Assembly (NCBI GenBank): GCA_030123565.1
Contig: CP126122.1
Span: 1,685,001-1,749,000 of the forward strand
Length of the DNA: 64,000 nt
Direction of reading: 5' to 3'
Source of the DNA: Nitrospira sp.
Lineage (GTDB): Bacteria > Nitrospirota > Nitrospiria > Nitrospirales > Nitrospiraceae
This document shows, one piece after another, positions 1 to 64,000 of the stretch. Within the stretch, counting starts at the first letter, position 1, and every line of letters starts with the position of its first letter. Made by a program: the position numbers and the translations under genes. Below the pieces are notes generated by a model, which was not told the origin of the DNA, searched no databases, and saw only the letters and a program-made list of their open reading frames with translations.

Positions 1-1
1 G

Positions 2-292
2 TTCGATATTCTGACGCGCCCCGCGCCGCAGTTGAGTACAAAAGAACGTGCTGAGGTGAAGAAGGTCGCCCGGGATATGCTGCAGAAGTTAAAGCAGCTT
101 CTGGTGTTGAACTGGCGTCAGAAGGCCTCGGCCCGCTCGCAGATCAAGCTCGCCATCGAAGATCTCCTAGACCAGGGGCTTCCGCGTGCTTATACCCCTG
201 ATTTGTATAAACAGAAGTGCTCTGCGGTGTTCGAACACTTCTACGAAGCCTACGGAGATCGAGGAGCGAGTATTTATCCAACAATGCGGTGA
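2..292 (+). CDS. hsdR: HsdR C-terminal end (type I restriction enzyme R subunit), partial
   Basis: The frame is open from the first base of the window, so this is the 3' end of a gene that starts upstream. About 96 residues are visible. They match the conserved C-terminal region of type I restriction endonuclease R subunits, with landmarks such as VLNWRQKASARSQIKLAIED, LPRAYTPDLYKQKC and VFEHFYEAYGD. This region follows the nuclease and helicase motor domains and helps dock HsdR on the methyltransferase. The motor and nuclease motifs lie outside the window, so activity cannot be judged. The stop is followed at once by non-coding DNA holding a decayed piece of a transporter gene. An internal TTG at 32 is not a real start, because the matching sequence continues upstream of it. 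Confidence 0.85.
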   Translation, partial: FDILTRPAPQLSTKERAEVKKVARDMLQKLKQLLVLNWRQKASARSQIKLAIEDLLDQGLPRAYTPDLYKQKCSAVFEHFYEAYGDRGASIYPTMR

Positions 293-311
293 TTCTTCAG
301 TGACCTGTTGT

Positions 312-436
312 TCCTCACCCCTCCAATCTCTGTGCCGCATCGATCTTCATCCACATCACCCCGCCTCAGAAGGCGATAAGCGCCGCCACCAACAGTGAGG
401 CAGTCCAGCCCCGATGATCGACCAGCCAGGGAGCAA
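312..436 (-). pseudogene. Decayed copy 1 of the 3' end of the MFS transporter gene
   Basis: On the minus strand this stretch resembles the last ~40 codons of the intact transporter gene at 2098-3345 (its bases about 2095-2217). Shared blocks include ccgcatcgatcttcat and gaccagccaggg, with scattered substitutions and small indels. Only the gene tail is present; similarity stops near 436. The reverse translation still resembles the final membrane helix (LLVAALIA-like) and the charged C-terminal tail. It lies between hsdR and the PBECR-like/DUF2283 cassette. Confidence 0.75.
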
Positions 437-574
437 AGAAGCTACTTCACACTTTATGCCCGCGCAAACCGGCTCTTCCCAAACTATACCTACCGATGTA
501 TCCTGCTGCGGATGCTCTAGCTCATGTACGCGCAGTGTTTTCGTGTTCAGGCACAGCTTCCAGGAATCACCTGC

Positions 575-898
575 ATGCATTTCGACTGTCCTTACCTGAA
601 CACCCACGTCGAACTGACCGAAGAGCGCGAGGCACATATTCAGGAGAAGCATCCGGATCTCCTGCCCGCTCATCGTGACTATATGTCGGAAACTGTTCGT
701 GATCCTGACGAAGTGCGAAGGGACCCACGATTCACAAACAGCCTGCTGTTTTCCCACTGGTTTCCTGACCTCAAAGGAGGTAAATTTGTCGTTGTGGTCG
801 TAGTTGCCGATCCCTCTCCCGCCGATCGCTACTGGATAGTGACCGCGTATGTGGCACGGCAACTCTCAGGAGGCACTGTGACATGGAAACGTCCCTGA
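575..898 (+). CDS. PBECR-like (phage barnase-EndoU-ColicinE5/D-RelE-like fold) putative nuclease/toxin
   Basis: A 107-residue protein beginning MHFDCPYLNTHVELTEERE. The order 'V-x-LT-x-ER-x-x-HI-x-x-KHP' near the start, then a hydrophobic strand (KFVVVVVV) and a terminal segment (YWIVTAYVARQLSGG), fits the small PBECR-type nuclease-fold proteins often annotated in integrative elements. The start at 575 is chosen because aggaa lies about 8 nt upstream and homology begins there; an earlier in-frame ATG at 524 lacks such support. Its 3' end overlaps the next gene by 16 nt, so the two are translationally coupled, an arrangement typical of toxin-antitoxin pairs. Toxin function is inferred from family and context, not shown; the catalytic residues cannot be assigned with confidence. 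Confidence 0.6.
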   Translation: MHFDCPYLNTHVELTEEREAHIQEKHPDLLPAHRDYMSETVRDPDEVRRDPRFTNSLLFSHWFPDLKGGKFVVVVVVADPSPADRYWIVTAYVARQLSGGTVTWKRP

Positions 899-1122
899 CC
901 GTTGAATACGACAAGACGGGTGACATTCTCTATCTTGGGAAAACCAAGCCTTATCCAGAACAGGACTCCGAGGAATTAAGCTATGGGGTCGTGGCTCGAC
1001 TCAATCCCAAGACACGCGATCTTGAGAATCTGGAAATCCTCTTTTTCTCTTCCCGGGTTGCCAAAGGGGAGACCTTCCAATTACCGGTGACGGCGGAGTT
1101 TCATCTGCCAAAGGCGGGGTAA
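883..1122 (+). CDS. DUF2283 family small protein, putative antitoxin partner
   Basis: A 79-residue protein starting METSLTVEYDKTGDILYLG. The pattern 'YD-x-x-x-D-x-LYL' followed by '-GVVARLN' and a hydrophobic 'LEILFFSSR' strand is that of DUF2283, a small beta-rich family of unknown biochemistry frequently encoded beside compact toxins. A strong ribosome site (aggagg) sits just upstream of 883, inside the preceding gene, which it overlaps by 16 nt. I infer that it is the partner, perhaps the antitoxin, of the PBECR-like protein. The cassette lies between two decayed transporter tails. No DNA-binding domain is visible, so autoregulation is not predicted from sequence. Confidence 0.65.
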   Translation: METSLTVEYDKTGDILYLGKTKPYPEQDSEELSYGVVARLNPKTRDLENLEILFFSSRVAKGETFQLPVTAEFHLPKAG

Positions 1123-1264
1123 TCTGAGGCCAGGGCATTCACTGGGGTCGGCGGCAGCTAATTCAGTAACGGATGGCCGTCAGGAACTGAACTCCGGACA
1201 TAAGTTAGAGTCTAACAGATTCGCGCCTTTGCCAAACGCAGCACTCAGACTGTCACCAGGTATT

Positions 1265-1408
1265 CCTTCACTCCCCCAGCGCTTCACTCGCATCGATCTT
1301 CACTCACGTCATCCCGCCGCAGATGGCGATCAGGGCTGCAACCAGCAACGAAGCCGTCCATCCCCAGTGGTCGGCGAGCCAGGGCGTGAGGCTGGGAGAA
1401 ATGGGACC
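1265..1408 (-). pseudogene. Decayed copy 2 of the 3' end of the MFS transporter gene
   Basis: This minus-strand stretch is clearly related to bases 2095-2240 of the intact transporter gene. Long matching blocks such as cgcatcgatcttcac, gcaaccagcaacga and gccagggcgtgaggctggg-like sequence run through both. It is closer to the intact gene than copy 1. Similarity stops near 1408, about 10 nt before the mazF stop codon. Only the transporter tail is represented, with no sign of the upstream 1.1 kb of the gene. Confidence 0.8.
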
Positions 1409-1417
1409 GTCGAAGGT

Positions 1418-1741
1418 TTACGGGGCAAAGAGTTCGGCAAGCAGGGTGAGGACTTGCGAGCGTATCATGTCGTCGATTTTCCCCACACGCTTCACAAGAC
1501 GGCTTTTGTCCACAGTCCGGATTTGATCCAGCACGACTTGCCCGGACTTACCTTTGAATCGAAGCGGGACACGAGTCGGGTAGGGGCGGCCTTTCGTCGT
1601 CATGGGAGCGATGATGACCGTGTCGATGTGCTGATTCATTTCATCCGGAGAAATGATGAGACAGGGGCGGGTCTTGCGGATCTCACGTCCTTGTGTGGGA
1701 TCGAGGCGCACGAGAAAGACATCGAAGCGGGACACTACCAT
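1418..1741 (-). CDS. mazF: MazF/PemK-family toxin (endoribonuclease)
   Basis: A 107-residue protein starting MVVSRFDVFLVRLDPTQG. The hallmark 'G-x-E-I-x-K-TRPCLIIS' segment (GREIRKTRPCLIISPDEMN), the 'IIAPMTT' strand and 'GQVVLDQIRTVDKSRL' are those of MazF/PemK mRNA interferases; the R of TRP and the T in MTT belong to the catalytic surface in the family. Length is normal. I choose the ATG at 1741 because it overlaps the antitoxin stop (ATGGTAG); an upstream in-frame ATG at 1762 lies inside the antitoxin gene. It is expected to cleave mRNA when its partner antitoxin is degraded. Confidence 0.92.
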   Translation of the reverse strand: MVVSRFDVFLVRLDPTQGREIRKTRPCLIISPDEMNQHIDTVIIAPMTTKGRPYPTRVPLRFKGKSGQVVLDQIRTVDKSRLVKRVGKIDDMIRSQVLTLLAELFAP

Positions 1742-1989
1742 GTCCACTCGCTCCGATCCCATGTGGACATCGCTGCAGATTCCTGATCCAGCAGGTGATC
1801 GTCCCCGTGGCGATGCATCTGCTCAAATGCTTGACGCCAACCGGCGCGCGGTTTGGATGCGGAGCGAATGATCAATTGTCCGTGCTGAATTTCCAGATCG
1901 ACGTCTCCGTGCAGGTGGCACTGTTCAATGACAGATTTCGGAATCCGGATGCCCTGGGAATTGCCGATTCGCACAACACGAGCTTTCAT
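1735..1989 (-). CDS. mazE: MazE/AbrB-type antitoxin
   Basis: An 84-residue protein starting MKARVVRIGNSQGIRIPKSVIEQ, the swapped-hairpin SpoVT-AbrB DNA-binding fold typical of MazE. It is followed by DVDLEIQHGQLIIRS and a C-terminal tail rich in charged and aromatic residues that would wrap MazF. A strong ribosome site (ggagga) lies 8-9 nt before the start. It is the first gene of a two-gene operon with mazF, overlapping it by a few bases. MazE normally neutralises MazF and represses its own promoter; a candidate promoter with a short palindrome lies just upstream. Confidence 0.9.
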   Translation of the reverse strand: MKARVVRIGNSQGIRIPKSVIEQCHLHGDVDLEIQHGQLIIRSASKPRAGWRQAFEQMHRHGDDHLLDQESAAMSTWDRSEWTW

Positions 1990-2016
1990 TGCGATTTCCT
2001 CCGCTGTCTAGCTGAA

Positions 2017-2054
2017 CTCTTGAGTAATTACATTGGCGCTACCCGCTCTGTCAA
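2017..2054 (-). promoter_or_regulatory. mazEF promoter with a short operator-like palindrome
   Basis: On the minus strand a perfect -35 hexamer TTGACA (2049-2054) is followed after 16 nt by TGTAAT (2027-2032). Between this -10 and the mazE ribosome site lies the palindrome actcttgagt (2017-2026), which could bind the MazE dimer. The hexamers are seen directly; their use and the operator role are inferred. Confidence 0.6.
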
Positions 2055-2097
2055 GAATTCACACCGCCTGCAATCGGGAGATGGAGCGACTACCTCC

Positions 2098-3345
2098 TCA
2101 CTCCCGCAATCCCTCCTCCGCATCGATCTTCACCCACATCGCTCCGCCGCAGATCGCGATCAGCGCCGCAACCAGCAACGAGGCGGTCCAGCCCCATTGA
2201 TCGGCCAGCCAGGGGGTCAAGCTGGGCGAAACGGCGCCTCCCACATTGGCCCCCATATTCATGACGCCCGATAGAGTTCCCGCATGGGTTTTGGACAGGT
2301 CGGTCGTCACGCTCCAATAGGCGCCGACCGTGAAGTAGAGCCAGCCGGCTCCGAGCGACAGACAACCGATGGCCAGGGCCTGCGAGTCGGCCCAGGCCCC
2401 GAGCGCGATCAGCCCTCCGGCCACCACCATGCCGACCAGGCCGACCGTCATCCTCGCCTTGGTCAAGCCGGCGGTCGGGACCAGGCGATCCGTGATCCAG
2501 CCTCCGAGTGGGCAGAAGACGAGAATCGCCAGAAACGGCGTGGCTGCCAGCCACCCCCCTCGCAACAGATCGATCCCCCGCACGTTCACCAGGTAGAGAT
2601 AGAACCAGGACATGTAAATGTAGGCCACGTAACCGAGGCAGGCGTAACTCGCTACCAACCAACGCAGAGTACGTGACCGGAACAAGCGCTTCCAAGGGAC
2701 GGCGGCGCGCGAGGCGATTGATGAACTCTTGCCGCCGACCGAGCCGTCCCGCGAACCGAGTACCCACAAGGCCGCCACCAGGATTCCCACCAGGGCCGAG
2801 AGGTAGAACACCGTCTGCCATCGGTAGTTCACCATGATCCAGGAGGCGAGGGGAGGCGTGATCGCGGCCCCCACCCCGATACCGCCGATCGCGATGCCGA
2901 TCCCGAGGCCTCGTTGCGCGGGGGGGATCCAATCGGCGACGGCCCGATTGAAATTCGGCAGGGCCACGGCTTCTCCCACGCCGAGGAGAAACCGCACCAG
3001 GATGAGAGCGCCCACCGTCCCGACCATCGCGGCCAGGGGCAGGGTCGCGGCCAGCGCCGTCAGGGCGGTGAACAGCGACCACCAGAGCAACGCGACCGTC
3101 AACACCAGGCTGGCCCCCCAACGATCCCCCAGCCAGCCGCCGGGAATCTGACAGAGGGCATAGCCGAAGACGAAGGCGGAAAAAATGTACCCCATGTCCT
3201 GGTCGGTCAACCCATAGGCGGGCATCATCTGCCGCGCCGTGACGGAGATGTTGACCCGGTCCATGTAGGTCACCACGCTGATCGCGAACAGGAGGCCGAG
3301 GATGCCCCATCTCGGTTTCGTCGCCGTTGTCGCCCCGTTCACCAT
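2098..3345 (-). CDS. MFS transporter, anion:cation symporter (ACS)-like
   Basis: A 415-residue inner-membrane protein with about 12 hydrophobic segments. The first-loop signature 'DRVNISVTARQMMPAYGLTDQDMGYIFSAFVFGYALCQIPGGWLGDRWG' region (landmarks DRVNIS, GYALCQIPGG, GWLGDRWG) is typical of the ACS family of the major facilitator superfamily, whose members import organic anions such as hexuronates, glucarate or phosphate esters. The substrate cannot be read from sequence. Start: ATG 3345 (or GTG 3342) has ggagg just upstream; the ATG at 3366 has no ribosome site and would leave only ~10 nt after a TATAAT at 3384-3389. The gene is divergent from the AsmA-like gene. Its 3' end is the source of two decayed tail copies further along. 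Confidence 0.85.
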   Translation of the reverse strand: MVNGATTATKPRWGILGLLFAISVVTYMDRVNISVTARQMMPAYGLTDQDMGYIFSAFVFGYALCQIPGGWLGDRWGASLVLTVALLWWSLFTALTALAATLPLAAMVGTVGALILVRFLLGVGEAVALPNFNRAVADWIPPAQRGLGIGIAIGGIGVGAAITPPLASWIMVNYRWQTVFYLSALVGILVAALWVLGSRDGSVGGKSSSIASRAAVPWKRLFRSRTLRWLVASYACLGYVAYIYMSWFYLYLVNVRGIDLLRGGWLAATPFLAILVFCPLGGWITDRLVPTAGLTKARMTVGLVGMVVAGGLIALGAWADSQALAIGCLSLGAGWLYFTVGAYWSVTTDLSKTHAGTLSGVMNMGANVGGAVSPSLTPWLADQWGWTASLLVAALIAICGGAMWVKIDAEEGLRE

Positions 3346-3506
3346 CACCTCCCGGTCCCATCGCACCCGCGCGAAAGCGGGGCATTATAGACCGCCCCCG
3401 CGACGGTCACCAGCACATCACAAGCGTGGGTCGGGCAGGTGCTGTATGGATTTCCCTCCGGCGCATCCGGTACACTGACATTTTGACCTACGCTGAGGGA
3501 GGTGGA

Positions 3507-6500
3507 GTGAGGGTTCGTCCGCGCGCAGTGGCCTTGTCTCTGCTCGGCCTGCTCGTCTTGGCTGTTCTCCTGCTCCTCTATTCCCGCGAGCTCTTCGGCG
3601 TCGACCTCGTCAAGAATTTCTTCCTGCAACAACTCGAAGTGACCCTGCGGCGCAAGATCGAGGTCGATCGCGTCAAGCTGGTGCTGTTGCCGAGCATCAG
3701 GCTCGAACTCGGCCACGTCGCCGTCTACGGCCACGACGATCCGTCGCACATCGTCTTCAAAGCCAAGGAAATGGACATCGTGCTGCGCCTGCTGCCGCTG
3801 TTGAAAAAACAGGTCGTGGCGAAGCGGCTGTTTTTCGACGAGCCGACCGTCACGTTGATCCGCAATCGCTCCGGCCACTGGAACGTCCTCGCTGGGTTGC
3901 CGTCCATGGCCAAGGACGAGTCGGCCTACCAGATGTTCAGCCGGCTGCTGCAAATCCGCGAGGCGACCATTCAGAACGGCCATGTGACGATCACCGATGA
4001 AGCCAGATCCGACGGCGTCCGAACCACCAAGCTCGAAGCGGTGGAGATGGCGTTGAAGGTCTATCCGGGAAAAGCCGAGGGGGACTTACATGTCTCCGCC
4101 TCCCTGCCTGCCGAGACGGCCCCGTCGGCCTTCTCGCTGACCGGTACCATCAGCTTGAGCGAATCCTCTTCGTCCCTGGCCGCCGAGGAACCCTACTCGG
4201 TCCGTCCCGCCTTTCAATTCGAGGGAGAAATCGAAACCGCCAACCTGCGGTTGCGCGAGGCAGCCGACTTCTTCGGACCCAGGCCCGTGCCGGACCGGCT
4301 GCAAGGCGGGGCCAATTTGAAAAGCCGCATCCGTGTCGCGCCCGGTGTGGCAGGCTACGACGTCGTCCTGACGGAGATCGCCGCCAACGTCGATGAGCTG
4401 GGGGTCACGGGCAAAGCCAACCTGGCGGGGCTCCTGACCTCACAACCCACGTTTTCCATCACCTTCGCCTCACCCTCGATCGACCTGCAGCAGCTCTTCG
4501 CCCGATTTCCCGCGCAATGGATCCATCCGCAATTGCCCGGCATCGTCGAGCAACGCCGGCTGGGAGGGACCGTGGAAATCCTCAGCGCCACGTTGAGCGG
4601 TGCGACGGCCCCGAGCCCGCAACTATCGCTCACGGGGGATTTCCGCATCGAGAAGGGCACCGCGCTCATCGGGACCGACCACGTCCCCACGCAGGATTTG
4701 TCCGCCACGATCTCCGTGGAACCGGGACGCATCCGGGTCGGAAAGGTGACGGGCACCTACGGCACGTTGCAAATGACCGACGGCAAGGCGGTCGTGTCCT
4801 TCCTCGACGCCGGTCCCTGGATGGAGTTGGACGTCAGCGGCAACATGACGGCGGCCGACCTGGTGAAATTTCTCATCAAGACGATCCGTGCTGATCGGCT
4901 CACATCGCTCCTCGCGCAATCACGCGAGATCGAGGGCCAGGCGCACCCGACCTTTCGCCTCGTCGGACCGTTGGACAAGCCGGAGGGCATCACCTTCGCC
5001 GGAGGGGAAGTCCTCGCCGAACAGGTCAGCCTCGTGAACCCGGCGCTGCCGCAACGGCTCACCGCCATGCAGGGCCGCATCATCTTTTCCCAAACCGGCG
5101 GCGCGCAATTCGATCAAGTCACGGCCAATCTGGGAGAGGCGCAGCTCCAGTTCAACGGTCAAATCAGCGGCGGCACGCCGAGCCTCTTTCAGGATTTCGT
5201 CATCCGCGCCAAGGGCAACGCGGCGCAGTTGCGCCAGATGATGTCCGCCGGGTCCTTCCCGGACGACCTGCTTTCCGGCATCGTCAACGCCAAGATTCAA
5301 CTGTCCGGTCCTTCCGGCTCGCCCCATCTGCGCGGCGAAATCGGCCTGAACGATGCAAAGCTGGTACTCCCGACGGTGGGGGAAAAGCCGCCCGGCACGG
5401 CGGCCTCGTTGGAACTCGATGCCGATGTCACGCGTGGCATCGGGCTGACGATTTCGCGTCTGGAACTGGTGGTGCCGCCGTTACGGTTGCCGTTGAAAGG
5501 CCGGATCACGCTCGGCGACCGGTTTACGATCGACGCCGCCCTCGCCTCTGGTACCGTATCGCTGTCGAGTCTTCCGGAGTGGATCTACAAGAGCGGCCTC
5601 GAAGCGGGGAATCTCGAAGTCTCCATGGATGTGAAGGGCGGGGACGCAGATTGGAGAAATTGGCGGGCCGGCGGATGGCTGGCGCTCACCAACGGCTTGA
5701 TGACGGTGAAGGGCGTGGAGGGGCAGGTCGAGGACATTTATCTCCGGTTGAAGTTTTCCAAGAACATTGCGGACATCAAACAGCTGTCGTTCCGGATCAA
5801 GGACAGCGACGTCAGCCTGTCGGGAGCCTTGAAGAATTGGACGACCAAACCGGTGATCGCCGTCAAGATCGAATCCACCCAAATGGATCTCGATCTGCTT
5901 ATTCCGAAGGGTCAACGCTCGCCGATCCGGGAGTTTCTGGAGACCCTGGCCTCGACCAGCCAAGTCAGTGCGACGGCGACGATCGAGAAGGGCCTGTACA
6001 AGCACCTGCGGTTCGGAGGCCTCTCCGGCCGGTTGACGATTCAAGACGGCCTGCTGGATCTGGACCGGGTCGCCGGCCAGTCCGGCACCGGCCAGGTGGC
6101 GGGACGCCTGGTCGTCCGGCTTCCCAAGGGAGAACCGGCCGAGACGGAAACCTCGGTCCGGATGACCGGCATTCCCGTCGAGGCCATGTTGCCGCTGTTG
6201 AATGCGAGCGATAAACCGGTCACCGGCGATCTGAAGCTGACCGGCGTGCTGCGCGGACATGGGCGCAATCCCCACGGGGTCCTGCCGACCTTGAACGGCA
6301 AGACCGAGGTGGTGGCGCAGGAGGGGCGCATTCTCAAGGCGGAGAACCTCACTGTCTGGAAGATCATTTCCATCCTGAATCTCCCGGCTGTGTTGCAAGG
6401 CAAGGTCGACCTGGAAAAGGAAGGGTTGCAGTACAATCGAATGACCGCCACCCTGACGATCCAAAACGGGCTGATGAAAACGCAGAACTTCATCCTGGAC

Positions 6501-6914
6501 AGCCCCGTGCTGAAAATTTCCGCGGTCGGAACCTACGACATGCCCACCGATCACCTGGACATGGTCTGGGCCGTCAGCCCCTTCGGATCCTATTCACAAT
6601 TCTTGAAATCGATTCCGCTCTTCGGACGCCTGGTCGCGGGAGATCGGAAGGGTTTGGCCACCGCCCTGTTCCAGGTCAAGGGATCCATGCACGATCCGCA
6701 AGTGACCTACATGCCGATGAAGTCGTTCACCACGGGATTGACCGGTGTCGCCCAACTCGCATTCGACCTGCTCAAGAACACGGTCATGCTGCCGATCGAT
6801 ATGCTCGCCCCGCAGGAAGAAAAGGATCTGCTGTTCGATCCCTCGATGGAACTCCGAACCCCGCCCGCGCCGCCGACCGAACCGATCACCGCACCGACGC
6901 CGGCCGCGCCTTGA
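3507..6914 (+). CDS. AsmA-family / AsmA-like C-terminal domain protein
   Basis: A 1135-residue protein with one N-terminal membrane helix (AVALSLLGLLVLAVLLLLYS) and a very long, beta-rich, periplasmic part. The segment after the helix (LEVTLRRKIEVDRVKLVLLPSIRLELGHVAVYG) is the AsmA N-terminal signature, and the end (FILDSPVLKISAVGTYDMPTDHLDMVWAVSPFG, then SIPLFGRLVAGDRKGLATALFQVKG) is the AsmA_2 C-terminal region. AsmA-like proteins (TamB, YhdP, YicH) form long grooves that carry phospholipid between inner and outer membrane. Start GTG 3507 is preferred because gagggaggtgg lies immediately upstream; the open frame extends 60 codons further but those overlap the divergent transporter start. 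Function in outer-membrane lipid supply is inferred from family. Confidence 0.85.
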   Translation: MRVRPRAVALSLLGLLVLAVLLLLYSRELFGVDLVKNFFLQQLEVTLRRKIEVDRVKLVLLPSIRLELGHVAVYGHDDPSHIVFKAKEMDIVLRLLPLLKKQVVAKRLFFDEPTVTLIRNRSGHWNVLAGLPSMAKDESAYQMFSRLLQIREATIQNGHVTITDEARSDGVRTTKLEAVEMALKVYPGKAEGDLHVSASLPAETAPSAFSLTGTISLSESSSSLAAEEPYSVRPAFQFEGEIETANLRLREAADFFGPRPVPDRLQGGANLKSRIRVAPGVAGYDVVLTEIAANVDELGVTGKANLAGLLTSQPTFSITFASPSIDLQQLFARFPAQWIHPQLPGIVEQRRLGGTVEILSATLSGATAPSPQLSLTGDFRIEKGTALIGTDHVPTQDLSATISVEPGRIRVGKVTGTYGTLQMTDGKAVVSFLDAGPWMELDVSGNMTAADLVKFLIKTIRADRLTSLLAQSREIEGQAHPTFRLVGPLDKPEGITFAGGEVLAEQVSLVNPALPQRLTAMQGRIIFSQTGGAQFDQVTANLGEAQLQFNGQISGGTPSLFQDFVIRAKGNAAQLRQMMSAGSFPDDLLSGIVNAKIQLSGPSGSPHLRGEIGLNDAKLVLPTVGEKPPGTAASLELDADVTRGIGLTISRLELVVPPLRLPLKGRITLGDRFTIDAALASGTVSLSSLPEWIYKSGLEAGNLEVSMDVKGGDADWRNWRAGGWLALTNGLMTVKGVEGQVEDIYLRLKFSKNIADIKQLSFRIKDSDVSLSGALKNWTTKPVIAVKIESTQMDLDLLIPKGQRSPIREFLETLASTSQVSATATIEKGLYKHLRFGGLSGRLTIQDGLLDLDRVAGQSGTGQVAGRLVVRLPKGEPAETETSVRMTGIPVEAMLPLLNASDKPVTGDLKLTGVLRGHGRNPHGVLPTLNGKTEVVAQEGRILKAENLTVWKIISILNLPAVLQGKVDLEKEGLQYNRMTATLTIQNGLMKTQNFILDSPVLKISAVGTYDMPTDHLDMVWAVSPFGSYSQFLKSIPLFGRLVAGDRKGLATALFQVKGSMHDPQVTYMPMKSFTTGLTGVAQLAFDLLKNTVMLPIDMLAPQEEKDLLFDPSMELRTPPAPPTEPITAPTPAAP

Positions 6915-6966
6915 TTACCTTCGGCACGCGTGATAGCATCCGATCGACGGCCGTTGCATCGACCTC

Positions 6967-8124
6967 ATGACCCACTCCACCGCACAAACCGACCATCCCG
7001 ACCAGACCGCCGTGCTCTTCGTGGCGGCGAGCGAAACAGACTCGAATCTGTATTACGCCACGCGGTTCATCGCCCCCGATCCCTTCATCTATCTCGAACT
7101 GAAGGGCGAACGGCTGATGATCATGAGCGACCTGGAAATGGATCGGGCGCGCCACCAGGCGACGGTCGATCGCGTGTTGTCCTATTCCGAGCTGGAGCGG
7201 CGCGCCAAGGTGCAGGGGATGAAGGATCCCGGCACGATCGACGTGATTCACCTGGTGCTTCAAGACAGCGGCCTGACGGACATCCTGGTCCCCTCGACCT
7301 TTCCCTTTCTCCATGCGAGCCGGCTGGAGGAACTCGGCTACAGGCTGCGCACCAAACGCGAGCCGTTTTACGAACACCGTGTCGTCAAATCCGAGGAAGA
7401 GGTCCGGCACATTGAAGCGGTGCAACGGGCCACCGAAACGGCGGTCGCCGCCGCGCACCAGAGTCTTCGTCGCGCCGAGATTCGCGGCGACCAGCTCTGG
7501 CTGGACGGGGAGGTCCTCACGTCGGAACGCATCAAGAAACTGATCAACGTGAAACTGATGGAATGCGAATGCGTCGCGCAACATACCATCGTGGCGGGCG
7601 GGGAACAGGCCTGCGATCCTCACGACGAAGGCAGCGGGCCGCTGCCGGCCCATCGCAGCATCATTTTCGACGTCTTTCCGCGGTCGGCTTCAACGCGTTA
7701 CTTCGCCGACATGTCCCGCACGGTGGTGCGCGGCAGGCCCTCTCAGGAGTTGAAGCGGCTCTATCATGCCGTCAAGGATGCCCAGGAAGAAGCGATCACC
7801 AAGATCCGCGACGGCGCCGACGGGGCGGTGATCCATCAAGGCATCTGCGACCGGTTTGAGAAGGCCGGCTATAAGACCGGCCTCGTCAACGGCCGCATGC
7901 AAGGTTACTTTCACGGCACCGGCCATGGCGTCGGATTGGACATCCATGAAGCGCCCCGCATCAGCCGGACCGGCTCGTTGCTCCAGGAAGGGCACGTGGT
8001 CACGGTCGAACCGGGACTCTATTACCCCGGGCTCGGCGCGGCGCGCATCGAAGACATGGTGCTGGTGACGAAGGACGGTTGCCGGAACCTGACGAATTAT
8101 CCGAAAGTGTTCGAACTGGACTGA
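6967..8124 (+). CDS. M24-family metallopeptidase (Xaa-Pro aminopeptidase-like)
   Basis: A 385-residue cytoplasmic protein with a variable N-terminal domain (about 1-150) and a C-terminal pita-bread domain. The five metal ligands of the M24 family are visible in order: D in IIFDVFPR, D in FADMSRT, H in GTGHGVGLDIHE, E in VTVEPGLYYPG and E in ARIEDMVLVT. This supports an active dinuclear metallo-aminopeptidase or dipeptidase of the PepQ/PepP kind, acting on X-Pro bonds. It lies 52 nt after the AsmA-like gene on the same strand and may be co-transcribed. Exact specificity is unknown. Confidence 0.88.
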   Translation: MTHSTAQTDHPDQTAVLFVAASETDSNLYYATRFIAPDPFIYLELKGERLMIMSDLEMDRARHQATVDRVLSYSELERRAKVQGMKDPGTIDVIHLVLQDSGLTDILVPSTFPFLHASRLEELGYRLRTKREPFYEHRVVKSEEEVRHIEAVQRATETAVAAAHQSLRRAEIRGDQLWLDGEVLTSERIKKLINVKLMECECVAQHTIVAGGEQACDPHDEGSGPLPAHRSIIFDVFPRSASTRYFADMSRTVVRGRPSQELKRLYHAVKDAQEEAITKIRDGADGAVIHQGICDRFEKAGYKTGLVNGRMQGYFHGTGHGVGLDIHEAPRISRTGSLLQEGHVVTVEPGLYYPGLGAARIEDMVLVTKDGCRNLTNYPKVFELD

Positions 8125-8131
8125 GCAAAAC

Positions 8132-8202
8132 CGTAAGGGGTGAGGCGTAAGGCGTAAAGGAAGGATGTCTTTCGCCTAACGCTTCCCGCCTCACGTTTCA
8201 CG
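8132..8202. repeat. Imperfect inverted repeat (intergenic hairpin)
   Basis: The arms are about 8132-8160 (ggggtgaggcgtaaggcgta core) and 8173-8202 (cgcctaacgcttcccgcctc core). They are imperfect reverse complements around a short loop, so the RNA would form a long hairpin directly before the sdhB-like start. It looks like one of a family of short dispersed repeats and could also act as a weak terminator after the peptidase gene; there is no T-run. Confidence 0.6.
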
Positions 8203-8207
8203 TCGTC

Positions 8208-9170
8208 ATGCGTCTCACCTTCACCATCCGGCGCTTCAACCCCGAAACAGACCGCCACCCCCATGAGGAAGACTACCGCCTAGATATCGGCCGGGGCATG
8301 ACGATCCTCGAGGCCTTGATCCGCATCAAGAACGAACTCGACGGCAGTTTATCCCTGCGTTACTCTTGTCGTTCCGCCATCTGCGGCTCCTGCGCCATGC
8401 GGATCAACGGCACGGAGAAACTGGCCTGCCGCACCTCGATCCGCAAAGAATTCGAACGCCACGGCAGGATCTCGATCGAACCGTTACCCAATCTCCCGCT
8501 CATCAAGGATCTGGTCGTGGACATGGCCCCCTTCTGGGAGAAGGTCCGTTCCGTCACCCCCTGGCTGACCCCGGTCATCCATCCCACCAGACGGTACGGC
8601 CCATCGGGGCAGCTGCGGCTGCTTCCGGAGACCTACCAATTTCACAATGTGGATGCCTGCATCATGTGCGGGGCCTGCGTGGCGGCCTGCACCTCGCATG
8701 AAGTCTCGCCAGGCTTTCTCGGTCCTGCGGCGCTCGCGAAGGCGGCACGGTTCGTCGCGGATCCCCGTGAGCCTGCCGCTTCCAAACAGACGAGATTGAC
8801 CGCCCTTCAAGAAGAACACGGCATCTGGGACTGCACACGTTGCAACATGTGCGTCCAAGTCTGTCCCAAAGATGTCCGGCCGATGGAGGCGATCATTCGT
8901 CTGCGCCGTTCCGCCATCCAACATGGCTTAGTCTCCACCGAAGGGGCCCGCCACATCACCGGCTTCGTCGATCTCATCAGGCACGAAGGACGGCTCAATG
9001 AGGCGTTGATGCCGTTGAAGGTCGTCGGGACGAATGTTCGACGGCTGTTGCATGTGTTGCCGTTGGGCATACGCATGTGGCTCAAAGGCAAGGTTCCGTC
9101 TCCGTTCGGGCAGCGCATCCCCGGTATCGAGCAGGTCCGCGCAATCTTCGCCGGCCGTCCCCGTGTCTGA
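8208..9170 (+). CDS. sdhB: Succinate dehydrogenase/fumarate reductase iron-sulfur subunit-like (SdhB)
   Basis: A 320-residue protein with an N-terminal plant-type [2Fe-2S] domain (C54, C59, C62, C74 in the YSCRSAICGSC..LAC pattern) and a C-terminal domain with two four-cysteine clusters: C151/C154/C157/C161 (CIMCGACVAAC) and C209/C212/C215/C219 (CTRCNMCVQVC). SdhB usually carries one [2Fe-2S], one [4Fe-4S] and one [3Fe-4S] centre; here the second and third motifs each have a full set of four cysteines. It would pass electrons between the flavoprotein and the membrane anchor of complex II. The flavoprotein and anchor genes are not in the window, so the subunit is encoded apart. The C-terminal ~80 residues extend past the usual ~240-residue core. 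An HdrB-like protein that could belong to the same kind of complex is at 19652. Confidence 0.85.
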   Translation: MRLTFTIRRFNPETDRHPHEEDYRLDIGRGMTILEALIRIKNELDGSLSLRYSCRSAICGSCAMRINGTEKLACRTSIRKEFERHGRISIEPLPNLPLIKDLVVDMAPFWEKVRSVTPWLTPVIHPTRRYGPSGQLRLLPETYQFHNVDACIMCGACVAACTSHEVSPGFLGPAALAKAARFVADPREPAASKQTRLTALQEEHGIWDCTRCNMCVQVCPKDVRPMEAIIRLRRSAIQHGLVSTEGARHITGFVDLIRHEGRLNEALMPLKVVGTNVRRLLHVLPLGIRMWLKGKVPSPFGQRIPGIEQVRAIFAGRPRV

Positions 9171-9175
9171 CCGAC

Positions 9176-9616
9176 ATGGCCGGCAGTTTCCGATTCCTCG
9201 ATGATGTCGCGCTGGCCGACATGGCCTTCGAGGCCGAGGGAGACTCCCTCCCGGAGCTCTTCGACGCCGCGACACAAGCCCTCATCGAAAGCCTGGCCGA
9301 TCCTGCCACCGTCGGCCGGACCAGGCGGCAGACGATCGATCTGGAAGAACCGGACCTCGCCGTGCTCCTGTTCGAATGGCTGGGGCGGCTCGTCTATCTC
9401 AAGGATGCGCAGGGCATGGTCTTTCATCGGATCAACCTGTCTCTGGAACAACGGCCCGAGCGATCTCTCTGGCATCTCCATGCCGAGGTGATCGGGGCGC
9501 CCGTGGACCCTGCGACGCAGGACTTGCGGTCCGACGTGAAGGGTGTCACCAAACATCTCTATGCCGTGACGCAGGACGGAACCACCTGGAGAGCCAGGGT
9601 GGTACTGGATGTATGA
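9176..9616 (+). CDS. Archease, RtcB activator
   Basis: A 146-residue protein starting MAGSFRFLDDVALADMAFEAEGDSLPELF. The family pattern 'F-x-x-D-x-A-D', the central DLAVLLFEWLGRLVYL and the terminal GVTKHLYAV match archease. Archease accelerates guanylylation of the RNA ligase RtcB and widens its NTP use; the acidic cluster near the N-terminus binds metal in the family (here FLDD and LADMAFEAEGD). The start at 9176 is chosen by homology; it follows the sdhB-like stop by only 5 nt. The gene overlaps the start of rtcB by four bases (ATGA), so the two are made together. Confidence 0.9.
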   Translation: MAGSFRFLDDVALADMAFEAEGDSLPELFDAATQALIESLADPATVGRTRRQTIDLEEPDLAVLLFEWLGRLVYLKDAQGMVFHRINLSLEQRPERSLWHLHAEVIGAPVDPATQDLRSDVKGVTKHLYAVTQDGTTWRARVVLDV

Positions 9617-11064
9617 ACCTTCAAACCGACATGCAGGTCCATCAGGTCAACGATTACCTCTGGGAAATTCCGCCGTCGGAAAAACCGGGGATGCTGGTCC
9701 CGGCCAGGATCTATGCCAGCGCATCGATTCTCTCCTCCATGGATCGAGGGGTGTTCGATCAGGTCACCAACGTGGCCTGTCTGCCTGGCATCCATCGGTA
9801 CGCGCTCTGCATGCCGGACGGCCATTGGGGCTACGGCTTCCCCATCGGCGGGGTCGCCGCGTTCGACCCAGAGGACGGCATCATCTCCCCCGGCGGCGTC
9901 GGGTACGACGTGAACTGCGGCATGCGCTTGATCCGCACCGATCTCACGCTCTCGGACGTGCAACCGAAACTTGAACTCCTGATGACGGAACTGTTTCGAC
10001 GGGTCCCGGCCGGAGTCGGATCGAGAGGCTTCGTTGACCTGACGAAACGAGATTTTCGCGAGGTCATGCGACAGGGCGCCGCCTGGTGTATCGCCAAGGG
10101 CTATGGATGGGATGAAGATCTGGAACGGATCGAGGAGCGGGGTTGTTTGCAAGGAGCCGATCCCTCGAAAGTCACCGACTACGCCCTGGAACGAGGCATC
10201 AACCAACTGGGCACGCTGGGGTCCGGCAACCACTACCTTGAGGTGCAGGTCCTCTCCGACCGGGGTCTCTTCGACCGTCCGGCGGCGGCAGCCATGGGTC
10301 TCACCGGTCGCGACCAGGTCGTGATCATGGTCCATTGCGGCTCACGCGGCTTCGGCCATCAAGTCGCCAGCGACTACCTCAAGGTATTCGAAAGGGCCAT
10401 GCGCCGGTACGGCATCACGGTCAAGGACCAGCAATTGGCCTGCGCTCCCTTTCGTTCGCCGGAAGGGCAGGACTATTTCGCGGCGATGAACTGCGCGGCC
10501 AACACGGCCTTTGCCAATCGGCAGGTCATCACCCATCAAATCCGGGAGGCCTTCGCGGCAGCGTTCGGTGAAAGCGCCCATACGCTCGGCATGCACCTCG
10601 TCTATGACGTGGCGCACAACATCGCCAAGGTCGAGCGGTATCCGGACGGGGAGTGGCTCGTACACCGCAAGGGCGCCACACGCGCCTTCGGACCCGGCAG
10701 TCCCGAACTCCCGGACTGCTACCGTGCAATCGGCCAGCCGGTCATTTGCGGCGGCTCCATGGAAACGGGCTCCTATCTGCTGGTCGGAACGGATCACGCG
10801 ATGCAGGAGACCTTCGGCTCGACGATGCACGGGTCCGGCCGCACCATGTCGCGCGCCCAGGCCAAACGCAGGGTGCAAGGCGATCAGTTGTTGCGCGACA
10901 TGCAACGGCGCGGCATTCTGGTCAAGGCCGTCTCAATGTCGGGCCTGGCCGAAGAGGCCGGATTCGCCTACAAGAACATTTCCGACGTCGTCGAGACCGT
11001 GGACCGCGCGGGAATCACAAAAAAGGTGGCGGAACTGAAACCGATCGGCAATATAAAGGGCTAA
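9613..11064 (+). CDS. rtcB: RtcB RNA-splicing ligase (3'-phosphate/5'-OH)
   Basis: A 483-residue protein of the long, archaeal-like RtcB length. It joins RNA 2',3'-cyclic phosphate or 3'-phosphate ends to 5'-OH ends using GTP and Mn2+. Visible landmarks: MPDGHWGYGFPIGG, then GGVGYDVNCGMRL with D99 and C102 as metal ligands, LGSGNHYLEVQ, the HCGSRGFGH segment, LVYDVAHNIAKVE and VHRKGATRAFG, and the terminal GSGRTMSRAQAK region near the guanylylated histidine of the family. All key blocks look intact. It overlaps the archease gene by ATGA. Roles in RNA repair after toxin or stress cleavage are known for the family; which RNAs it acts on here is unknown. Confidence 0.95.
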   Translation: MNLQTDMQVHQVNDYLWEIPPSEKPGMLVPARIYASASILSSMDRGVFDQVTNVACLPGIHRYALCMPDGHWGYGFPIGGVAAFDPEDGIISPGGVGYDVNCGMRLIRTDLTLSDVQPKLELLMTELFRRVPAGVGSRGFVDLTKRDFREVMRQGAAWCIAKGYGWDEDLERIEERGCLQGADPSKVTDYALERGINQLGTLGSGNHYLEVQVLSDRGLFDRPAAAAMGLTGRDQVVIMVHCGSRGFGHQVASDYLKVFERAMRRYGITVKDQQLACAPFRSPEGQDYFAAMNCAANTAFANRQVITHQIREAFAAAFGESAHTLGMHLVYDVAHNIAKVERYPDGEWLVHRKGATRAFGPGSPELPDCYRAIGQPVICGGSMETGSYLLVGTDHAMQETFGSTMHGSGRTMSRAQAKRRVQGDQLLRDMQRRGILVKAVSMSGLAEEAGFAYKNISDVVETVDRAGITKKVAELKPIGNIKG

Positions 11065-11087
11065 CCGATCACCACCACGACGTGACC

Positions 11088-11444
11088 ATGGACCAACGAC
11101 GGTACCCGCGTTTTTCCGTCCGTTTCCACAGTTCTTTCAGTTCGGTCAACCTGGTGGAGGGAGAGGGCACCGTCCTCGATCTCTCGCTCCGAGGCTGCGG
11201 CATCGCCGGCTCCGTCGAGGTCCTTCCTGGAACGACGCTCGCCCTCCGCATCCACAGACAAGATGATGAGGTGCTGCTCACGATCGGGCAGGCGGTCGTG
11301 CGCTGGTGCCGCAATGGGCGAGTCGGTCTGGAATTCCTCTCGCTGCAACCGGAGGAATGGGCGCACCTTCAGGCAGTCGTGAAAGACCTCCATCGACAAC
11401 CGTACGAACGGAACGACGATTCTCAGGACAGGTCCGTCGCCTAA
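11088..11444 (+). CDS. PilZ-domain protein (possible c-di-GMP receptor)
   Basis: A 118-residue protein starting MDQRRYPRFSVRFHSSFSS. It has the 'RRYPRF' N-terminal arginine motif (RxxxR type) and 'DLSLRGCGIAG', which corresponds to the (D/N)xSxxG motif; together they are the c-di-GMP-binding signature of PilZ domains. A beta-barrel (LRIHRQDDEVLLTIGQAVVRW, GRVGLEFLSL) follows, and no other domain is present. It lies 23 nt after rtcB. The GGDEF-EAL regulator 1.2 kb downstream gives a possible local source or sink of c-di-GMP. The binding residues are intact, but the output target is unknown. Confidence 0.82.
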   Translation: MDQRRYPRFSVRFHSSFSSVNLVEGEGTVLDLSLRGCGIAGSVEVLPGTTLALRIHRQDDEVLLTIGQAVVRWCRNGRVGLEFLSLQPEEWAHLQAVVKDLHRQPYERNDDSQDRSVA

Positions 11445-11521
11445 CAGGCTGTTGAACAATCATTTCCACAGCCTTGAAAGATCGAACCGCTGGGTGTCAT
11501 GGTCAGGGGCAGACGTACTCA

Positions 11522-11667
11522 CAGGATGTTCAAAAAGGCCGTCCAGCGCGGCCGCAGCGAGGTCCGCACGCGAAGCATAATGAACGTCACGTGTGCGGAC
11601 GCCGGCGAGACGGTGAGCCGGCAGTGTCTTGCGAGAACAAAGCCGGCTGGCTTTTTCAACATCCTGT
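11522..11667. repeat. Dispersed palindromic intergenic repeat (~146 bp)
   Basis: The ends are near-perfect inverted repeats: caggatgttcaaaaaggcc at 11522-11540 and ggctttttcaacatcctg at 11650-11667. A GC-rich centre contains further paired blocks (gtccgcacgcg.. with ..gtgtgcggac). A related end sequence, caggctgttgaacaatc, occurs at 11445. Ends of this kind are a recurrent intergenic repeat in Nitrospira-type genomes (from memory, not searched). The transcript would fold into one long hairpin; a non-autonomous mobile element or terminator-like role is possible. Confidence 0.7.
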
Positions 11668-11699
11668 TAGGCCCGGCTGTCCGCTGAGGAGGTTTCAGA

Positions 11700-12425
11700 A
11701 TGGCTCACGTTTCCGTGACCGCATCTCGATTGCCCCGCACGTGGTTGCCGGCGGTCCTCTTCAGCCTTGTCTTCTCCCTCCTGTGCGCCGCGGCTCTGTA
11801 CTCGCTGTTGGCCGAACAGGATCGCTCCCTCATCGCTCAGCGTCACGCGGCGGCCGTCACGGCTGCCGGGCAGAACGCAAGGGCCATGGCGCGCACATTG
11901 TCCTGGTTCAGTGAGTCGCTGGCCGGCGAGAACTTCGCCTCCTTCCAACAGGCCATCGCAGGGCATGCGGGACAGGCCGGTCTCCTCGATGCCGCGGTCG
12001 TCACAGAGGAGAATGTCATCGTGGCCGCCGCCAATCCCGCCGCCATCGGCAGGAGGCTCCAAGACCCTGCCTGGATGGCCGCGCGCGGGAATCTGAGCGG
12101 TGCCGTCACTGCTGCTCTCGACCAGGGAAGGCAGGTGTTGGTCGTGGTCGAGCCGCTCCGGCGTCAAAACCACGTCATGGGATGGATCAGGCTGGTGGTC
12201 GCCGCACCTCAGAATACCGCAGCGCCACGATCGAGTGAGGATCTGGTGAGAGACGTGGCCATGGCGATCGTTCCGATGTTTCTTCTGCTGACAGCGCTGT
12301 TGATCCTCACCCTGGAGGGCATCATGCGTCAGGTTCGATCGGTCATCCGCCGTATCCTTTTGGAAGCCATGGACCACACAAAGGAACCGGTCGTGCGACG
12401 GGCGGAGATTCCGGACGCCGGTTGA
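11700..12425 (+). CDS. Two-helix membrane protein with periplasmic sensor-like domain, unknown
   Basis: A 241-residue protein with a signal-anchor helix (about 14-36, LPAVLFSLVFSLLCAAALYSLL), a ~150-residue periplasmic part and a second helix (about 186-205, VAMAIVPMFLLLTALLILTL), then a short basic cytoplasmic tail. The layout is that of a sensor histidine kinase or chemoreceptor input module (dCACHE/sCACHE-like size, with ARTLSWFSESLAGENFASFQ and AAVVTEENVIVAAANP), but there is no HAMP, kinase or GGDEF output. A strong ribosome site gaggaggt precedes the ATG. It lies 214 nt upstream of the GGDEF-EAL response regulator on the same strand, so it may feed signal to it. That pairing is inferred from position only. 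Confidence 0.6.
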   Translation: MAHVSVTASRLPRTWLPAVLFSLVFSLLCAAALYSLLAEQDRSLIAQRHAAAVTAAGQNARAMARTLSWFSESLAGENFASFQQAIAGHAGQAGLLDAAVVTEENVIVAAANPAAIGRRLQDPAWMAARGNLSGAVTAALDQGRQVLVVVEPLRRQNHVMGWIRLVVAAPQNTAAPRSSEDLVRDVAMAIVPMFLLLTALLILTLEGIMRQVRSVIRRILLEAMDHTKEPVVRRAEIPDAG

Positions 12426-12639
12426 TTCCTGCCGGGCAGCGCTGCATCTCCTTCCGCCCTGCCGTCCCGGCCTGCTCATGAACCGGTATTTTTCTGGTAC
12501 TTATCGAGAAGTTTGATAGGCTGATTCCGGTACGAACAAGCCGGGTCACAGGCGCGCTCGAGGATTCCGTTGGTCCTCAGAGACGGGAAACGCGTCCTGC
12601 GTCGTCGTTCAATCTCCGCGTTCAGCCGAAGCGAGCCCC

Positions 12640-14766
12640 ATGACTCAAGCCCGTCCCGTCATCCTCGTCATCGACGACGATCCGGCCGCACGTCTCTTCG
12701 TCCGCGGTTCATTGGAACCGGCCGGCATGGTCGTGACCGAGGCCGCCGACGGACGAGAGGCGTTGGCGATGTTCGAAAAGACTACTCCCGACCTCATCGT
12801 GCTGGACATCGTGATGCCGGAGATGGACGGCTACCTGACCTGCTCGCGGATCCGCTCACTCCCTCGCGGCAAACGCATCCCCATTTTGATCATGACGGGA
12901 TTGGACGACGCAAGCTCCATCGCCCAGGCCTACGAACACGGCGCCACCGACTTCATCAACAAACCGGTCAACGCCACGATCCTCCGCCACCATATCCGGT
13001 ACATGCTCAGAACCAGCAACGTCCTCCAGGCCCTGGTCCGGAGTGAAGCCCGTCTTGAACTGGCCCAACGCATTGCGCGCATCGGGAACTGGGATTGGAA
13101 TCCCCGCACGAATCGCTTCGCCATGTCGAACGAACTCTGTCGCCTGGTCGGTATCCGCCCGCAAGACTTCGCTGGCACGATCGAAGCGTTCCTCAGCCTG
13201 GTTCACCAGGACGACCGGCTGGGGGTGAAAGATGCTCTGGAAAAACTCATCAGCCACCAGACCCCCTGCGACATCGACCACCGCATCGTCCTGCCGAACG
13301 GGACGGACTTCACCATTCACCTGCAGGCCGAGGCTGTGCGCGAAGAACAGACGGACGAATTGACGGTCATCGGGACGGCGCAGGACATCACCGAACGGAA
13401 GCAGGCCGAACGGGCCATCCATCGGTTGGCCTATTATGACAGCCTGACCGGCTTGGCCAATCGGGTGCTGTTCAAGGACCGATTGTCGAACGCCCTGTCC
13501 TACGCCGAGCGCCACCGCCTGCACCTCGCCACGCTGTTCATCGACCTGGACCGTTTCAAGGTCATCAACGATACCTTGGGACACACGGTGGGTGATCTCC
13601 TGCTCACCCATGTGGCGGAGCGGCTGAGTGAGTCGGTTCGCCAGAGCGACTCGGTCGGTCGTCACGCCGGCCACGAGCCGCCCCATGCGCTGGCCCGCCT
13701 CGGGGGGGATGAATTTACGATTCTGCTGACGACCCTGACGCACCCGGAAGATGCCGGCCGCGTGGCCCGGCGGATTTTGGAGGCCCTGGCCCATCCGTTC
13801 AGCATCGACGGGCATGAAGTCTTTATCTCGGCCAGCATCGGTATTTCGATTTACCCCTCGGACGGCTCCACGGTGGAGGCCCTCTTGAAAAATGCCGACA
13901 CGGCCATGTACCACGCCAAGGAGCAGGGACGGAACAATTGCCAGTTCTATTCGTCCGGACTCAACGCCGCCGCGGCCGAACGGCTGGATCTCGAAAGCGA
14001 CCTCCGGCGCGCCCTGGAACGGGAAGAATTCGTCGTCTACTATCAGCCCAAACTCAATATCCATTCACGGGAGATTTTAGGCGCCGAGGCGCTCGTCCGT
14101 TGGAACCACCCGAAGCGCGGCCTATTGGCTCCCGGAGTCTTCTTGAATGCCGCCATCGACACGGGCTTGATCCGCTCGATGGACGAATGGGTCCTCCGCG
14201 AAGCCTGCCGCCAGGTAAAGGCCTGGGAACAGGCGGGATTGCCCCCCATCACCGTGTCCGCCAACGTCTCCAATTCCCTGTTCCACGGACGCACGCTTCC
14301 CGCGACGGTCGGCGACGCCCTGCGCGATTCCGGTCTGAATCCGTCGCAACTGGAGCTGGAACTGACGGAGTCCATCGCCATGCGCGACGTCGACGCCTCC
14401 GTGACCATGCTCGAAGGACTCCGCACGATGGGCATCCGCCTCTCGATCGACGATTTCGGGACCGGATATTCATCCCTCAGTTACCTCCAGCGCTTTCCCC
14501 TCAGCCGGCTGAAGATCGACCAGTCGTTCGTCAGGGATCTCCTGACCAACGAGAACAACGCGAAGATCACCAGGGCCATCATCGCCATGGCGCACAGCTT
14601 GAACCTGTCGGTGCTGGCTGAAGGGGTGGAAACGGATGAACAGTTGGCTCGATTGCGGAAAGAGGGATGCGACGAGGTCCAGGGCTATTTGTTCAGCCGC
14701 CCGGTCTGCGCCGAAGATTTTGAATCCTTGCTCAGGGGCGATGCCGATGCCCGTACAGCAGCGTGA
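12640..14766 (+). CDS. REC-PAS-GGDEF-EAL response regulator (c-di-GMP turnover)
   Basis: A 708-residue protein with four domains: a receiver (1-125, phosphoacceptor D56 in DLIVLDIVMPEMDGY, switch K in INKPVN), a PAS domain (~130-262, ending VIGTAQDITERKQAE), a GGDEF domain (~270-440, LGGDEF intact near 353) and an EAL domain (~450-700, EALVRW near 481, SIDDFGTGYSSLSYL, LAEGVET). Both catalytic motifs look intact, so it could make and break c-di-GMP; in such hybrids one activity usually dominates. An adjacent membrane sensor-like gene upstream and a PilZ protein nearby suggest a local c-di-GMP circuit. Its last 35 bases overlap the convergent TPR gene. Confidence 0.93.
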   Translation: MTQARPVILVIDDDPAARLFVRGSLEPAGMVVTEAADGREALAMFEKTTPDLIVLDIVMPEMDGYLTCSRIRSLPRGKRIPILIMTGLDDASSIAQAYEHGATDFINKPVNATILRHHIRYMLRTSNVLQALVRSEARLELAQRIARIGNWDWNPRTNRFAMSNELCRLVGIRPQDFAGTIEAFLSLVHQDDRLGVKDALEKLISHQTPCDIDHRIVLPNGTDFTIHLQAEAVREEQTDELTVIGTAQDITERKQAERAIHRLAYYDSLTGLANRVLFKDRLSNALSYAERHRLHLATLFIDLDRFKVINDTLGHTVGDLLLTHVAERLSESVRQSDSVGRHAGHEPPHALARLGGDEFTILLTTLTHPEDAGRVARRILEALAHPFSIDGHEVFISASIGISIYPSDGSTVEALLKNADTAMYHAKEQGRNNCQFYSSGLNAAAAERLDLESDLRRALEREEFVVYYQPKLNIHSREILGAEALVRWNHPKRGLLAPGVFLNAAIDTGLIRSMDEWVLREACRQVKAWEQAGLPPITVSANVSNSLFHGRTLPATVGDALRDSGLNPSQLELELTESIAMRDVDASVTMLEGLRTMGIRLSIDDFGTGYSSLSYLQRFPLSRLKIDQSFVRDLLTNENNAKITRAIIAMAHSLNLSVLAEGVETDEQLARLRKEGCDEVQGYLFSRPVCAEDFESLLRGDADARTAA

Positions 14767-16438
14767 CGTTGATCCGCCGGTTGGTGAATCCTTCCTTGAA
14801 TGAAATGTCGTCGGTTTCGTGGAACAGGTCTGAGTTGAAGACCACCGCCCGATTCGCCCGATAGGGGATCTTGATTTCCTGTGCCCCCTGCTCCGTCAGC
14901 CACTCGTAAATCCTGCCTCGATTCCTGTCGCTGTTGTAGGTCTTGAAATCCCACTCCCTGGGCGCTTCCTTGTCCCAGACCACCAGGCCGCCGCTGTCCC
15001 GGTTCAGGTTCGCCTCGTCCGCTGTGATCCAGAAGTTGACGTTGACGGCCGCCGCGTCGGCGTGAATATTCAACCCACGCCTGGCGCTGTCATGTTTGAA
15101 GGCCCAGGCCTGCGTCAGGCGGTGGCCACCGAAAATGCGCGGGAACCGACACCGCAGTTCCTCAGCGATCTGCAGCAGCAGGGGAGAGGCAAACCCGTCG
15201 CCGAGAAAGGCTCCGATATACCCGTTTTCATAGTCCTTCTTCCAGATCGTCGAGGTCCAACAGAAATGCCGCAACCGCTTCAGTGCCTCCTCCGTCAGGA
15301 GCCCGTCGATAGAGGTCACTTCCGGTTGCGTCGCATGGTATCGGGCCTCGATCGCGGCGACATCCAAGTCGGGATTCAACGCGCCCCCATCGATCGCCTC
15401 ACAGGGCGCGACATAGATCAGGCGGTTGAAGGAGGCAGCGACGGACTGAAGGTCTGCGGGCGGCAAGGCCAGACGATTCGAGGAGGCGCTGTCTCCCTGC
15501 GCCGGCTCCACCTTCACTCGCAATCGATTCAGCGCCTCGTAGTACGGACGCCATTCATCTCCCGCCAGTCCTGCTGCGAAGAGATACTGCATTTGTTCGG
15601 CATCATGTTTGAGACGCGACCGAAAGACGGCCTGCTCCGTGACGGGGCGCCCGTGATCGTGTTTCAGCGCGGCGGTTTCCGCAAAGCGGCGCAGCGCGCG
15701 AGCGGGATCACCCTGCCAGATCCAGGCGATGCCGAGGTTGTACAGTGCCGTCCCATAGCCGGGGAGAATCTGAAGCGCCCGCTCGAAACAGCGGATGGCT
15801 TCGTCTGTTCGGCCCTGCTCCAGGAGAACGAGCCCTAAATTGTTCTGGGCTTCCGCATGGGTCGGCTTGAACGCAATGGCCCGCCGGTAGGCCTCCGCCG
15901 CCTCATCCAACCGCCCCTGTTCTTTCAGGACGACGCCGAGATTGTTCTGCGCCTCGGCATGGTCCGGCTTGATCGCGATGACCTGCTCATAGGCCGCTTG
16001 CGCCTCGGCAAGCCGCCCCAATTCTTTGTAGGCATTGCCGAGGTTGGTACGGGGTTCGATGTAGCGCTGGTTGAGTTGGATGGCCTTGCCATAGGCTTCG
16101 ACGGCCTCCGCGACCAGGCCGGCCCGTTGCAGAACCACCCCATGGTTGAACCAATAGACCGGATTGCGAGGCTCGGTGCTGCAGGCCCGGGCGAGCCATT
16201 CGAGGGCACCTTGCAAATTGCCCCGCCGATAGGCCAACAGGCCGAGACCATGGAGGGCCTCCGATTGCGCCGGCTCCCGCTCAAGAATAAGGCGGTAGCC
16301 CCGCTCAGCCTCGTCCAACCGGCCGGCCTGATGGTGTCGTTGTGCTTCGTGAAGGAATGCTGAAACTTGAACGGCAGGCGCAGCCCCGGCCCTCTTCCCG
16401 AGCAATTTTTCCTGGCGGCGGCGTTCTTCACGATTCAC
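14732..16438 (-). CDS. TPR-repeat protein with C-terminal 2OG-Fe(II) oxygenase-like domain
   Basis: A 568-residue protein starting at GTG 16438, with ggagga about 9 nt upstream. Residues ~25-270 are tandem tetratricopeptide repeats (for example AEAQNNLGVVLKEQGRLDEAAEAYRRAI, repeated with small changes). The C-terminal ~190 residues form a 2-oxoglutarate/Fe(II) oxygenase-like domain: a histidine-any-aspartate pair in GLNIHADAAAVNVNFWIT (about 460-462), a distal histidine in FNSDLFHETDD and an arginine in NRRINVTLLYG. Similar TPR-oxygenase fusions occur in several phyla and are thought to hydroxylate proteins or small molecules; the substrate here is unknown. The gene is convergent with, and overlaps by 35 nt, the GGDEF-EAL gene. 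Confidence 0.82.
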   Translation of the reverse strand: MNREERRRQEKLLGKRAGAAPAVQVSAFLHEAQRHHQAGRLDEAERGYRLILEREPAQSEALHGLGLLAYRRGNLQGALEWLARACSTEPRNPVYWFNHGVVLQRAGLVAEAVEAYGKAIQLNQRYIEPRTNLGNAYKELGRLAEAQAAYEQVIAIKPDHAEAQNNLGVVLKEQGRLDEAAEAYRRAIAFKPTHAEAQNNLGLVLLEQGRTDEAIRCFERALQILPGYGTALYNLGIAWIWQGDPARALRRFAETAALKHDHGRPVTEQAVFRSRLKHDAEQMQYLFAAGLAGDEWRPYYEALNRLRVKVEPAQGDSASSNRLALPPADLQSVAASFNRLIYVAPCEAIDGGALNPDLDVAAIEARYHATQPEVTSIDGLLTEEALKRLRHFCWTSTIWKKDYENGYIGAFLGDGFASPLLLQIAEELRCRFPRIFGGHRLTQAWAFKHDSARRGLNIHADAAAVNVNFWITADEANLNRDSGGLVVWDKEAPREWDFKTYNSDRNRGRIYEWLTEQGAQEIKIPYRANRAVVFNSDLFHETDDISFKEGFTNRRINVTLLYGHRHRP

Positions 16439-16534
16439 GAACGGTTCCTCCGGAGGCGATGGGCCAGGCCGGGTGAGAGCCTATCGTAAACGAGGGGTGA
16501 GGGTCAAAGCGGAAGACGGGCGGGGAGCGGTCCC

Positions 16535-17953
16535 TTACGCAGCCTGGACGGTGCCTTGTCGCTTGCGGCGTTGGCCCAGGATATCCAAGGCTGCCACGCG
16601 GTAGGCCTCGGCAAAGGTGGGAAAGCTGAAGATCGTATCGATAAACCGGTCGATGGTCGCGCCGTTCTGCAGGGCCATCTGTCCGAGGTGAATCAATTCG
16701 GTAGCGTCCTCGCCGACGATCTGCACACCGAGCAACCGTTCGCCGGACGGATCGGCGATCAGTTTCAAAAGGCCGTCACAGGCACCGGTGATCTGGCCCT
16801 TGGCGATCTCCGTGAAGCGCGCCCGCCCCACGATCGGACCCCGATAGCGGGTGGCGGCCTGCTCCTCATCGAGGCCGATGGAGGCGATTTCCGGGATCGT
16901 GTAGATCCCGATCGGAATTTGATTGACGGCTTCGCCGACCGGGAGGCCCAGCGCGTGACTCACCGCGCGGCGACCTTGCTCCATGGCGCGCGACGCCAAC
17001 GATGGGGGCCCCAGCAGATCGCCTGCCGCATAAATATGGGGCACGGCGGTTTGTCCATATTCATTCACGGGAAGCCAGCCCTTCTCATCCAACGACAATC
17101 CCGCCGCCTCAAGATTCAACTCCTCAACGTTCGGTTGGCGGCCCAAGGCGACCAACATCTTTTCGCTCTTGACGACCATCCCGTTCCCAAGCCTTGCGAC
17201 CACGGAGGAGACCCCGTCCCACGCCACTTCCTTGACGGTATGGCGGGCATAAAACCGTCCTCCCTGCCGTTGAAGGCTGTGCTGAAACACCTCGACGACT
17301 TCCTTGTCCAAAAACGACAGCGGTCGTTCGGCCTTGTCGATGATCGTGACCTCGACCCCAAGCAGGGCGAACATGGCCGCATATTCGCACGCGATGACGC
17401 CGCCGCCCAAGACCGCCAAGGAGCGCGGCAGATAGATCATCGAAAGGATCGAATCGCTGTCGAGAATATGCTCGTGGTCGATGGGAATGTCGGGAATGGA
17501 ACGCGGTCGCGACCCGGTCGCAAGAACGATGGTCTCGGCCTTGAGCGTCTGGCAGGCGCCGTCCACGGCCTCCAACTGCACATCGTGCGGCGAGAGGAGC
17601 TTGGCGCGCCCATGCCGGTAGGTGACGCCGTTGCGCGTCAGCTGATTGGCCATGTAGGACTCATGCGCCTTGACGACTTCGTCCAGACGATGCAGCAGGG
17701 ACGCCAAGGGTACATCGAGCCGCAGCCCTCCTTCGAACACCTCGCTCGACCGTTTGAGATGCTCGAATTGCACGGCGCTTTCACGGAGGGTCTTGCTCGG
17801 AATGGTCCCTCGATAGACACAGTTGCCGCCGATCCCTTGCTCCTGCTCGATCAATGCGACGCGTTTACCGGCCTTGGCTCCTTGGATGGCTGCCTTCTGG
17901 CCGGCCGGACCGCTTCCGACCACGACGATGTCATAGGAAGAAGCCGGCTTCAC
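16535..17953 (-). CDS. sthA: Soluble pyridine nucleotide transhydrogenase-like flavoprotein (SthA family)
   Basis: A 472-residue FAD/NAD(P)-binding disulfide-reductase-fold protein. The N-terminal dinucleotide motif (VVVGSGPAGQKAAIQGAKAG), the second NAD(P) motif (LAVLGGGVIACEYAAMFALLG) and IYAAGDLLGPPSLASRAMEQGRRA are all present. The redox-active CxxxxC of lipoamide dehydrogenases is replaced by GGNCVYRGTIPSKTLRE with a single cysteine, as in SthA, which exchanges reducing equivalents between NADPH and NAD+. The start is GTG 17953. It overlaps the upstream HDOD gene by four bases (GTGA), so the enzyme is translated together with a signalling-type protein, which is unusual. Confidence 0.9.
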   Translation of the reverse strand: MKPASSYDIVVVGSGPAGQKAAIQGAKAGKRVALIEQEQGIGGNCVYRGTIPSKTLRESAVQFEHLKRSSEVFEGGLRLDVPLASLLHRLDEVVKAHESYMANQLTRNGVTYRHGRAKLLSPHDVQLEAVDGACQTLKAETIVLATGSRPRSIPDIPIDHEHILDSDSILSMIYLPRSLAVLGGGVIACEYAAMFALLGVEVTIIDKAERPLSFLDKEVVEVFQHSLQRQGGRFYARHTVKEVAWDGVSSVVARLGNGMVVKSEKMLVALGRQPNVEELNLEAAGLSLDEKGWLPVNEYGQTAVPHIYAAGDLLGPPSLASRAMEQGRRAVSHALGLPVGEAVNQIPIGIYTIPEIASIGLDEEQAATRYRGPIVGRARFTEIAKGQITGACDGLLKLIADPSGERLLGVQIVGEDATELIHLGQMALQNGATIDRFIDTIFSFPTFAEAYRVAALDILGQRRKRQGTVQAA

Positions 17954-18819
17954 AGCGGCATCGCCTCCACCGCTTTACGAACCTGATCTTTGAGGGCCAA
18001 CAGGGTATCGATATCCTTGAGGTACAGATTCAGGTCGGCATACACCGCATGGTCGCGCACCGCCGCTTCGTCCAACGCCTCGGGGTTGAGGAAATGCTCG
18101 GCCAGCCGATCGGCCAAACAGGTCGTCATACATTCCTGTTTCGCCGTCTTGGCATAGTGATACTCGCGATGGAATGTGATCGATTCCACAACCGGCGGCG
18201 GGAGGCTCCAGTCTGCCGCGACGAGCAGACCCACCTGGGTGTGATAGCCCTCCAACAACTGGTGCAGCAATTCACGCGACAGGGTACTGCCCTGCTCCTT
18301 GGCCAACAGGACCAGCGTCTGCAACACCACCGGCTTGCCGATGCCGTGCAGAAGCCCGCAGAGATAGGCGCTTTCGACATTGAACCGGCGCATGCGTGCG
18401 ATTTCTTTGGCATAGGCACCGCTGGCCAGCGAATGTTGCCAGAGCCGTTTGACTTCGGCATCCCAACCCGGCACCTTGAACGCGCTGCCCTTGATCGAGG
18501 CGGAGAAGGCGATTTCCGACATCAAATTCATGCCCAGCATCGACACCGCATGTTGCAGCGAGACGACCGGATTCCTCGTCATGTAGGCCGGTGAGTTGGC
18601 GATCTTGATGACATGGGCCGCCAGGGCCTGGTCCTGATGAATCAGGGCGGCCAGTTTGGCCGCTTCCGCATTCGGATCGTAGACCATGCCCAATATCTGG
18701 GAGGCCACTTGAGGCAGCAGCGGCAGTTCAATAGATCCCTGCCTGATTCGATCGATCAAGAGTTGTTCCAACGGTTCGGCCGATATCACGTCGATCGCCG
18801 GGGGACGTTCTGCGCTCAT
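17950..18819 (-). CDS. HDOD-domain protein
   Basis: A 289-residue cytoplasmic protein starting MSAERPPAIDVISAEPLEQLL. The HDOD domain covers about residues 25-230 (LPLLPQVASQILGMVYDPNAEAAKLAALIHQDQALAAHVIKIANSP, then SLQHAVSMLGMNLMSEIAFS and YLCGLLHGIGKPV). As expected for HDOD, the HD dyad is lost (HG in GLLHGIG), so no phosphohydrolase activity is predicted; the family works in signalling and scaffolding with c-di-GMP and two-component proteins. The ATG at 18819 is chosen by homology; the open frame runs further upstream but that part is unconvincing. It is the first gene of a two-gene unit with sthA. Confidence 0.88.
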   Translation of the reverse strand: MSAERPPAIDVISAEPLEQLLIDRIRQGSIELPLLPQVASQILGMVYDPNAEAAKLAALIHQDQALAAHVIKIANSPAYMTRNPVVSLQHAVSMLGMNLMSEIAFSASIKGSAFKVPGWDAEVKRLWQHSLASGAYAKEIARMRRFNVESAYLCGLLHGIGKPVVLQTLVLLAKEQGSTLSRELLHQLLEGYHTQVGLLVAADWSLPPPVVESITFHREYHYAKTAKQECMTTCLADRLAEHFLNPEALDEAAVRDHAVYADLNLYLKDIDTLLALKDQVRKAVEAMPL

Positions 18820-19005
18820 GAGGTTTCCATCGAAGGAAAAGATTGTTGGATTGTTTGAGTTGTAGGTCCTTGTCGGTTTGTTTTGCCCAAACCTTAACCC
18901 TGCCTCGATCGGTCGGCGACAGACAGAACCAGGGCCATGAAGGTATACTGGGGCCGGCGGAGGCCCGAAGGTCGCCTGCCGACTCAACCATGGAGGTGTG
19001 ACCGT

Positions 19006-19452
19006 ATGACCGCGAGAAGGATCCCGTTGGCGCTCTCTGCATCCATTGTCCTGCTGTCGATCGTTCCCTCGAACGCAGCAGCCGGCGACCGGCAACAGCC
19101 CTCGACGGCGGACAAGGTGGTGCGGGAAACACAAGAGGCCGTCGAGGCGACGAAGCAGTATACAATTCAGCAGAAAGAGGCGTTCACCAAGAAAGTGCAC
19201 GCTGAACTTAAAGAGGCGCAGGAGAAGATTGCCGAGCTTCGGCGGAAAACGGAATCGGCCTCGGCAGAGGCCCGGGCGGAGCTTCAAAAAGCCCTCACAG
19301 ATATGGAGAAGCAGAAGAACGAGGCGAGAAAGAAGCTGGATGGGGTGAATGAATCGACGAGCGCGGCCTTCGGAAAGTTGCGGGACGAAGTGTCGGCGGC
19401 GGTTGAGGAACTCAAGAAGAGCTATAAGGAGGCCCTGTCGAAATTGCCCTAG
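19006..19452 (+). CDS. Secreted coiled-coil protein, unknown function
   Basis: A 148-residue protein with a signal peptide (MTARRIPLALSASIVLLSIVPSNAAAG, cleavage near AAA-G). An almost entirely helical, Lys/Glu/Ala-rich mature part follows (EATKQYTIQQKEAFTKKVHAELKEAQEKIAELRRK and similar), predicted to form a long coiled coil. The start is supported by ggaggt about 8 nt before ATG 19006. No family with known function is recognised; it resembles periplasmic apolipoprotein-like or Sll1483-type helical proteins only by composition. It is divergent from the HDOD gene. Confidence 0.7.
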   Translation: MTARRIPLALSASIVLLSIVPSNAAAGDRQQPSTADKVVRETQEAVEATKQYTIQQKEAFTKKVHAELKEAQEKIAELRRKTESASAEARAELQKALTDMEKQKNEARKKLDGVNESTSAAFGKLRDEVSAAVEELKKSYKEALSKLP

Positions 19453-19651
19453 TCGAGGCCCTTCCGCGCGGTCAGGGTTTTCCTACTCGAAGCCCACATG
19501 ATTTCATTCGACCAGCCAGGCCGGTTCAGTCACAGGAGTCCCCTCCGGCAGACATCGCAACGGCGACCATGAAAACCTGTCTCAGACTGTCAATCGAGAC
19601 AGCAAATAGGCTATGGTTGCAGGGACAGGATTCAGGGAGGTGACCGTACCG

Positions 19652-20575
19652 ATGCCGCTCAAGTTTGCCCTCTATCCCGGCTGCGCCGCCAAGGGCGCGA
19701 CGCCGGAACTCTATCAATCCACGATGGCGATCATCGGGCAGTTGGGTATCGAGGTCATCGAGCTCGCCGCCTCTTCCTGCTGCGGAGCAGGCGTCATCGG
19801 CGAGGCCGATCCCGACCTGGCCCTCGCCTTGAACGCCCGGACCTTTGCGCAGGCGGAACGGCTGGGGCTGGACATCATGACGATCTGCGGCACCTGCCAG
19901 GGGGTGATGAGCGCGGCGAACCGGCGGTTGAAACAAGAACGGGCGACGCTCGACCGTATCAATCGCATCCTCGGCCAGGACGGCATTACCTACGGTGGCG
20001 GCATTCAGGTGAAACACCTCCTCTGGATCGCCGTCCGGGACATCGGACTCACGCGCGTGGCGAACCAGGTCACGACGCCCTTCCGTGATTTTCGCATCGC
20101 CCCGTTCTACGGTTGCTACATGCTGCGGCCATCTTGGGAACTGGGGTTCGACGATCCCGAAAACCCCACCTCGCTGGAAAAGATCATTCGCGCGGTCGGC
20201 GGGGAGCCGGTCGCCTATGCCGGCAGAACGAAGTGTTGTGGGTTTCCCATCATCCTCGAGAAAGAAGCCATCGCGGTCGCCATGGCCGGAACCAATATGA
20301 AGGACGCGCGGGACCACGGCGCCGACTTCATGGTGACACCCTGTCCGCTCTGTCACATGAGCCTGGATATCTACCAGGAACGGGCCGGACAGGCCGTGAA
20401 GACCACGCTCAACCTTCCCATTCTCCATCTGCCGCAGCTGCTCGGTCTGGCGATGGGAATTCCTGCGTCGGAGCTGGGCCTCTCGCGGCACCTCATCCCG
20501 GCGGACAGCATTATCAAACGTATGTCTACACAAGAACCACACCGTCAACCCTTGCCGTCGGAGCCGACCACATGA
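19652..20575 (+). CDS. HdrB-like CCG-domain protein (heterodisulfide reductase B / SdhE-type)
   Basis: A 307-residue protein with two cysteine-rich CCG domains: CAAKG.. SSCCGAG.. ICGTCQG in the first half and YGCYML.. TKCCGFP.. TPCPLCHMS in the second. These motifs bind the non-cubane [4Fe-4S] clusters of heterodisulfide reductase subunit B and also occur as the membrane-associating subunit of class E succinate dehydrogenases (SdhE/SdhC-like). With the separately encoded SdhB-like protein at 8208, a complex II role is plausible but inferred. Start ATG 19652 has ggaggtg about 12 nt upstream. It overlaps the cupin gene by ATGA. Confidence 0.85.
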   Translation: MPLKFALYPGCAAKGATPELYQSTMAIIGQLGIEVIELAASSCCGAGVIGEADPDLALALNARTFAQAERLGLDIMTICGTCQGVMSAANRRLKQERATLDRINRILGQDGITYGGGIQVKHLLWIAVRDIGLTRVANQVTTPFRDFRIAPFYGCYMLRPSWELGFDDPENPTSLEKIIRAVGGEPVAYAGRTKCCGFPIILEKEAIAVAMAGTNMKDARDHGADFMVTPCPLCHMSLDIYQERAGQAVKTTLNLPILHLPQLLGLAMGIPASELGLSRHLIPADSIIKRMSTQEPHRQPLPSEPTT

Positions 20576-20892
20576 AGGTGATTGCACTGTCAGACTTTCA
20601 GCAGTTCAGCAACGAGAAGATGAAGAAGAATAACCTGTTCCAGACGTCACGGTTTTTCTGCGACATCTATTGTTTCGAGCCGGGCCAGGAACAGAAGGGC
20701 CATATTCACGGCGAACAGGATAAGGTCTATATCGTGTTGGAAGGGGAGGGCACGTTCCAAGTCGGCTCGGAGAAACAGGTGCTGGGCCCTGGTCAGGGCA
20801 CCATGGCTCCGGCCGGCGACGAACATGGCGTGAAAAACCATACGGAGCGGCGGTTGAAAGTGCTGGTGTTCGTCGCGCCGAGTCAGGCCTGA
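20572..20892 (+). CDS. Small cupin-domain protein
   Basis: A 106-residue single cupin domain. Metal-binding histidines are in GHIHGEQDKVYIVLEGEGTFQVG (His-x-His, then Glu in the first motif) and DEHGVKN (second motif), so a metal-binding barrel is likely. It starts within the stop of the HdrB-like gene (ATGA) and is presumably co-translated with it. Cupins of this size have many activities (isomerase, dioxygenase, binding); none can be assigned. Confidence 0.8.
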   Translation: MKVIALSDFQQFSNEKMKKNNLFQTSRFFCDIYCFEPGQEQKGHIHGEQDKVYIVLEGEGTFQVGSEKQVLGPGQGTMAPAGDEHGVKNHTERRLKVLVFVAPSQA

Positions 20893-20973
20893 CGCCGGTC
20901 ACTCGTTACAGGTCATTCGTCAATCGGAGCCCGGCTCCTCCTTCCAACGACGAGAACGTATGGTCCGATCATC

Positions 20974-21729
20974 TCATCGTGACGTCAAGGGTGCAGTCAC
21001 CGTGATGGCCCCCGCGAGGTCGCCTTCCTTGTGTCCTTCCTTCGGATAGCCGGAGATGTCGAGGTCGCCCTTCGGTTCGCCGTGACAGGTTAAACAGTCT
21101 TTGGCATAGTAGATCGGCATGACCACCCGCAACGTGCGACCCTCCTCGGTCAACTCACTGACATAGGCTTCTGCGCGCGGCCGGCCAGCGAGCCACTTCA
21201 ACACCGACTCCTCATATTCATCCGGCTCGTTCTTCGGATTCCGCGGCTGAATGGTCGTTTGCTTCAGACGCACATGGGATGACTTTGAAAAGCGGGCCGA
21301 AGCCTGGCTCCCATAGGTCGCCGGGATGAAGTTTTTATAGCCGATGCCCCGTTGATTGATGACCACCTGGGCCTCGCGGATCACCTCTCGACTGGCCTGC
21401 ACCAACGCGGGCAAGAGTTCCTTGGCCAGCGGCGGGAGCGCCGTGGACACCGGTGTCTTGGATAGGGAGGTCAGGTCGATCCCCGTCTTGAGACGAAATT
21501 CCTGCGCCAGTTGTTGTTCGAACTGGTCCGGCGTGAATCCCTTCTCGCCCTTATGGGGATCATCGATCAGCGATTGATTGCGCTCGATCACCATGCGACC
21601 GGATTGCAGGAGTTTGGCCAATAACCTGGCGGTCTCCTCCGCTTCCGCCCGTTCCACGGCCTCCGCCGGCAGCTGACCGATCATCACCATGACGGCCACC
21701 ATCAGAGCGAAAACCCCATGCCTCTTCAT
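20974..21729 (-). CDS. Secreted c-type heme protein with DUF3365/Tll0287-like domain
   Basis: A 251-residue protein with a signal peptide (MKRHGVFALMVAVMVMIGQLPAEA), a helical segment and a Tll0287-like domain. The single heme c attachment site CLTCH (in AKDCLTCHGEPKGDLDISGYPKEGHKEGDLAGAIT) and the preceding LRVVMPIYY strand are typical of DUF3365 proteins, which serve as periplasmic heme sensors or redox proteins, often fused to signalling domains. Here it stands alone. It is the last gene of a three-gene minus-strand unit after the outer-membrane and solute-binding genes, 23 nt from the latter. Confidence 0.82.
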   Translation of the reverse strand: MKRHGVFALMVAVMVMIGQLPAEAVERAEAEETARLLAKLLQSGRMVIERNQSLIDDPHKGEKGFTPDQFEQQLAQEFRLKTGIDLTSLSKTPVSTALPPLAKELLPALVQASREVIREAQVVINQRGIGYKNFIPATYGSQASARFSKSSHVRLKQTTIQPRNPKNEPDEYEESVLKWLAGRPRAEAYVSELTEEGRTLRVVMPIYYAKDCLTCHGEPKGDLDISGYPKEGHKEGDLAGAITVTAPLTSR

Positions 21730-21752
21730 GATCGTCCTCCCATCCGGAACAT

Positions 21753-22814
21753 TCAGGACTCCGGCTTGATACGGCAGCTCCCCTGAGTATAGTGGGCCGC
21801 CATTTTTTCGACATCGAACGGCAACCCCTCCAGCGAGGCGCGCCGTGGAAAGGCGTAGTCATCATCGAGCCAGCGCTTCCGCATTTCCTGCAGCCGGCCT
21901 GACTCATCCAACTTCAACAACAGGTCATTGACCAACCAACGCAACCGGTAACGTTCCTCCGCCATCGCGACCGCATAGTGGCCCTTCGTCAACAACAACG
22001 GCGCCCCGTTGTCGCGGGTCAACAAGGCCCAATCCTTGCGCACCCTTGTGACCATGTACTCCAACACCGGCTGGGCGCCTAGAATGACGTCGATCGGGGG
22101 AGTCGCCTGGGAGTCCGCATATTCGAGGGCGGCGGGAAGCGAATCGCACACGAGCAACCGGTTGGCGCTTAGATTCGCCTCCGCATAGTGATAGGCGCTG
22201 GTGCCGTCCTGCACCGCGATCGTCAATCCATCCAGGGCATGCCTCGTCACGGCGAGCCGGTCCGGATGGGGGTGGGTCGCCTGTTCCCGAAGGTTCGTCC
22301 GCACCCGGTCGAGGACCTCGTGATTCCTTGCCATGCCGCCGCTCCCGCCGCCATAGAAGTAGGGAATCGAATAGGCGACGCCGGCCCGATCCGGCGCGGG
22401 GATATTGGCCGCCACCGCGGACACGAACCAATCGAGCTGTCCCTCGTTCAACAATCGAAAGAGATCCCTGAACCGCACTAGGTGCAAGACCGGCGTCACG
22501 GGACGACCACAACGCCGGGACAATTCATCGGTCATCGCGCGCACGAGTTCGACGTCCAGTCCGGTCACGCGAGCCCCCTCGTCGGTCCAGATGGTCGGAA
22601 ACACGAACGGTCGGAAGGGTTCCATGGCCAGGCCGACCTGTACCCGCTCGCGGGTGCAAATCGCATCCACCTCGTTCCCCGTGACTGGCCACACCTTTTC
22701 GACGGCATCGATGAGCAGGCCGCAGCCGGGCAGGAGCAGGAGGAGCATCGCCGTCCATCCCAGCCGGCCCGGCCGTACGAGCGCTAAAATCGGACGCCGG
22801 TCAAGAATACCCAT
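21753..22814 (-). CDS. Solute-binding lipoprotein (SBP family 3-like)
   Basis: A 353-residue protein with a hydrophobic N-terminus ending in a lipobox (LLLLLPGC-GLL), so probably lipid-anchored. The mature part has the type 3 extracellular solute-binding pattern (VQVGLAMEPFRPFVF, GARVTGLDVELVRAMTDELSRR, LNEGQLDWFVSAVAANIPAPDRAGVAYSIPYFYGG, LDGLTIAVQDGTSAYHY). The family binds amino acids or other small ligands, or acts as a sensor input; no permease or ATPase gene is adjacent, which suggests sensing rather than import. It overlaps the preceding outer-membrane gene by 31 nt. Confidence 0.8.
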   Translation of the reverse strand: MGILDRRPILALVRPGRLGWTAMLLLLLPGCGLLIDAVEKVWPVTGNEVDAICTRERVQVGLAMEPFRPFVFPTIWTDEGARVTGLDVELVRAMTDELSRRCGRPVTPVLHLVRFRDLFRLLNEGQLDWFVSAVAANIPAPDRAGVAYSIPYFYGGGSGGMARNHEVLDRVRTNLREQATHPHPDRLAVTRHALDGLTIAVQDGTSAYHYAEANLSANRLLVCDSLPAALEYADSQATPPIDVILGAQPVLEYMVTRVRKDWALLTRDNGAPLLLTKGHYAVAMAEERYRLRWLVNDLLLKLDESGRLQEMRKRWLDDDYAFPRRASLEGLPFDVEKMAAHYTQGSCRIKPES

Positions 22815-23395
22815 TGTTGCGCCTGTCCCGCTTCGCCGCGAAAATCCACGCCGTACTGTGTGTACTGTACCCCGATATCGACGGAAAGACTGCGTGCGAC
22901 CGGAAACCGCACCCCGACCTGGCCTCCGATCAAATGGCCCGGCAATCGGTGCCCCGGACCCGGCATCACCCCGCCGGCAAGGAGACCGACATATGGTACC
23001 GCTCGATCCTCCAATGGACCGAACAACAGATGCCTGATGATTCGGTTCAAGGGCTTGTGTTTCGGAAAGTCCAAAATATCGATGAAGTTGTTCCAGCGAG
23101 GATTCAGAAAGACCGAATGTTGATCGGTTCGAAACTCCTGGGTGTGCACGCTGAAATATTGGTAGATGGTCCGAACCTCCACGTTCCCGTATCGCAGAGC
23201 CGTGATCCCGGCCTGCACGCCGATTTCGCGATCGTCAGGGGCGAAGGTCTGTTGGCGCAGCATGACATCGACGTTGAACGGCCGGATCGGGAATTCGAGC
23301 ACCGCTTCCTGGGCGAACAGGGTGGGAATCGCCAGGAGAGACAGTCCTCCCCATGCGAACAGGCACCGGAGCAGGCGAATCCATCGTCGTACCAT
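22784..23395 (-). CDS. Small outer-membrane beta-barrel protein, unknown
   Basis: A 203-residue protein starting at ATG 23395 (MVRRWIRLLRCLFAWGG) with a signal peptide ending near LFAQEA. The mature part alternates polar and hydrophobic residues and has features of an 8-stranded barrel (VRTIYQYFSVHTQEFRT, VPYVGLLAGGVMPGPGHRL, GGQVGVRFPVARSLSVDIGVQYTQYGVDF). It ends in GVRF, a C-terminal Phe as in many BamA substrates. It is the first gene of the unit with the solute-binding lipoprotein and the c-heme protein. The DNA upstream holds a MITE-like element only ~80 nt away. Confidence 0.7.
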   Translation of the reverse strand: MVRRWIRLLRCLFAWGGLSLLAIPTLFAQEAVLEFPIRPFNVDVMLRQQTFAPDDREIGVQAGITALRYGNVEVRTIYQYFSVHTQEFRTDQHSVFLNPRWNNFIDILDFPKHKPLNRIIRHLLFGPLEDRAVPYVGLLAGGVMPGPGHRLPGHLIGGQVGVRFPVARSLSVDIGVQYTQYGVDFRGEAGQAQQWVFLTGVRF

Positions 23396-23475
23396 GAAGC
23401 CTGTACCGCAGGATGGAATGTCGGATAGGCGTGGGCGCAGTCTGTCGGAATCGTCGAACTGCCGCAAGTGCTTTC

Positions 23476-23702
23476 TTAACCCGCATTCTTCATGAGCGCT
23501 TCTGCTGCAATCGCGGATTCCCGGCTGCGACCAGCCTGTCGGCGGACGGGCTCGCCGCTCGGTCGGTCGACATCCCATGCAAGGATGCCTCCCTTCCTTA
23601 CGGCTCCACGCGCCCGTCTCGCGCCCCCTCCCTCACCCTCCCCCATCGTATGGGGGAGGGAGGGGTGGGGGACGACGAACCGTCATGAAGAATGCGGGTT
23701 AA
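23476..23702. mobile_element. MITE-like element, 227 bp, perfect 20-bp terminal inverted repeats
   Basis: The ends are exact reverse complements: ttaacccgcattcttcatga at 23476-23495 and its complement at 23683-23702. There is no coding capacity. The centre holds a second hairpin (cctcccccat/atgggggagg near 23634-23655) and G/C-rich tracts. Both ends begin with TTAA. The right end supplies the TAA stop of the HMA-like gene at 23699, so the element may have inserted at that gene's end. A matching full transposon is not in the window. Confidence 0.8.
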
Positions 23703-24046
23703 TGACCCATCGGGGAGAGGCTTGCGGAGATGCAGGACTTCATGATTTCGATGCGACATGGCCCGTCGTCGGGAAGGCTCCGGTCTGCGGCAGACTTGAG
23801 TGCTTCCGGCGCCACGGCGCCGCCGTCAACATCAACGAGCAGGTGGTCGGGAACGCTGTCCGGATCGATCTGCCGGACGCCGGGGATCTTGGTTAAGGCC
23901 GAGACGATGGACCGGCGTTGAGAAGAACAGTCCTGTCCTGACAAGGAAAGCGCCACGCGCTCGTGTGACGGTTCGGCAACGACTGGGCTCACCTGGCACC
24001 AGACGGACAGGAATGTGAAGAACAATGTCATCCCACGATATCGCAT
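23699..24046 (-). CDS. Small secreted HMA-like (heavy-metal-associated fold) protein
   Basis: A 115-residue protein with a signal peptide (MRYRGMTLFFTFLSVWCQVSPVVAE). A mature domain follows the beta-alpha-beta-beta-alpha-beta rhythm of HMA domains (VALSLSGQDCSSQRRSIVSALTKIPGVRQID, then DHLLVDVDGGAVAPEALKSAADR). Instead of the CxxC metal motif there is a single cysteine in the loop (GQDCSSQR), so classic copper transfer is uncertain. Start ATG 24046 is preferred because aggggat lies at better spacing than for ATG 24052. It lies about 100 nt after nirK on the same strand and may be linked to copper delivery. Its stop codon is inside a MITE-like terminal repeat. Confidence 0.65.
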   Translation of the reverse strand: MRYRGMTLFFTFLSVWCQVSPVVAEPSHERVALSLSGQDCSSQRRSIVSALTKIPGVRQIDPDSVPDHLLVDVDGGAVAPEALKSAADRSLPDDGPCRIEIMKSCISASLSPMGH

Positions 24047-24152
24047 CGGCATCCCCTAGAAACCACGACCCTTGTGTAAGCCGGTTGATCACGTTGACGC
24101 TTCTCTTCAGGAAGGACCGGCCGGCCGTCACGGCCGTCCGGTCCCATGACTG

Positions 24153-25154
24153 CTATGGCTCCGAAACCCCACTAATTCCCGTCTGCGGTGTCTTCAATTC
24201 CCAAGGCACCATCGGCATCAACGGGGCCGGCTTGGCATCCGGTCCTGCCAACAACACCGCGATAGCCCCTCGTAGGGCACCGGTCAGGGAATGGGTGACG
24301 AGCGGGTAGGCTCCGGCGGATTCCACCATGACATCGAAGGTCGCGGCACTGCCCGGCCCGACTACATAGGTCTGGACGCCCTTCAGATTGTTGGCGGGAT
24401 TGCCGCTCTCATAGACGTTGTCCCAAATCTCCCCGATGGGGTGAAATGAGGAAAACTCATTGGGTCCGGCATTGACGAAATAGATGCGCACACGCTCGCC
24501 CGGCTTGGCATCGAGCTTCCCTCCGCCGGTCACGAACGGGTGGTATTTGAAAATCCCGCCGTTGAAAAACATGCCGTCGAATTTGCGATCGAACATGGCC
24601 TGTACATCGTTCGGATTCTTGAAATACTCGGACTGCACCAGCACATATTCACGGTCCGCCTTCGGCCAGACCTTGGCATCCTTCGGATCCACGATGATCG
24701 CGCCGAACATGCCGCGCGCGATGTGTTGGATCATCGGCGGCGCGCCGCAGTGATAAAAGAATATGCCCGGCTTCTTGGCCGTGAACGTGAAGCTGATCGT
24801 TTCACCGGCATTGACGGCCCGGTAGTTCTTGAGGAAATCGATTTCCGCGGCGTGGAAGTCCATCGCGTGCGGATTCTTGCTGGTAGCCGGGTTCGTCAAG
24901 GTGAAATTGATGGTATCGCCTTCCGTCACCCGCACGACCGGACCGGGAACCTGCCCGTTGAACGTCCAGGCAGCATACCGCTCGCCGTTACCTTCGATGA
25001 CGATGTCCGTCTCCACCGCCGTCATCTGGATGTCGTGAGTTTTGGCCTGGGCGGACAGGGCCAGACCGGCCACCAATCCCAGTGTCACTCCCAACAGGGA
25101 CGCCGTCTTGCACCGACCGCGTCCTCGATTCTGCTGCCCTGCTTGCTCTTTCAT
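24153..25154 (-). CDS. nirK: Copper-containing nitrite reductase NirK
   Basis: A 333-residue periplasmic two-cupredoxin protein that reduces nitrite to NO. Signal peptide about 16-37. Type 1 copper ligands are H96 (NPHAMDFH), C136 (FYHCGAPP), H144 and M149 (IQHIARGMFG); type 2 ligands are H101, H135 and H288 (VTHSL); the catalytic pair is D99 and H238 (FHPIGEIW). The spacing follows Alcaligenes-type NirK closely, so it should be active. A strong aggagg site precedes ATG 25154. The Crp/Fnr gene upstream and a 28-bp palindrome between them suggest oxygen/nitrogen-oxide control. The short form without extra heme or cupredoxin domains is that seen in Nitrospira. Confidence 0.94.
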   Translation of the reverse strand: MKEQAGQQNRGRGRCKTASLLGVTLGLVAGLALSAQAKTHDIQMTAVETDIVIEGNGERYAAWTFNGQVPGPVVRVTEGDTINFTLTNPATSKNPHAMDFHAAEIDFLKNYRAVNAGETISFTFTAKKPGIFFYHCGAPPMIQHIARGMFGAIIVDPKDAKVWPKADREYVLVQSEYFKNPNDVQAMFDRKFDGMFFNGGIFKYHPFVTGGGKLDAKPGERVRIYFVNAGPNEFSSFHPIGEIWDNVYESGNPANNLKGVQTYVVGPGSAATFDVMVESAGAYPLVTHSLTGALRGAIAVLLAGPDAKPAPLMPMVPWELKTPQTGISGVSEP

Positions 25155-25268
25155 GACTGCCTCCTAATAATTTGAATCCGCGCTTCCCTGGATGCCGGGT
25201 CCTTCGCGCACCATTCACAGCGCTCGAATGATGCTCACCTGCCTGCACCTTACGGCAGAGCAACGTCA

Positions 25269-25296
25269 ACAAAACATGACAATTGTCATGTTTTGT
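25269..25296. promoter_or_regulatory. 28-bp perfect palindrome between crp/fnr-type gene and nirK
   Basis: The half-site is acaaaacatgacaa, followed by its exact reverse complement. It lies 28 nt after the regulator's stop and about 115 nt before the nirK start. As DNA it could be the operator for the neighbouring Crp/Fnr protein (core TGACAATTGTCA). As RNA it would form a perfect hairpin ending in tttt, so it could also terminate the regulator transcript. It stands in an AT-rich pocket unlike its surroundings. Confidence 0.7.
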
Positions 25297-25324
25297 GAAG
25301 ATTGTCGGTCTGTCGTGAAAAAAA

Positions 25325-26053
25325 TTACGTGGAAGCCAGCAATTTGAGCTTGGCGAGGTCGCGGATGATGAGGCGGGCGGCGGTCCCGGATACCAGACGA
25401 TCTTTCTTGAACCGCGCCATGATCCGAATGGCGGTTTCGGTCGTCACCCCCACCATATTCGCCATATCTTGACGGGTGAGGCGAACGGCCAATCGAATCC
25501 CGTTCGGATCCTTGACACCGGTTCGCTCGGCGAGGCCCACCAGCAAGGAGGCCAACCGTTGATCCGCGCGGTCGAGCGCGAGGATCTTGGCCTTTTCCTG
25601 TGCTTCGTTGAGCCGATTGCCCAGATAACGAATGACTTCCATCGCGGCATCGGGGTTGCGCCGCAACATGTCGAAGTAGGCCTCTTTCCGCATCCGCAGC
25701 ACGCTGACCTCGCCCATCGGCTGAGCCGTCCCGGGATGGCAGGCCCCATCGAACGTGGCGGCGTCGCAGCAAAACAAATCCCCCGGCATGAGTACCTTCA
25801 GCGTGCATTCCTTCCCGTCGAGGGAAGATTTGACGCACTTGACCGTGCCTTCTTTGACGATATGGAAGTATTCGGTGGGATCACCTTCACGAAAAATATA
25901 CTGCCCCCTCCCATAGCGGGTTTCCGTCAGGTTGCCCAGGACCTGCTGGCGATCCTTCGCGCTGAGGATGTTGAGGAGGGGAATCTGGTTCAGCCCGCCC
26001 GGAACTTCCGAGCCGGACCGTTCAGCGGAGGATTTCTTTGGCGGCTTCGACAA
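25325..26053 (-). CDS. Crp/Fnr-family transcriptional regulator
   Basis: A 242-residue protein with an N-terminal cyclic-nucleotide-binding-type sensor domain (RYGRGQYIFREGDPTEYFHIVKEGTVKCVKSS, LMPGDLFCCDAATF) and a C-terminal helix-turn-helix (LTRQDMANMVGVTTETAIRIMARFKKDRLV). No FNR-type four-cysteine cluster is visible, so the ligand is unknown. No ATG fits the start; TTG 26053 has ggag about 9 nt upstream and would overlap the end of the transketolase gene by 32 nt, so I use it. A longer start at 26164 lies deep in transketolase and is unlikely. The gene immediately precedes nirK on the same strand, with a palindrome between them, so nirK is its probable target. Confidence 0.88.
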   Translation of the reverse strand: MSKPPKKSSAERSGSEVPGGLNQIPLLNILSAKDRQQVLGNLTETRYGRGQYIFREGDPTEYFHIVKEGTVKCVKSSLDGKECTLKVLMPGDLFCCDAATFDGACHPGTAQPMGEVSVLRMRKEAYFDMLRRNPDAAMEVIRYLGNRLNEAQEKAKILALDRADQRLASLLVGLAERTGVKDPNGIRLAVRLTRQDMANMVGVTTETAIRIMARFKKDRLVSGTAARLIIRDLAKLKLLAST

Positions 26054-27893
26054 TCGAGCGTACTCCGATTCCGAAATGATCGACGAGTTCCTCCGGCTTC
26101 CCGCTGCGCGGAATCTCACGTACGGCCAACTTTCGAACCCGCACGCCTTCCCACGCCAACGCACTCAGCACGGCGTCGCCGATTCCGCCATGGGCGTAGT
26201 GATCCTCGACGGTCAAGAAGCGCCCGCCTGTCGCCTTCGCGCAATCGACCAGCGTCTGCCGATCCACCGGCACGATGCTGTACAGATCCACGACCCGCGT
26301 CGCGATCCCGGCGGCCTTCAATTGCTCATGCGCCTTCAAGGCTTCGAACAGGGTGACGCCTGCTGCGACGATCGTCAGCTGATCCGCCGCGCTCTGCCGG
26401 ACCACTTTCGATCCGCCGATGCGGAAAGTTTCGTCGGGACTATAGATCACCGGTGTCTTGGGACGACCGGCGCGCAGATACACCATCCCCTTATGGGCCG
26501 CGGCCGCTTCGACCAGTTTGTACATCGACAGCGCGTCGGACGGGTACAGCACCGTCACCCCTGGCTGGGTCGACATCATGGCCAAATCTTCCAGTCCCAT
26601 CTGCGAGGGGCCGTCCTCCCCGATGCTGACGCCGACATGCGTCCCGACCAGCTTCAGGTTCGACTGGCTGATGGCGGCCATGCGGATGAAATCGTAGGCT
26701 CGCGTGAAGAATGCGGCAAAGGTGGCGACAAAAGGAATCTTGCCGCAAGCCGCGATGCCGGCCGCGGCGCCCAGCATATTTTGTTCGGCGATAAAGTTTT
26801 CAAGGAAGCGGTCGGGGAATCGTTTGCCGAACTTGTCGCTGTAAGTGGAGTTCTTCACGTCGGCATCGAGGGCGACCACCAGCGGATTCGCTTCGCCCAG
26901 CGCCAGGAGCGCCACTCCGAAGGCTTCCCGCGTCGCTGCGGAATCGCCGAGCTTGTAAGGCGCGGGGGCCATCGTTCCCTTGGAGGTCGCCGGTGCCTTG
27001 CCTGCCGTAGGCAGGTGGATCTTCGGCTGCGCTGAATTGGGCTTCAACTGGCGCGTGAGTTCATCCAGAGCTTTCTGGGTTTCCTCGCCCTTCTTCAAGG
27101 GCTTTCCATGCCAATCCGGAAGATTTTCGATAAAGGAGATGCCGTGCCCCTTGAAGGTCTTCGCCAGCAAGACCGTCGGCCGGCCCTTCGTGCGCGCCGC
27201 TTCGTCGAAGGCCGCCAGCAGGGCGCCGACATCATGGCCGTCCACGACGATGGCGTGCCAGCCGAACCCCGCCCATCGGGCGCGATAGGCCTCCATGTCA
27301 TGTTGCAACATGGTCGGATCGCTTTGCCCCAGCCGGTTCACATCGACGATGGCGCAGAGGTTGTCTAAGGCGGCGTGGCGGGCGACTTCCGCCGCCTCCC
27401 ACACAGAGCCTTCGACGGATTCGCCGTCGCCCATCAACACGTAGGTACGGTAATCGGTCTTGTCGATGGACTTCGCGTTGAAGGCGAGACCGACGCCGGC
27501 CGGCAATCCTTGTCCCAACGACCCTGTGGCCATGTCCACGAAGGGGAGGCGGGGAGTCGGATGGCCTTCGAGGTCGGAGGAAATCGTACGAAGTTTCAGC
27601 AGTTCCGACTTCGGAAACAGACCGGCTTCCGCCCAGGCAGCATAGAGCAGGGGCGCCGCGTGGCCTTTCGATAGGACGAAACGGTCGCTGTTGGGCAACT
27701 TGGGATTCTTCGGGTCATACCGCATCACGGAAAAAAACAACACCGCGGCGATATCCGCTGCCGAGCAACAGCTTGAAGGATGGCCGCTCCCGGCCTCACT
27801 CGTCGCCTTGACGCTCTCGATACGGAGTTGAGTGGCCTTGTTGGCCAGGACGGTCAGGAGTTCAGGCGTGGCTGCAACAGTAAAGGAAGTCAT
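26022..27893 (-). CDS. tkt: Transketolase
   Basis: A 623-residue single-chain transketolase of the shorter, animal-like type. It transfers two-carbon units between sugar phosphates in the pentose phosphate/Calvin pathways. The thiamine diphosphate motif starts at GDGESVEGSVWEA and runs to IVDVNRLGQS, with SKGHAAPLLYAAWAEAG and ATGSLGQGL before it; the catalytic Glu lies in IAEQNMLG and the pyrimidine domain in GVSIGEDGPSQMGLEDLA. Residues ~275-320 are a Pro/Ala/Lys-rich linker between domains. Start ATG 27893 has aaagga upstream; the codon at 27908 lacks one. The gene is divergent from the pyr operon. Confidence 0.94.
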   Translation of the reverse strand: MTSFTVAATPELLTVLANKATQLRIESVKATSEAGSGHPSSCCSAADIAAVLFFSVMRYDPKNPKLPNSDRFVLSKGHAAPLLYAAWAEAGLFPKSELLKLRTISSDLEGHPTPRLPFVDMATGSLGQGLPAGVGLAFNAKSIDKTDYRTYVLMGDGESVEGSVWEAAEVARHAALDNLCAIVDVNRLGQSDPTMLQHDMEAYRARWAGFGWHAIVVDGHDVGALLAAFDEAARTKGRPTVLLAKTFKGHGISFIENLPDWHGKPLKKGEETQKALDELTRQLKPNSAQPKIHLPTAGKAPATSKGTMAPAPYKLGDSAATREAFGVALLALGEANPLVVALDADVKNSTYSDKFGKRFPDRFLENFIAEQNMLGAAAGIAACGKIPFVATFAAFFTRAYDFIRMAAISQSNLKLVGTHVGVSIGEDGPSQMGLEDLAMMSTQPGVTVLYPSDALSMYKLVEAAAAHKGMVYLRAGRPKTPVIYSPDETFRIGGSKVVRQSAADQLTIVAAGVTLFEALKAHEQLKAAGIATRVVDLYSIVPVDRQTLVDCAKATGGRFLTVEDHYAHGGIGDAVLSALAWEGVRVRKLAVREIPRSGKPEELVDHFGIGVRSIVEAAKEILR

Positions 27894-28040
27894 GCGCGAT
27901 CCTTTCACGATCGGAACTGATGATTCGGGATGACGGTGCTAAGGACAGAACGGCTCTCAATGGCACGAAGCTAACAAATGACATGCAGGGAGTCAATGAA
28001 GGGCTGAGCCCCATGTCCGTCCACGGCCGGCGCACGATTC

Positions 28041-28069
28041 TTGACACAGCAAGAGCGACTCGTTAAGAT
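28041..28069 (+). promoter_or_regulatory. Sigma-70 promoter of the pyr operon
   Basis: TTGACA at 28041-28046, a 17-nt spacer and TAAGAT at 28064-28069 give a near-consensus promoter. Transcription would start near 28076, a few bases before the PyrR-binding hairpin. Confidence 0.8.
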
Positions 28070-28084
28070 TCGAGAACCTTTAAT

Positions 28085-28766
<682 letters not shown>

Positions 28767-28780
28767 CCGGAGACCTGGTC

Positions 28781-29704
28781 GTGGGGCTCAAGCGAAAAGA
28801 CCTGCTCAGTTTGACCCTGTTGTCGGCGGACGACATCAACTTGATCCTGGACACGGCGGATTCCTTCAAGGAAGTGTCCGGACGCGAGATCAAGAAGGTG
28901 CCGGCCTTGCGGGGCAAGACGGTGGTGAACCTCTTCTTTGAGCCGAGCACGAGGACGCGGACCTCCTTTGAACTGGCGGCGAAGCGATTGAGCGCCGATG
29001 TGATCAACTTTTCGCCTTCTTCCAGCAGCGTGGTGAAGGGCGAAACGTTGCTCGACACGGCCCGCAATATCGAAGCCATGCAGGCGGACATCATCGTGCT
29101 GCGGCATTCCTCGGCCGGCGCGGCGGAAACCCTGGCGCGAGGCGTCAAGTCCTCCGTCATCAATGCCGGAGACGGCTGGCACGAACATCCGACGCAGGCC
29201 TTGCTGGACCTCTATACCATCCGCGGCCGCGGGATGGATTTTGCCGGGTTGCGGGTGGCCATCGTCGGGGATGTGGCCCACAGCCGCGTGGCGCGTTCCA
29301 ATATTTATGCCCTCACGAAGCTCGGAGCGGAGGTACGGGTCGTCGGACCTCCGACGATGATCCCCCTGCACATCGACCGGCTCGGCGTGAAGGTCTATTA
29401 CAACCTGGACGAAGCCCTCCGAGGCGTCCATGTGATCATGATGTTGCGGCTTCAACTCGAGCGGCAGGGCCGCGCCCTGTTTCCGACGATCCGCGAATAT
29501 GCGCAGCAATATGGATTGACGAACGAACGGGTCAAACTGGCCGAACCTGGCGCCATCGTCATGCATCCGGGCCCCATCAATCGCGGGATCGAAATCGCGC
29601 CGGACGTGGCAGACAGTCTCTCATCAGTCATTCTCGATCAGGTGGCCAACGGCGTGGCGGTACGGATGGGCATTCTCTATCTCATGTCCGGGACGGGGGC
29701 ATAG
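28781..29704 (+). CDS. pyrB: Aspartate carbamoyltransferase catalytic chain
   Basis: A 307-residue enzyme that condenses carbamoyl phosphate with aspartate, the committed step of pyrimidine synthesis. The carbamoyl phosphate motif [13 protein letters not shown], the 80s-loop [25 protein letters not shown] and [10 protein letters not shown] are intact. GTG start, 14 nt after pyrR. Length is normal and no regulatory chain gene (pyrI) is present, as in PyrR-controlled operons. Confidence 0.96.
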
Positions 29705-29734
29705 GAAAGTGAAAAGTAAAAATTGGGGGCACGC

Positions 29735-31027
29735 GTGGCGATTCTGATTCAGGGCGGGCTTGTGATCGATCCCGGACGCTTCAACGGTGTGGCGGATGTC
29801 TTGATCGAGGACGGAAAGATTTCGGCGGTAGCGCCGGCGCTGAAAGCACCGGCCGGCACAACGGTGCTTCAAGCGGCCGGCCGGCTGGTCTTGCCAGGCT
29901 TCGTCGATCTCCACGTGCATTTTCGCGAGCCGGGGTTCGAATACAAGGAAACGATCGAGTCGGGGACAGCAGCCGCCGTCGCAGGCGGGTTCACCTCCGT
30001 CTGCGCCATGCCCAATACCAATCCCGTGAACGACAATCAGTCGATCACCGAATTCATGCTGGACCGCGCGAAAGCCGCCGGCAAGGCCCATCTCTACCCG
30101 ATCGGCGCCATCACCAAGGGGTCGGAAGGGAAGGAGCTGGCGGAAATCGGAGACCTGCGCCGCGCCGGTTGCGTCGCGATCTCCGATGACGGGCGCCCGG
30201 TCATGAACAGTCTCGTCATGCGGCGCGCGATGGAATATGCTCGGGCCTTCGATGTGCCGGTCGTCGACCATTGTGAGGACTTGCACCTGTCCGAAGGCGG
30301 CTGCATGAACGAAGGGTTGGTCTCGACGGAACTCGGGTTGCCCGGCATTCCCTCCGCAGCGGAGGATGTGATGGTGGCGCGCAATGTCTCCCTGGCGGAA
30401 CTCACCGGAGCCAGGCTGCATCTCGCCCACATCAGTACCGCCGGTTCGGTGCGCATGGTACGGGAGGCGAAGTCGCGCGGTCTCAAGGTCACGGCCGAGG
30501 CCTGCCCCCATCACTTTACCCTCACGGAGGAACTCACACGCGGCTACAACACCCATGCGAAAATGAACCCTCCGCTGAGGACTTGGCAGGATGTGCAGGC
30601 GATCAAGGAAGGGCTCCGTGACGGGACCATCGACGTCATTGCGACGGACCATGCCCCGCATGCCTCACAGGAAAAGCAGCAGGAATTTACCGAGGCGCCG
30701 TTCGGCATCGTCGGCTTGGAGACGGCCTTGTCGCTGACGCTGGCCTTGGTCGAGGAGGGCGTGCTCACCATCGAGTCGGCGGTGGAGAAACTGGCGACGG
30801 CACCGGCGAAGGCCTTCAACCTCAATGCCGGGACCTTGGCGGTCGGCGCTCCGGCCGACGTGACCATCGTCGATCCACAAGCGCAATGGGACGTCGATCC
30901 CTCACGGTTTCGCTCCAAGAGTCGCAATACGCCGTTCGCCGGTTGGAAGGTGAAGGGACGCGTGACGACCACCATCGTCTCCGGCCGGGTGGTGTTCGAG
31001 CTCGAACGGCTCGATCAGCTGGGCTGA
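29735..31027 (+). CDS. pyrC: Dihydroorotase (class I, PyrC)
   Basis: A 430-residue amidohydrolase converting carbamoyl aspartate to dihydroorotate. Metal-site motifs are HVHFREPGFEYKE (His-x-His), VVDHCED, LHLAHIS and ATDHAPH; MPNTNPVNDN is also conserved. Zn site residues look intact, so it is a catalytically competent class I enzyme, not the inactive PyrC' partner found in some operons. The GTG at 29735 is chosen because gggg lies about 7 nt upstream; TTG 29723 is an alternative. Third gene of the pyr operon. Confidence 0.95.
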   Translation: MAILIQGGLVIDPGRFNGVADVLIEDGKISAVAPALKAPAGTTVLQAAGRLVLPGFVDLHVHFREPGFEYKETIESGTAAAVAGGFTSVCAMPNTNPVNDNQSITEFMLDRAKAAGKAHLYPIGAITKGSEGKELAEIGDLRRAGCVAISDDGRPVMNSLVMRRAMEYARAFDVPVVDHCEDLHLSEGGCMNEGLVSTELGLPGIPSAAEDVMVARNVSLAELTGARLHLAHISTAGSVRMVREAKSRGLKVTAEACPHHFTLTEELTRGYNTHAKMNPPLRTWQDVQAIKEGLRDGTIDVIATDHAPHASQEKQQEFTEAPFGIVGLETALSLTLALVEEGVLTIESAVEKLATAPAKAFNLNAGTLAVGAPADVTIVDPQAQWDVDPSRFRSKSRNTPFAGWKVKGRVTTTIVSGRVVFELERLDQLG

Positions 31028-31043
31028 AAGCGGAGACGGCGCG

Positions 31044-31553
31044 GTGCGATACGGATTGATCGCCTGTATCACCTGCGAGTTGCTCGCCCTCGCAGTCTGG
31101 ATCGGTGGCCTCCTGGTGCTGGTTGCAGCAGTGATTCCCGCGGTGTTCAACACGTTCGGAGGTCAGGATTCCGGGGGCTTCTTTCTGACGCGCGCCTTCG
31201 AAGGGTATAATCGATTGGTTCTCGGTGCCGCGGCTGTCTTGACCATCGGAGTCCTGTGGCGGGCCTGGCTGGCTCAGCAAGGAATGGCGGACGGGGAGGT
31301 TTCCCGAACCGAATGGCTCCTGCTGGGCGCCATGCTGCTCGCGGCCGGAGTCGTCACGTTTGTGCTGCATCCTCAAGCTGCGGCGCTGCAAGCGCAGGCC
31401 TTCGCCACAAAAGGGGAGGAGGCCAGAAAGGCAGCCTTCGAGGTATTCTTCCGGATGCACAAACCGGTGCGGGTTCTCTATATCGTGAACGTGGGGCTGG
31501 GGATCGCGCTGCTGGCCGTCCGGGTGCGATCCTGGATTCACGTGAAGGAGTGA
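31044..31553 (+). CDS. DUF4149-type membrane protein
   Basis: A 169-residue inner-membrane protein with four predicted helices (about 4-32, 57-77, 90-110 and 143-162). The first helix pair and the FNTFGGQ / [13 protein letters not shown] stretches suggest the DUF4149/TMEM205-like family, whose function is unknown. It uses GTG at 31044, 16 nt after pyrC, and is followed 3 nt later by carA, so it is embedded in the pyrimidine operon; a role there is not known. Confidence 0.65.
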
Positions 31554-31555
31554 CG

Positions 31556-32740
31556 GTGAAAAAAGCGATTCTTGCGCTCGCCGATGGAACCTGGTTCGAA
31601 GGGCGGGCGTTGGGGGCGGAAGGTGAAACGGTCGGCGAGGTCGTGTTCAACACGGCCATGACCGGCTATCAGGAAGTGCTGACTGATCCCTCCTACCGTG
31701 GGCAGATCGTAACCATGACCTGCCCGCATATCGGGAACTACGGAGTGACGCCGGAAGACATCGAATCGCATCGTATCTGGGCTGAGGGTTTCGTCATCAA
31801 GGAGTCCAGCCGGCTGGCGAGCAATTGGCGCAGCAGGGCGACGCTCCAGGAATATTTGCAGGCGGCGAACATCGTCGCCATCGAGGGCATCGATACCAGG
31901 GCCCTCACCAGACACCTGCGGGAGAAAGGCGCGCAACAGGGCGTAATTTCCCACCTCGACCTCGACCATCACCGGGTGGCGGAGAAGGCCCGGCAGGCCC
32001 CGACCATCATAGGACGCGATTTGGCGGCAACCGTCACCTGTGAGCGCCGCTATCCCTGGACGAGCGGCACGGGCGACTGGGCCCCGAAACTGCGGATGCC
32101 CCACTCCGGCAGCACGCAGGCACCGAAGCCCCTCTGGCGGGTGGTGGCCTATGATTTCGGAGTCAAACAGAATATTCTGCGCCGCCTCGTAGACGTCGGC
32201 TGCGAGGTCACGGTGGTCCCGGCATCAACTTCGGCCAAGGAGGTATTGGCCCTCAATCCCCACGGCTTGTTCCTCTCGAACGGTCCCGGCGACCCGGAAG
32301 GCGTGCCCTATGCCATGGCAGCCCTGCGCGAGTTGATCGGACGGTTGCCGATTTTCGGCATTTGCCTGGGCCACCAACTGCTCGGTCTGGCGCTCGGCTT
32401 CTCCACCTACAAACTCACGTTCGGCCACCATGGCGCGAACCATCCGGTCATCGATCTGCGGACGAGAAAAGTCGAGATCACGTCCCAGAACCACAATTTC
32501 GCCGTGCGCTTCCCGACCGATCGGCCGCCACAGGGCCTGGAGCTGCCGATCGTGGAGACCCCCTTCGGTCGTGTGCAGATGAGTCATGCCAGCCTGAACG
32601 ACGGGTCCGTCGAGGGCATGGTCTGCCTGGACCGCCCGGTCTTTTCGGTCCAGTATCATCCGGAGGCCTCGCCGGGTCCCCACGATTCAGCCTACCTCTT
32701 TGAGGAATTTACCTCGTTGATGGAGAAACAACATGCCTAG
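31556..32740 (+). CDS. carA: Carbamoyl phosphate synthase small (glutaminase) subunit
   Basis: A 394-residue protein. The N-terminal CPSase small-chain domain ([34 protein letters not shown]..) is followed by a class I glutamine amidotransferase domain with nucleophile Cys in [14 protein letters not shown] and the His-Glu pair in [14 protein letters not shown]. It supplies ammonia to CarB for carbamoyl phosphate. Starts at GTG 31556, just after the DUF4149 stop. carB is 2 kb downstream, separated by two protease genes, which is an unusual split. Confidence 0.95.
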
Positions 32741-33701
32741 TCCTTGGCAACTCTTTACAGGTCTCACCGTGCTGGTGATCGCCCTGATGCAGGCCGCTTG
32801 TGTGACGATCAACCTGCCTCCCGGACCGGGAACCCTCGAAGAACATAAGGTCAGCGGCAGCGGCAAGGACAAGGTCTTGCTGATGGATATCTCAGGGGTC
32901 ATCAGTTCGGAGAACAAGGACGGGTTTTATTCGTCGCCCGGCATGCTCGCCACCGTCAAGGAAGAATTGGAGCGGGCCGCGAAGGACGAGCGGGTCAAGG
33001 CCATCGTCCTGCGGATCAACAGTCCGGGCGGCACGGTCACGGCATCCGACATCATTTATCACGAGCTCAAGAACTTCAAAACCACCCGCAAGATTCCCGT
33101 GGTGGCATCGATCATGGATGTGGGCGCCTCCGGCGGCTACTATATCGCCTCGGCGGCCGATGCGGTGCTGGCCCATCCGTCATCCGTCACGGGAAGCATC
33201 GGGGTCATCATGCTGACCGTCAATGCTCGAGGACTCTTGGAAAAGGTCGGCGTCGAGACGAATGCCGTGACCTCCGGACCGCGCAAGGATATGGGGTCGC
33301 CGTTCCGGGCGATGTTGCCTGAGGAGCGCGCTATTTTCCAAGGTGTCATCGACGGGTTTTATCAGCGGTTTCTCCAGGTCGTCCAGGAGGGACGCCCCGG
33401 CCTGTCCGGCGACCTCATCAAGAAGCTGGCAGACGGGCGCATCTATTCCGGCGACCAGGCCAAAGCGTCAGGCCTGGTCGATGACATCGGATATCTCGAC
33501 GATGCCGTCGAGTTGGCCAAGAAGAAAGCCGGACTGACGGAGGCGCGGGTGGTGACCTATCGACGGCCCGGTGAATATCAAAATAACATCTATTCGCGGC
33601 TCATCGGACCGGGACCGTCCTTCGCCAACCTGGCGAATTTCGATCTACTGTCGATGGTACGGGGAGGGTCGCCCCAGTTTATGTATCTTTGGATGCCCTG
33701 A
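32733..33701 (+). CDS. sppA: Signal peptide peptidase SppA, lipoprotein form
   Basis: A 322-residue S49 peptidase. The N-terminus has a hydrophobic stretch ending in a lipobox-like MQAAC (C23), so it is probably anchored by lipid. Catalytic Ser133 lies in [16 protein letters not shown] and the general-base Lys185 in [18 protein letters not shown] and TGSIGVIM are also conserved. It cleaves remnant signal peptides in the membrane. The start overlaps the carA stop by 8 nt, so expression follows carA. Confidence 0.92.
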
Positions 33702-33751
33702 ACCGGTGAGTTGCAACGGATGCGCCGTACTGATTGAATGGAGTGGACGTG

Positions 33752-34732
33752 ATGCATCCCTCATCAAATCATTCAATCGAGACCCTGCTGAGCACAAGGG
33801 TTGGACGACGTGCGGTCCTGGCATGGGGCGGGCGCGCGGCCTATGTGCTCGCCACCACGCTGGGGCTCGGAGCAACGGCGGGTTTGCTGCAATCGATCGC
33901 CGGCTGCCAGCGGGCACCAGGGACCGCCCGGGACCAATTCATTTACTTCTCGGAAGAGAAAGAAATGGCCATGGGCCTTTCGGCTTTTCGAGAAGTGCTG
34001 CGGCAGGCCCCGTTGAGCGACAATGCGGAACTGACTCAAATGGTGCACCGGGTGGGGGAGCGCATCGCCAAGGCGGCAAACAAACCGGAGTATCAATGGG
34101 AGTTCGCCGTGATTCAGGACGATCGCACCGTCAATGCCTTTGCCCTTCCCGGAGGCAAGGTGGCGGTGTTCACCGGTATTTTGAAAGTGACGAAGAATGA
34201 AGATGGACTGGCGACGGTGATGGGGCATGAGGTCGCCCATGCCCTGCAGCGGCACGGAGCGGAACGGATGAGCCGCGGCATTCTCGAACAGATCGGACAG
34301 CTTGCGGCCTTGGGAGCCGGCGCAGCCAGCGGGCGTCCGGATGCGGCCATGGCGGCCATGACGGCCTACGGCGTCGGTGTGTCGCTGCCTTTCGACCGCA
34401 AACAGGAATCGGAAGCGGACTATATCGGTCTGCGTCTGATGGCGCAGGCGGGCTACGACCCGCGCGAAGCGGTCGCGTTTTGGGAACGGATGAGCGGCTG
34501 TCCCAGGGCCATGATCAACAAGCTCTGCTTCCGTTCGCAACAGGCGATCCCGGAATTTCTCTCGACGCATCCCTCGGACGTCACCCGGATCAATCAAATC
34601 GAAGCCTGGATTCCGGAGGCGTTGAAACACTATCACCCGCCGGGCAAGCCCCCGGCGATCCCGTCCGGTCCGATTCAACCCTACCGGCCTCCGGTGGGCC
34701 CCATGCCCGAGGCGCCCCTGCCGACCGGCTAA
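33752..34732 (+). CDS. M48-family zinc metallopeptidase (BepA/LoiP-like), lipoprotein
   Basis: A 326-residue secreted protein. Residues 1-50 contain a twin-arginine-like [12 protein letters not shown], a hydrophobic stretch and a possible lipobox (SIAGC). The zinc site HEVAH (in [18 protein letters not shown]) and the third ligand Glu in [21 protein letters not shown] are intact. M48 proteases of this kind act in periplasmic quality control of outer-membrane proteins. ATG 33752 has ggag 8 nt upstream; the codon at 33734 is a weaker alternative. Lies between sppA and carB. Confidence 0.88.
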
Positions 34733-34752
34733 CTTCTTTTTCGAGGTCAATC

Positions 34753-37700
34753 GTGCCACGACGGACAGACATCCGCTCCATACTCTTGATCGGCTCCGGC
34801 CCCATCGTCATCGGCCAGGCCTGCGAATTCGACTATTCCGGCACCCAGGCCTGCAAGGCCCTCAAGGAAGAGGGCTACCGCGTCGTCCTGATCAACAGCA
34901 ATCCCGCCACGATCATGACGGACCCGGATTTTGCCGACCGGACCTATATCGAACCGATCACGCTGGAAGTGGTGGAGAAGGTGATCGAGTGCGAGCGACC
35001 GGATGCGCTCCTGCCGACCATGGGCGGACAGACCGCCTTGAACACGGCGATCGGCTTGGCCAAGCGGGGCGTACTGGAAAAGTACGGCGTCACACTGATC
35101 GGGGCGTCGATCGACGCCATCCATAAGGCGGAAGATCGCGACGCCTTCCGCCAAGCCATGTGGAAAATCGGGCTGCGTGTGCCGGACAGCGGCGTGGCGA
35201 CGTCCCTGGCGGAGGCGGAGCAACAACTCGAACGGATCAAATTCCCGGCGATCGTCCGGCCCTCGTTCACAATGGGAGGGACCGGCGGCAACATCGCCTA
35301 CAACATCGAGGAATTTCGCACCCAGGTGGAGTGGGGCCTGGCCATGAGCCCGGTCCGCCAGGTCCTGATCGAACAGTCGGTCATCGGCTGGAAAGAGTTC
35401 GAACTCGAAGTGATGCGCGACGTGAAGGACAATGTGGTGATCGTCTGTCCGATCGAGAACCTCGACCCGATGGGCGTGCACACCGGCGACAGCATCACCG
35501 TCGCCCCCGCCCTCACGTTGACCGACAAAGAATATCAAATGATGCGGGATGCGGCCCTGCGCATCATTCGGGAGATCGGCGTCGATACAGGCGGAGCGAA
35601 CATCCAGTTCGGCATGAATCCCGTCAACGGCGAGATGGTCGTCATCGAAATGAATCCGCGGGTGTCCCGGAGTTCAGCCCTCGCCTCGAAGGCGACGGGA
35701 TTTCCCATCGCGAAGATCGCGGCAAAACTGGCGGTCGGCTACAGCCTGGATGAGATCACGAACGACATCACCGGGGTGACCAAGGCCTCGTTCGAACCGA
35801 CCATCGACTATGTCGTCGTCAAGATCCCCCGCTTCGCCTTTCAGAAGTTCCCCGGCGCCGATCCGACCTTGACCACGCAGATGAAGTCGGTCGGCGAAGC
35901 CATGGCGATCGGGCGGACCTTCAAGGAGTCGCTCCAGAAGGCGATCCGCTCCATGGAGGTCGATCAATTCGGCTTCAGTTCGAAGATGGGGCTCGATCTG
36001 GGACTGCCGCAGGACTTGAACCGCGAGGAGGCCGTGGCGCAGGTTCGGAGAGCCGTGCGCACCCCGCTACCCGACCGGCTCTGGCGGCTGGCGGACGGCA
36101 TGCGCCTCGGCATGACGAACCAGGAATTATTTGCCCTCACCAAAATCGACCCCTGGTTTCTGGAGCAGATCCGCGAGATCGTGTCGTTCGAACTGCGGCT
36201 CGTCGCCGAACGGGGGAAGGTCGGAACCGCGGGACTCGACCGGGAACTGTTGGTGGAGGCGAAGGAGTTGGGTTTCTCCGATGAACGCATGGCCAGGCTG
36301 CTCGATGTGGAACAACAGACCGTTCGAGGCTGGCGTCTGGCGCTGGAGAAGGGGGCACAGCCCCGTAGCGTGACCTATAAGCGCGTCGATACCTGCGCTG
36401 CCGAGTTTGAGGCGCACACGCCCTATCTCTACTCGACCTACGAGCGGGAATGCGAAGCCCGACCGACGGATCGGAAGAAAGTGGTCATTCTGGGCGGCGG
36501 CCCGAACCGGATCGGGCAGGGGATCGAATTCGACTACTGTTGCGTGCATGCCGCGATGGCCCTGCGCGAGGAGGGGCTCGAGACCATCATGGTCAACTGC
36601 AATCCCGAGACGGTGAGCACGGACTACGATACCTCGGACCGCCTCTACTTCGAACCGCTCACGGAAGAAGACGTCCTGAACATCGTGCAGCGGGAACAGC
36701 CGATGGGCGTGGTGCTGCAATTCGGAGGACAGACCCCCTTGAAGCTGGCGCTCTCCCTGTCCAGGGCCGGCGTGACGATTCTCGGCACCAGCCCCGATGC
36801 GATCGATCGCGCCGAAGATCGAGCACGGTTCCGCGAGCTGCTCGACAAACTCGGCCTGCGGCAGGCTGAAAGCGGCATGGCACGCTCCGTGGAGGAGGCC
36901 GTGAAGATCGCCGCCGCCATCACCTATCCGGTCATGGTACGGCCGTCCTATGTACTCGGCGGGCGATCCATGCAAATCGTCTACGATGAGACGGGATTGC
37001 TCGCCTACATGGGCTCGGCGGTCAAGGCATCGGACAAACACCCGGTCCTGATCGATAAGTATTTACGCGATGCGATCGAAATCGACGCCGATGCGATTTC
37101 CGACGGAACGACCGTCGTGGTGGCGGGGATCATGGAACATATCGAGGAGGCCGGTGTCCACTCGGGCGACTCGGCCTGCTCGCTTCCACCCTATACCTTG
37201 GATGCGTCGATCATCGAAGAAATCCGGCGGCAAATGACGGCACTGGCGCTGGAACTCGGCGTGATCGGCCTGATGAACGCGCAATTCGCCGTGAAGGACC
37301 GGACGATCTACGTCCTGGAGGTGAATCCGCGCGGTTCGCGGACGGTGCCTTTCGTCAGTAAGGCCATCGGGGTTCCCTTGGCGAAGCTGGCCATGAAGGT
37401 GATGGTCGGGAAATCGCTCCAACAACTGAATTTCACCAGCGCCCCGACACCGGCGCACCTCTCGGTCAAAGAGGCGGTGTTCCCCTTCACGAAGTTCGCA
37501 GGGGTTGACGTGCTGTTGGGGCCCGAAATGAAATCGACCGGAGAAGTGATGGGAATCGACAGCGATTTCGGCTGGGCCTTCGTCAAGTCCCAGGCCGGAG
37601 CCGGAGCCATGCTGCCGACCTCCGGCACCGCCTTTATCAGCGTCAAGAGCGAAGACCGGGTAGGAGCCTACGACGTGGCTCGGCGGCTCGCTGCGCTGGG

Positions 37701-38022
37701 GTTCCGTATCACGGCGACCTCCGGCACGGCGTTGCATCTGAGCGAGCGGGGACTCTGCGTGGATGTCGTCAATAAGGTGCAGGAAGGTCGCCCACACGTC
37801 GTGGACCATATCAAGAACGGAGACGTGGCCTTGGTCGTCAACACCGTGCGCACCGCGTCGGCCCAGACCGATTCCCTGTCCATTCGACGCGAGGCGCTGC
37901 ACAAGGGCGTCCCCTACTACACCACCATGCGGGGGGCCTTGGCGGCGGTGATGGGGATCGAAGCCTTGCTGAAAAAGGGGCTTGCCATTCGCGCGTTGCA
38001 GGAGTATCACCGGGTGAATTGA
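34753..38022 (+). CDS. carB: Carbamoyl phosphate synthase large subunit
   Basis: A 1089-residue protein made of two homologous ATP-grasp halves, for carboxyphosphate and carbamate phosphorylation, with an oligomerisation domain and a C-terminal methylglyoxal-synthase-like allosteric domain. Landmarks: [21 protein letters not shown], the second-half [39 protein letters not shown] and [14 protein letters not shown]. Full length for the family. Starts at GTG 34753 with gagg upstream. It completes the CarAB enzyme although carA lies 2 kb upstream. Confidence 0.96.
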
Positions 38023-38045
38023 CGGATGGTTATCTGGAGGGAGGT

Positions 38046-38522
38046 ATGCCGACACCGATCACGAGAAAAGGGTATGAAGCGCTGAAAGCCGAACTGGATC
38101 GATTGCATAAAGTCGAGCGGCCGCGAGTAATCGAAGCGATTGCGGAAGCCCGCGCACACGGCGATCTGAGCGAGAACGCGGAGTACGACGCCGCCAAAGA
38201 GCGTCAAGGCTTCATCGAAGCGCGGCTGGCCGAACTGAAAGGCAAACTCGCCGACGCCCGCATCATCGACATCGCAGGGCGCACCAGCGAGACCGTGGTC
38301 TTCGGCGCGACCGTGGTCCTGATCGAGCAGGAAGCGCAGGAGAAAAAACAGTATACCCTGGTCGGACAGGATGAAGCGGATTTGAAATTGTCGCGTATCT
38401 CCGTCCAATCGCCGGTCGGCCGCGCGCTCATCGGCAAACGGGTCGGAGATCTGGTGGAAGTGAAAACTCCCGCCAAGCTCGTCGAGTACGAAGTCGTGGA
38501 AATTCGGTTCGAAGAATTGTAA
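38046..38522 (+). CDS. greA: Transcription elongation factor GreA
   Basis: A 158-residue protein with an N-terminal coiled-coil hairpin that enters the RNA polymerase secondary channel; the acidic tip is at [17 protein letters not shown]. The C-terminal FKBP-like domain follows ([19 protein letters not shown]). It stimulates cleavage of backtracked RNA. ATG 38046 is chosen for the ggaggg site directly upstream and family length. It lies 23 nt after carB. Confidence 0.95.
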
Positions 38523-38549
38523 GGAGAGCCTGCCGGTCTTCTCATTTCC

Positions 38550-39350
38550 ATGCCCTCAGCCATTCCCCTCATCACGTTGTTGACGGATTTCGGCGACCGC
38601 GACTATTTCGTGGCGAGCATGAAGGGCGTCATCCTCAACATCAATCCTCAAGCCCACATCGTGGACCTGTCCCACTATGTGACCGCACACGATGTGGCGG
38701 ATGCCGCGTATCTGCTGAAGTCCTGCTATCGCTACTTTCCGGACGGCACGATCCATGTGGCGGTGGTGGATCCGGGGGTGGGCACGACCAGGCGGCCGCT
38801 GCTCGTTTCCTCGTCGCGCTATTTTTTCATCGGACCGGACAACGGCCTGTTCACCCACATCTACCAAGACGAGACCGGCATCGAGGTGCGACAGATCGAA
38901 AACCGCCAGTACCGGCTGGATTCCGACGGGGCGACCTTCGATGGACGCGATCTCTTCGCTCCGGCGGCGGCCTGGCTGACGAAGGGCCGGCCGATCGGGT
39001 CGTTCGGGCGCCTCGTGCCGAATTACGAACGGTTGTCGATTGCCGAGCCTGCCTGGGACAAACATGTGATGGCGGGAGAGATCGTCTACATCGACCGGTT
39101 CGGCAACCTCATCTCCAATCTCACCGCCTACCACCTCAAGGAAGTCCGCGGCCACACCAAACGCCCAGAGCCGTACGTCCGCATCGGCGGCCTGACGATC
39201 GATGGACTCGTGCGGAGTTATGGCGAAGGGGTTCCCGGTGAGCCGCAGGCCCTGATCAACAGCAACGGCTATGTGGAAATCTTCGTGAAGGAGGGACGGG
39301 CGGCCGACCGGTTGAATCTCGGCCGGGGAGCAAGGGTCGAACTCTGTTGA
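38550..39350 (+). CDS. SAM hydrolase (adenosine-forming), DUF62/SAM hydroxide adenosyltransferase
   Basis: A 266-residue protein of the fluorinase/chlorinase fold. TLLTDFGDRDYFVASMKGVI, VDPGVGTTRRPL, FIGPDNGLFT, and the C-terminal IDRFGNLISN and INSNGYVEIFV are the DUF62 signatures. Most non-actinobacterial members hydrolyse S-adenosylmethionine to adenosine and methionine, not halogenation. It lies 28 nt after greA and may be co-transcribed. Confidence 0.9.
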   Translation: MPSAIPLITLLTDFGDRDYFVASMKGVILNINPQAHIVDLSHYVTAHDVADAAYLLKSCYRYFPDGTIHVAVVDPGVGTTRRPLLVSSSRYFFIGPDNGLFTHIYQDETGIEVRQIENRQYRLDSDGATFDGRDLFAPAAAWLTKGRPIGSFGRLVPNYERLSIAEPAWDKHVMAGEIVYIDRFGNLISNLTAYHLKEVRGHTKRPEPYVRIGGLTIDGLVRSYGEGVPGEPQALINSNGYVEIFVKEGRAADRLNLGRGARVELC

Positions 39351-39359
39351 GCCGGTTGC

Positions 39360-39389
39360 CTGACAAAGAACTTCACTTCCCTGTAGAAT
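39360..39389 (+). promoter_or_regulatory. Candidate promoter of the efflux adaptor gene
   Basis: CTGACA (39360-39365) and TAGAAT (39384-39389) are separated by 18 nt, about 30 nt before the start of the adaptor gene. It is a reasonable but not perfect match to a sigma-70 promoter. Confidence 0.45.
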
Positions 39390-39420
39390 AACCGATAGGA
39401 AACAAGAGGGAACAGGGGAC

Positions 39421-40569
39421 ATGAAACAACCGTCGCTGTATCGGCTGTCGGCGATCCTCTTGGGTCTTACCCTCGCAGCCTGTACCAGTCCTGATGCACC
39501 AACTCCCTCAGCCCGAACAGCTCCGGCGACGCAGGCCACGAGCCGCGAACCGGACGTGCAGACGATGCTGATCGAAACAGCGCCCTCGCCGCCCCTGACC
39601 CTCTCGGCTCGGATCACCTATGCCGAGGACGGGTTTTCAAAAATTTCCTCACCCCTGCAGGGACCGGTGCTCGATGTCCGGGCGAAACTCGGCCAGGCGG
39701 TCAAGGCCGGTGAGGTTTTGCTCGTGATCGATGCGGCCGATATCGCCAGGGCCTACGCCGCCTACATCGAGGAAATATCCGAATTGGGGCTTGCAGAACG
39801 GAACTATGAGCTGACGAAGGATCTGTACCGCGCCCAAGCCATGGCCCTCAAGGATCTCGAACATGCGGAAAACGATGTGAACCGCGAACGGGCGGAGTTC
39901 AAACAGGCCAAGGAACGGTTGCTCTCGCTGCGCGTGCCGGCCGCTGAACTGAGCAAGCCCCTCGCGCAGCAGCAGATCACCTCGCGATTCGAACTGCGAA
40001 GCCCCTTGACGGGAACGGTGGTCGAACGCAATGTCACGCTGGGGCAAATCGTCGGCCCCGCCTCCGACGCCCCGCTGTTTACCGTAGCCGATCTCGACCA
40101 GTTGCAGGTCATCGCCGACGTGTATGAACGGGATTTGTCGGGCATCACGATCGGTTCCGTCGCGACGATGACGGTCGAGGCCTATCCCGGCATCGAATTT
40201 CCCGCCACGATTGCGGTGATCGGCGATGTGGTCGATCCGGCGACGCGCACCATCAAAATTCGCGCCTCTGTCTCGAACGAAGCCCGGCGCTTGAAGCCGG
40301 ACATGTTTGCACGATTGATGATTCCAGGCGACAGGGTCCGCCCGAAGTTTCTGATCCCACGGCAAGCGGTCCTCGAACGGTCCGGCAAACAATGGATCGT
40401 CGTCCGACAGGACACAGGCCGTTATGAAGAGCGAATGGTGGCGATCGACAGCGTGGAGGGGAATCAGGTGACGATCCGGGAGGGGCTGACGGCCGGAGAA
40501 CGGCTCGTCCTCACCCCTTCGACCATCGACCGGCCGGCAACGGATGATCCATTCACCGGTGGAGCATAA
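39421..40569 (+). CDS. RND/HlyD-type efflux periplasmic adaptor lipoprotein
   Basis: A 382-residue membrane-fusion protein. A lipoprotein signal (AILLGLTLAAC-TSP) is followed by the two halves of a lipoyl domain (ISSPLQGPVLDVRAKLGQAVKAGEVLLVID and ELRSPLTGTVVERNVTLGQIVG), separated by a helical hairpin (about 115-180), then a beta-barrel (LQVIADVYERDLSGITIGSVATMTVEAYPG) and a membrane-proximal domain. It resembles CusB/CzcB adaptors. No RND pump or TolC gene is adjacent; the next gene is convergent and encodes a barrel-like protein. Substrate unknown. Confidence 0.88.
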   Translation: MKQPSLYRLSAILLGLTLAACTSPDAPTPSARTAPATQATSREPDVQTMLIETAPSPPLTLSARITYAEDGFSKISSPLQGPVLDVRAKLGQAVKAGEVLLVIDAADIARAYAAYIEEISELGLAERNYELTKDLYRAQAMALKDLEHAENDVNRERAEFKQAKERLLSLRVPAAELSKPLAQQQITSRFELRSPLTGTVVERNVTLGQIVGPASDAPLFTVADLDQLQVIADVYERDLSGITIGSVATMTVEAYPGIEFPATIAVIGDVVDPATRTIKIRASVSNEARRLKPDMFARLMIPGDRVRPKFLIPRQAVLERSGKQWIVVRQDTGRYEERMVAIDSVEGNQVTIREGLTAGERLVLTPSTIDRPATDDPFTGGA

Positions 40570-40592
40570 CGAAGGAACCATCCCGGGGTGAA

Positions 40593-41819
40593 CTACAAGG
40601 AAGCGACCAGAATCCGTACCAACCCAGAGAGATCCTCACTGTCAAACCCCGACAACGCCCGGTTGGTCAGGTTGGCGTAGGACGCTTCCAGGGAAATGGT
40701 GGTGGGGTGGCCATAGATCGGGTCCAGATGGAAGGCGAACATTCCCTTACCCACGATGCTTTCCGTCGCCGTCACCTTATCGCTTGATGTGGTGCTCGTA
40801 TACCCTCCCATCGCGCTGACCAGCAAGCGCCGGCTTTGTTTGTAGAACAACGACAAGGAGGCCATCGGGGTGTTGACCTTGGCGCCGGACCAACTCTGGG
40901 TTTCCGTTCGATAACTGAGGGTCGGGGTCAGGGTCAGGGTGTTGAAGGGACGGTAGACGGCGGTCAACGTCTGGGCCAGGGCCGTCGTTTCAGCGCCGCC
41001 GCGGAGATCGTCATTCGTCAGGATATAGCTCGACGACAACCTGGCATTCCAGGTGAGTCCGCTGTAGGCCATGGCTGCCTCCATACTGTTGCTGCGACTG
41101 CGCTGTGGAATCGTTCCCGTCGGGTCGAAGGTGCTCGCCACGGTGCTGCGTGAATAGGTCAGGCTGAGTTCTGGCCAGGCCGGCTTGACCACCGCCACAC
41201 CGATTCGATTGAAGCCCTGTTGAATTCTTGAGCGGCTGGGATCCAGATCCACATTGTTCCAGACTTGTCCGGTCGAACTTCGAAGCTTGGCGATCCCCAT
41301 CCCCCACTCGGCCCAGGCCTCCCGCACCGTCTGGTCCGGCGAATTGAAGAAGGCCTTCCCCGCCGACCGATAGTTGATCCCGTATCGAAACCCTCCGTTG
41401 GTTCCCGTCAACGCCATGCGCACCATCCGTTTGGATCCGTCATCCCGTTGATCGATACGGGAGGCCATGCCTGCATCGTTCGTGGCGTTGTTGGCGACTT
41501 CACCCTCCATCGTGAATTGTCCCTTGAGCCAGGTCGAGGCGGCGACGATGCCCTTGGTCTGCGGCCGGTCCGAATCGGGAACCAAGTCTTTCAAGCGAGT
41601 CGAGGTCTGCGGCGGCGCGAAGGACGTGGCCTGGAAGGAGGTATGCAACACCGGGGAGGCGATCGAAAAGGGGATGGCCGCGGCACCGGATGCGCGGGCC
41701 GCATCCGTGAATTGAATGCGTTGAAGGAGGAGATCCGAGGCGTGAGGGTTTTCTGCCAGGGCCCTGCATGGGAGGACAAGGATCGCGAGGAGGATCCCGA
41801 TCATCCGACCCTGGTTCAT
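40593..41819 (-). CDS. Predicted outer-membrane beta-barrel protein, unknown
   Basis: A 408-residue protein with a signal peptide (MNQGRMIGILLAILVLPCRALAE) and a mature part rich in alternating strands (GGFRYGINYRSAGKAF, LSLTYSRSTVAST, WNARLSSSYILTN, TLTLTPTLSYRTETQS, MASLSLFYKQSRRLLVSAMGGYTS). The strand count suggests a porin-sized barrel. No named family is recognised. Its 3' end converges on the adaptor gene, 23 nt apart. Confidence 0.7.
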   Translation of the reverse strand: MNQGRMIGILLAILVLPCRALAENPHASDLLLQRIQFTDAARASGAAAIPFSIASPVLHTSFQATSFAPPQTSTRLKDLVPDSDRPQTKGIVAASTWLKGQFTMEGEVANNATNDAGMASRIDQRDDGSKRMVRMALTGTNGGFRYGINYRSAGKAFFNSPDQTVREAWAEWGMGIAKLRSSTGQVWNNVDLDPSRSRIQQGFNRIGVAVVKPAWPELSLTYSRSTVASTFDPTGTIPQRSRSNSMEAAMAYSGLTWNARLSSSYILTNDDLRGGAETTALAQTLTAVYRPFNTLTLTPTLSYRTETQSWSGAKVNTPMASLSLFYKQSRRLLVSAMGGYTSTTSSDKVTATESIVGKGMFAFHLDPIYGHPTTISLEASYANLTNRALSGFDSEDLSGLVRILVASL

Positions 41820-42007
41820 GATGCGAAACCTGATGGAATGGAGCGGTCACGCAGCATGAAATCAAGTCTAGCACTCGCTCTCTCACCTCCAGGCCGACGG
41901 CGGAGACTGACCAAAACCGTTCACATGACGTTCGGAAGTGAACGATTGGCCGCTTATGCAAGCGACGCAGAATCGGACCAAACAATCAGGGGATTTGAAG
42001 GAAGAAC

Positions 42008-43390
42008 CTATGAGGAAGCTGCGCGACCTTCGGTCGTCTCGGCGACGGCGCTGTGCAGAATTGCAACCATGCGGGCCAACTCCCGCTGGCTGGTGGAGAG
42101 GGGAGGGACCAGCACGAGGATGTTGCCGAGCGGCCTGAGCAGAAGCCCGCGCGCCCGGCAGGCTTGAGCAACGCGATGGCCGATGCGCAGTTCAAGCGGG
42201 TAGGGGGTCCGCTTCATCCGGTCTTGCACCAGTTCAATCCCGACCATGAGTCCGCATTGACGAATGTCGCCCACATGAGGCTGCAACGACAGGGGACGCA
42301 ACAGACGGCCGAGCAGTTTGGCCTGCTTGCGCACATGGACGAGGGTTTTTTCCTGCCGGAACACCGCGAGGTTCGCCAGCGCCACCGCGCAACCCAGGGG
42401 ATTGCCCGTGTAACTATGTCCATGGAAGAAGGTTTTCCACTCTTCATATCGACCCAAGAACGCACGATAGATTTCCTCGGTCGCCAAGGTTGCCGCCAGA
42501 GGCATGTAGCCTCCGGTCAACCCCTTGCTGATCGCCATCAGATCCGGTGTCACCCCCTCGTGCCGGCAGGCGAATATTTTGCCGGTTCGGCCGAAGCCGG
42601 TCGCCACCTCGTCGGCGATCAACAATACATTGTGTTCGGTGCAAAGGTCGCGGACTCGCTTGAGATAGCCGAGCGGTGCGGTGATCATCCCTGCGGCGGC
42701 TTGGACCAAGGGTTCGAGAATCACACCGGCCACCTCGCGGTGGCGTGTTTTCAAGATCGCCTCAAGCGGATCGATGCAGGCCATGCGGCAGGCAGGGTAG
42801 GTCAAGCCGAGCGGGCAGCGGTAACAATAGGGCGGATCGACCTGGAGGGTGGGAAACAGGAGGGGTTTGAACCTGGCATGGAACAGTTCGATATTCCCCA
42901 CACTGACCGCACCGATCGTGTCGCCGTGGTATGCCAGTTTCAAATGGACAAAGGTCTGCTTCGACCCGGCCTCCGGATGCCGTTGTTGCCAGTACTGCAC
43001 CGCCATCTTGAGTGCCACTTCGACCGCCGTCGAACCGTTGTCGGAATAGAACACCCGCCGAAGGCCCTTCGGCGCGAGACGAATCAGTTCACGAGCCAAC
43101 CGGATCGCCGGTGGATTCGACAGGCCGAGGAAGGTCGAATGGGCAATGTTCCGAAGCTGCGCCGTCAGGGCGCGATCCAATCGCGGATGCCGATGACCAT
43201 GCAGATTGACCCAGATGGAAGAGGTGCCGTCGAGATATTTCCGCCCCTCCGTGTCGATGAGGTAGGAGCCCTTGCCCCTTTCGATGATCACCGGCATCTC
43301 CCGTTCCCACTCCTGCATCTGCGTGAACGGATGCCATAGATAGGTCCGGTCCCATGCGGCGAGTCGGGCGGTCTTGGACGGTGTAGACAT
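42008..43390 (-). CDS. bioA: Adenosylmethionine-8-amino-7-oxononanoate aminotransferase
   Basis: A 460-residue PLP-dependent class III aminotransferase. LWHPFTQMQEW near the start is the diagnostic BioA motif; YLDGTSSIWVNLHGH, the pyridoxal Lys in MAISKGLTGGYMPL and HGHSYTGNPLGCAVA are also present. It makes 7,8-diaminopelargonate in biotin synthesis, using SAM as amino donor. ATG 43390 is chosen by homology; the open frame extends further upstream but without family match. Other bio genes are not adjacent. Divergent from lepA. Confidence 0.93.
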   Translation of the reverse strand: MSTPSKTARLAAWDRTYLWHPFTQMQEWEREMPVIIERGKGSYLIDTEGRKYLDGTSSIWVNLHGHRHPRLDRALTAQLRNIAHSTFLGLSNPPAIRLARELIRLAPKGLRRVFYSDNGSTAVEVALKMAVQYWQQRHPEAGSKQTFVHLKLAYHGDTIGAVSVGNIELFHARFKPLLFPTLQVDPPYCYRCPLGLTYPACRMACIDPLEAILKTRHREVAGVILEPLVQAAAGMITAPLGYLKRVRDLCTEHNVLLIADEVATGFGRTGKIFACRHEGVTPDLMAISKGLTGGYMPLAATLATEEIYRAFLGRYEEWKTFFHGHSYTGNPLGCAVALANLAVFRQEKTLVHVRKQAKLLGRLLRPLSLQPHVGDIRQCGLMVGIELVQDRMKRTPYPLELRIGHRVAQACRARGLLLRPLGNILVLVPPLSTSQRELARMVAILHSAVAETTEGRAASS

Positions 43391-43484
43391 GGCGTGATCG
43401 AACGCGAAGGAATGACGGCGCGGCAGGAAGTGTTGCGCGCGTGAAACGTCGTGCCGCGCGCGATTATATCGGCGGGCGATTTCT

Positions 43485-43513
43485 TTGACAACCTCGGAAG
43501 CGGCCACTATAAT
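43485..43513 (+). promoter_or_regulatory. Consensus sigma-70 promoter of the lepA operon
   Basis: TTGACA (43485-43490), exactly 17 nt, TATAAT (43508-43513): a perfect match to the textbook promoter. The start of lepA at 43532 would leave only a ~12-nt leader. Confidence 0.88.
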
Positions 43514-43531
43514 GAATCGATTTTTGGGGAC

Positions 43532-45343
43532 ATGAGCCAGGATTTGCAAAGTCTCATCCGAAATTTCTCGATCATCGCCCATATCGATCACGGTAAATCG
43601 ACCCTCGCTGACCGGTTCCTAGAAGCCACGGGCGCCATCACAGCCCGAGAGTTCAAAGAACAGATCCTCGACGCGATGGACCTTGAGCGCGAGCGTGGTA
43701 TCACGATCAAGGCTCACGCGGTGGCCATTCGCTACCGGGCGCAGGACGGGAAGACCTATTCGCTGCACTTGATCGATACGCCCGGTCACGTCGATTTTAC
43801 GTACGAGGTGTCGCGCAGCCTTGCGGCCTGCGAAGGGTCGCTGCTGCTCGTCGATGCGACGCAGGGGGTACAGGCGCAGACCATCGCCAACGTGAACCTG
43901 GCGATGGGCAATCACCACACCATCATTCCCGTCATCAACAAGATCGACCTCGCCAGCGCCGACGTGGAGGGCACGAAACAACAGATTTCCGAGATCCTCA
44001 CCCTGGACGCCAGCGATGCCATGTTGGTGAGCGCAAAGGAAGGACGCGGGGTGCCCGAGGTGCTTGAGGCCATCGTCCGGCGTATCCCGCCGCCGTCCGG
44101 CGATTCGAACCGTCCGCTCAAGGCGCTGATTTTCGATTCCTGGTTCGACAATTACCAAGGGGTCATCGTCCTGACCCGCATCATCGACGGGTCGGTACGC
44201 CCTGGAATGAAGATCAAGGTCATGTCCAACGACCGGCTGTTCGAAGTCACCGAGGTGGGGCAATTCACACCGAAGCGGACCAAGGGCGCCCAGCTGATGA
44301 CGGGAGAGGTCGGGTACCTCTGCGCCAACATGAAGGAAGTGGCCGACGTGAAGATCGGCGATACCTTGACCGATGCCGCGCAACCGACGGAGCAGGCGTT
44401 TCCCGGCTATAAAGAAGTCAAGCCCCTGGTCTTCTGCGGGCTCTATTCCACGGACACGGCCCGTTACGAGGATCTCCGGGACGCGCTGTTGAAGTTGCGC
44501 TTGAACGACTCGTCGTTTATCTATGAACCGGAGACCTCGCTGGCGCTGGGATTCGGTTTCCGTTGCGGCTTCCTCGGCCTGCTCCACATGGAAATCATTC
44601 AAGAACGATTGGAGCGAGAATACGGCCTGACCCTCATCACCACGGCACCCACCGTCATCTACCGCATCCTCACGACGAATGGCGAAGTGCTGGAAATCGA
44701 CAACCCGGCGGAACTACCGGAGCCGAGTGCGATCGAATCGTTCGAAGAGCCGTTCATTTTGGCGACGCTCATTTCTCCGGAGCGGTATGTCGGAACCCTC
44801 CTGCAGTTATGCCAGGAGCGGCGCGGGGTCCAGCGCAGCATCCATTACCTGGACCCGACACGCGTGATGATCAGCTACGAACTGCCGCTCAATGAAGTCA
44901 TCCTGGATTTTTACGACAAACTCAAATCGAAGACGCAGGGGTACGCCTCGCTGGACTACGAACTGCTCGGCTATCGGGAGTCCGAACTGGTGCGGCTCGA
45001 CATTCTCCTGAACGGCGAGCCGGTCGATGCCCTGTCGTTCATTACGCACAAGGATCGCGCCTATCAACGGGGCCGGCAGCTGGCCGAAAAAATGAAAGAG
45101 CTGATTCCCAAACAGATGTTCGAAATCGCCATTCAAGCGGCCATCGGCAACAAGATCATCGCGCGCGAGACGATCGGCGCCATCAAGAAAAACGTCACGG
45201 CCAAATGTTACGGCGGCGACATTTCCCGCAAGCGCAAGTTGTGGGAGAAGCAGAAAGAAGGCAAGAAGCGCATGAAAGCCGTCGGAAAGGTGGAGGTGCC
45301 GCAAGAGGCGTTCTTGGCGATCCTCAAGGTGGGGGACGAATGA
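43532..45343 (+). CDS. lepA: Elongation factor 4 (LepA)
   Basis: A 603-residue translational GTPase. G1 is [13 protein letters not shown], the switch II segment [18 protein letters not shown] and the G4 [11 protein letters not shown]; the LepA-specific C-terminal domain ends [32 protein letters not shown]. It back-translocates or remodels stalled ribosomes. ATG 43532 follows a gggga site. It overlaps lepB by ATGA. Confidence 0.97.
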
Positions 45344-46128
45344 GCCTGGACCCCAACCAGTCTCGTCCCGATGAGGCGGCGACGGGCGGACCGGTGGTGC
45401 CCCCCGCTCCTTCCGAACAGGCGACCGGCGCGCCGGAAACCGGAACCGCCGCACAGGCCTCCCAGCCGGCCCACAAATCGATCGTCCGGGAGTACGCAGA
45501 AGCGATCATCATCGCCATGTTGCTGGCGTTCGCCATCCGCGTCTTCGTCGTCCAGGCTTTCAAGATTCCTTCCGGGTCGATGATTCCCACGTTGCTGATC
45601 GGGGATCACATTCTGGTGAGCAAACTCTCGTACGGGTTGCAGTGGCCGACCGACTGTAAGTTCCAGCCGGGCTTTCCGCCGATCACCTGCTACTCGTCGC
45701 GGACCTTGATCCCATTCGGATCGATTCAGCGCGGCGACATCATCGTGTTTCGGTTTCCCGAAGATGAAGACAAGGATTTCATCAAGCGGGTGATCGGTTT
45801 GCCCGGCGATACCATTCAGATTCGCAACAAAATCGTGCACGTGAACGGCACGCCGTTGGAAGACAAATCCTTCACCCAGCGCATCGATCCCGGCGTCATC
45901 GACGGACACATCAATCCGCGCGATAATTTCGGTCCCGTGACGGTTCCGGACGATGCCTATTTCGTGATGGGAGACAATCGGGATCAAAGTCTCGACAGTC
46001 GCTTCTGGGGCTATGTCCGTACTGAAAAGGTGCGGGGTAAAGCGTTTCGCATTTACTGGTCGTGGAGCGGCCAAGGACCATGGACTGAATGGGTACGGTG
46101 GGAAAGGTTCGGAAAGGCCATCCAGTAG
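45340..46128 (+). CDS. lepB: Signal peptidase I
   Basis: A 262-residue inner-membrane serine/lysine peptidase. An N-terminal 46-residue Pro/Ala-rich cytoplasmic stretch precedes a single membrane helix (~51-73). Catalytic Ser80 is in [14 protein letters not shown] and Lys149 in [29 protein letters not shown] is the third conserved box. It releases secreted proteins. Translationally coupled to lepA and overlapping rfaE1 by 40 nt. Confidence 0.96.
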
Positions 46129-47162
46129 GGCGGTCCGGCAACTCCGGAACGCCGAGCGCGCCGCAAGGCGATGGGACGCCGGTGGAACAGGCGGCCCTCA
46201 GCGCCTATATCCGGCGCTTCTCCAGGGCCAGCGTGCTGGTGGTCGGGGATTTGATCCTCGATCACTATGTGTGGGGTCGGGTGAGCCGGATCTCTCCGGA
46301 AGCGCCGGTGCCGGTGGTCCATGTCGAGTCGGAATCGCTCAAGCTGGGAGGGGCGGCGAATGTCTTCAACAATATTCTCGCGCTCGGGGGACAGGCGGAC
46401 CTCTGCGGCGTGATCGGCGCCGACGAAAGCGGACGGCTGCTCCTGAAGGAGCTGGGCGGACGGCGACAGGGCCGTGGCGGAGTGGTCATCGATCACGACC
46501 GGCCGACCACCAGAAAATCCCGCGTGGTCGCGCACAATCAACAGATCGTCCGCTATGATGTGGAACGCCGCACGGAACTCACGGGCCTTCTGCAGCGCCG
46601 CATCCTGCGGTACGTCGAGTCGCGCCTGAAGGAATTGTCCTGCCTGGTGGTGTCGGACTATGCCAAGGGCGTGGTCACAGCCTCGCTGATGACGGAGTTG
46701 ACTCGCTTGGCGGGACAGCGCAAGATCCCCATTGTCGTAGACCCCAAGGTCGAACATTTCGGCTATTACAAGGGCGTGACCGTCGTCACCCCCAACCATC
46801 TGGAAGCGACACAAGCAGCCGGCGTGCACGGCGAAGACGATCAGACGGTCAACGAGGCCGGTACGATCCTCCGGCAGCGGTTGGGATGCCAGAGCGTGCT
46901 GGTAACCAGGGGCGAGCGGGGCATGAGTCTCTATCAAGGCCATGGAGACCACTGGCATATCCCCACACGCGCCCGGCAGGTCTACGACGTCACAGGGGCC
47001 GGCGATACGGTCGTCGGAACGTTGGCGCTCGCGCTCTCGACCGGAGCCACGATGAGGGAAGCCGCCGTGCTCGCCAATCAAGCGGCGGGCGTCGTGGTCG
47101 GAATGGTCGGGACCGCCACCGTCACGGCGGAACAGCTGACCGACGCCCTGGAGCAGGGCTGA
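46089..47162 (+). CDS. rfaE1: D-glycero-beta-D-manno-heptose-7-phosphate kinase (RfaE1/HldE N-terminal type)
   Basis: A PfkB-family sugar kinase of up to 357 residues, matching the kinase half of HldE. VLVVGDLILDHYVWGRVSRISPEAPVPVV and KLGGAANVFNN are the heptose-kinase signature; catalytic Asp lies in DVTGAGDTVVG. It phosphorylates heptose-7-phosphate for LPS inner core. The nucleotidyltransferase half is absent. The first ATG (46089) is inside lepB; GTG 46182 is an alternative start that gives a typical N-terminus, so the true 5' end is uncertain. Confidence 0.9.
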   Translation: MGTVGKVRKGHPVGRSGNSGTPSAPQGDGTPVEQAALSAYIRRFSRASVLVVGDLILDHYVWGRVSRISPEAPVPVVHVESESLKLGGAANVFNNILALGGQADLCGVIGADESGRLLLKELGGRRQGRGGVVIDHDRPTTRKSRVVAHNQQIVRYDVERRTELTGLLQRRILRYVESRLKELSCLVVSDYAKGVVTASLMTELTRLAGQRKIPIVVDPKVEHFGYYKGVTVVTPNHLEATQAAGVHGEDDQTVNEAGTILRQRLGCQSVLVTRGERGMSLYQGHGDHWHIPTRARQVYDVTGAGDTVVGTLALALSTGATMREAAVLANQAAGVVVGMVGTATVTAEQLTDALEQG

Positions 47163-47163
47163 C

Positions 47164-47934
47164 GTGGGTCGATCGGTCACGGTCGTGATTCCGGCCCGCT
47201 ACGGGTCTTCCCGGTTTCCGGGAAAGCCGTTGGTCCAATTGCTGGGCAAGCCGATGATCCAGCACGTCTATGAACAGGCCAAGGCCTGTCGCGCCGTCGA
47301 CGACGTGCTGGTGGCCACCGATGACGAGCGCATCAAGGCGGCGGTCGAACGATTCGGCGGACAGGTCGTCATGATGACGGAAGCCTACCGTACCGGAACC
47401 GATCGGGTAGCCGGCGTCGCACAAACTCACCAGGGCGACTGCTTCGTGGACCTGCAGGGAGATGAGATTCTCCTCCACCCCGATCTCATGACGGACTTGG
47501 TGGAGCCGTTTCTGGCGAGCGACGCGGCGATGGGCACGTTGAAACGACGGATCGAGTCGGCTCAGGACCTCCAGAACCCGGGCGTCGTCAAGGTGACGAC
47601 CGATCGTGAGGGCTACGCCCTATATTTTTCGCGTGCGCCGATTCCCCTGGTGCGGGACGACCAACAGCGGGCCGTCGTGCCTGGATTACATTTCATCCAC
47701 CTGGGTCTCTATATCTATCGGCGCGAGACCTTGATGCGTTTGGCTGCCTTGCCGACCGGGGTCCTGGAAGAGGCGGAGAAACTCGAACAGTTGCGCGCAC
47801 TGGAGCACGGTGTTCGGATCCGCGTGTGGGAAACCGGCCATACCTCCTTGCGCATCGACAGTCCGGAGGACCTACCCGGCGCCCTGGAGCAACTGCGCAG
47901 CCATGAGATCGGACGCTGTATCACTCAACCATGA
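47164..47934 (+). CDS. kdsB: 3-deoxy-manno-octulosonate cytidylyltransferase (KdsB)
   Basis: A 256-residue CMP-Kdo synthetase. [17 protein letters not shown] is the nucleotide-binding N-terminus, followed by [16 protein letters not shown]-like [10 protein letters not shown] and a VDLQGDE motif (usually VNVQGDE). It activates Kdo with CTP for lipid A core. Uses GTG 47164. The next genes make CTP (pyrG) and Kdo-8-phosphate (kdsA), so one cluster supplies both substrates. Confidence 0.95.
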
Positions 47935-47965
47935 CCGCCAGCCGCATTCACAAGAAGGTGCCACG

Positions 47966-49567
47966 ATGAGCAAGCTGATCTTTGTCACCGGCGGTGTCGT
48001 CTCGTCGCTCGGAAAGGGACTGGCTTCCGCTTCCATCGGAAATCTATTGGAAAGCCGGGGGCTGAAGATCACGTTCTTGAAACTCGACCCCTACATCAAC
48101 GTCGATCCTGGGACGATGAATCCCTACCAGCATGGAGAGGTCTACGTCACGGAAGACGGGGCGGAGACCGATCTGGACCTCGGCCACTACGAACGGTATA
48201 CGTCGCTGACGCTTACCCGCGAGAACAACTACACGACAGGACGCATCTACCACTCCGTGATTACGAAGGAGCGACGGGGGGACTATCTGGGCGGAACCGT
48301 GCAGGTGGTGCCGCATGTCACGGACGAAATCAAACAATGCATCATGCGGACCTCCAAGGGCATGGATGTCACGATCGTCGAGATCGGCGGGACCGTCGGC
48401 GACATCGAAAGCCTGCCGTTCCTGGAGGCCATCCGGCAGATTCCCTACGACGTGGGCCGCGAAAACGTGCTCTACGTGCACCTCACGCTCGTACCCTACA
48501 TCGGCGCCGCCGGCGAGTTGAAGACCAAGCCGACGCAACATTCGGTCAACAAACTGCGTGAAATCGGTATTCAGCCCAACATCCTTCTGTGCCGGACCGA
48601 CCGCTATCTCCCGCCGGAACTCAAGTCCAAGATCGCCATGTTCTGCAATGTGGAGAAGGACGCAGTGATTACGGCCAAGGATGTCGAGACCATCTATGAA
48701 GTGCCGATCGTATTCCGCAAGGAAGGGTTGGACGAACTGATCGTCCGACAACTGAAGCTTGAAACCGGCCCGCCGAACCTTCGCGAATGGGATGCGATGG
48801 TGCAGAAGATCAAACATCCCAAGCACGAGGTGGCGATCGCACTGGTCGGCAAGTATGCCGGCCTGAAGGAATGTTACAAGAGCCTCGCGGAAGCCCTGGT
48901 GCACGGCGGCATCGACCATGAAACCCGCGTCAATGTCACCTGGATCGAATCGGAGGACGTGGAGCGTCAAGGCACCGAGCGCATCCTGCGCGAGACCGAC
49001 GGCATTCTCATTCCCGGCGGCTTCGGCGCGCGCGGCATCGAAGGCAAGATCGTCACCATCCAGTACGCGCGGGAGCATCAGATCCCGTTCCTCGGCCTCT
49101 GCCTGGGCATGCAATGCGCCACGATCGAATTCGCGCGGAACGTCGCCGGTCTGGCCGGCGCCAACAGCTCGGAGTTCGACGAAGGGTCGCCGCATCCGGT
49201 GATCCACTTGATGTCGGACCAGCAGGCGGTCAACGACAAGGGCGGCACGATGCGACTCGGCTCCTACGCCTGCAAGCTGGGCGAGGGAACCCTGGCGGAG
49301 AAGACGTACGGAGTGAGCGAGGTGCGCGAACGGCATCGCCATCGCTATGAGTTCAACAACGCTTACCGCGAACAATTGACGGCCAAGGGGCTGATTCTGA
49401 GCGGCCTGTCGCCCGACGGCCGGTTGGTGGAGATCGTCGAGTTGCAGAACCACCCCTGGTTCCTGGCTACGCAATTCCATCCGGAATACAAGTCACGGCC
49501 GCACCATCCTCACCCGCTGTTCAGCGGGTTTGTGGGGGCGGCGTTGCGCCGCAAGTGCGGCCACTGA
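47966..49567 (+). CDS. pyrG: CTP synthase
   Basis: A 533-residue enzyme converting UTP to CTP. The N-terminal synthetase domain starts [19 protein letters not shown] and carries the Mg/UTP site near [19 protein letters not shown]; the C-terminal glutaminase has the Cys nucleophile in [16 protein letters not shown] and the His-Glu pair in [10 protein letters not shown]. Intact and full length. ATG 47966 follows aagaaggtg. It sits between kdsB, which uses CTP, and kdsA. Confidence 0.97.
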
Positions 49568-49569
49568 AC

Positions 49570-49690
49570 CGAGATGCTGAAACAGGCTCTCAACTTTGTT
49601 CTGGGTCCGACAAGATCCTCAACGTAGCCCAGAGGCTACGCCTCCGGTCTTGTCTGCATCTGCGGCCTCGTTGAGAACTTGAGCATCTCG
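49570..49690. repeat. Dispersed intergenic hairpin repeat (~121 bp)
   Basis: Outer arms 49570-49594 (cgagatgct .. ctcaac) and 49670-49690 (gttgag .. agcatctcg) are imperfect reverse complements, with an inner paired block gtagcc..ggctac (about 49624-49638). It fills the gap between pyrG and kdsA and may act as a terminator or be a non-autonomous repeat; it shares the 'tttgttct' block style with the repeat at 11522. Confidence 0.6.
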
Positions 49691-49715
49691 TGAGAACCGA
49701 ATAGAGCCAGAGACT

Positions 49716-50549
49716 ATGGCATACGACGTTGATCTTGGACAGTTTACGATCGGGGCGGGGAGACCTCCGTTTCTGATCGCAGGACCCTGCGTGATCGAGA
49801 GCGAGCAGCTCGCCATGGACACGGCGGGGCGCATCGCGGAGATCGCCAAGTCCTTGGGCATGCCCTACGTCTTCAAGTCGTCCTACGACAAGGCCAATCG
49901 CACCTCCATCAGCTCGTTCCGCGGGCCGGGATTGGAAAAGGGCCTCGCTGTCCTGGAGCGGGTGAAACGAGAAGTCGGCGTGCCGGTGCTCACCGACGTG
50001 CATACGGAGGAGCAGGCGACCGAGGCAGGCAAGGTCGTGGATATCCTCCAGATTCCCGCCTTCCTCTGCCGCCAAACGGACCTGTTGATCGCCGCGGCGA
50101 GGACCGGCAAGGTCGTCAATATCAAGAAGGGACAGTTTCTGTCGCCGCAGGACATGGGCAACGCCGTCAAAAAAGTGGAAGACTGCGGCAACCGGCGGAT
50201 CGTGCTGACCGAACGGGGCTCGTGCTTCGGCTACAACAATCTGGTCGTGGACATGCGGGCCTTTCCCATCATGCGACGGTTCGGGTATCCGGTCGTGTTC
50301 GACGCCACCCACAGCGTGCAGCTTCCCGGCGGAGGCGGCACGAAGTCAGGCGGCCAGCGGGAATTCGTCGAACCTTTGGCCTGCGCCGCAGCGGGGGCCG
50401 GTTGCGACGGATTCTTCATGGAAGTGCATCCCGATCCGGACTCCGCCTTATCGGACGGACCCAACATGGTTCCGCTCCACGCGCTTCACGCGCTTCTCGA
50501 ACGGGTACTACGCATATGCGCCGCAGCCGCGACACAACAGGTTCGGTAA
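49716..50549 (+). CDS. kdsA: 3-deoxy-8-phosphooctulonate synthase (KdsA)
   Basis: A 277-residue class I aldolase-fold synthase that joins phosphoenolpyruvate and arabinose-5-phosphate. [49 protein letters not shown] and [12 protein letters not shown] are family hallmarks. It overlaps kdsD by 34 nt, and KdsD makes its arabinose-5-phosphate substrate. Confidence 0.97.
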
Positions 50550-51589
50550 AACGCCCGCGCGCGAAGCGAGCCGACCGCCCGGCCCCCCTCGACGCAAGCA
50601 TCCAAGAGGGGAGACGCGTCTTGGAAATCGAAGCGCGCGCGGTACAAAACTTGACGGCTCGTCTCGACGAACGGTTCGCGCAAGCCGTCGACCTTCTGTA
50701 TCGCTGTACAGGCAAGGTCGTCATTTCCGGCATGGGGAAATCAGGCTTGATCGGGCAGAAAATCGCGGCGACGCTGGCCAGCACCGGCACTCCCTCGTTC
50801 TTCCTGCACCCGGCCGAAGGCATCCACGGCGACTTGGGGATGGTGGCGCGGCATGATGCCATGATCGCGATTTCGAACAGCGGCGAAGTCCACGAGGTCT
50901 TGCAGCTGCTTCCGTTCGTCAAGCGCCTCAATATTCCCGTGGTCGCCCTCACGGGCAGAATGCATTCCACCCTCGCCAAGAACTCCGACGTGGTACTGGA
51001 CGTCTCGGTCAGCGAAGAGGCCTGCCCGCTGGGCTTGGCGCCGACGGCGAGTACGACGGCGGCGTTGGCGATGGGAGACGCCTTGGCGATCGCGCTCCTG
51101 CAAAAGCGGGGATTCAAGCAGGAAGACTATGCGCAATTTCATCCCGGAGGCACGTTGGGCCGCCGCTTGCTGGTGAAGGTACGGGACCTGATGCATACGG
51201 GGTCGGATGTGCCGCGCGTCAGACCCGACACGCCAGGCTCCGAAGCGATTCTGGAGATGACCGGAAAACGACTCGGCATGACGACCGTGCTCGACGCAGC
51301 CGAGACGGTGGTCGGCATCATCACGGACGGCGATCTACGGCGTTTTCTCCAACAGGGCGGGGACTTCAGGACGGCGACGGCCATCGATCTCGCTCATCCG
51401 TTGCACAAACGTCCCACCGAGGAGGGCAGAAACCGGACCCCCAAGACCGTCGGTCCGGACGAATTGGCCACCACGGCCCTCGGGATCATGGAGCGCCATA
51501 CGATCACCGCACTCGTCGTCGTGGAACGCGATCAACGTCTGGCCGGCGTCATCCACTTGCATGACCTCTTGAAAAACGGCATTGTGTAG
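50516..51589 (+). CDS. kdsD: Arabinose-5-phosphate isomerase (KdsD)
   Basis: A 357-residue protein: an SIS sugar-isomerase domain ([57 protein letters not shown]) followed by two CBS domains ([14 protein letters not shown] and [21 protein letters not shown]). It converts ribulose-5-phosphate to arabinose-5-phosphate for Kdo. The N-terminal ~25 residues are Arg-rich. Overlaps kdsA by 34 nt, implying coupled translation. Confidence 0.95.
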
Positions 51590-51621
51590 GGACACCACCG
51601 GAGCATACGAACGAGAGCCCA

Positions 51622-52236
51622 ATGGGAGCGAACGGAAAACAGACCGGACAAGTGCTGATGCGGGCGGCGGGACAGGAAAGCAACATCAATCTGCCCAACG
51701 TCTTGACCTTCGCCCGAATTCTGCTGATCCCGGTCTTTGTCATGTTGCTGATCGATCCCACACCGGACCGCGCCCTCTCCGCGGCCATCGTGTTCGTCGT
51801 CGCGGCCGTAACCGACCTGCTCGACGGCTACGTCGCCAGAAAGACCGGGCAGATCACGAAGCTCGGGCGTCTGCTGGACCCGATCGCGGACAAGTTGTTG
51901 GTCCTCTCCGCCTTGATCCTCCTGGTGCAAGTCGATCGCGTCAGCGCGCTGGTCGCCATCCTCATCATCGCGCGGGAAGTGGCCGTCACCGGAATTCGCG
52001 CCATCGCCGCCAGCGAAGGCTTGATCATGTCTGCCGAAGTCACGGGCAAGTACAAGATGGCCCTGCAGGTCATCGCGATCGTCCTCCTCATTCTTGAAGG
52101 GACCGTGGTGGAGGTGATCGGCAATCTCCATCTTGCCGGCATCGTGACGCTGTACCTGTCGCTCATCCTCGGGTATGTGTCGGGCGCGCAGTATGTCCGG
52201 AGTTTTTGGCGCCAGGTCGGTGCGAAGGGGCTGTAG
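51622..52236 (+). CDS. pgsA: CDP-diacylglycerol-glycerol-3-phosphate 3-phosphatidyltransferase (PgsA)
   Basis: A 204-residue inner-membrane enzyme. The CDP-alcohol phosphatidyltransferase motif DLLDGYVARKTGQITKLGRLLDPIADK (D-x2-DG-x2-AR-x8-G-x3-D-x3-D) is intact, and NLPNVLTFARILLIPVFV begins the first helix. It makes phosphatidylglycerol phosphate. Next to plsY it places two phospholipid steps together after the Kdo genes. Confidence 0.95.
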   Translation: MGANGKQTGQVLMRAAGQESNINLPNVLTFARILLIPVFVMLLIDPTPDRALSAAIVFVVAAVTDLLDGYVARKTGQITKLGRLLDPIADKLLVLSALILLVQVDRVSALVAILIIAREVAVTGIRAIAASEGLIMSAEVTGKYKMALQVIAIVLLILEGTVVEVIGNLHLAGIVTLYLSLILGYVSGAQYVRSFWRQVGAKGL

Positions 52237-52260
52237 GCCGGCTCCTCGGTCGGCACACCC

Positions 52261-52986
52261 ATGATGGACAGTCCCTGGCTCATCGGTATCGTCAGCCTGT
52301 TCGCCTATCTCCTCGGATCGATTCCTTTCGGCGTGGTCGTATCAAGCCTGTTGGGTGTCACGGATCCACGCACGGCGGGCAGCAAAAACGTCGGCTTCAC
52401 GAATGTCTTGCGGGTCGGCGGAAAAAAGGCCGGCATCCTCACCCTGATCGGCGACATTGGAAAAGGGTGGTTGGCCGGATGGGTGGGGACGCTGCTGTTT
52501 CAGCAAGAATTCTCCGCCCTGCTCGTCGCCCTGGCATCGATCCTGGGCCATCTGCATTCGGTGTTTCTCAATTTTAAGGGTGGGAAGGGCGTGGCAACGG
52601 CCTTGGGGGCGGTGGCAGGTGTCGCTCCATGGGTAGGACTCACGCTCATGGGACTCTGGATAGGAGCCGTGTTGTTGTGGAGGTTTTCGTCAGGTGGGGC
52701 GCTCTTTGCGTTCGGCCTGTTTCCATTGGTAGCGCTGTTGTTTCATCAATCCTGGCTCTTTATGGGATTTGCTTGCTTTGTCAGCCTGTTGATCTGGATC
52801 AGGCACAAGGACAACCTGATTCGGTTGTCCGAAGATGCAAAATCCTTACATGTCGAATCTCGCAAGCTATTGATTATCCAAGAATGTATTAACGTTTTGC
52901 CCAGACGGCAACAGGTAGTTGCGCGAACTAAATCTGTTGACAGAGGCGCGGTCGGAAGTAATTTTCTTTACAAAGATGCGGCATGA
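52261..52986 (+). CDS. plsY: Glycerol-3-phosphate acyltransferase PlsY, copy 1 with extended tail
   Basis: A 241-residue membrane protein with the PlsY motifs GSIPFGVVVS, GSKNVGFTNVLRVGGKKAG (usually GSGNIGATNVLR) and GHLHSVFLNFKGGKGVATALG. It transfers the acyl group from acyl-phosphate to glycerol-3-phosphate. Residues ~1-195 align with the second copy at 53197; the last ~50 (from about HVESRKLL on) have no family match and are encoded by DNA that is visibly more AT-rich. The usual stop seems to have been lost at the edge of an accessory region. Confidence 0.88.
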   Translation: MMDSPWLIGIVSLFAYLLGSIPFGVVVSSLLGVTDPRTAGSKNVGFTNVLRVGGKKAGILTLIGDIGKGWLAGWVGTLLFQQEFSALLVALASILGHLHSVFLNFKGGKGVATALGAVAGVAPWVGLTLMGLWIGAVLLWRFSSGGALFAFGLFPLVALLFHQSWLFMGFACFVSLLIWIRHKDNLIRLSEDAKSLHVESRKLLIIQECINVLPRRQQVVARTKSVDRGAVGSNFLYKDAA

Positions 52987-53196
52987 TAAGACCATGATTT
53001 TTCTATTAAAATAGCGACGAATGAGTTGGACGTTCTCTGCTGTTTCAGACACACTCCGCGTCGAAGCGCGTACCAAACGCAGCATCAGTATAGAGAACAG
53101 ATTTGCCAGAATGTTTCTCTCAATTACGAGGAAACAGGATCGATACCTTCGAGTCTTCAGCCAACGGGCTAGTAAATCCTTAGAATATTTCGAATC

Positions 53197-53832
53197 GTGT
53201 TTGGAGAGAGCTCTTTGAATTGGTTGGTGTTGTTGGCAAGTATTGGAGGGTATCTTTTAGGATCCATTCCTTTCGGCGTCGTCGTGTCACGATGGTTGGG
53301 CTCGCCTGATCCCAGGTTGGCGGGGAGCCGGAATGTGGGATTCACCAATGTCTTGCGGGTCGGCGGGAAGAAGGCCGGGATCCTGACGTTGGTCGGTGAC
53401 ATTGGGAAGGGATGGCTCGTCGGATGGATAGGCACACTACTATTCCACCAAGAAGCTGCTATTCTGCTCGTGGCTATGGCACCTATCGTCGGCCACCTCT
53501 ATTCCGTCTTTTTGAATTTCAAGGGAGGGAAGGGTGTGGCCACGGCGTTAGGAGCGGTGCTGGGAGTCGCCCCCTGGGTCGGGCTCACCCTCATGGGTAT
53601 TTGGATAGGAGTGGTCTTATTGTGGAAATATTCTTCCGGGGGTGCGCTCGTGGCCTTTGGATTGTTTCCAATTGTGGCGCTGCTGTTTCATCAATCCTGG
53701 CTCTTCGTGTTATTCGCCTGTCTAGTGGCTATCCTTATCTGGTCCAAGCACACCGATAATCTTGTCCGTCTCTGGATGGGTACAGAACGGCGCATTGGTG
53801 ATCGTCCCTCTGATCAAGTTGCTCCTCGCTGA
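53197..53832 (+). CDS. plsY: PlsY-like acyltransferase, tandem copy 2
   Basis: A 211-residue protein very similar to the preceding PlsY over its whole core (YLLGSIPFGVVVS, GSRNVGFTNVLRVGGKKAGILTL, GHLYSVFLNFKGGKGVATALGAVLGVAPWVGLTLMG), ending in a normal short polar tail. All motifs look intact. The GTG at 53197 opens the frame; TTG 53215 has ggag 8 nt upstream and may be the real start. It is separated from copy 1 by 210 nt of AT-rich DNA with no gene. Tandem plsY copies are unusual; which one is used cannot be told. Confidence 0.88.
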   Translation: MFGESSLNWLVLLASIGGYLLGSIPFGVVVSRWLGSPDPRLAGSRNVGFTNVLRVGGKKAGILTLVGDIGKGWLVGWIGTLLFHQEAAILLVAMAPIVGHLYSVFLNFKGGKGVATALGAVLGVAPWVGLTLMGIWIGVVLLWKYSSGGALVAFGLFPIVALLFHQSWLFVLFACLVAILIWSKHTDNLVRLWMGTERRIGDRPSDQVAPR

Positions 53833-54231
53833 GAAGCAGGTACCATTCCAACCGATAAACCGCTAAGGGTGTTACGCAGGCCTACACTCCGATGCGCGCT
53901 GACCCACTACACTAATGGCTGCAATCGTCTGGAAATTGATGCAGCCGGGCACAGACCTGCGCGATTCCTTTTTCCCGGATACTGCAAACGAAGCCTGTGG
54001 CGTAGATGAAGGACCCATAGGTTGGTGGTTGGCTTTGGCTCGTCTGGCTTGCTGATCTGAGTAAAAAGCTGTGCTAACGCTTCACCGTTTAGCGCCTTGC
54101 TAAGCGTATCCACAGCTGTTCGCGTTCGTTGAAATCACCTGCCAAGTGTATCTCCAAGCTGGCAGGAATCCCTGCCATTTCACAAGTCTCAGTCACACTA
54201 TTCTTCTTTATAGCTAAACTGGGAGGTGAAG
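53833..54231. other. Intergenic stretch without a recognisable gene
   Basis: About 400 nt between the second plsY and a small unknown gene. No convincing open frame. A plus-strand stretch near 53893-53990 reads LTHYTNGCNRLEID then, after lost bases, FLFPG, faintly like the C-terminal end of an IS66-type transposase; too decayed to annotate. Confidence 0.4.
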
Positions 54232-54648
54232 ATGTTGCAGCTTATGACTTCGTTATTCCAAACAGAACGACCACCGCGATCCTATTCCACCATAGAACCA
54301 GGCATTGCTCCATTGGTGGCAACCATGAACCACACCGGTCTCATGCGCACGATCGCTTCGTGTGAGGGGCATTGGTATCGTGGCCTCGATCCGTATGTGG
54401 TGTTTGAAACCTCGATTCAGATTGGTCGTGAATTAGCTCGTCTGCTTCGCGAAGACCCGATCGCTCAACCGCCGCAACTGTTTTACCATTGGTGTATCGA
54501 ACCATATTTTGATCAGGATTATGACATTCGTTTCAGGCTGTCATCTCCCCAGTTATCCAGCCTTTATATCTGGCGGGCAACACGATTGCGGCATGATTTT
54601 GAGACTCTTGCCTCAATGATCCAGAAACTGGGCTTTCAATGCCGGTAA
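54232..54648 (+). CDS. Small protein with an ASCEGH motif, unknown function
   Basis: A 138-residue protein starting MLQLMTSLFQTERPPRSYS, with gggagg 5 nt before ATG 54232. The central VATMNHTGLMRTIASCEGHWYRGLDPYVVFET contains a Ser-Cys-Glu-Gly-His motif reminiscent of small proteins with a conserved S-C-x-G-H loop; the rest (IQIGRELARLLREDP, FRLSSPQLSSLYIWRATRLRHDFETLASMIQKLGFQ) is alpha/beta with no match I can name. It lies at the start of the accessory region and overlaps convergently with the zinc-ribbon gene by 36 nt. Confidence 0.6.
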   Translation: MLQLMTSLFQTERPPRSYSTIEPGIAPLVATMNHTGLMRTIASCEGHWYRGLDPYVVFETSIQIGRELARLLREDPIAQPPQLFYHWCIEPYFDQDYDIRFRLSSPQLSSLYIWRATRLRHDFETLASMIQKLGFQCR

Positions 54649-54825
54649 TAGGACTATCCACCAGTACAACACCCCACCCAACAATAAAAGTCCAGGGATA
54701 ATATAGCGAACAAGTAAATGACGCCGATGCTTTTGGGCATTCGGGAATTTCTCGCCACAACCAGGACACTTTTCCGCAGTTGTGCTTAAAGGCCGTCCGC
54801 ATACTCGGCAAGGGAAAAGTGACAT
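54613..54825 (-). CDS. Zinc-ribbon membrane-anchored small protein
   Basis: A 70-residue protein starting MSLFPCRVCGRPLSTTAEKCPGCG. Two CxxC pairs (CRVC, CPGC) form a zinc ribbon at the N-terminus, followed by a basic stretch and one membrane helix (YIIPGLLLLGGVLYWWIVLL). Start ATG 54825 has ggagg about 8 nt upstream. Function unknown. Confidence 0.65.
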   Translation of the reverse strand: MSLFPCRVCGRPLSTTAEKCPGCGEKFPNAQKHRRHLLVRYIIPGLLLLGGVLYWWIVLLPALKAQFLDH

Positions 54826-55211
54826 GCCTTGGCCCTCCATACAAAGCTTATCCAGAATGCTCGGACTCTGTATCGACAAACTTATGAAAATCTTGAGCAT
54901 TCGAGTGAACTTGCTTAACACAGCAGTTATGAAAGCCTTCGGAAACTGGACGGATGAGGCAATACAAAGAGTCGCTTGCCCCGGCATGCCCACAATATAT
55001 TGTTTGACAAATATATTTCATGTCTATATGTAGATTTCTGACAAATGTCCTGCGATCCATAACTCCTGGATTTCTGAGCACACTGAACGAACAGAGCCGA
55101 GTGCCTCCAGCAACATCGGGTGACAGTTATGTCTCGAAACGCAGCATTTACTTTTGGGCCTTCTGACTTCGTGAACACTCCAATACATCGAGATTAACGA
55201 GAAAGGACACT
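54826..55211. other. AT-rich intergenic region with candidate promoter for the conjugation operon
   Basis: No gene is seen in these ~386 nt. A plus-strand TTGACA at 55004-55009 with TATGTA at 55027-55032 (17-nt spacer) could drive the downstream operon about 180 nt away. The last 20 nt contain the ribosome site agaaagga. Confidence 0.45.
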
Positions 55212-55707
55212 ATGAGCGATCCCCATCAAATCATCTGCTACCCCGTTGGCAACGGTGACACAACTCAAATCGTCTTATCAAACGGGCGGCGCATACTCCT
55301 CGATTACTGTCACCGGCAGAATGGAGAGGATTGTGAAACGCCAGAGATTAATCTGAATGCGCGACTCAAAGAAGAACTCCAGCAGGCCGAACGCGACTAT
55401 TTGGACATCGTGGGATTCACACATGCGGACCGCGACCATATTCAGGGCAGCACCGAATTCTTTGAACTCCAGCACGCTGAAAAATATCGCGGTCAGGGGC
55501 GCATCAAAATTCGCTGTTTATGGGTACCTGCCGCCATGTTGCTTGAGGAAGCCGAAAGGGATGAGCAGAGTGAGGAGTTTTGCATTCTTCGCCAGGAAGC
55601 ACGGCATCGGTTGCTGGAGGGGAAAGACATCCTGGTCTTCTCAAAACCAACGGCACTCGCCGAATGGTTAGAACCGAAGCTCAAGGAGCGTGGCGAATCG
55701 GCGAATG

Positions 55708-56855
55708 TGTATAAGTCAAGACTTCATCGGACAGACAGCGAGTCCTCACCGGGTTTATGCCGCTAAGATTTTCTCCTTTGCCAACGCCACACTGTCCAGG
55801 AATGTCTGCATCGGGGTCTTGCCATAACACCAGCGGCCTTGATGTGGGCGCTGGTGGTTGTAGTCTGCCATCCACGCATCGAGATCGGTCTGCAACTCCT
55901 CGATCGTGCGATAGATCTTTTTCCGAAACGTAACCCGATAGAATTCATTCAGCATCGTCTTGTGGAACCGTTCGCAGATCCCGTTCGTTTGGGGATGCCG
56001 CGTCTTAGTCCGCGTGTGGTCGATGTTTTCCACGGCCAGGTACAGTTCATACTCATGCCGCTCGGGTGTGCCGCAGTACTCGGTCCCGCGGTCGGTCAGC
56101 ACTCGGTTCAAGGGAATCTCCTGCTGCTCGAAGAAGGGCAGTACCCGATCATTCAGGAGATCGGCGGCCATGACCGGCGTCTTCCGGTCATACAGTTTCG
56201 CAAACCCGACCTTACTATAGGTGTCGATGAAGGTCTGTTGATAGATCCGCCCGACGCCCTTGAGCGTGCCGACATAGAAGGTGTCTTGGGCGCCGCAGTA
56301 GCCCGGACACTCGCTCTCGAATTCGCCATGGGCTTCTTTGTCCGCCTTCGCCTTCTCCAACGCTACGACCTGGGCTTCCGTCAAGACCAGGCCCTCTTGG
56401 GCCACCTTGGCCTCCAGCGCCTTGAGTCGTTTCCGCATGGTTTCCAAATCATGCCGGAGCCAGATGCACCGGACCCCCGCCGGCGAGATGGTCACCGCCT
56501 GCTTGCGCAGTTCATTGGCCACCCGCACTTGGCCCCAGGCTGGTTGGGCCACCGCCATGGACACAATGGCCTGTTCGACCTCCGCCGCTACCCGATTCTT
56601 TAGCAGTGGCTTCTGGCGGGAGAGCTCCTGAAGGGCTGCCTCACCGCCGGTCTCATAGAGTTCTTTGAAGCGATAGAAGCTGTCCCGGCTATAGCCCATC
56701 AGCTGACAGGCCTTGGAGACATTGCCCAGTTGCTTCGCCAATTCCAACACGCCGACCTTCGCCCTGATGATCTTTTGTTCGGTGGTCATGGTCCTCACTC
56801 CTTTCGTGAAGGAGAGGACTCTACCGGACTGTCAGATTAAGTTCTAGCACTTACA
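55708..56855. mobile_element. IS481-family insertion sequence, 1148 bp, with 7-bp target duplication
   Basis: The ends are imperfect inverted repeats of about 35-40 bp starting TGTA..AAGT and ending in the complementary ACA. The target duplication GCGAATG is perfect: 55701-55707 on the left and 56856-56862 on the right. The single transposase gene is on the minus strand, opposite to the interrupted gene. Intact ends, perfect duplication and intact transposase point to a recent insertion. Confidence 0.93.
55755..56789 (-). CDS. IS481-family DDE transposase
   Basis: A 344-residue transposase from ATG 56789, which has aaaggag 8-9 nt upstream. Residues ~1-100 are helix-turn-helix ([35 protein letters not shown]), followed by an rve-type integrase core with D in the [21 protein letters not shown] region, D in [10 protein letters not shown] and E in [17 protein letters not shown], ending with [12 protein letters not shown]. 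The full catalytic triad is present. It carries the element that splits the MBL-fold gene. Confidence 0.93.
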
Positions 56856-57517
56856 GCGAATGCACGCGATCATTTATTCATCGATGCTGGCACGATCGTT
56901 CCCGGATTATCAGTGACCAAAGATGGAGTCGAGTTCTTCTGCCATTCACCGTTCATCAAGCATTGCGATGAAGGGGATATCATTCGGAACTCCGCAGCGC
57001 TTATTTTCAACATCCGGTTTCGCTCAGATCACTCACACTATGACTACCTTCATATTGGTGATGCCGCGTGGGAAGACATTGAAGACATTGTCAATACGAC
57101 TCGATATCACAAGAACGATGATCGACTCGAATGGAATCTCTACAACATCCCTCATCATTGCAGCTATCTCGCGTTAAGCGATGACAAAGGAACCCTAGAA
57201 ACGGAACCCAAGCCCCTTGTCAAAGACTTGCTCCTGCAAGGGAGGAACGAAGCGTACATCATCAGCTCCAGTAAACCGATCCCCGACTTGAAGGAGTCTT
57301 ACCTTGAAATACAGCCACCGCATATACAGGCACGCAAAACCTATGAGCGATATCTGAAAGAAGTTGATGGCCGCAAGTTTGTGGTGACGATGGAGGAACC
57401 CAACGCCAAAAAACCTGAACCGCTTATTTTCGAGGTTACAACTGCAGGAATTACCTGGCAACGTTCTCTCTCAATCGGTGCGTCGGCGATCTTAACCTCT
57501 AGACCTCTCCGAGCTGG

Positions 57518-59794
57518 ATGATGAGCGACACGTATTACGAACTGAAAGATTTTCTCCCCGTTACCGAAGTCAACGAATTCGCCTTTGCCCGCACACGGAG
57601 TGTACTCGCCGCTATCCAACAACAACGCGATTACTCCGTCGAGGGGTTACTGAAGCGTGCGGATCGAAAGGTCGAGTGCATCGTAGTCGATGTTGAATCA
57701 GACGGAGTGCCCCCAGGTAACATTCACGGTATCAAGTATAGGGAACGCCTGGCGTTGTGCATTCTGGAAAACGAAAAACAGTTGGTGGAAGTGTCTGCGC
57801 TTCGCAAAGACTTTCCGATCCTGATGCATCAAAATTTAAGTCCACCAGATGCTCCACGAAGCCTATGTCTATATTTTGAACCGCCGGCCTCGGTCACCCG
57901 TTCCTGGACACCGCAGAAGTTTTTGCGCCGAATCCAGTCGTGGCTTGAGAAGAGTGCCAAAGGAGAAATTCATCCTGCGGATCAGCCGGTCGAACAACTG
58001 TTTTTTGCGAGCAAGTACGAACTCGTCTTGCCATGGAATTTCGATGAGCTCAAAGAGGGCAAGGACAATCACACGGTGATTGTAGCGGGGCCAGAACGCC
58101 CCGGAGAAGGACTGACCTGCTTTCTCAAACCTCTTCAGGTACATACCAAGCCACCAAAAGGGACCGTCAAGCATATCGAATTCACACTACCCCCGATCGT
58201 GCATGGCCACATTGAGTGCGATCCAACCACACTAGGTGCACTTGCAGACATTCTGACGCGCCATGGAATCGACATTCTGCCCGACCTGCAGAAAGCGTTG
58301 CGAGATGGGGTGGATGAGAAGGGAGTGCCTGAGTCCGCGGATAGCTCGTTGACAGCCATCTTACTTCATATCCCGATGGCCAGGACGGAGGGCACCCTGC
58401 CCGAAAAGTTTTTCCATCGAGCGTTCATGGTTCCGTGTGGGGTTCGCCAACTTGGTCTCCTTACCGGCGCCATCGTTTTGGTAGAAGTTCCTGAGGGTCG
58501 CAGGTCGCTGAAGAAGTATTTTAGTGGCGAAGGCGTGTTAGGTGACCAACGGCCCACTCAATGGCGTGATCAGGCTATTTACCCGATGGAGGTTCTTCGA
58601 CAAAACGACACGTCATCTGCAAGAAGGCAATCAGGTATCTCGGGCAATGGCCCTGCCGGCGTGTTGGTCGGCGCTGGCTCACTCGGTAGCGCCTTACTCA
58701 ATATCTGGGGACGCAGTGGCTGGGGCCGCTGGACCGTCATCGACAATGACCATATTAAACCTCACAACCTATCGAGACATACGGCCTTCGCAGTACACAT
58801 AGGTCAGCCAAAGGCCATGGTTGTCGCAGAGCTGCATGACGCCGTAATGGAAGGTGCCAGTGGGATCACTCCCCTGTATGCAGATGCATGCGATCTATCA
58901 CAAGAGTCGGTTACCAATGCATTGACATCGGCACAGTTGACTATCGACGCGTCGACGACACTGGAATACCCTCGCATCATGAGTGGTGTAGAGAAAGTAG
59001 GGAGACATATTTCAGTGTTCATAACCCCGAGAGGAACTGATGCGGTTTTGCTTGCTGAAGATGAACAACGACACATTCGATTGCGCACCCTAGAGGCTCA
59101 GTACTACCGCGCTTTGATTCACGAGTCATGGGGCCAGAACCATCTGGACGACAACCTAGGGTCCTTTTGGAGCGGAGCCAGTTGTCGTGACATATCAACC
59201 GTTCTTCCCTATTCGAAAGTTTTGAGTCATGCCAGCATATTGGCAGAGCAGATTCCAATCATGGCAGCCTCTCCGAGAGCGCTAATTCGAGTATGGCAGC
59301 GTGATCCTGAGCGCAGTTCAATAGCGGTGCATGATGTTATGCCTGCACAAGAAATACACATGGACATCGGGAAAATGGCGTTGTTCATTGACAGTGGAAT
59401 AGTCCAGCAACTTTGCACATGGAGAAACGGGAGCCTTCCAAACGAAACTGGGGGGGTGCTATTGGGTTATTATGATTTCAACGTCTCTTCCGCAACTATC
59501 GTTACAGCTCTTCCTGCACCGACGGATAGTAAGTCGAGTCCAGGAGGGTTCGAGCGCGGTATTGTCGGTTTGGAAGAAGCCATCCGCGAAGCTTCAAGAC
59601 GAACCGCGGGAATCGTTGGCTACATCGGCGAATGGCATAGCCATCCACCAAGACATTCTGCCTCACCGAGCAAGGCAGATTTGATCCAGCTCTGTGACCT
59701 CGCCCGAGGAATGGCAGAAGACGGTTTGCCTGCTGTTCAACTGATAGTTGGAGAGAACGATGTTCGGATCCTGCATGGCACACTAGATCAATGA
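57518..59794 (+). CDS. E2-E1-JAB fusion: ubiquitin-like conjugation and deconjugation in one protein
   Basis: A 758-residue protein. About 20-165 is an E2-like domain with candidate catalytic C117 in APRSLCLYF, followed by the helix FLRRIQSWLEKSAKGEI. About 165-375 is a linker region. About 375-610 is an E1/ThiF adenylation domain: GAGSLG (385-390), DND (409-411), NLSR with R420, K432, TIDAS D477 and a candidate thioester C556-R557. About 625-755 is a JAB/MPN metalloprotease with E643, H707, H709 and D721 (ETGG.. EWHSHP.. SKAD). All three active sites look intact. This combines Cap2 (E1-E2) and Cap3 (JAB) of type II CBASS in one chain. It overlaps the MBL-fold gene and the patatin gene (ATGA). 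No ubiquitin-like protein gene or CD-NTase is visible. Confidence 0.88.
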   Translation: MMSDTYYELKDFLPVTEVNEFAFARTRSVLAAIQQQRDYSVEGLLKRADRKVECIVVDVESDGVPPGNIHGIKYRERLALCILENEKQLVEVSALRKDFPILMHQNLSPPDAPRSLCLYFEPPASVTRSWTPQKFLRRIQSWLEKSAKGEIHPADQPVEQLFFASKYELVLPWNFDELKEGKDNHTVIVAGPERPGEGLTCFLKPLQVHTKPPKGTVKHIEFTLPPIVHGHIECDPTTLGALADILTRHGIDILPDLQKALRDGVDEKGVPESADSSLTAILLHIPMARTEGTLPEKFFHRAFMVPCGVRQLGLLTGAIVLVEVPEGRRSLKKYFSGEGVLGDQRPTQWRDQAIYPMEVLRQNDTSSARRQSGISGNGPAGVLVGAGSLGSALLNIWGRSGWGRWTVIDNDHIKPHNLSRHTAFAVHIGQPKAMVVAELHDAVMEGASGITPLYADACDLSQESVTNALTSAQLTIDASTTLEYPRIMSGVEKVGRHISVFITPRGTDAVLLAEDEQRHIRLRTLEAQYYRALIHESWGQNHLDDNLGSFWSGASCRDISTVLPYSKVLSHASILAEQIPIMAASPRALIRVWQRDPERSSIAVHDVMPAQEIHMDIGKMALFIDSGIVQQLCTWRNGSLPNETGGVLLGYYDFNVSSATIVTALPAPTDSKSSPGGFERGIVGLEEAIREASRRTAGIVGYIGEWHSHPPRHSASPSKADLIQLCDLARGMAEDGLPAVQLIVGENDVRILHGTLDQ

Positions 59795-60894
59795 GTTCAG
59801 GCTTATGTCCAAGCATTGCCCTGGCTCTATCAGGTGGTGGCATTCGAGCGATGGTCTTCCACCTTGGAGTCATGCGACTTCTTGCTGAACGATGTTTGTT
59901 AGAGCAGGTCCATCGGATTTCAACGGTCTCAGGTGGCAGCTTGCTGGTAGGCCTTATACTTCAGGAAAATCAAGCCCAGTGGCCATCTTCTGAACACTTC
60001 CTGACAGCGGTGTACCCCAGCCTCCGCGAGAAGTTGTGCCAAAGAAGTTTTCAGTGGGGAGCATTGAGGCAGCTTCTCAATCCGGCAAACTTTCCATTCA
60101 TCTTGTCTCGTGCAAACCTGTTAGCGTTGGCGATCGAAAAGGAATGGAATATTCGGTGCAAACTGTCCGACTTACCACATATGCCGGAATGGTCCATTAA
60201 CGCTACAACGGCAGAGAACGGCAAACGCTTTCGCTTCAAGCGCAGCGACATCGGGGATTATCAGTTAGGCTACGCTCTCCCTGGAAACTTTCCTCTTGCT
60301 CATGCGATGGCGGTCTCCGCAGCCTTTCCTGGCGGCTTCGGACCACTACAGCTGAATGCCAAGCTTTTTGACTGGCAAAAAAAGGAATGGAATGCCCCAT
60401 CAGGCAGCGAGCGATCCATCGATATTGGCTACAACGCTCTGCACCTATACGATGGCGGCGTCTATGACAACCTCGGGCTGGAGCCGTTCTTCGATGCGGG
60501 ACGTGGAAAGTCCAAACATCCTGAGAACGTTATAATCGTGTCAGATGCCGGACGGCCTTTACCATCTGGTTTTTCATATTTCGCACTGAATCCATTCCGG
60601 CTTAAGCGCGTCGCTGACATTATGTCAGATCAGTCCCATGCACTGCGTGTTCGAACCTTTTCGAACTACCTCCAAGAAAGCCATGGGCGAGGTGCGTTCA
60701 TTTACATTGGTACACCGGTAGAGGCTCAATTGCCGTGTAAGTCGGCTACGTTTGCGGCAAACTTTCCGACCACTTTGCGCCGAATCGATTTGACCGAGTT
60801 CGACATGCTCGCCGACCACGGGTATCGGGTAACGAAGCATGCTGAGCAGGTCTATGGTTTGTGTGGCCCACCAGGCAAGACGCAAACCTTGTAA
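59791..60894 (+). CDS. Patatin-like phospholipase, probable effector
   Basis: A 367-residue protein with the patatin fold. The oxyanion loop is SGGGIRA (14-20), the nucleophile elbow STVSGGS (S47) and the catalytic Asp D221 is in YDGGVYDNLGLEP. No signal peptide. The full dyad is present, so lipase activity on membrane phospholipid is expected. In type II CBASS, CapV patatins kill the cell by degrading membrane when triggered by a cyclic nucleotide. Its start overlaps the E2-E1-JAB stop (ATGA). A role as toxic effector is inferred from this context; what would trigger it here is not clear. Confidence 0.88.
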   Translation: MSSGLCPSIALALSGGGIRAMVFHLGVMRLLAERCLLEQVHRISTVSGGSLLVGLILQENQAQWPSSEHFLTAVYPSLREKLCQRSFQWGALRQLLNPANFPFILSRANLLALAIEKEWNIRCKLSDLPHMPEWSINATTAENGKRFRFKRSDIGDYQLGYALPGNFPLAHAMAVSAAFPGGFGPLQLNAKLFDWQKKEWNAPSGSERSIDIGYNALHLYDGGVYDNLGLEPFFDAGRGKSKHPENVIIVSDAGRPLPSGFSYFALNPFRLKRVADIMSDQSHALRVRTFSNYLQESHGRGAFIYIGTPVEAQLPCKSATFAANFPTTLRRIDLTEFDMLADHGYRVTKHAEQVYGLCGPPGKTQTL

Positions 60895-61285
60895 CAGAGT
60901 CTCACCTTGAGGAGTTCTCCGTTCCGGTCAGAGTATCAGACTGCTTAAGACCGGTTGTCACTCCGCTGGCGGCAATCCTATGACTATGGCAGTAGCGTAG
61001 GAACCATCAGCTTGATCGAGGCACTTATGGGGGACTTCATCCCCTGTGTGTGAATCACGATCAAGAATTGGTCAGCCTGAGAGGATCGGATCGAATGTGC
61101 CTCACAGCGCAACGCCTGTTCTCGTTTGACTTCAAATCAGAACATTGGGCAAGAGCTGGTTCAACTTGGCGGAGGGCGGGGTGTTCACTTCGTGAAGTCA
61201 ACCAGTGGGGTCACAGTCCAAGGCGGGTCACTCTTGCGAGCAGACTGAAAGAGTGGTAAGGTTTCCATGTTAAGGAGACGCCTCA
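60895..61285. other. Intergenic stretch between the defence-like operon and the copper-efflux locus
   Basis: About 390 nt with no convincing gene; a 69-codon open frame at 61050 has no ribosome site or recognisable family. The end holds aaggag, the ribosome site of the next gene. No clear terminator was seen after the patatin gene. Confidence 0.4.
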
Positions 61286-61651
61286 ATGCGCCGCTTCCAT
61301 CCCCTCCTCTCAACGACATTGGTGCTGCTCCTTCTCGTGTTAAGCTTCAACGCTTATGCCTGTCTCTTACCGGTAAGCAGCATCTCAAACACTGAGATGG
61401 GCAATGGCTGCTCCACACCTGAAGAGCAACCGGCACGGCAGGTGTGCGACGCCTTTAAGACGTTCACTGTCGAGGCGTCGAGTCAGCCCCAGCCCTCATG
61501 TGATGGTCACATGCTGTGGGTGGGAGAAGCTCTCGCTGGTTCTCTGCTCTCGTCACCCCCGCTAGGCGGTATCCTCAAGCATCCTTTGCCGTTACCCTCA
61601 GACAGTTCATCCCAACTGCTCCGGACAAACACGACCGTTCTTCGCATTTGA
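61286..61651 (+). CDS. Small secreted Cys-containing protein of a metal-efflux locus
   Basis: A 121-residue protein with a signal peptide (MRRFHPLLSTTLVLLLLVLSFNAYA) and a mature part with five cysteines (CLLP, NGCSTPEE, QVCDAF, PSCDGH). aaggag lies about 8 nt upstream. It is not a known family; position directly before a CusC/CusB-like gene suggests a role in copper or silver handling, which is inferred only. Confidence 0.65.
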   Translation: MRRFHPLLSTTLVLLLLVLSFNAYACLLPVSSISNTEMGNGCSTPEEQPARQVCDAFKTFTVEASSQPQPSCDGHMLWVGEALAGSLLSSPPLGGILKHPLPLPSDSSSQLLRTNTTVLRI

Positions 61652-61805
61652 TCTTCCCATCCTGAGTTTTCTCAACCCGTTGTTCTAAATCGTACTGCTC
61701 AGTCCTCGCTCTGAACGAGCCAGGCCATCCCGCTTGGTCGTTAGAACCGATCGCCGGTTGTTCAGTTGGAGTGCTGAGCCCAAGAGTTTGTGAAGGAGGA
61801 TTCTC

Positions 61806-64000
61806 ATGAGATGGAATCCACTATGCCAGGTCCTCACGATGGCCGTGGCCGGAATGATGTTTGTCGGTGGACTCCCAGACCGTGCCGATGCGGATGAAGG
61901 CGTCCAGCCAGCGACGTTGCGCTTGGCAGGGTTGATCCAGGAAAGCTTGGCACGGAATCCCGAAATTCAGGCGGCACGGAAACAATGGGAAGCCGTTGGG
62001 CATCGCATCAGGCAAGTGCAGTCGCTGGATGACCCGATACTATCGGTCCAATTGTGGAATTTTCCGCAGACCTTCAACGTTACGCAGACGCAGAACAGCA
62101 TCTTCGGCCTGTCACAGAGCTTCCCGTTTCCAGGGAAGCTGGATCTCAAGGGAGAGGTAGCGAGTCGTTCAGCAGAGATGGCCGAGCAGGCCTTGCACGC
62201 GAAGGAACGGGAGCTGGTCGCCCGTCTGAAGCAGGCTTACTACGATCTGTTCCTCACCCACAAGGCGATCCAGATTCATCATGAGCAAGTCGAACTGCTC
62301 GGACAGTTCGTAGAGACTACGACCGCGAAGTTCCGTGCGGGCAAGGGAAGCCAAGCCGATGTCCTCAAGGCCCAGGTCGAGTTGTCCCTGCTGTTTCAGC
62401 ATCTTCCCGTCCTGGAACAGCGTCGCAAGACCGCCGAAGCGATGCTGAATACCCTGCTTGATCGGGATTCCACCTCACCCTTGGGCGTCCCTCAAGAGCC
62501 GCCTCAGATCCCGCTCGATAGAACCCTCGACGATCTCCACCGTCTCGCGCTGAACGACAGGCCGGAGCTCAAAGCTGCCGAGTTGGCCGTGCAACGGAAC
62601 GAGCAGGCCCGCGCGCTGGCCCAGCGGCAGTACTACCCGGACTTTAATGTGGCGTTTCAGCGCTTCCAAAACTTTCAGGCCAACGACGGATTCGGCGCCT
62701 ATGTGGCGATGAGCATCCCCTTCGCGTTTTGGACCAAGCCGAAGTATGACGCAGGCGTGCAGGAGGCCGCGGCGGCGGTCTCGGCCGCACGGGCGCAGCA
62801 ACATACCTTAGAAAACCTGACCCGATTTCAGATCAACGACCTCCTGGCCACGCAAGACGAGTATCTCCTTGCCGTGAGAACGCAGGGCCAACTGGCTGCC
62901 AGTCCGCTCGCTGAAGTCAAGGCCAACGCCGCTGCCCTGGTGGCTGGTTCGCGGGAACGCCTGCACCTGTGGGACGTGACCGATCGGCAAATCGTGGCGC
63001 TGGAGCGTCGAGGCAAAGCCGAGCCGGTACTCACGGTCTATGCTCCTTCTTCCGGGATCGTCCTGAAGCGAGAAGCCTTGCCTGGGAAATATGTGGAACC
63101 AGGCACGACGTTGTATGAGGTGGCGGACCTCTCCACGGTCTGGATCTCTGCCGATCTCTATGAATCAGAAATGGCTGCCACGAAACTCGGTCAGCCGGCA
63201 TCGGTCACTTTCGCGGCCTATCCTGGCACAACCTTTCCGGCCAGAGTGGCCTACATCTATCCATCAGTCAATACCGACGCCCGTACGGTGCGCGTGCGGG
63301 TGGAATTGCCAAATCCTGGATTGAAGCTGAAGCCCGGCATGTACGGGAACGTGACCCTGCAAACGGATGCGGTCCACACCTTAGTTGTGCCCAAGGAAGC
63401 GGTGCTGGAGACGGGGCTTCGCCAACTCGTGTTTCTGGACAGGGGGCAAGGCCGATATGAGCCGGCTTCGGTCAAACTGGGGCGTCGGAATCAGGATGAC
63501 GTGGAAGTGCTGGAAGGACTCAAAGAAGGAGATCGCATCGTCACCTCGGCCAATTTCTTGTTGGACGCAGAGAGCAAGTTGGCATCGGCGTCGAGCATGC
63601 AGGCCATGATGGGCCGGATCGGCATGGCCGATTGGCAAATGCGCGGCGCCTACGAAGCCAAGATGGAAGGCATGGACATGGGAAAGGAGCGCGTCTCAGC
63701 GTCTCCGGGGCGGGAGGGTGAGAAAGGTGGCATGGGTGACATGAAGAGCATGGAGATGGAAGGGATGAAGGGGATGGAAGGCATGCAAGGCATGCAGGGG
63801 ATGGGAGGCATGCCGGGCATGGAGATGGGGAGCAAGAAAGGGATGACAGGGGCTGAGACCCGTCAGATGAACGGACTCACTCTCTCCCTCACGACCGCCC
63901 CGGAAAAACCCAAGGCCGGTGAAGTGCTCGTGAGACTCAAGGTGACCGATCAGGCCGGCAAGCCGGTGACCAATGCGCAAGTGCTCTTCGTCTATACCAT
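61806..64000 (+). CDS. CusC (TolC-like) / CusB (adaptor) in-frame chimera, partial at the window end
   Basis: One open frame from ATG 61806 (aaggagga upstream) to the end of the window, over 731 codons. Residues 1-~344 are a signal peptide plus the N-terminal part of a CusC-type outer-membrane factor (LRLAGLIQESLARNPEIQAARKQWEAVGHR, QSFPFPGKLDLKGEV, AMSIPFAFWTKPKYDAGVQEA, TRFQINDLLA). From ~345 it becomes the C-terminal part of a CusB-type adaptor (ATQDEYLLAVRTQGQLAASP, LTVYAPSSGIVLKREALPGKYVEPG, VWISADLYESEMAATKLG, MYGNVTLQTD). The last ~85 codons of CusC and the N-terminal half of CusB (including half of its lipoyl domain) are missing. A Met-rich segment (about 16 Met in ~60 residues, 63660-63845) and a YtkA-like domain follow. 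Either a deletion chimera or an assembly collapse. Confidence 0.85.
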   Translation, partial: MRWNPLCQVLTMAVAGMMFVGGLPDRADADEGVQPATLRLAGLIQESLARNPEIQAARKQWEAVGHRIRQVQSLDDPILSVQLWNFPQTFNVTQTQNSIFGLSQSFPFPGKLDLKGEVASRSAEMAEQALHAKERELVARLKQAYYDLFLTHKAIQIHHEQVELLGQFVETTTAKFRAGKGSQADVLKAQVELSLLFQHLPVLEQRRKTAEAMLNTLLDRDSTSPLGVPQEPPQIPLDRTLDDLHRLALNDRPELKAAELAVQRNEQARALAQRQYYPDFNVAFQRFQNFQANDGFGAYVAMSIPFAFWTKPKYDAGVQEAAAAVSAARAQQHTLENLTRFQINDLLATQDEYLLAVRTQGQLAASPLAEVKANAAALVAGSRERLHLWDVTDRQIVALERRGKAEPVLTVYAPSSGIVLKREALPGKYVEPGTTLYEVADLSTVWISADLYESEMAATKLGQPASVTFAAYPGTTFPARVAYIYPSVNTDARTVRVRVELPNPGLKLKPGMYGNVTLQTDAVHTLVVPKEAVLETGLRQLVFLDRGQGRYEPASVKLGRRNQDDVEVLEGLKEGDRIVTSANFLLDAESKLASASSMQAMMGRIGMADWQMRGAYEAKMEGMDMGKERVSASPGREGEKGGMGDMKSMEMEGMKGMEGMQGMQGMGGMPGMEMGSKKGMTGAETRQMNGLTLSLTTAPEKPKAGEVLVRLKVTDQAGKPVTNAQVLFVYT

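Follow-up and report, generated by a model that had tools for sequence, protein, structure and literature searches.

A fused cusC-cusB reading frame in a Nitrospira genome, probably formed by deletion between short direct repeats in one of two copper-efflux operons

Does an open reading frame that runs from a copper-efflux outer membrane factor straight into its adaptor encode a new kind of pump component, or is it what remains after part of an operon was lost? We examined this question for a cus locus at the end of the window (the whole stretch of 64,000 nucleotides that was analyzed, positions 1685001-1749000 of one 4,616,681-base contig). Its features are as follows.

61286..61651, + strand: small conserved ORF 5' of cusC, without a family match, conserved also upstream of the intact second copy of the operon
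61806..64000, + strand, running on to the equivalent of 64181: fused cusC-cusB open frame, 791 aa
61806..62850, + strand: CusC part (residues 1-348), with an N-terminal hydrophobic segment, the entire OEP repeat 1 and ~110 positions of repeat 2
62838..62850, + strand: GACCTCCTGGCCA, the sole leftover copy of a 13-base direct repeat, at the joint
62838..64000, + strand, ending beyond the window: CusB part, with hairpin, second lipoyl half, beta-barrel and C-terminal domains, Met-rich linker and YtkA-like domain

The fused frame is open up to the end of the window and continues for 181 bases more in the 4.62-Mb chromosome, giving 791 codons and a stop at L009 5179-5181 (equivalent to window position 64181). 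An intact cusA of 1055 codons begins 6 bases past this stop and scores 1162 against the CusA/CzcA family cut-off of 701. When searched against Pfam, the first half of the frame matches OEP twice, and the second half matches HlyD_D23, HlyD_3 and a C-terminal YtkA-like domain. An earlier note, made from the letters of the window, had the frame passing from CusC into CusB at 62838-62850, and our alignments locate the switch exactly there, within GACCTCCTGGCCA. This sequence is common to cusC, cusB and the joint, with the window following cusC to its left and cusB to its right, and DNA matches to intact operons end or begin in an overlap of at most 16 bases (62838-62853). At the protein level, CusC accounts for residues 1-348 and CusB for everything from residue 345, the four residues DLLA being common to both, while the last ~95 residues of CusC and the first 156 of CusB are absent. 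A scan for sigma-70-type promoters found none. The end of the CusB half (window 63660-64000 and on to L009 5178) consists of a Met/Gly-rich, tandemly repeated linker and the YtkA-like domain, an extension that E. coli CusB is not known to have.

The same chromosome carries an intact cusCBA copy on the opposite strand (C1:3348208-3351268), with a complete cusC (443 aa from the ATG), an overlapping cusB (583 aa) and cusA. It is ~88% identical to the fused locus, with the cusC portion of the fused gene matching it at 89% and the cusB portion at 80% DNA identity. In this copy and in intact relatives, cusC and cusB each contain one instance of GACCTCCTGGCCA or a close variant of it; the two instances lie 745 bases apart in the same-genome copy (matching at 13/13 and 12/13 positions, with similar matches in L042, L043, L047 and L048) and 754-762 bases apart in four relatives. 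The earlier note had pointed to a Leu-Leu-Ala stretch shared by the two genes, and such a repeat is indeed present in both, although it spans 13 bases coding DLLA rather than 9. Because the repeat is read in the identical codon frame in cusC and cusB, any deletion between its two copies would be in frame.

The arrangement supports the suggestion of a deletion between short direct repeats. A single repeat copy stands at the joint with flanks from each parent gene, the same short sequence bounds both ends of the lost segment in undeleted copies, and the segment missing from the fused gene has a single occurrence in the genome, within the intact copy. Relocation of the segment to another place in the genome was considered and is ruled out by this single occurrence. 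Deletions between short direct repeats in bacteria, which proceed by RecA-independent illegitimate recombination, likewise leave one copy of the repeat and lose the sequence between; the difference here is that the repeat is codon-aligned in two adjoining genes, so that the product is in frame. Illegitimate recombination makes use of repeats of this length. On its own the repeat proves little, as the longest exact word common to codon-shuffled versions of both genes reached at least 11 bases in about half of the trials, and a shared stretch of 11-13 bases is within chance for a pair of genes this long. The weight of the case therefore lies with the fused protein and the 745-762 bases that are missing.

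Comparison with the cusC and cusB of relatives, which by both DNA and protein are Nitrospira genomes, agreed with the earlier note's picture of two genes that are normally separate. At none of the 67 loci with both halves placed (64 distinct operons, including this genome's intact copy) were the two joined in one frame; all had separate frames. Frames of ~1000-1076 aa extending over both genes in relatives had seemed to be natural cusC-cusB fusions, but these were rejected since a stop separates the two frames and the figures reflect read-through of that one stop. Among the 396 genomes of the phylum searched, only this one had a match across the joint (0 of the 395 others). A degenerate pattern for NDLLATQDEY had no match in 84,980 species, a set from which records of this genome were possibly left out, and a search of plasmids gave no match. 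The titles and abstracts returned by a literature search described no natural fusion of an outer membrane factor to an adaptor, which is weak evidence. As no very close relative is among the genomes compared (the closest are ~80-95% identical across cusC and cusB), the undeleted version of this very locus was not seen among them.

We consider it very probable that a deletion between short direct repeats fused cusC and cusB and thereby inactivated one of two redundant copper pumps, with the intact copy covering the function. A Nitrospira-type bacterium would have had a pair of paralogous cusCBA operons for copper efflux, one of which lost ~750 bases between GACCTCCTGGCCA or a near match late in cusC and its counterpart where the cusB hairpin begins, likely by RecA-independent slippage or single-strand annealing. 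The resulting 791-residue product would place the exported N-terminal three quarters of CusC, helix to helix, onto a CusB without its membrane anchor and first lipoyl half. Because such a protein would most likely neither form a channel nor work as an adaptor, the operon would be inactivated and its function left to the intact copy, although CusA, encoded downstream, could still partner the CusB and CusC made from that copy. The earlier note had expected either a loss of efflux or an odd protein; the product is indeed probably non-functional, but the cell need not lose efflux because of the intact, ~88% identical operon. The event is a real but ordinary gene loss in a single lineage, and one of the two closely related cusCBA copies in this Nitrospira-type genome is probably dead or dying. 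For annotation, the fused protein should probably not be taken for a novel type of efflux component, and short codon-aligned repeats in adjoining operon genes can yield in-frame fusions in one step.

Besides the undeleted locus not being seen in a very close relative, two observations count against the deletion reading. The locus is a mosaic in which the best match switches between relatives every few hundred bases, and the fused frame is without the decay that a long-dead gene would show. Neither relaxed selection nor further damage of the kind expected of a pseudogene was found, the fused gene being within the range of intact copies. Private changes at columns invariant in 51 CusC and 40 CusB sequences number 0 and 1 in the fused gene, and likewise 0 and 1 in the intact copy. 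In the cusC part, branch dN/dS comes to 0.21-0.28 (against 0.05-0.33 in others), in the cusB part to 0.16 (against 0.10-0.25) and in the downstream cusA to 0.06 (against 0.05-0.10). Since both halves and cusA lack an excess of changes, the deletion is probably recent or the fused frame still under constraint; the dN/dS values agree with a deletion young relative to the age of the branch, and continued constraint would also be compatible with them.

An identical fused frame could have come from recombination, at this short homology, between the cusC of one cus operon and the cusB of another copy, which we judge unlikely. The genome does have two closely related cus operons, and the left half of the fused gene has the intact copy as its nearest match (dS 0.25), while the right half is nearer to other relatives (dS 0.39-0.40, versus 0.54 for the intact copy). 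However, affinity also switches elsewhere in the locus, at several points, so the switch at the joint is not special; moreover, the upstream ORF, cusC, cusB and cusA follow one another without interruption, and a search for a reciprocal product found none. That the true locus consists of two separate genes, with the fusion due to an assembly artefact or to a minor deletion variant caught in the consensus, would suit its presence in one genome only. This is very unlikely, given that a 13-base repeat is too short for collapse in usual assembly, that the flanks are 11-20% divergent from the second copy, and that the contig is a single 4.6-Mb chromosome.

Loss of function after the deletion is suggested by what each parent protein retains. 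Residues 42-348 are like CusC/TolC outer membrane factors (PF02321), with OEP repeat 1 whole and repeat 2 stopping at about position 112 of 187, so that two complete repeats are not present; what differs is the lack of the C-terminal end, where the long helix that follows the fourth strand would be completed and the closing helices would lie. Each chain of E. coli CusC gives four strands and four long helices to the trimer (PMC3017539), and the fused protein is missing the final stretch of the last helical part. Its likeness to CusB/CzcB adaptors (PF16576, TIGR01730) extends from where the hairpin begins through to the C-terminus and includes the Met-rich linker and the YtkA-like tail that other Nitrospira CusB proteins have, but it sits behind CusC and has no N-terminal anchor, first strands or first lipoyl half. 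The earlier note had named a signal peptide, the first lipoyl half and the hairpin as the CusB parts that normally come before this point, but the hairpin is kept and lies after the joint. With the first 156 residues of CusB absent, no CusB export signal or membrane anchor of its own was found, and export of the fused protein could come only from the CusC N-terminus.

The same note's adaptor with half a lipoyl domain was upheld, as a complete lipoyl (barrel-sandwich) domain, which is built from two halves flanking the hairpin, is not present and PF16576 is matched only from position 46-59 of 214. In an AlphaFold2 model of the fused protein (15-row alignment; weak overall, with pLDDT 59 and pTM 0.30), the second lipoyl half (residues 407-442) has pLDDT 25-32 and no strands, whereas the equivalent residues 219-251 of the same-genome intact CusB form strands with pLDDT ~68-78 (from a 7-row alignment only). 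In the same model, one helix crosses the joint (residues 311-365), the CusB hairpin is present and the YtkA-like domain is well defined; Foldseek matches the model to outer membrane factors and adaptors with low TM-scores. An expressed, functional one-chain channel-adaptor, in which the CusB hairpin helix continues or completes the truncated CusC helical barrel and the pump around CusA consists of two proteins rather than three, would draw on the in-frame joint and the helix predicted across it, on the resemblance of adaptor hairpins to TolC barrel helices (PMC4446572) and on the lack of excess substitutions, but is extremely improbable given the missing lipoyl half and last CusC helices, the weak model with its unfolded lipoyl remnant, the abolition of hexamer formation by lipoyl disruption in DevB (a result cited in PMC4446572) and the absence of the fusion from every relative.

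The fused gene sits in a metal-resistance cluster, as a heavy-metal P-type ATPase gene and two further, more distant efflux operons lie within 35 kb downstream (L009 12747-15170, L009 15866 to L010 2095, and L010 14350 onwards). Throughout the cus operon (window 61250-64000 and L009 2250-8400), the closest relative changes every few hundred bases, a mosaic pattern that points to frequent recombination among Nitrospira cus operons. On the 5' side, window 59001-61000 (the end of an E2-ThiF-JAB gene and a patatin-like gene) is 95-98% identical to the relative L044, while the cus genes just 3' of it are only ~72-88% identical to L044, which suggests, from sequence identity, a recent transfer of this defence block. 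The E2-ThiF-JAB gene (57518-59794) matches the cap2_3 model of the anti-phage 6A-MBL system far above cut-off. Its partner, the MBL-fold gene of that system (NF058524, window 55212-57521), is split by an IS481-family transposase gene (55755-56798, minus strand), with the two halves matching model positions 2-152 and 174-346.
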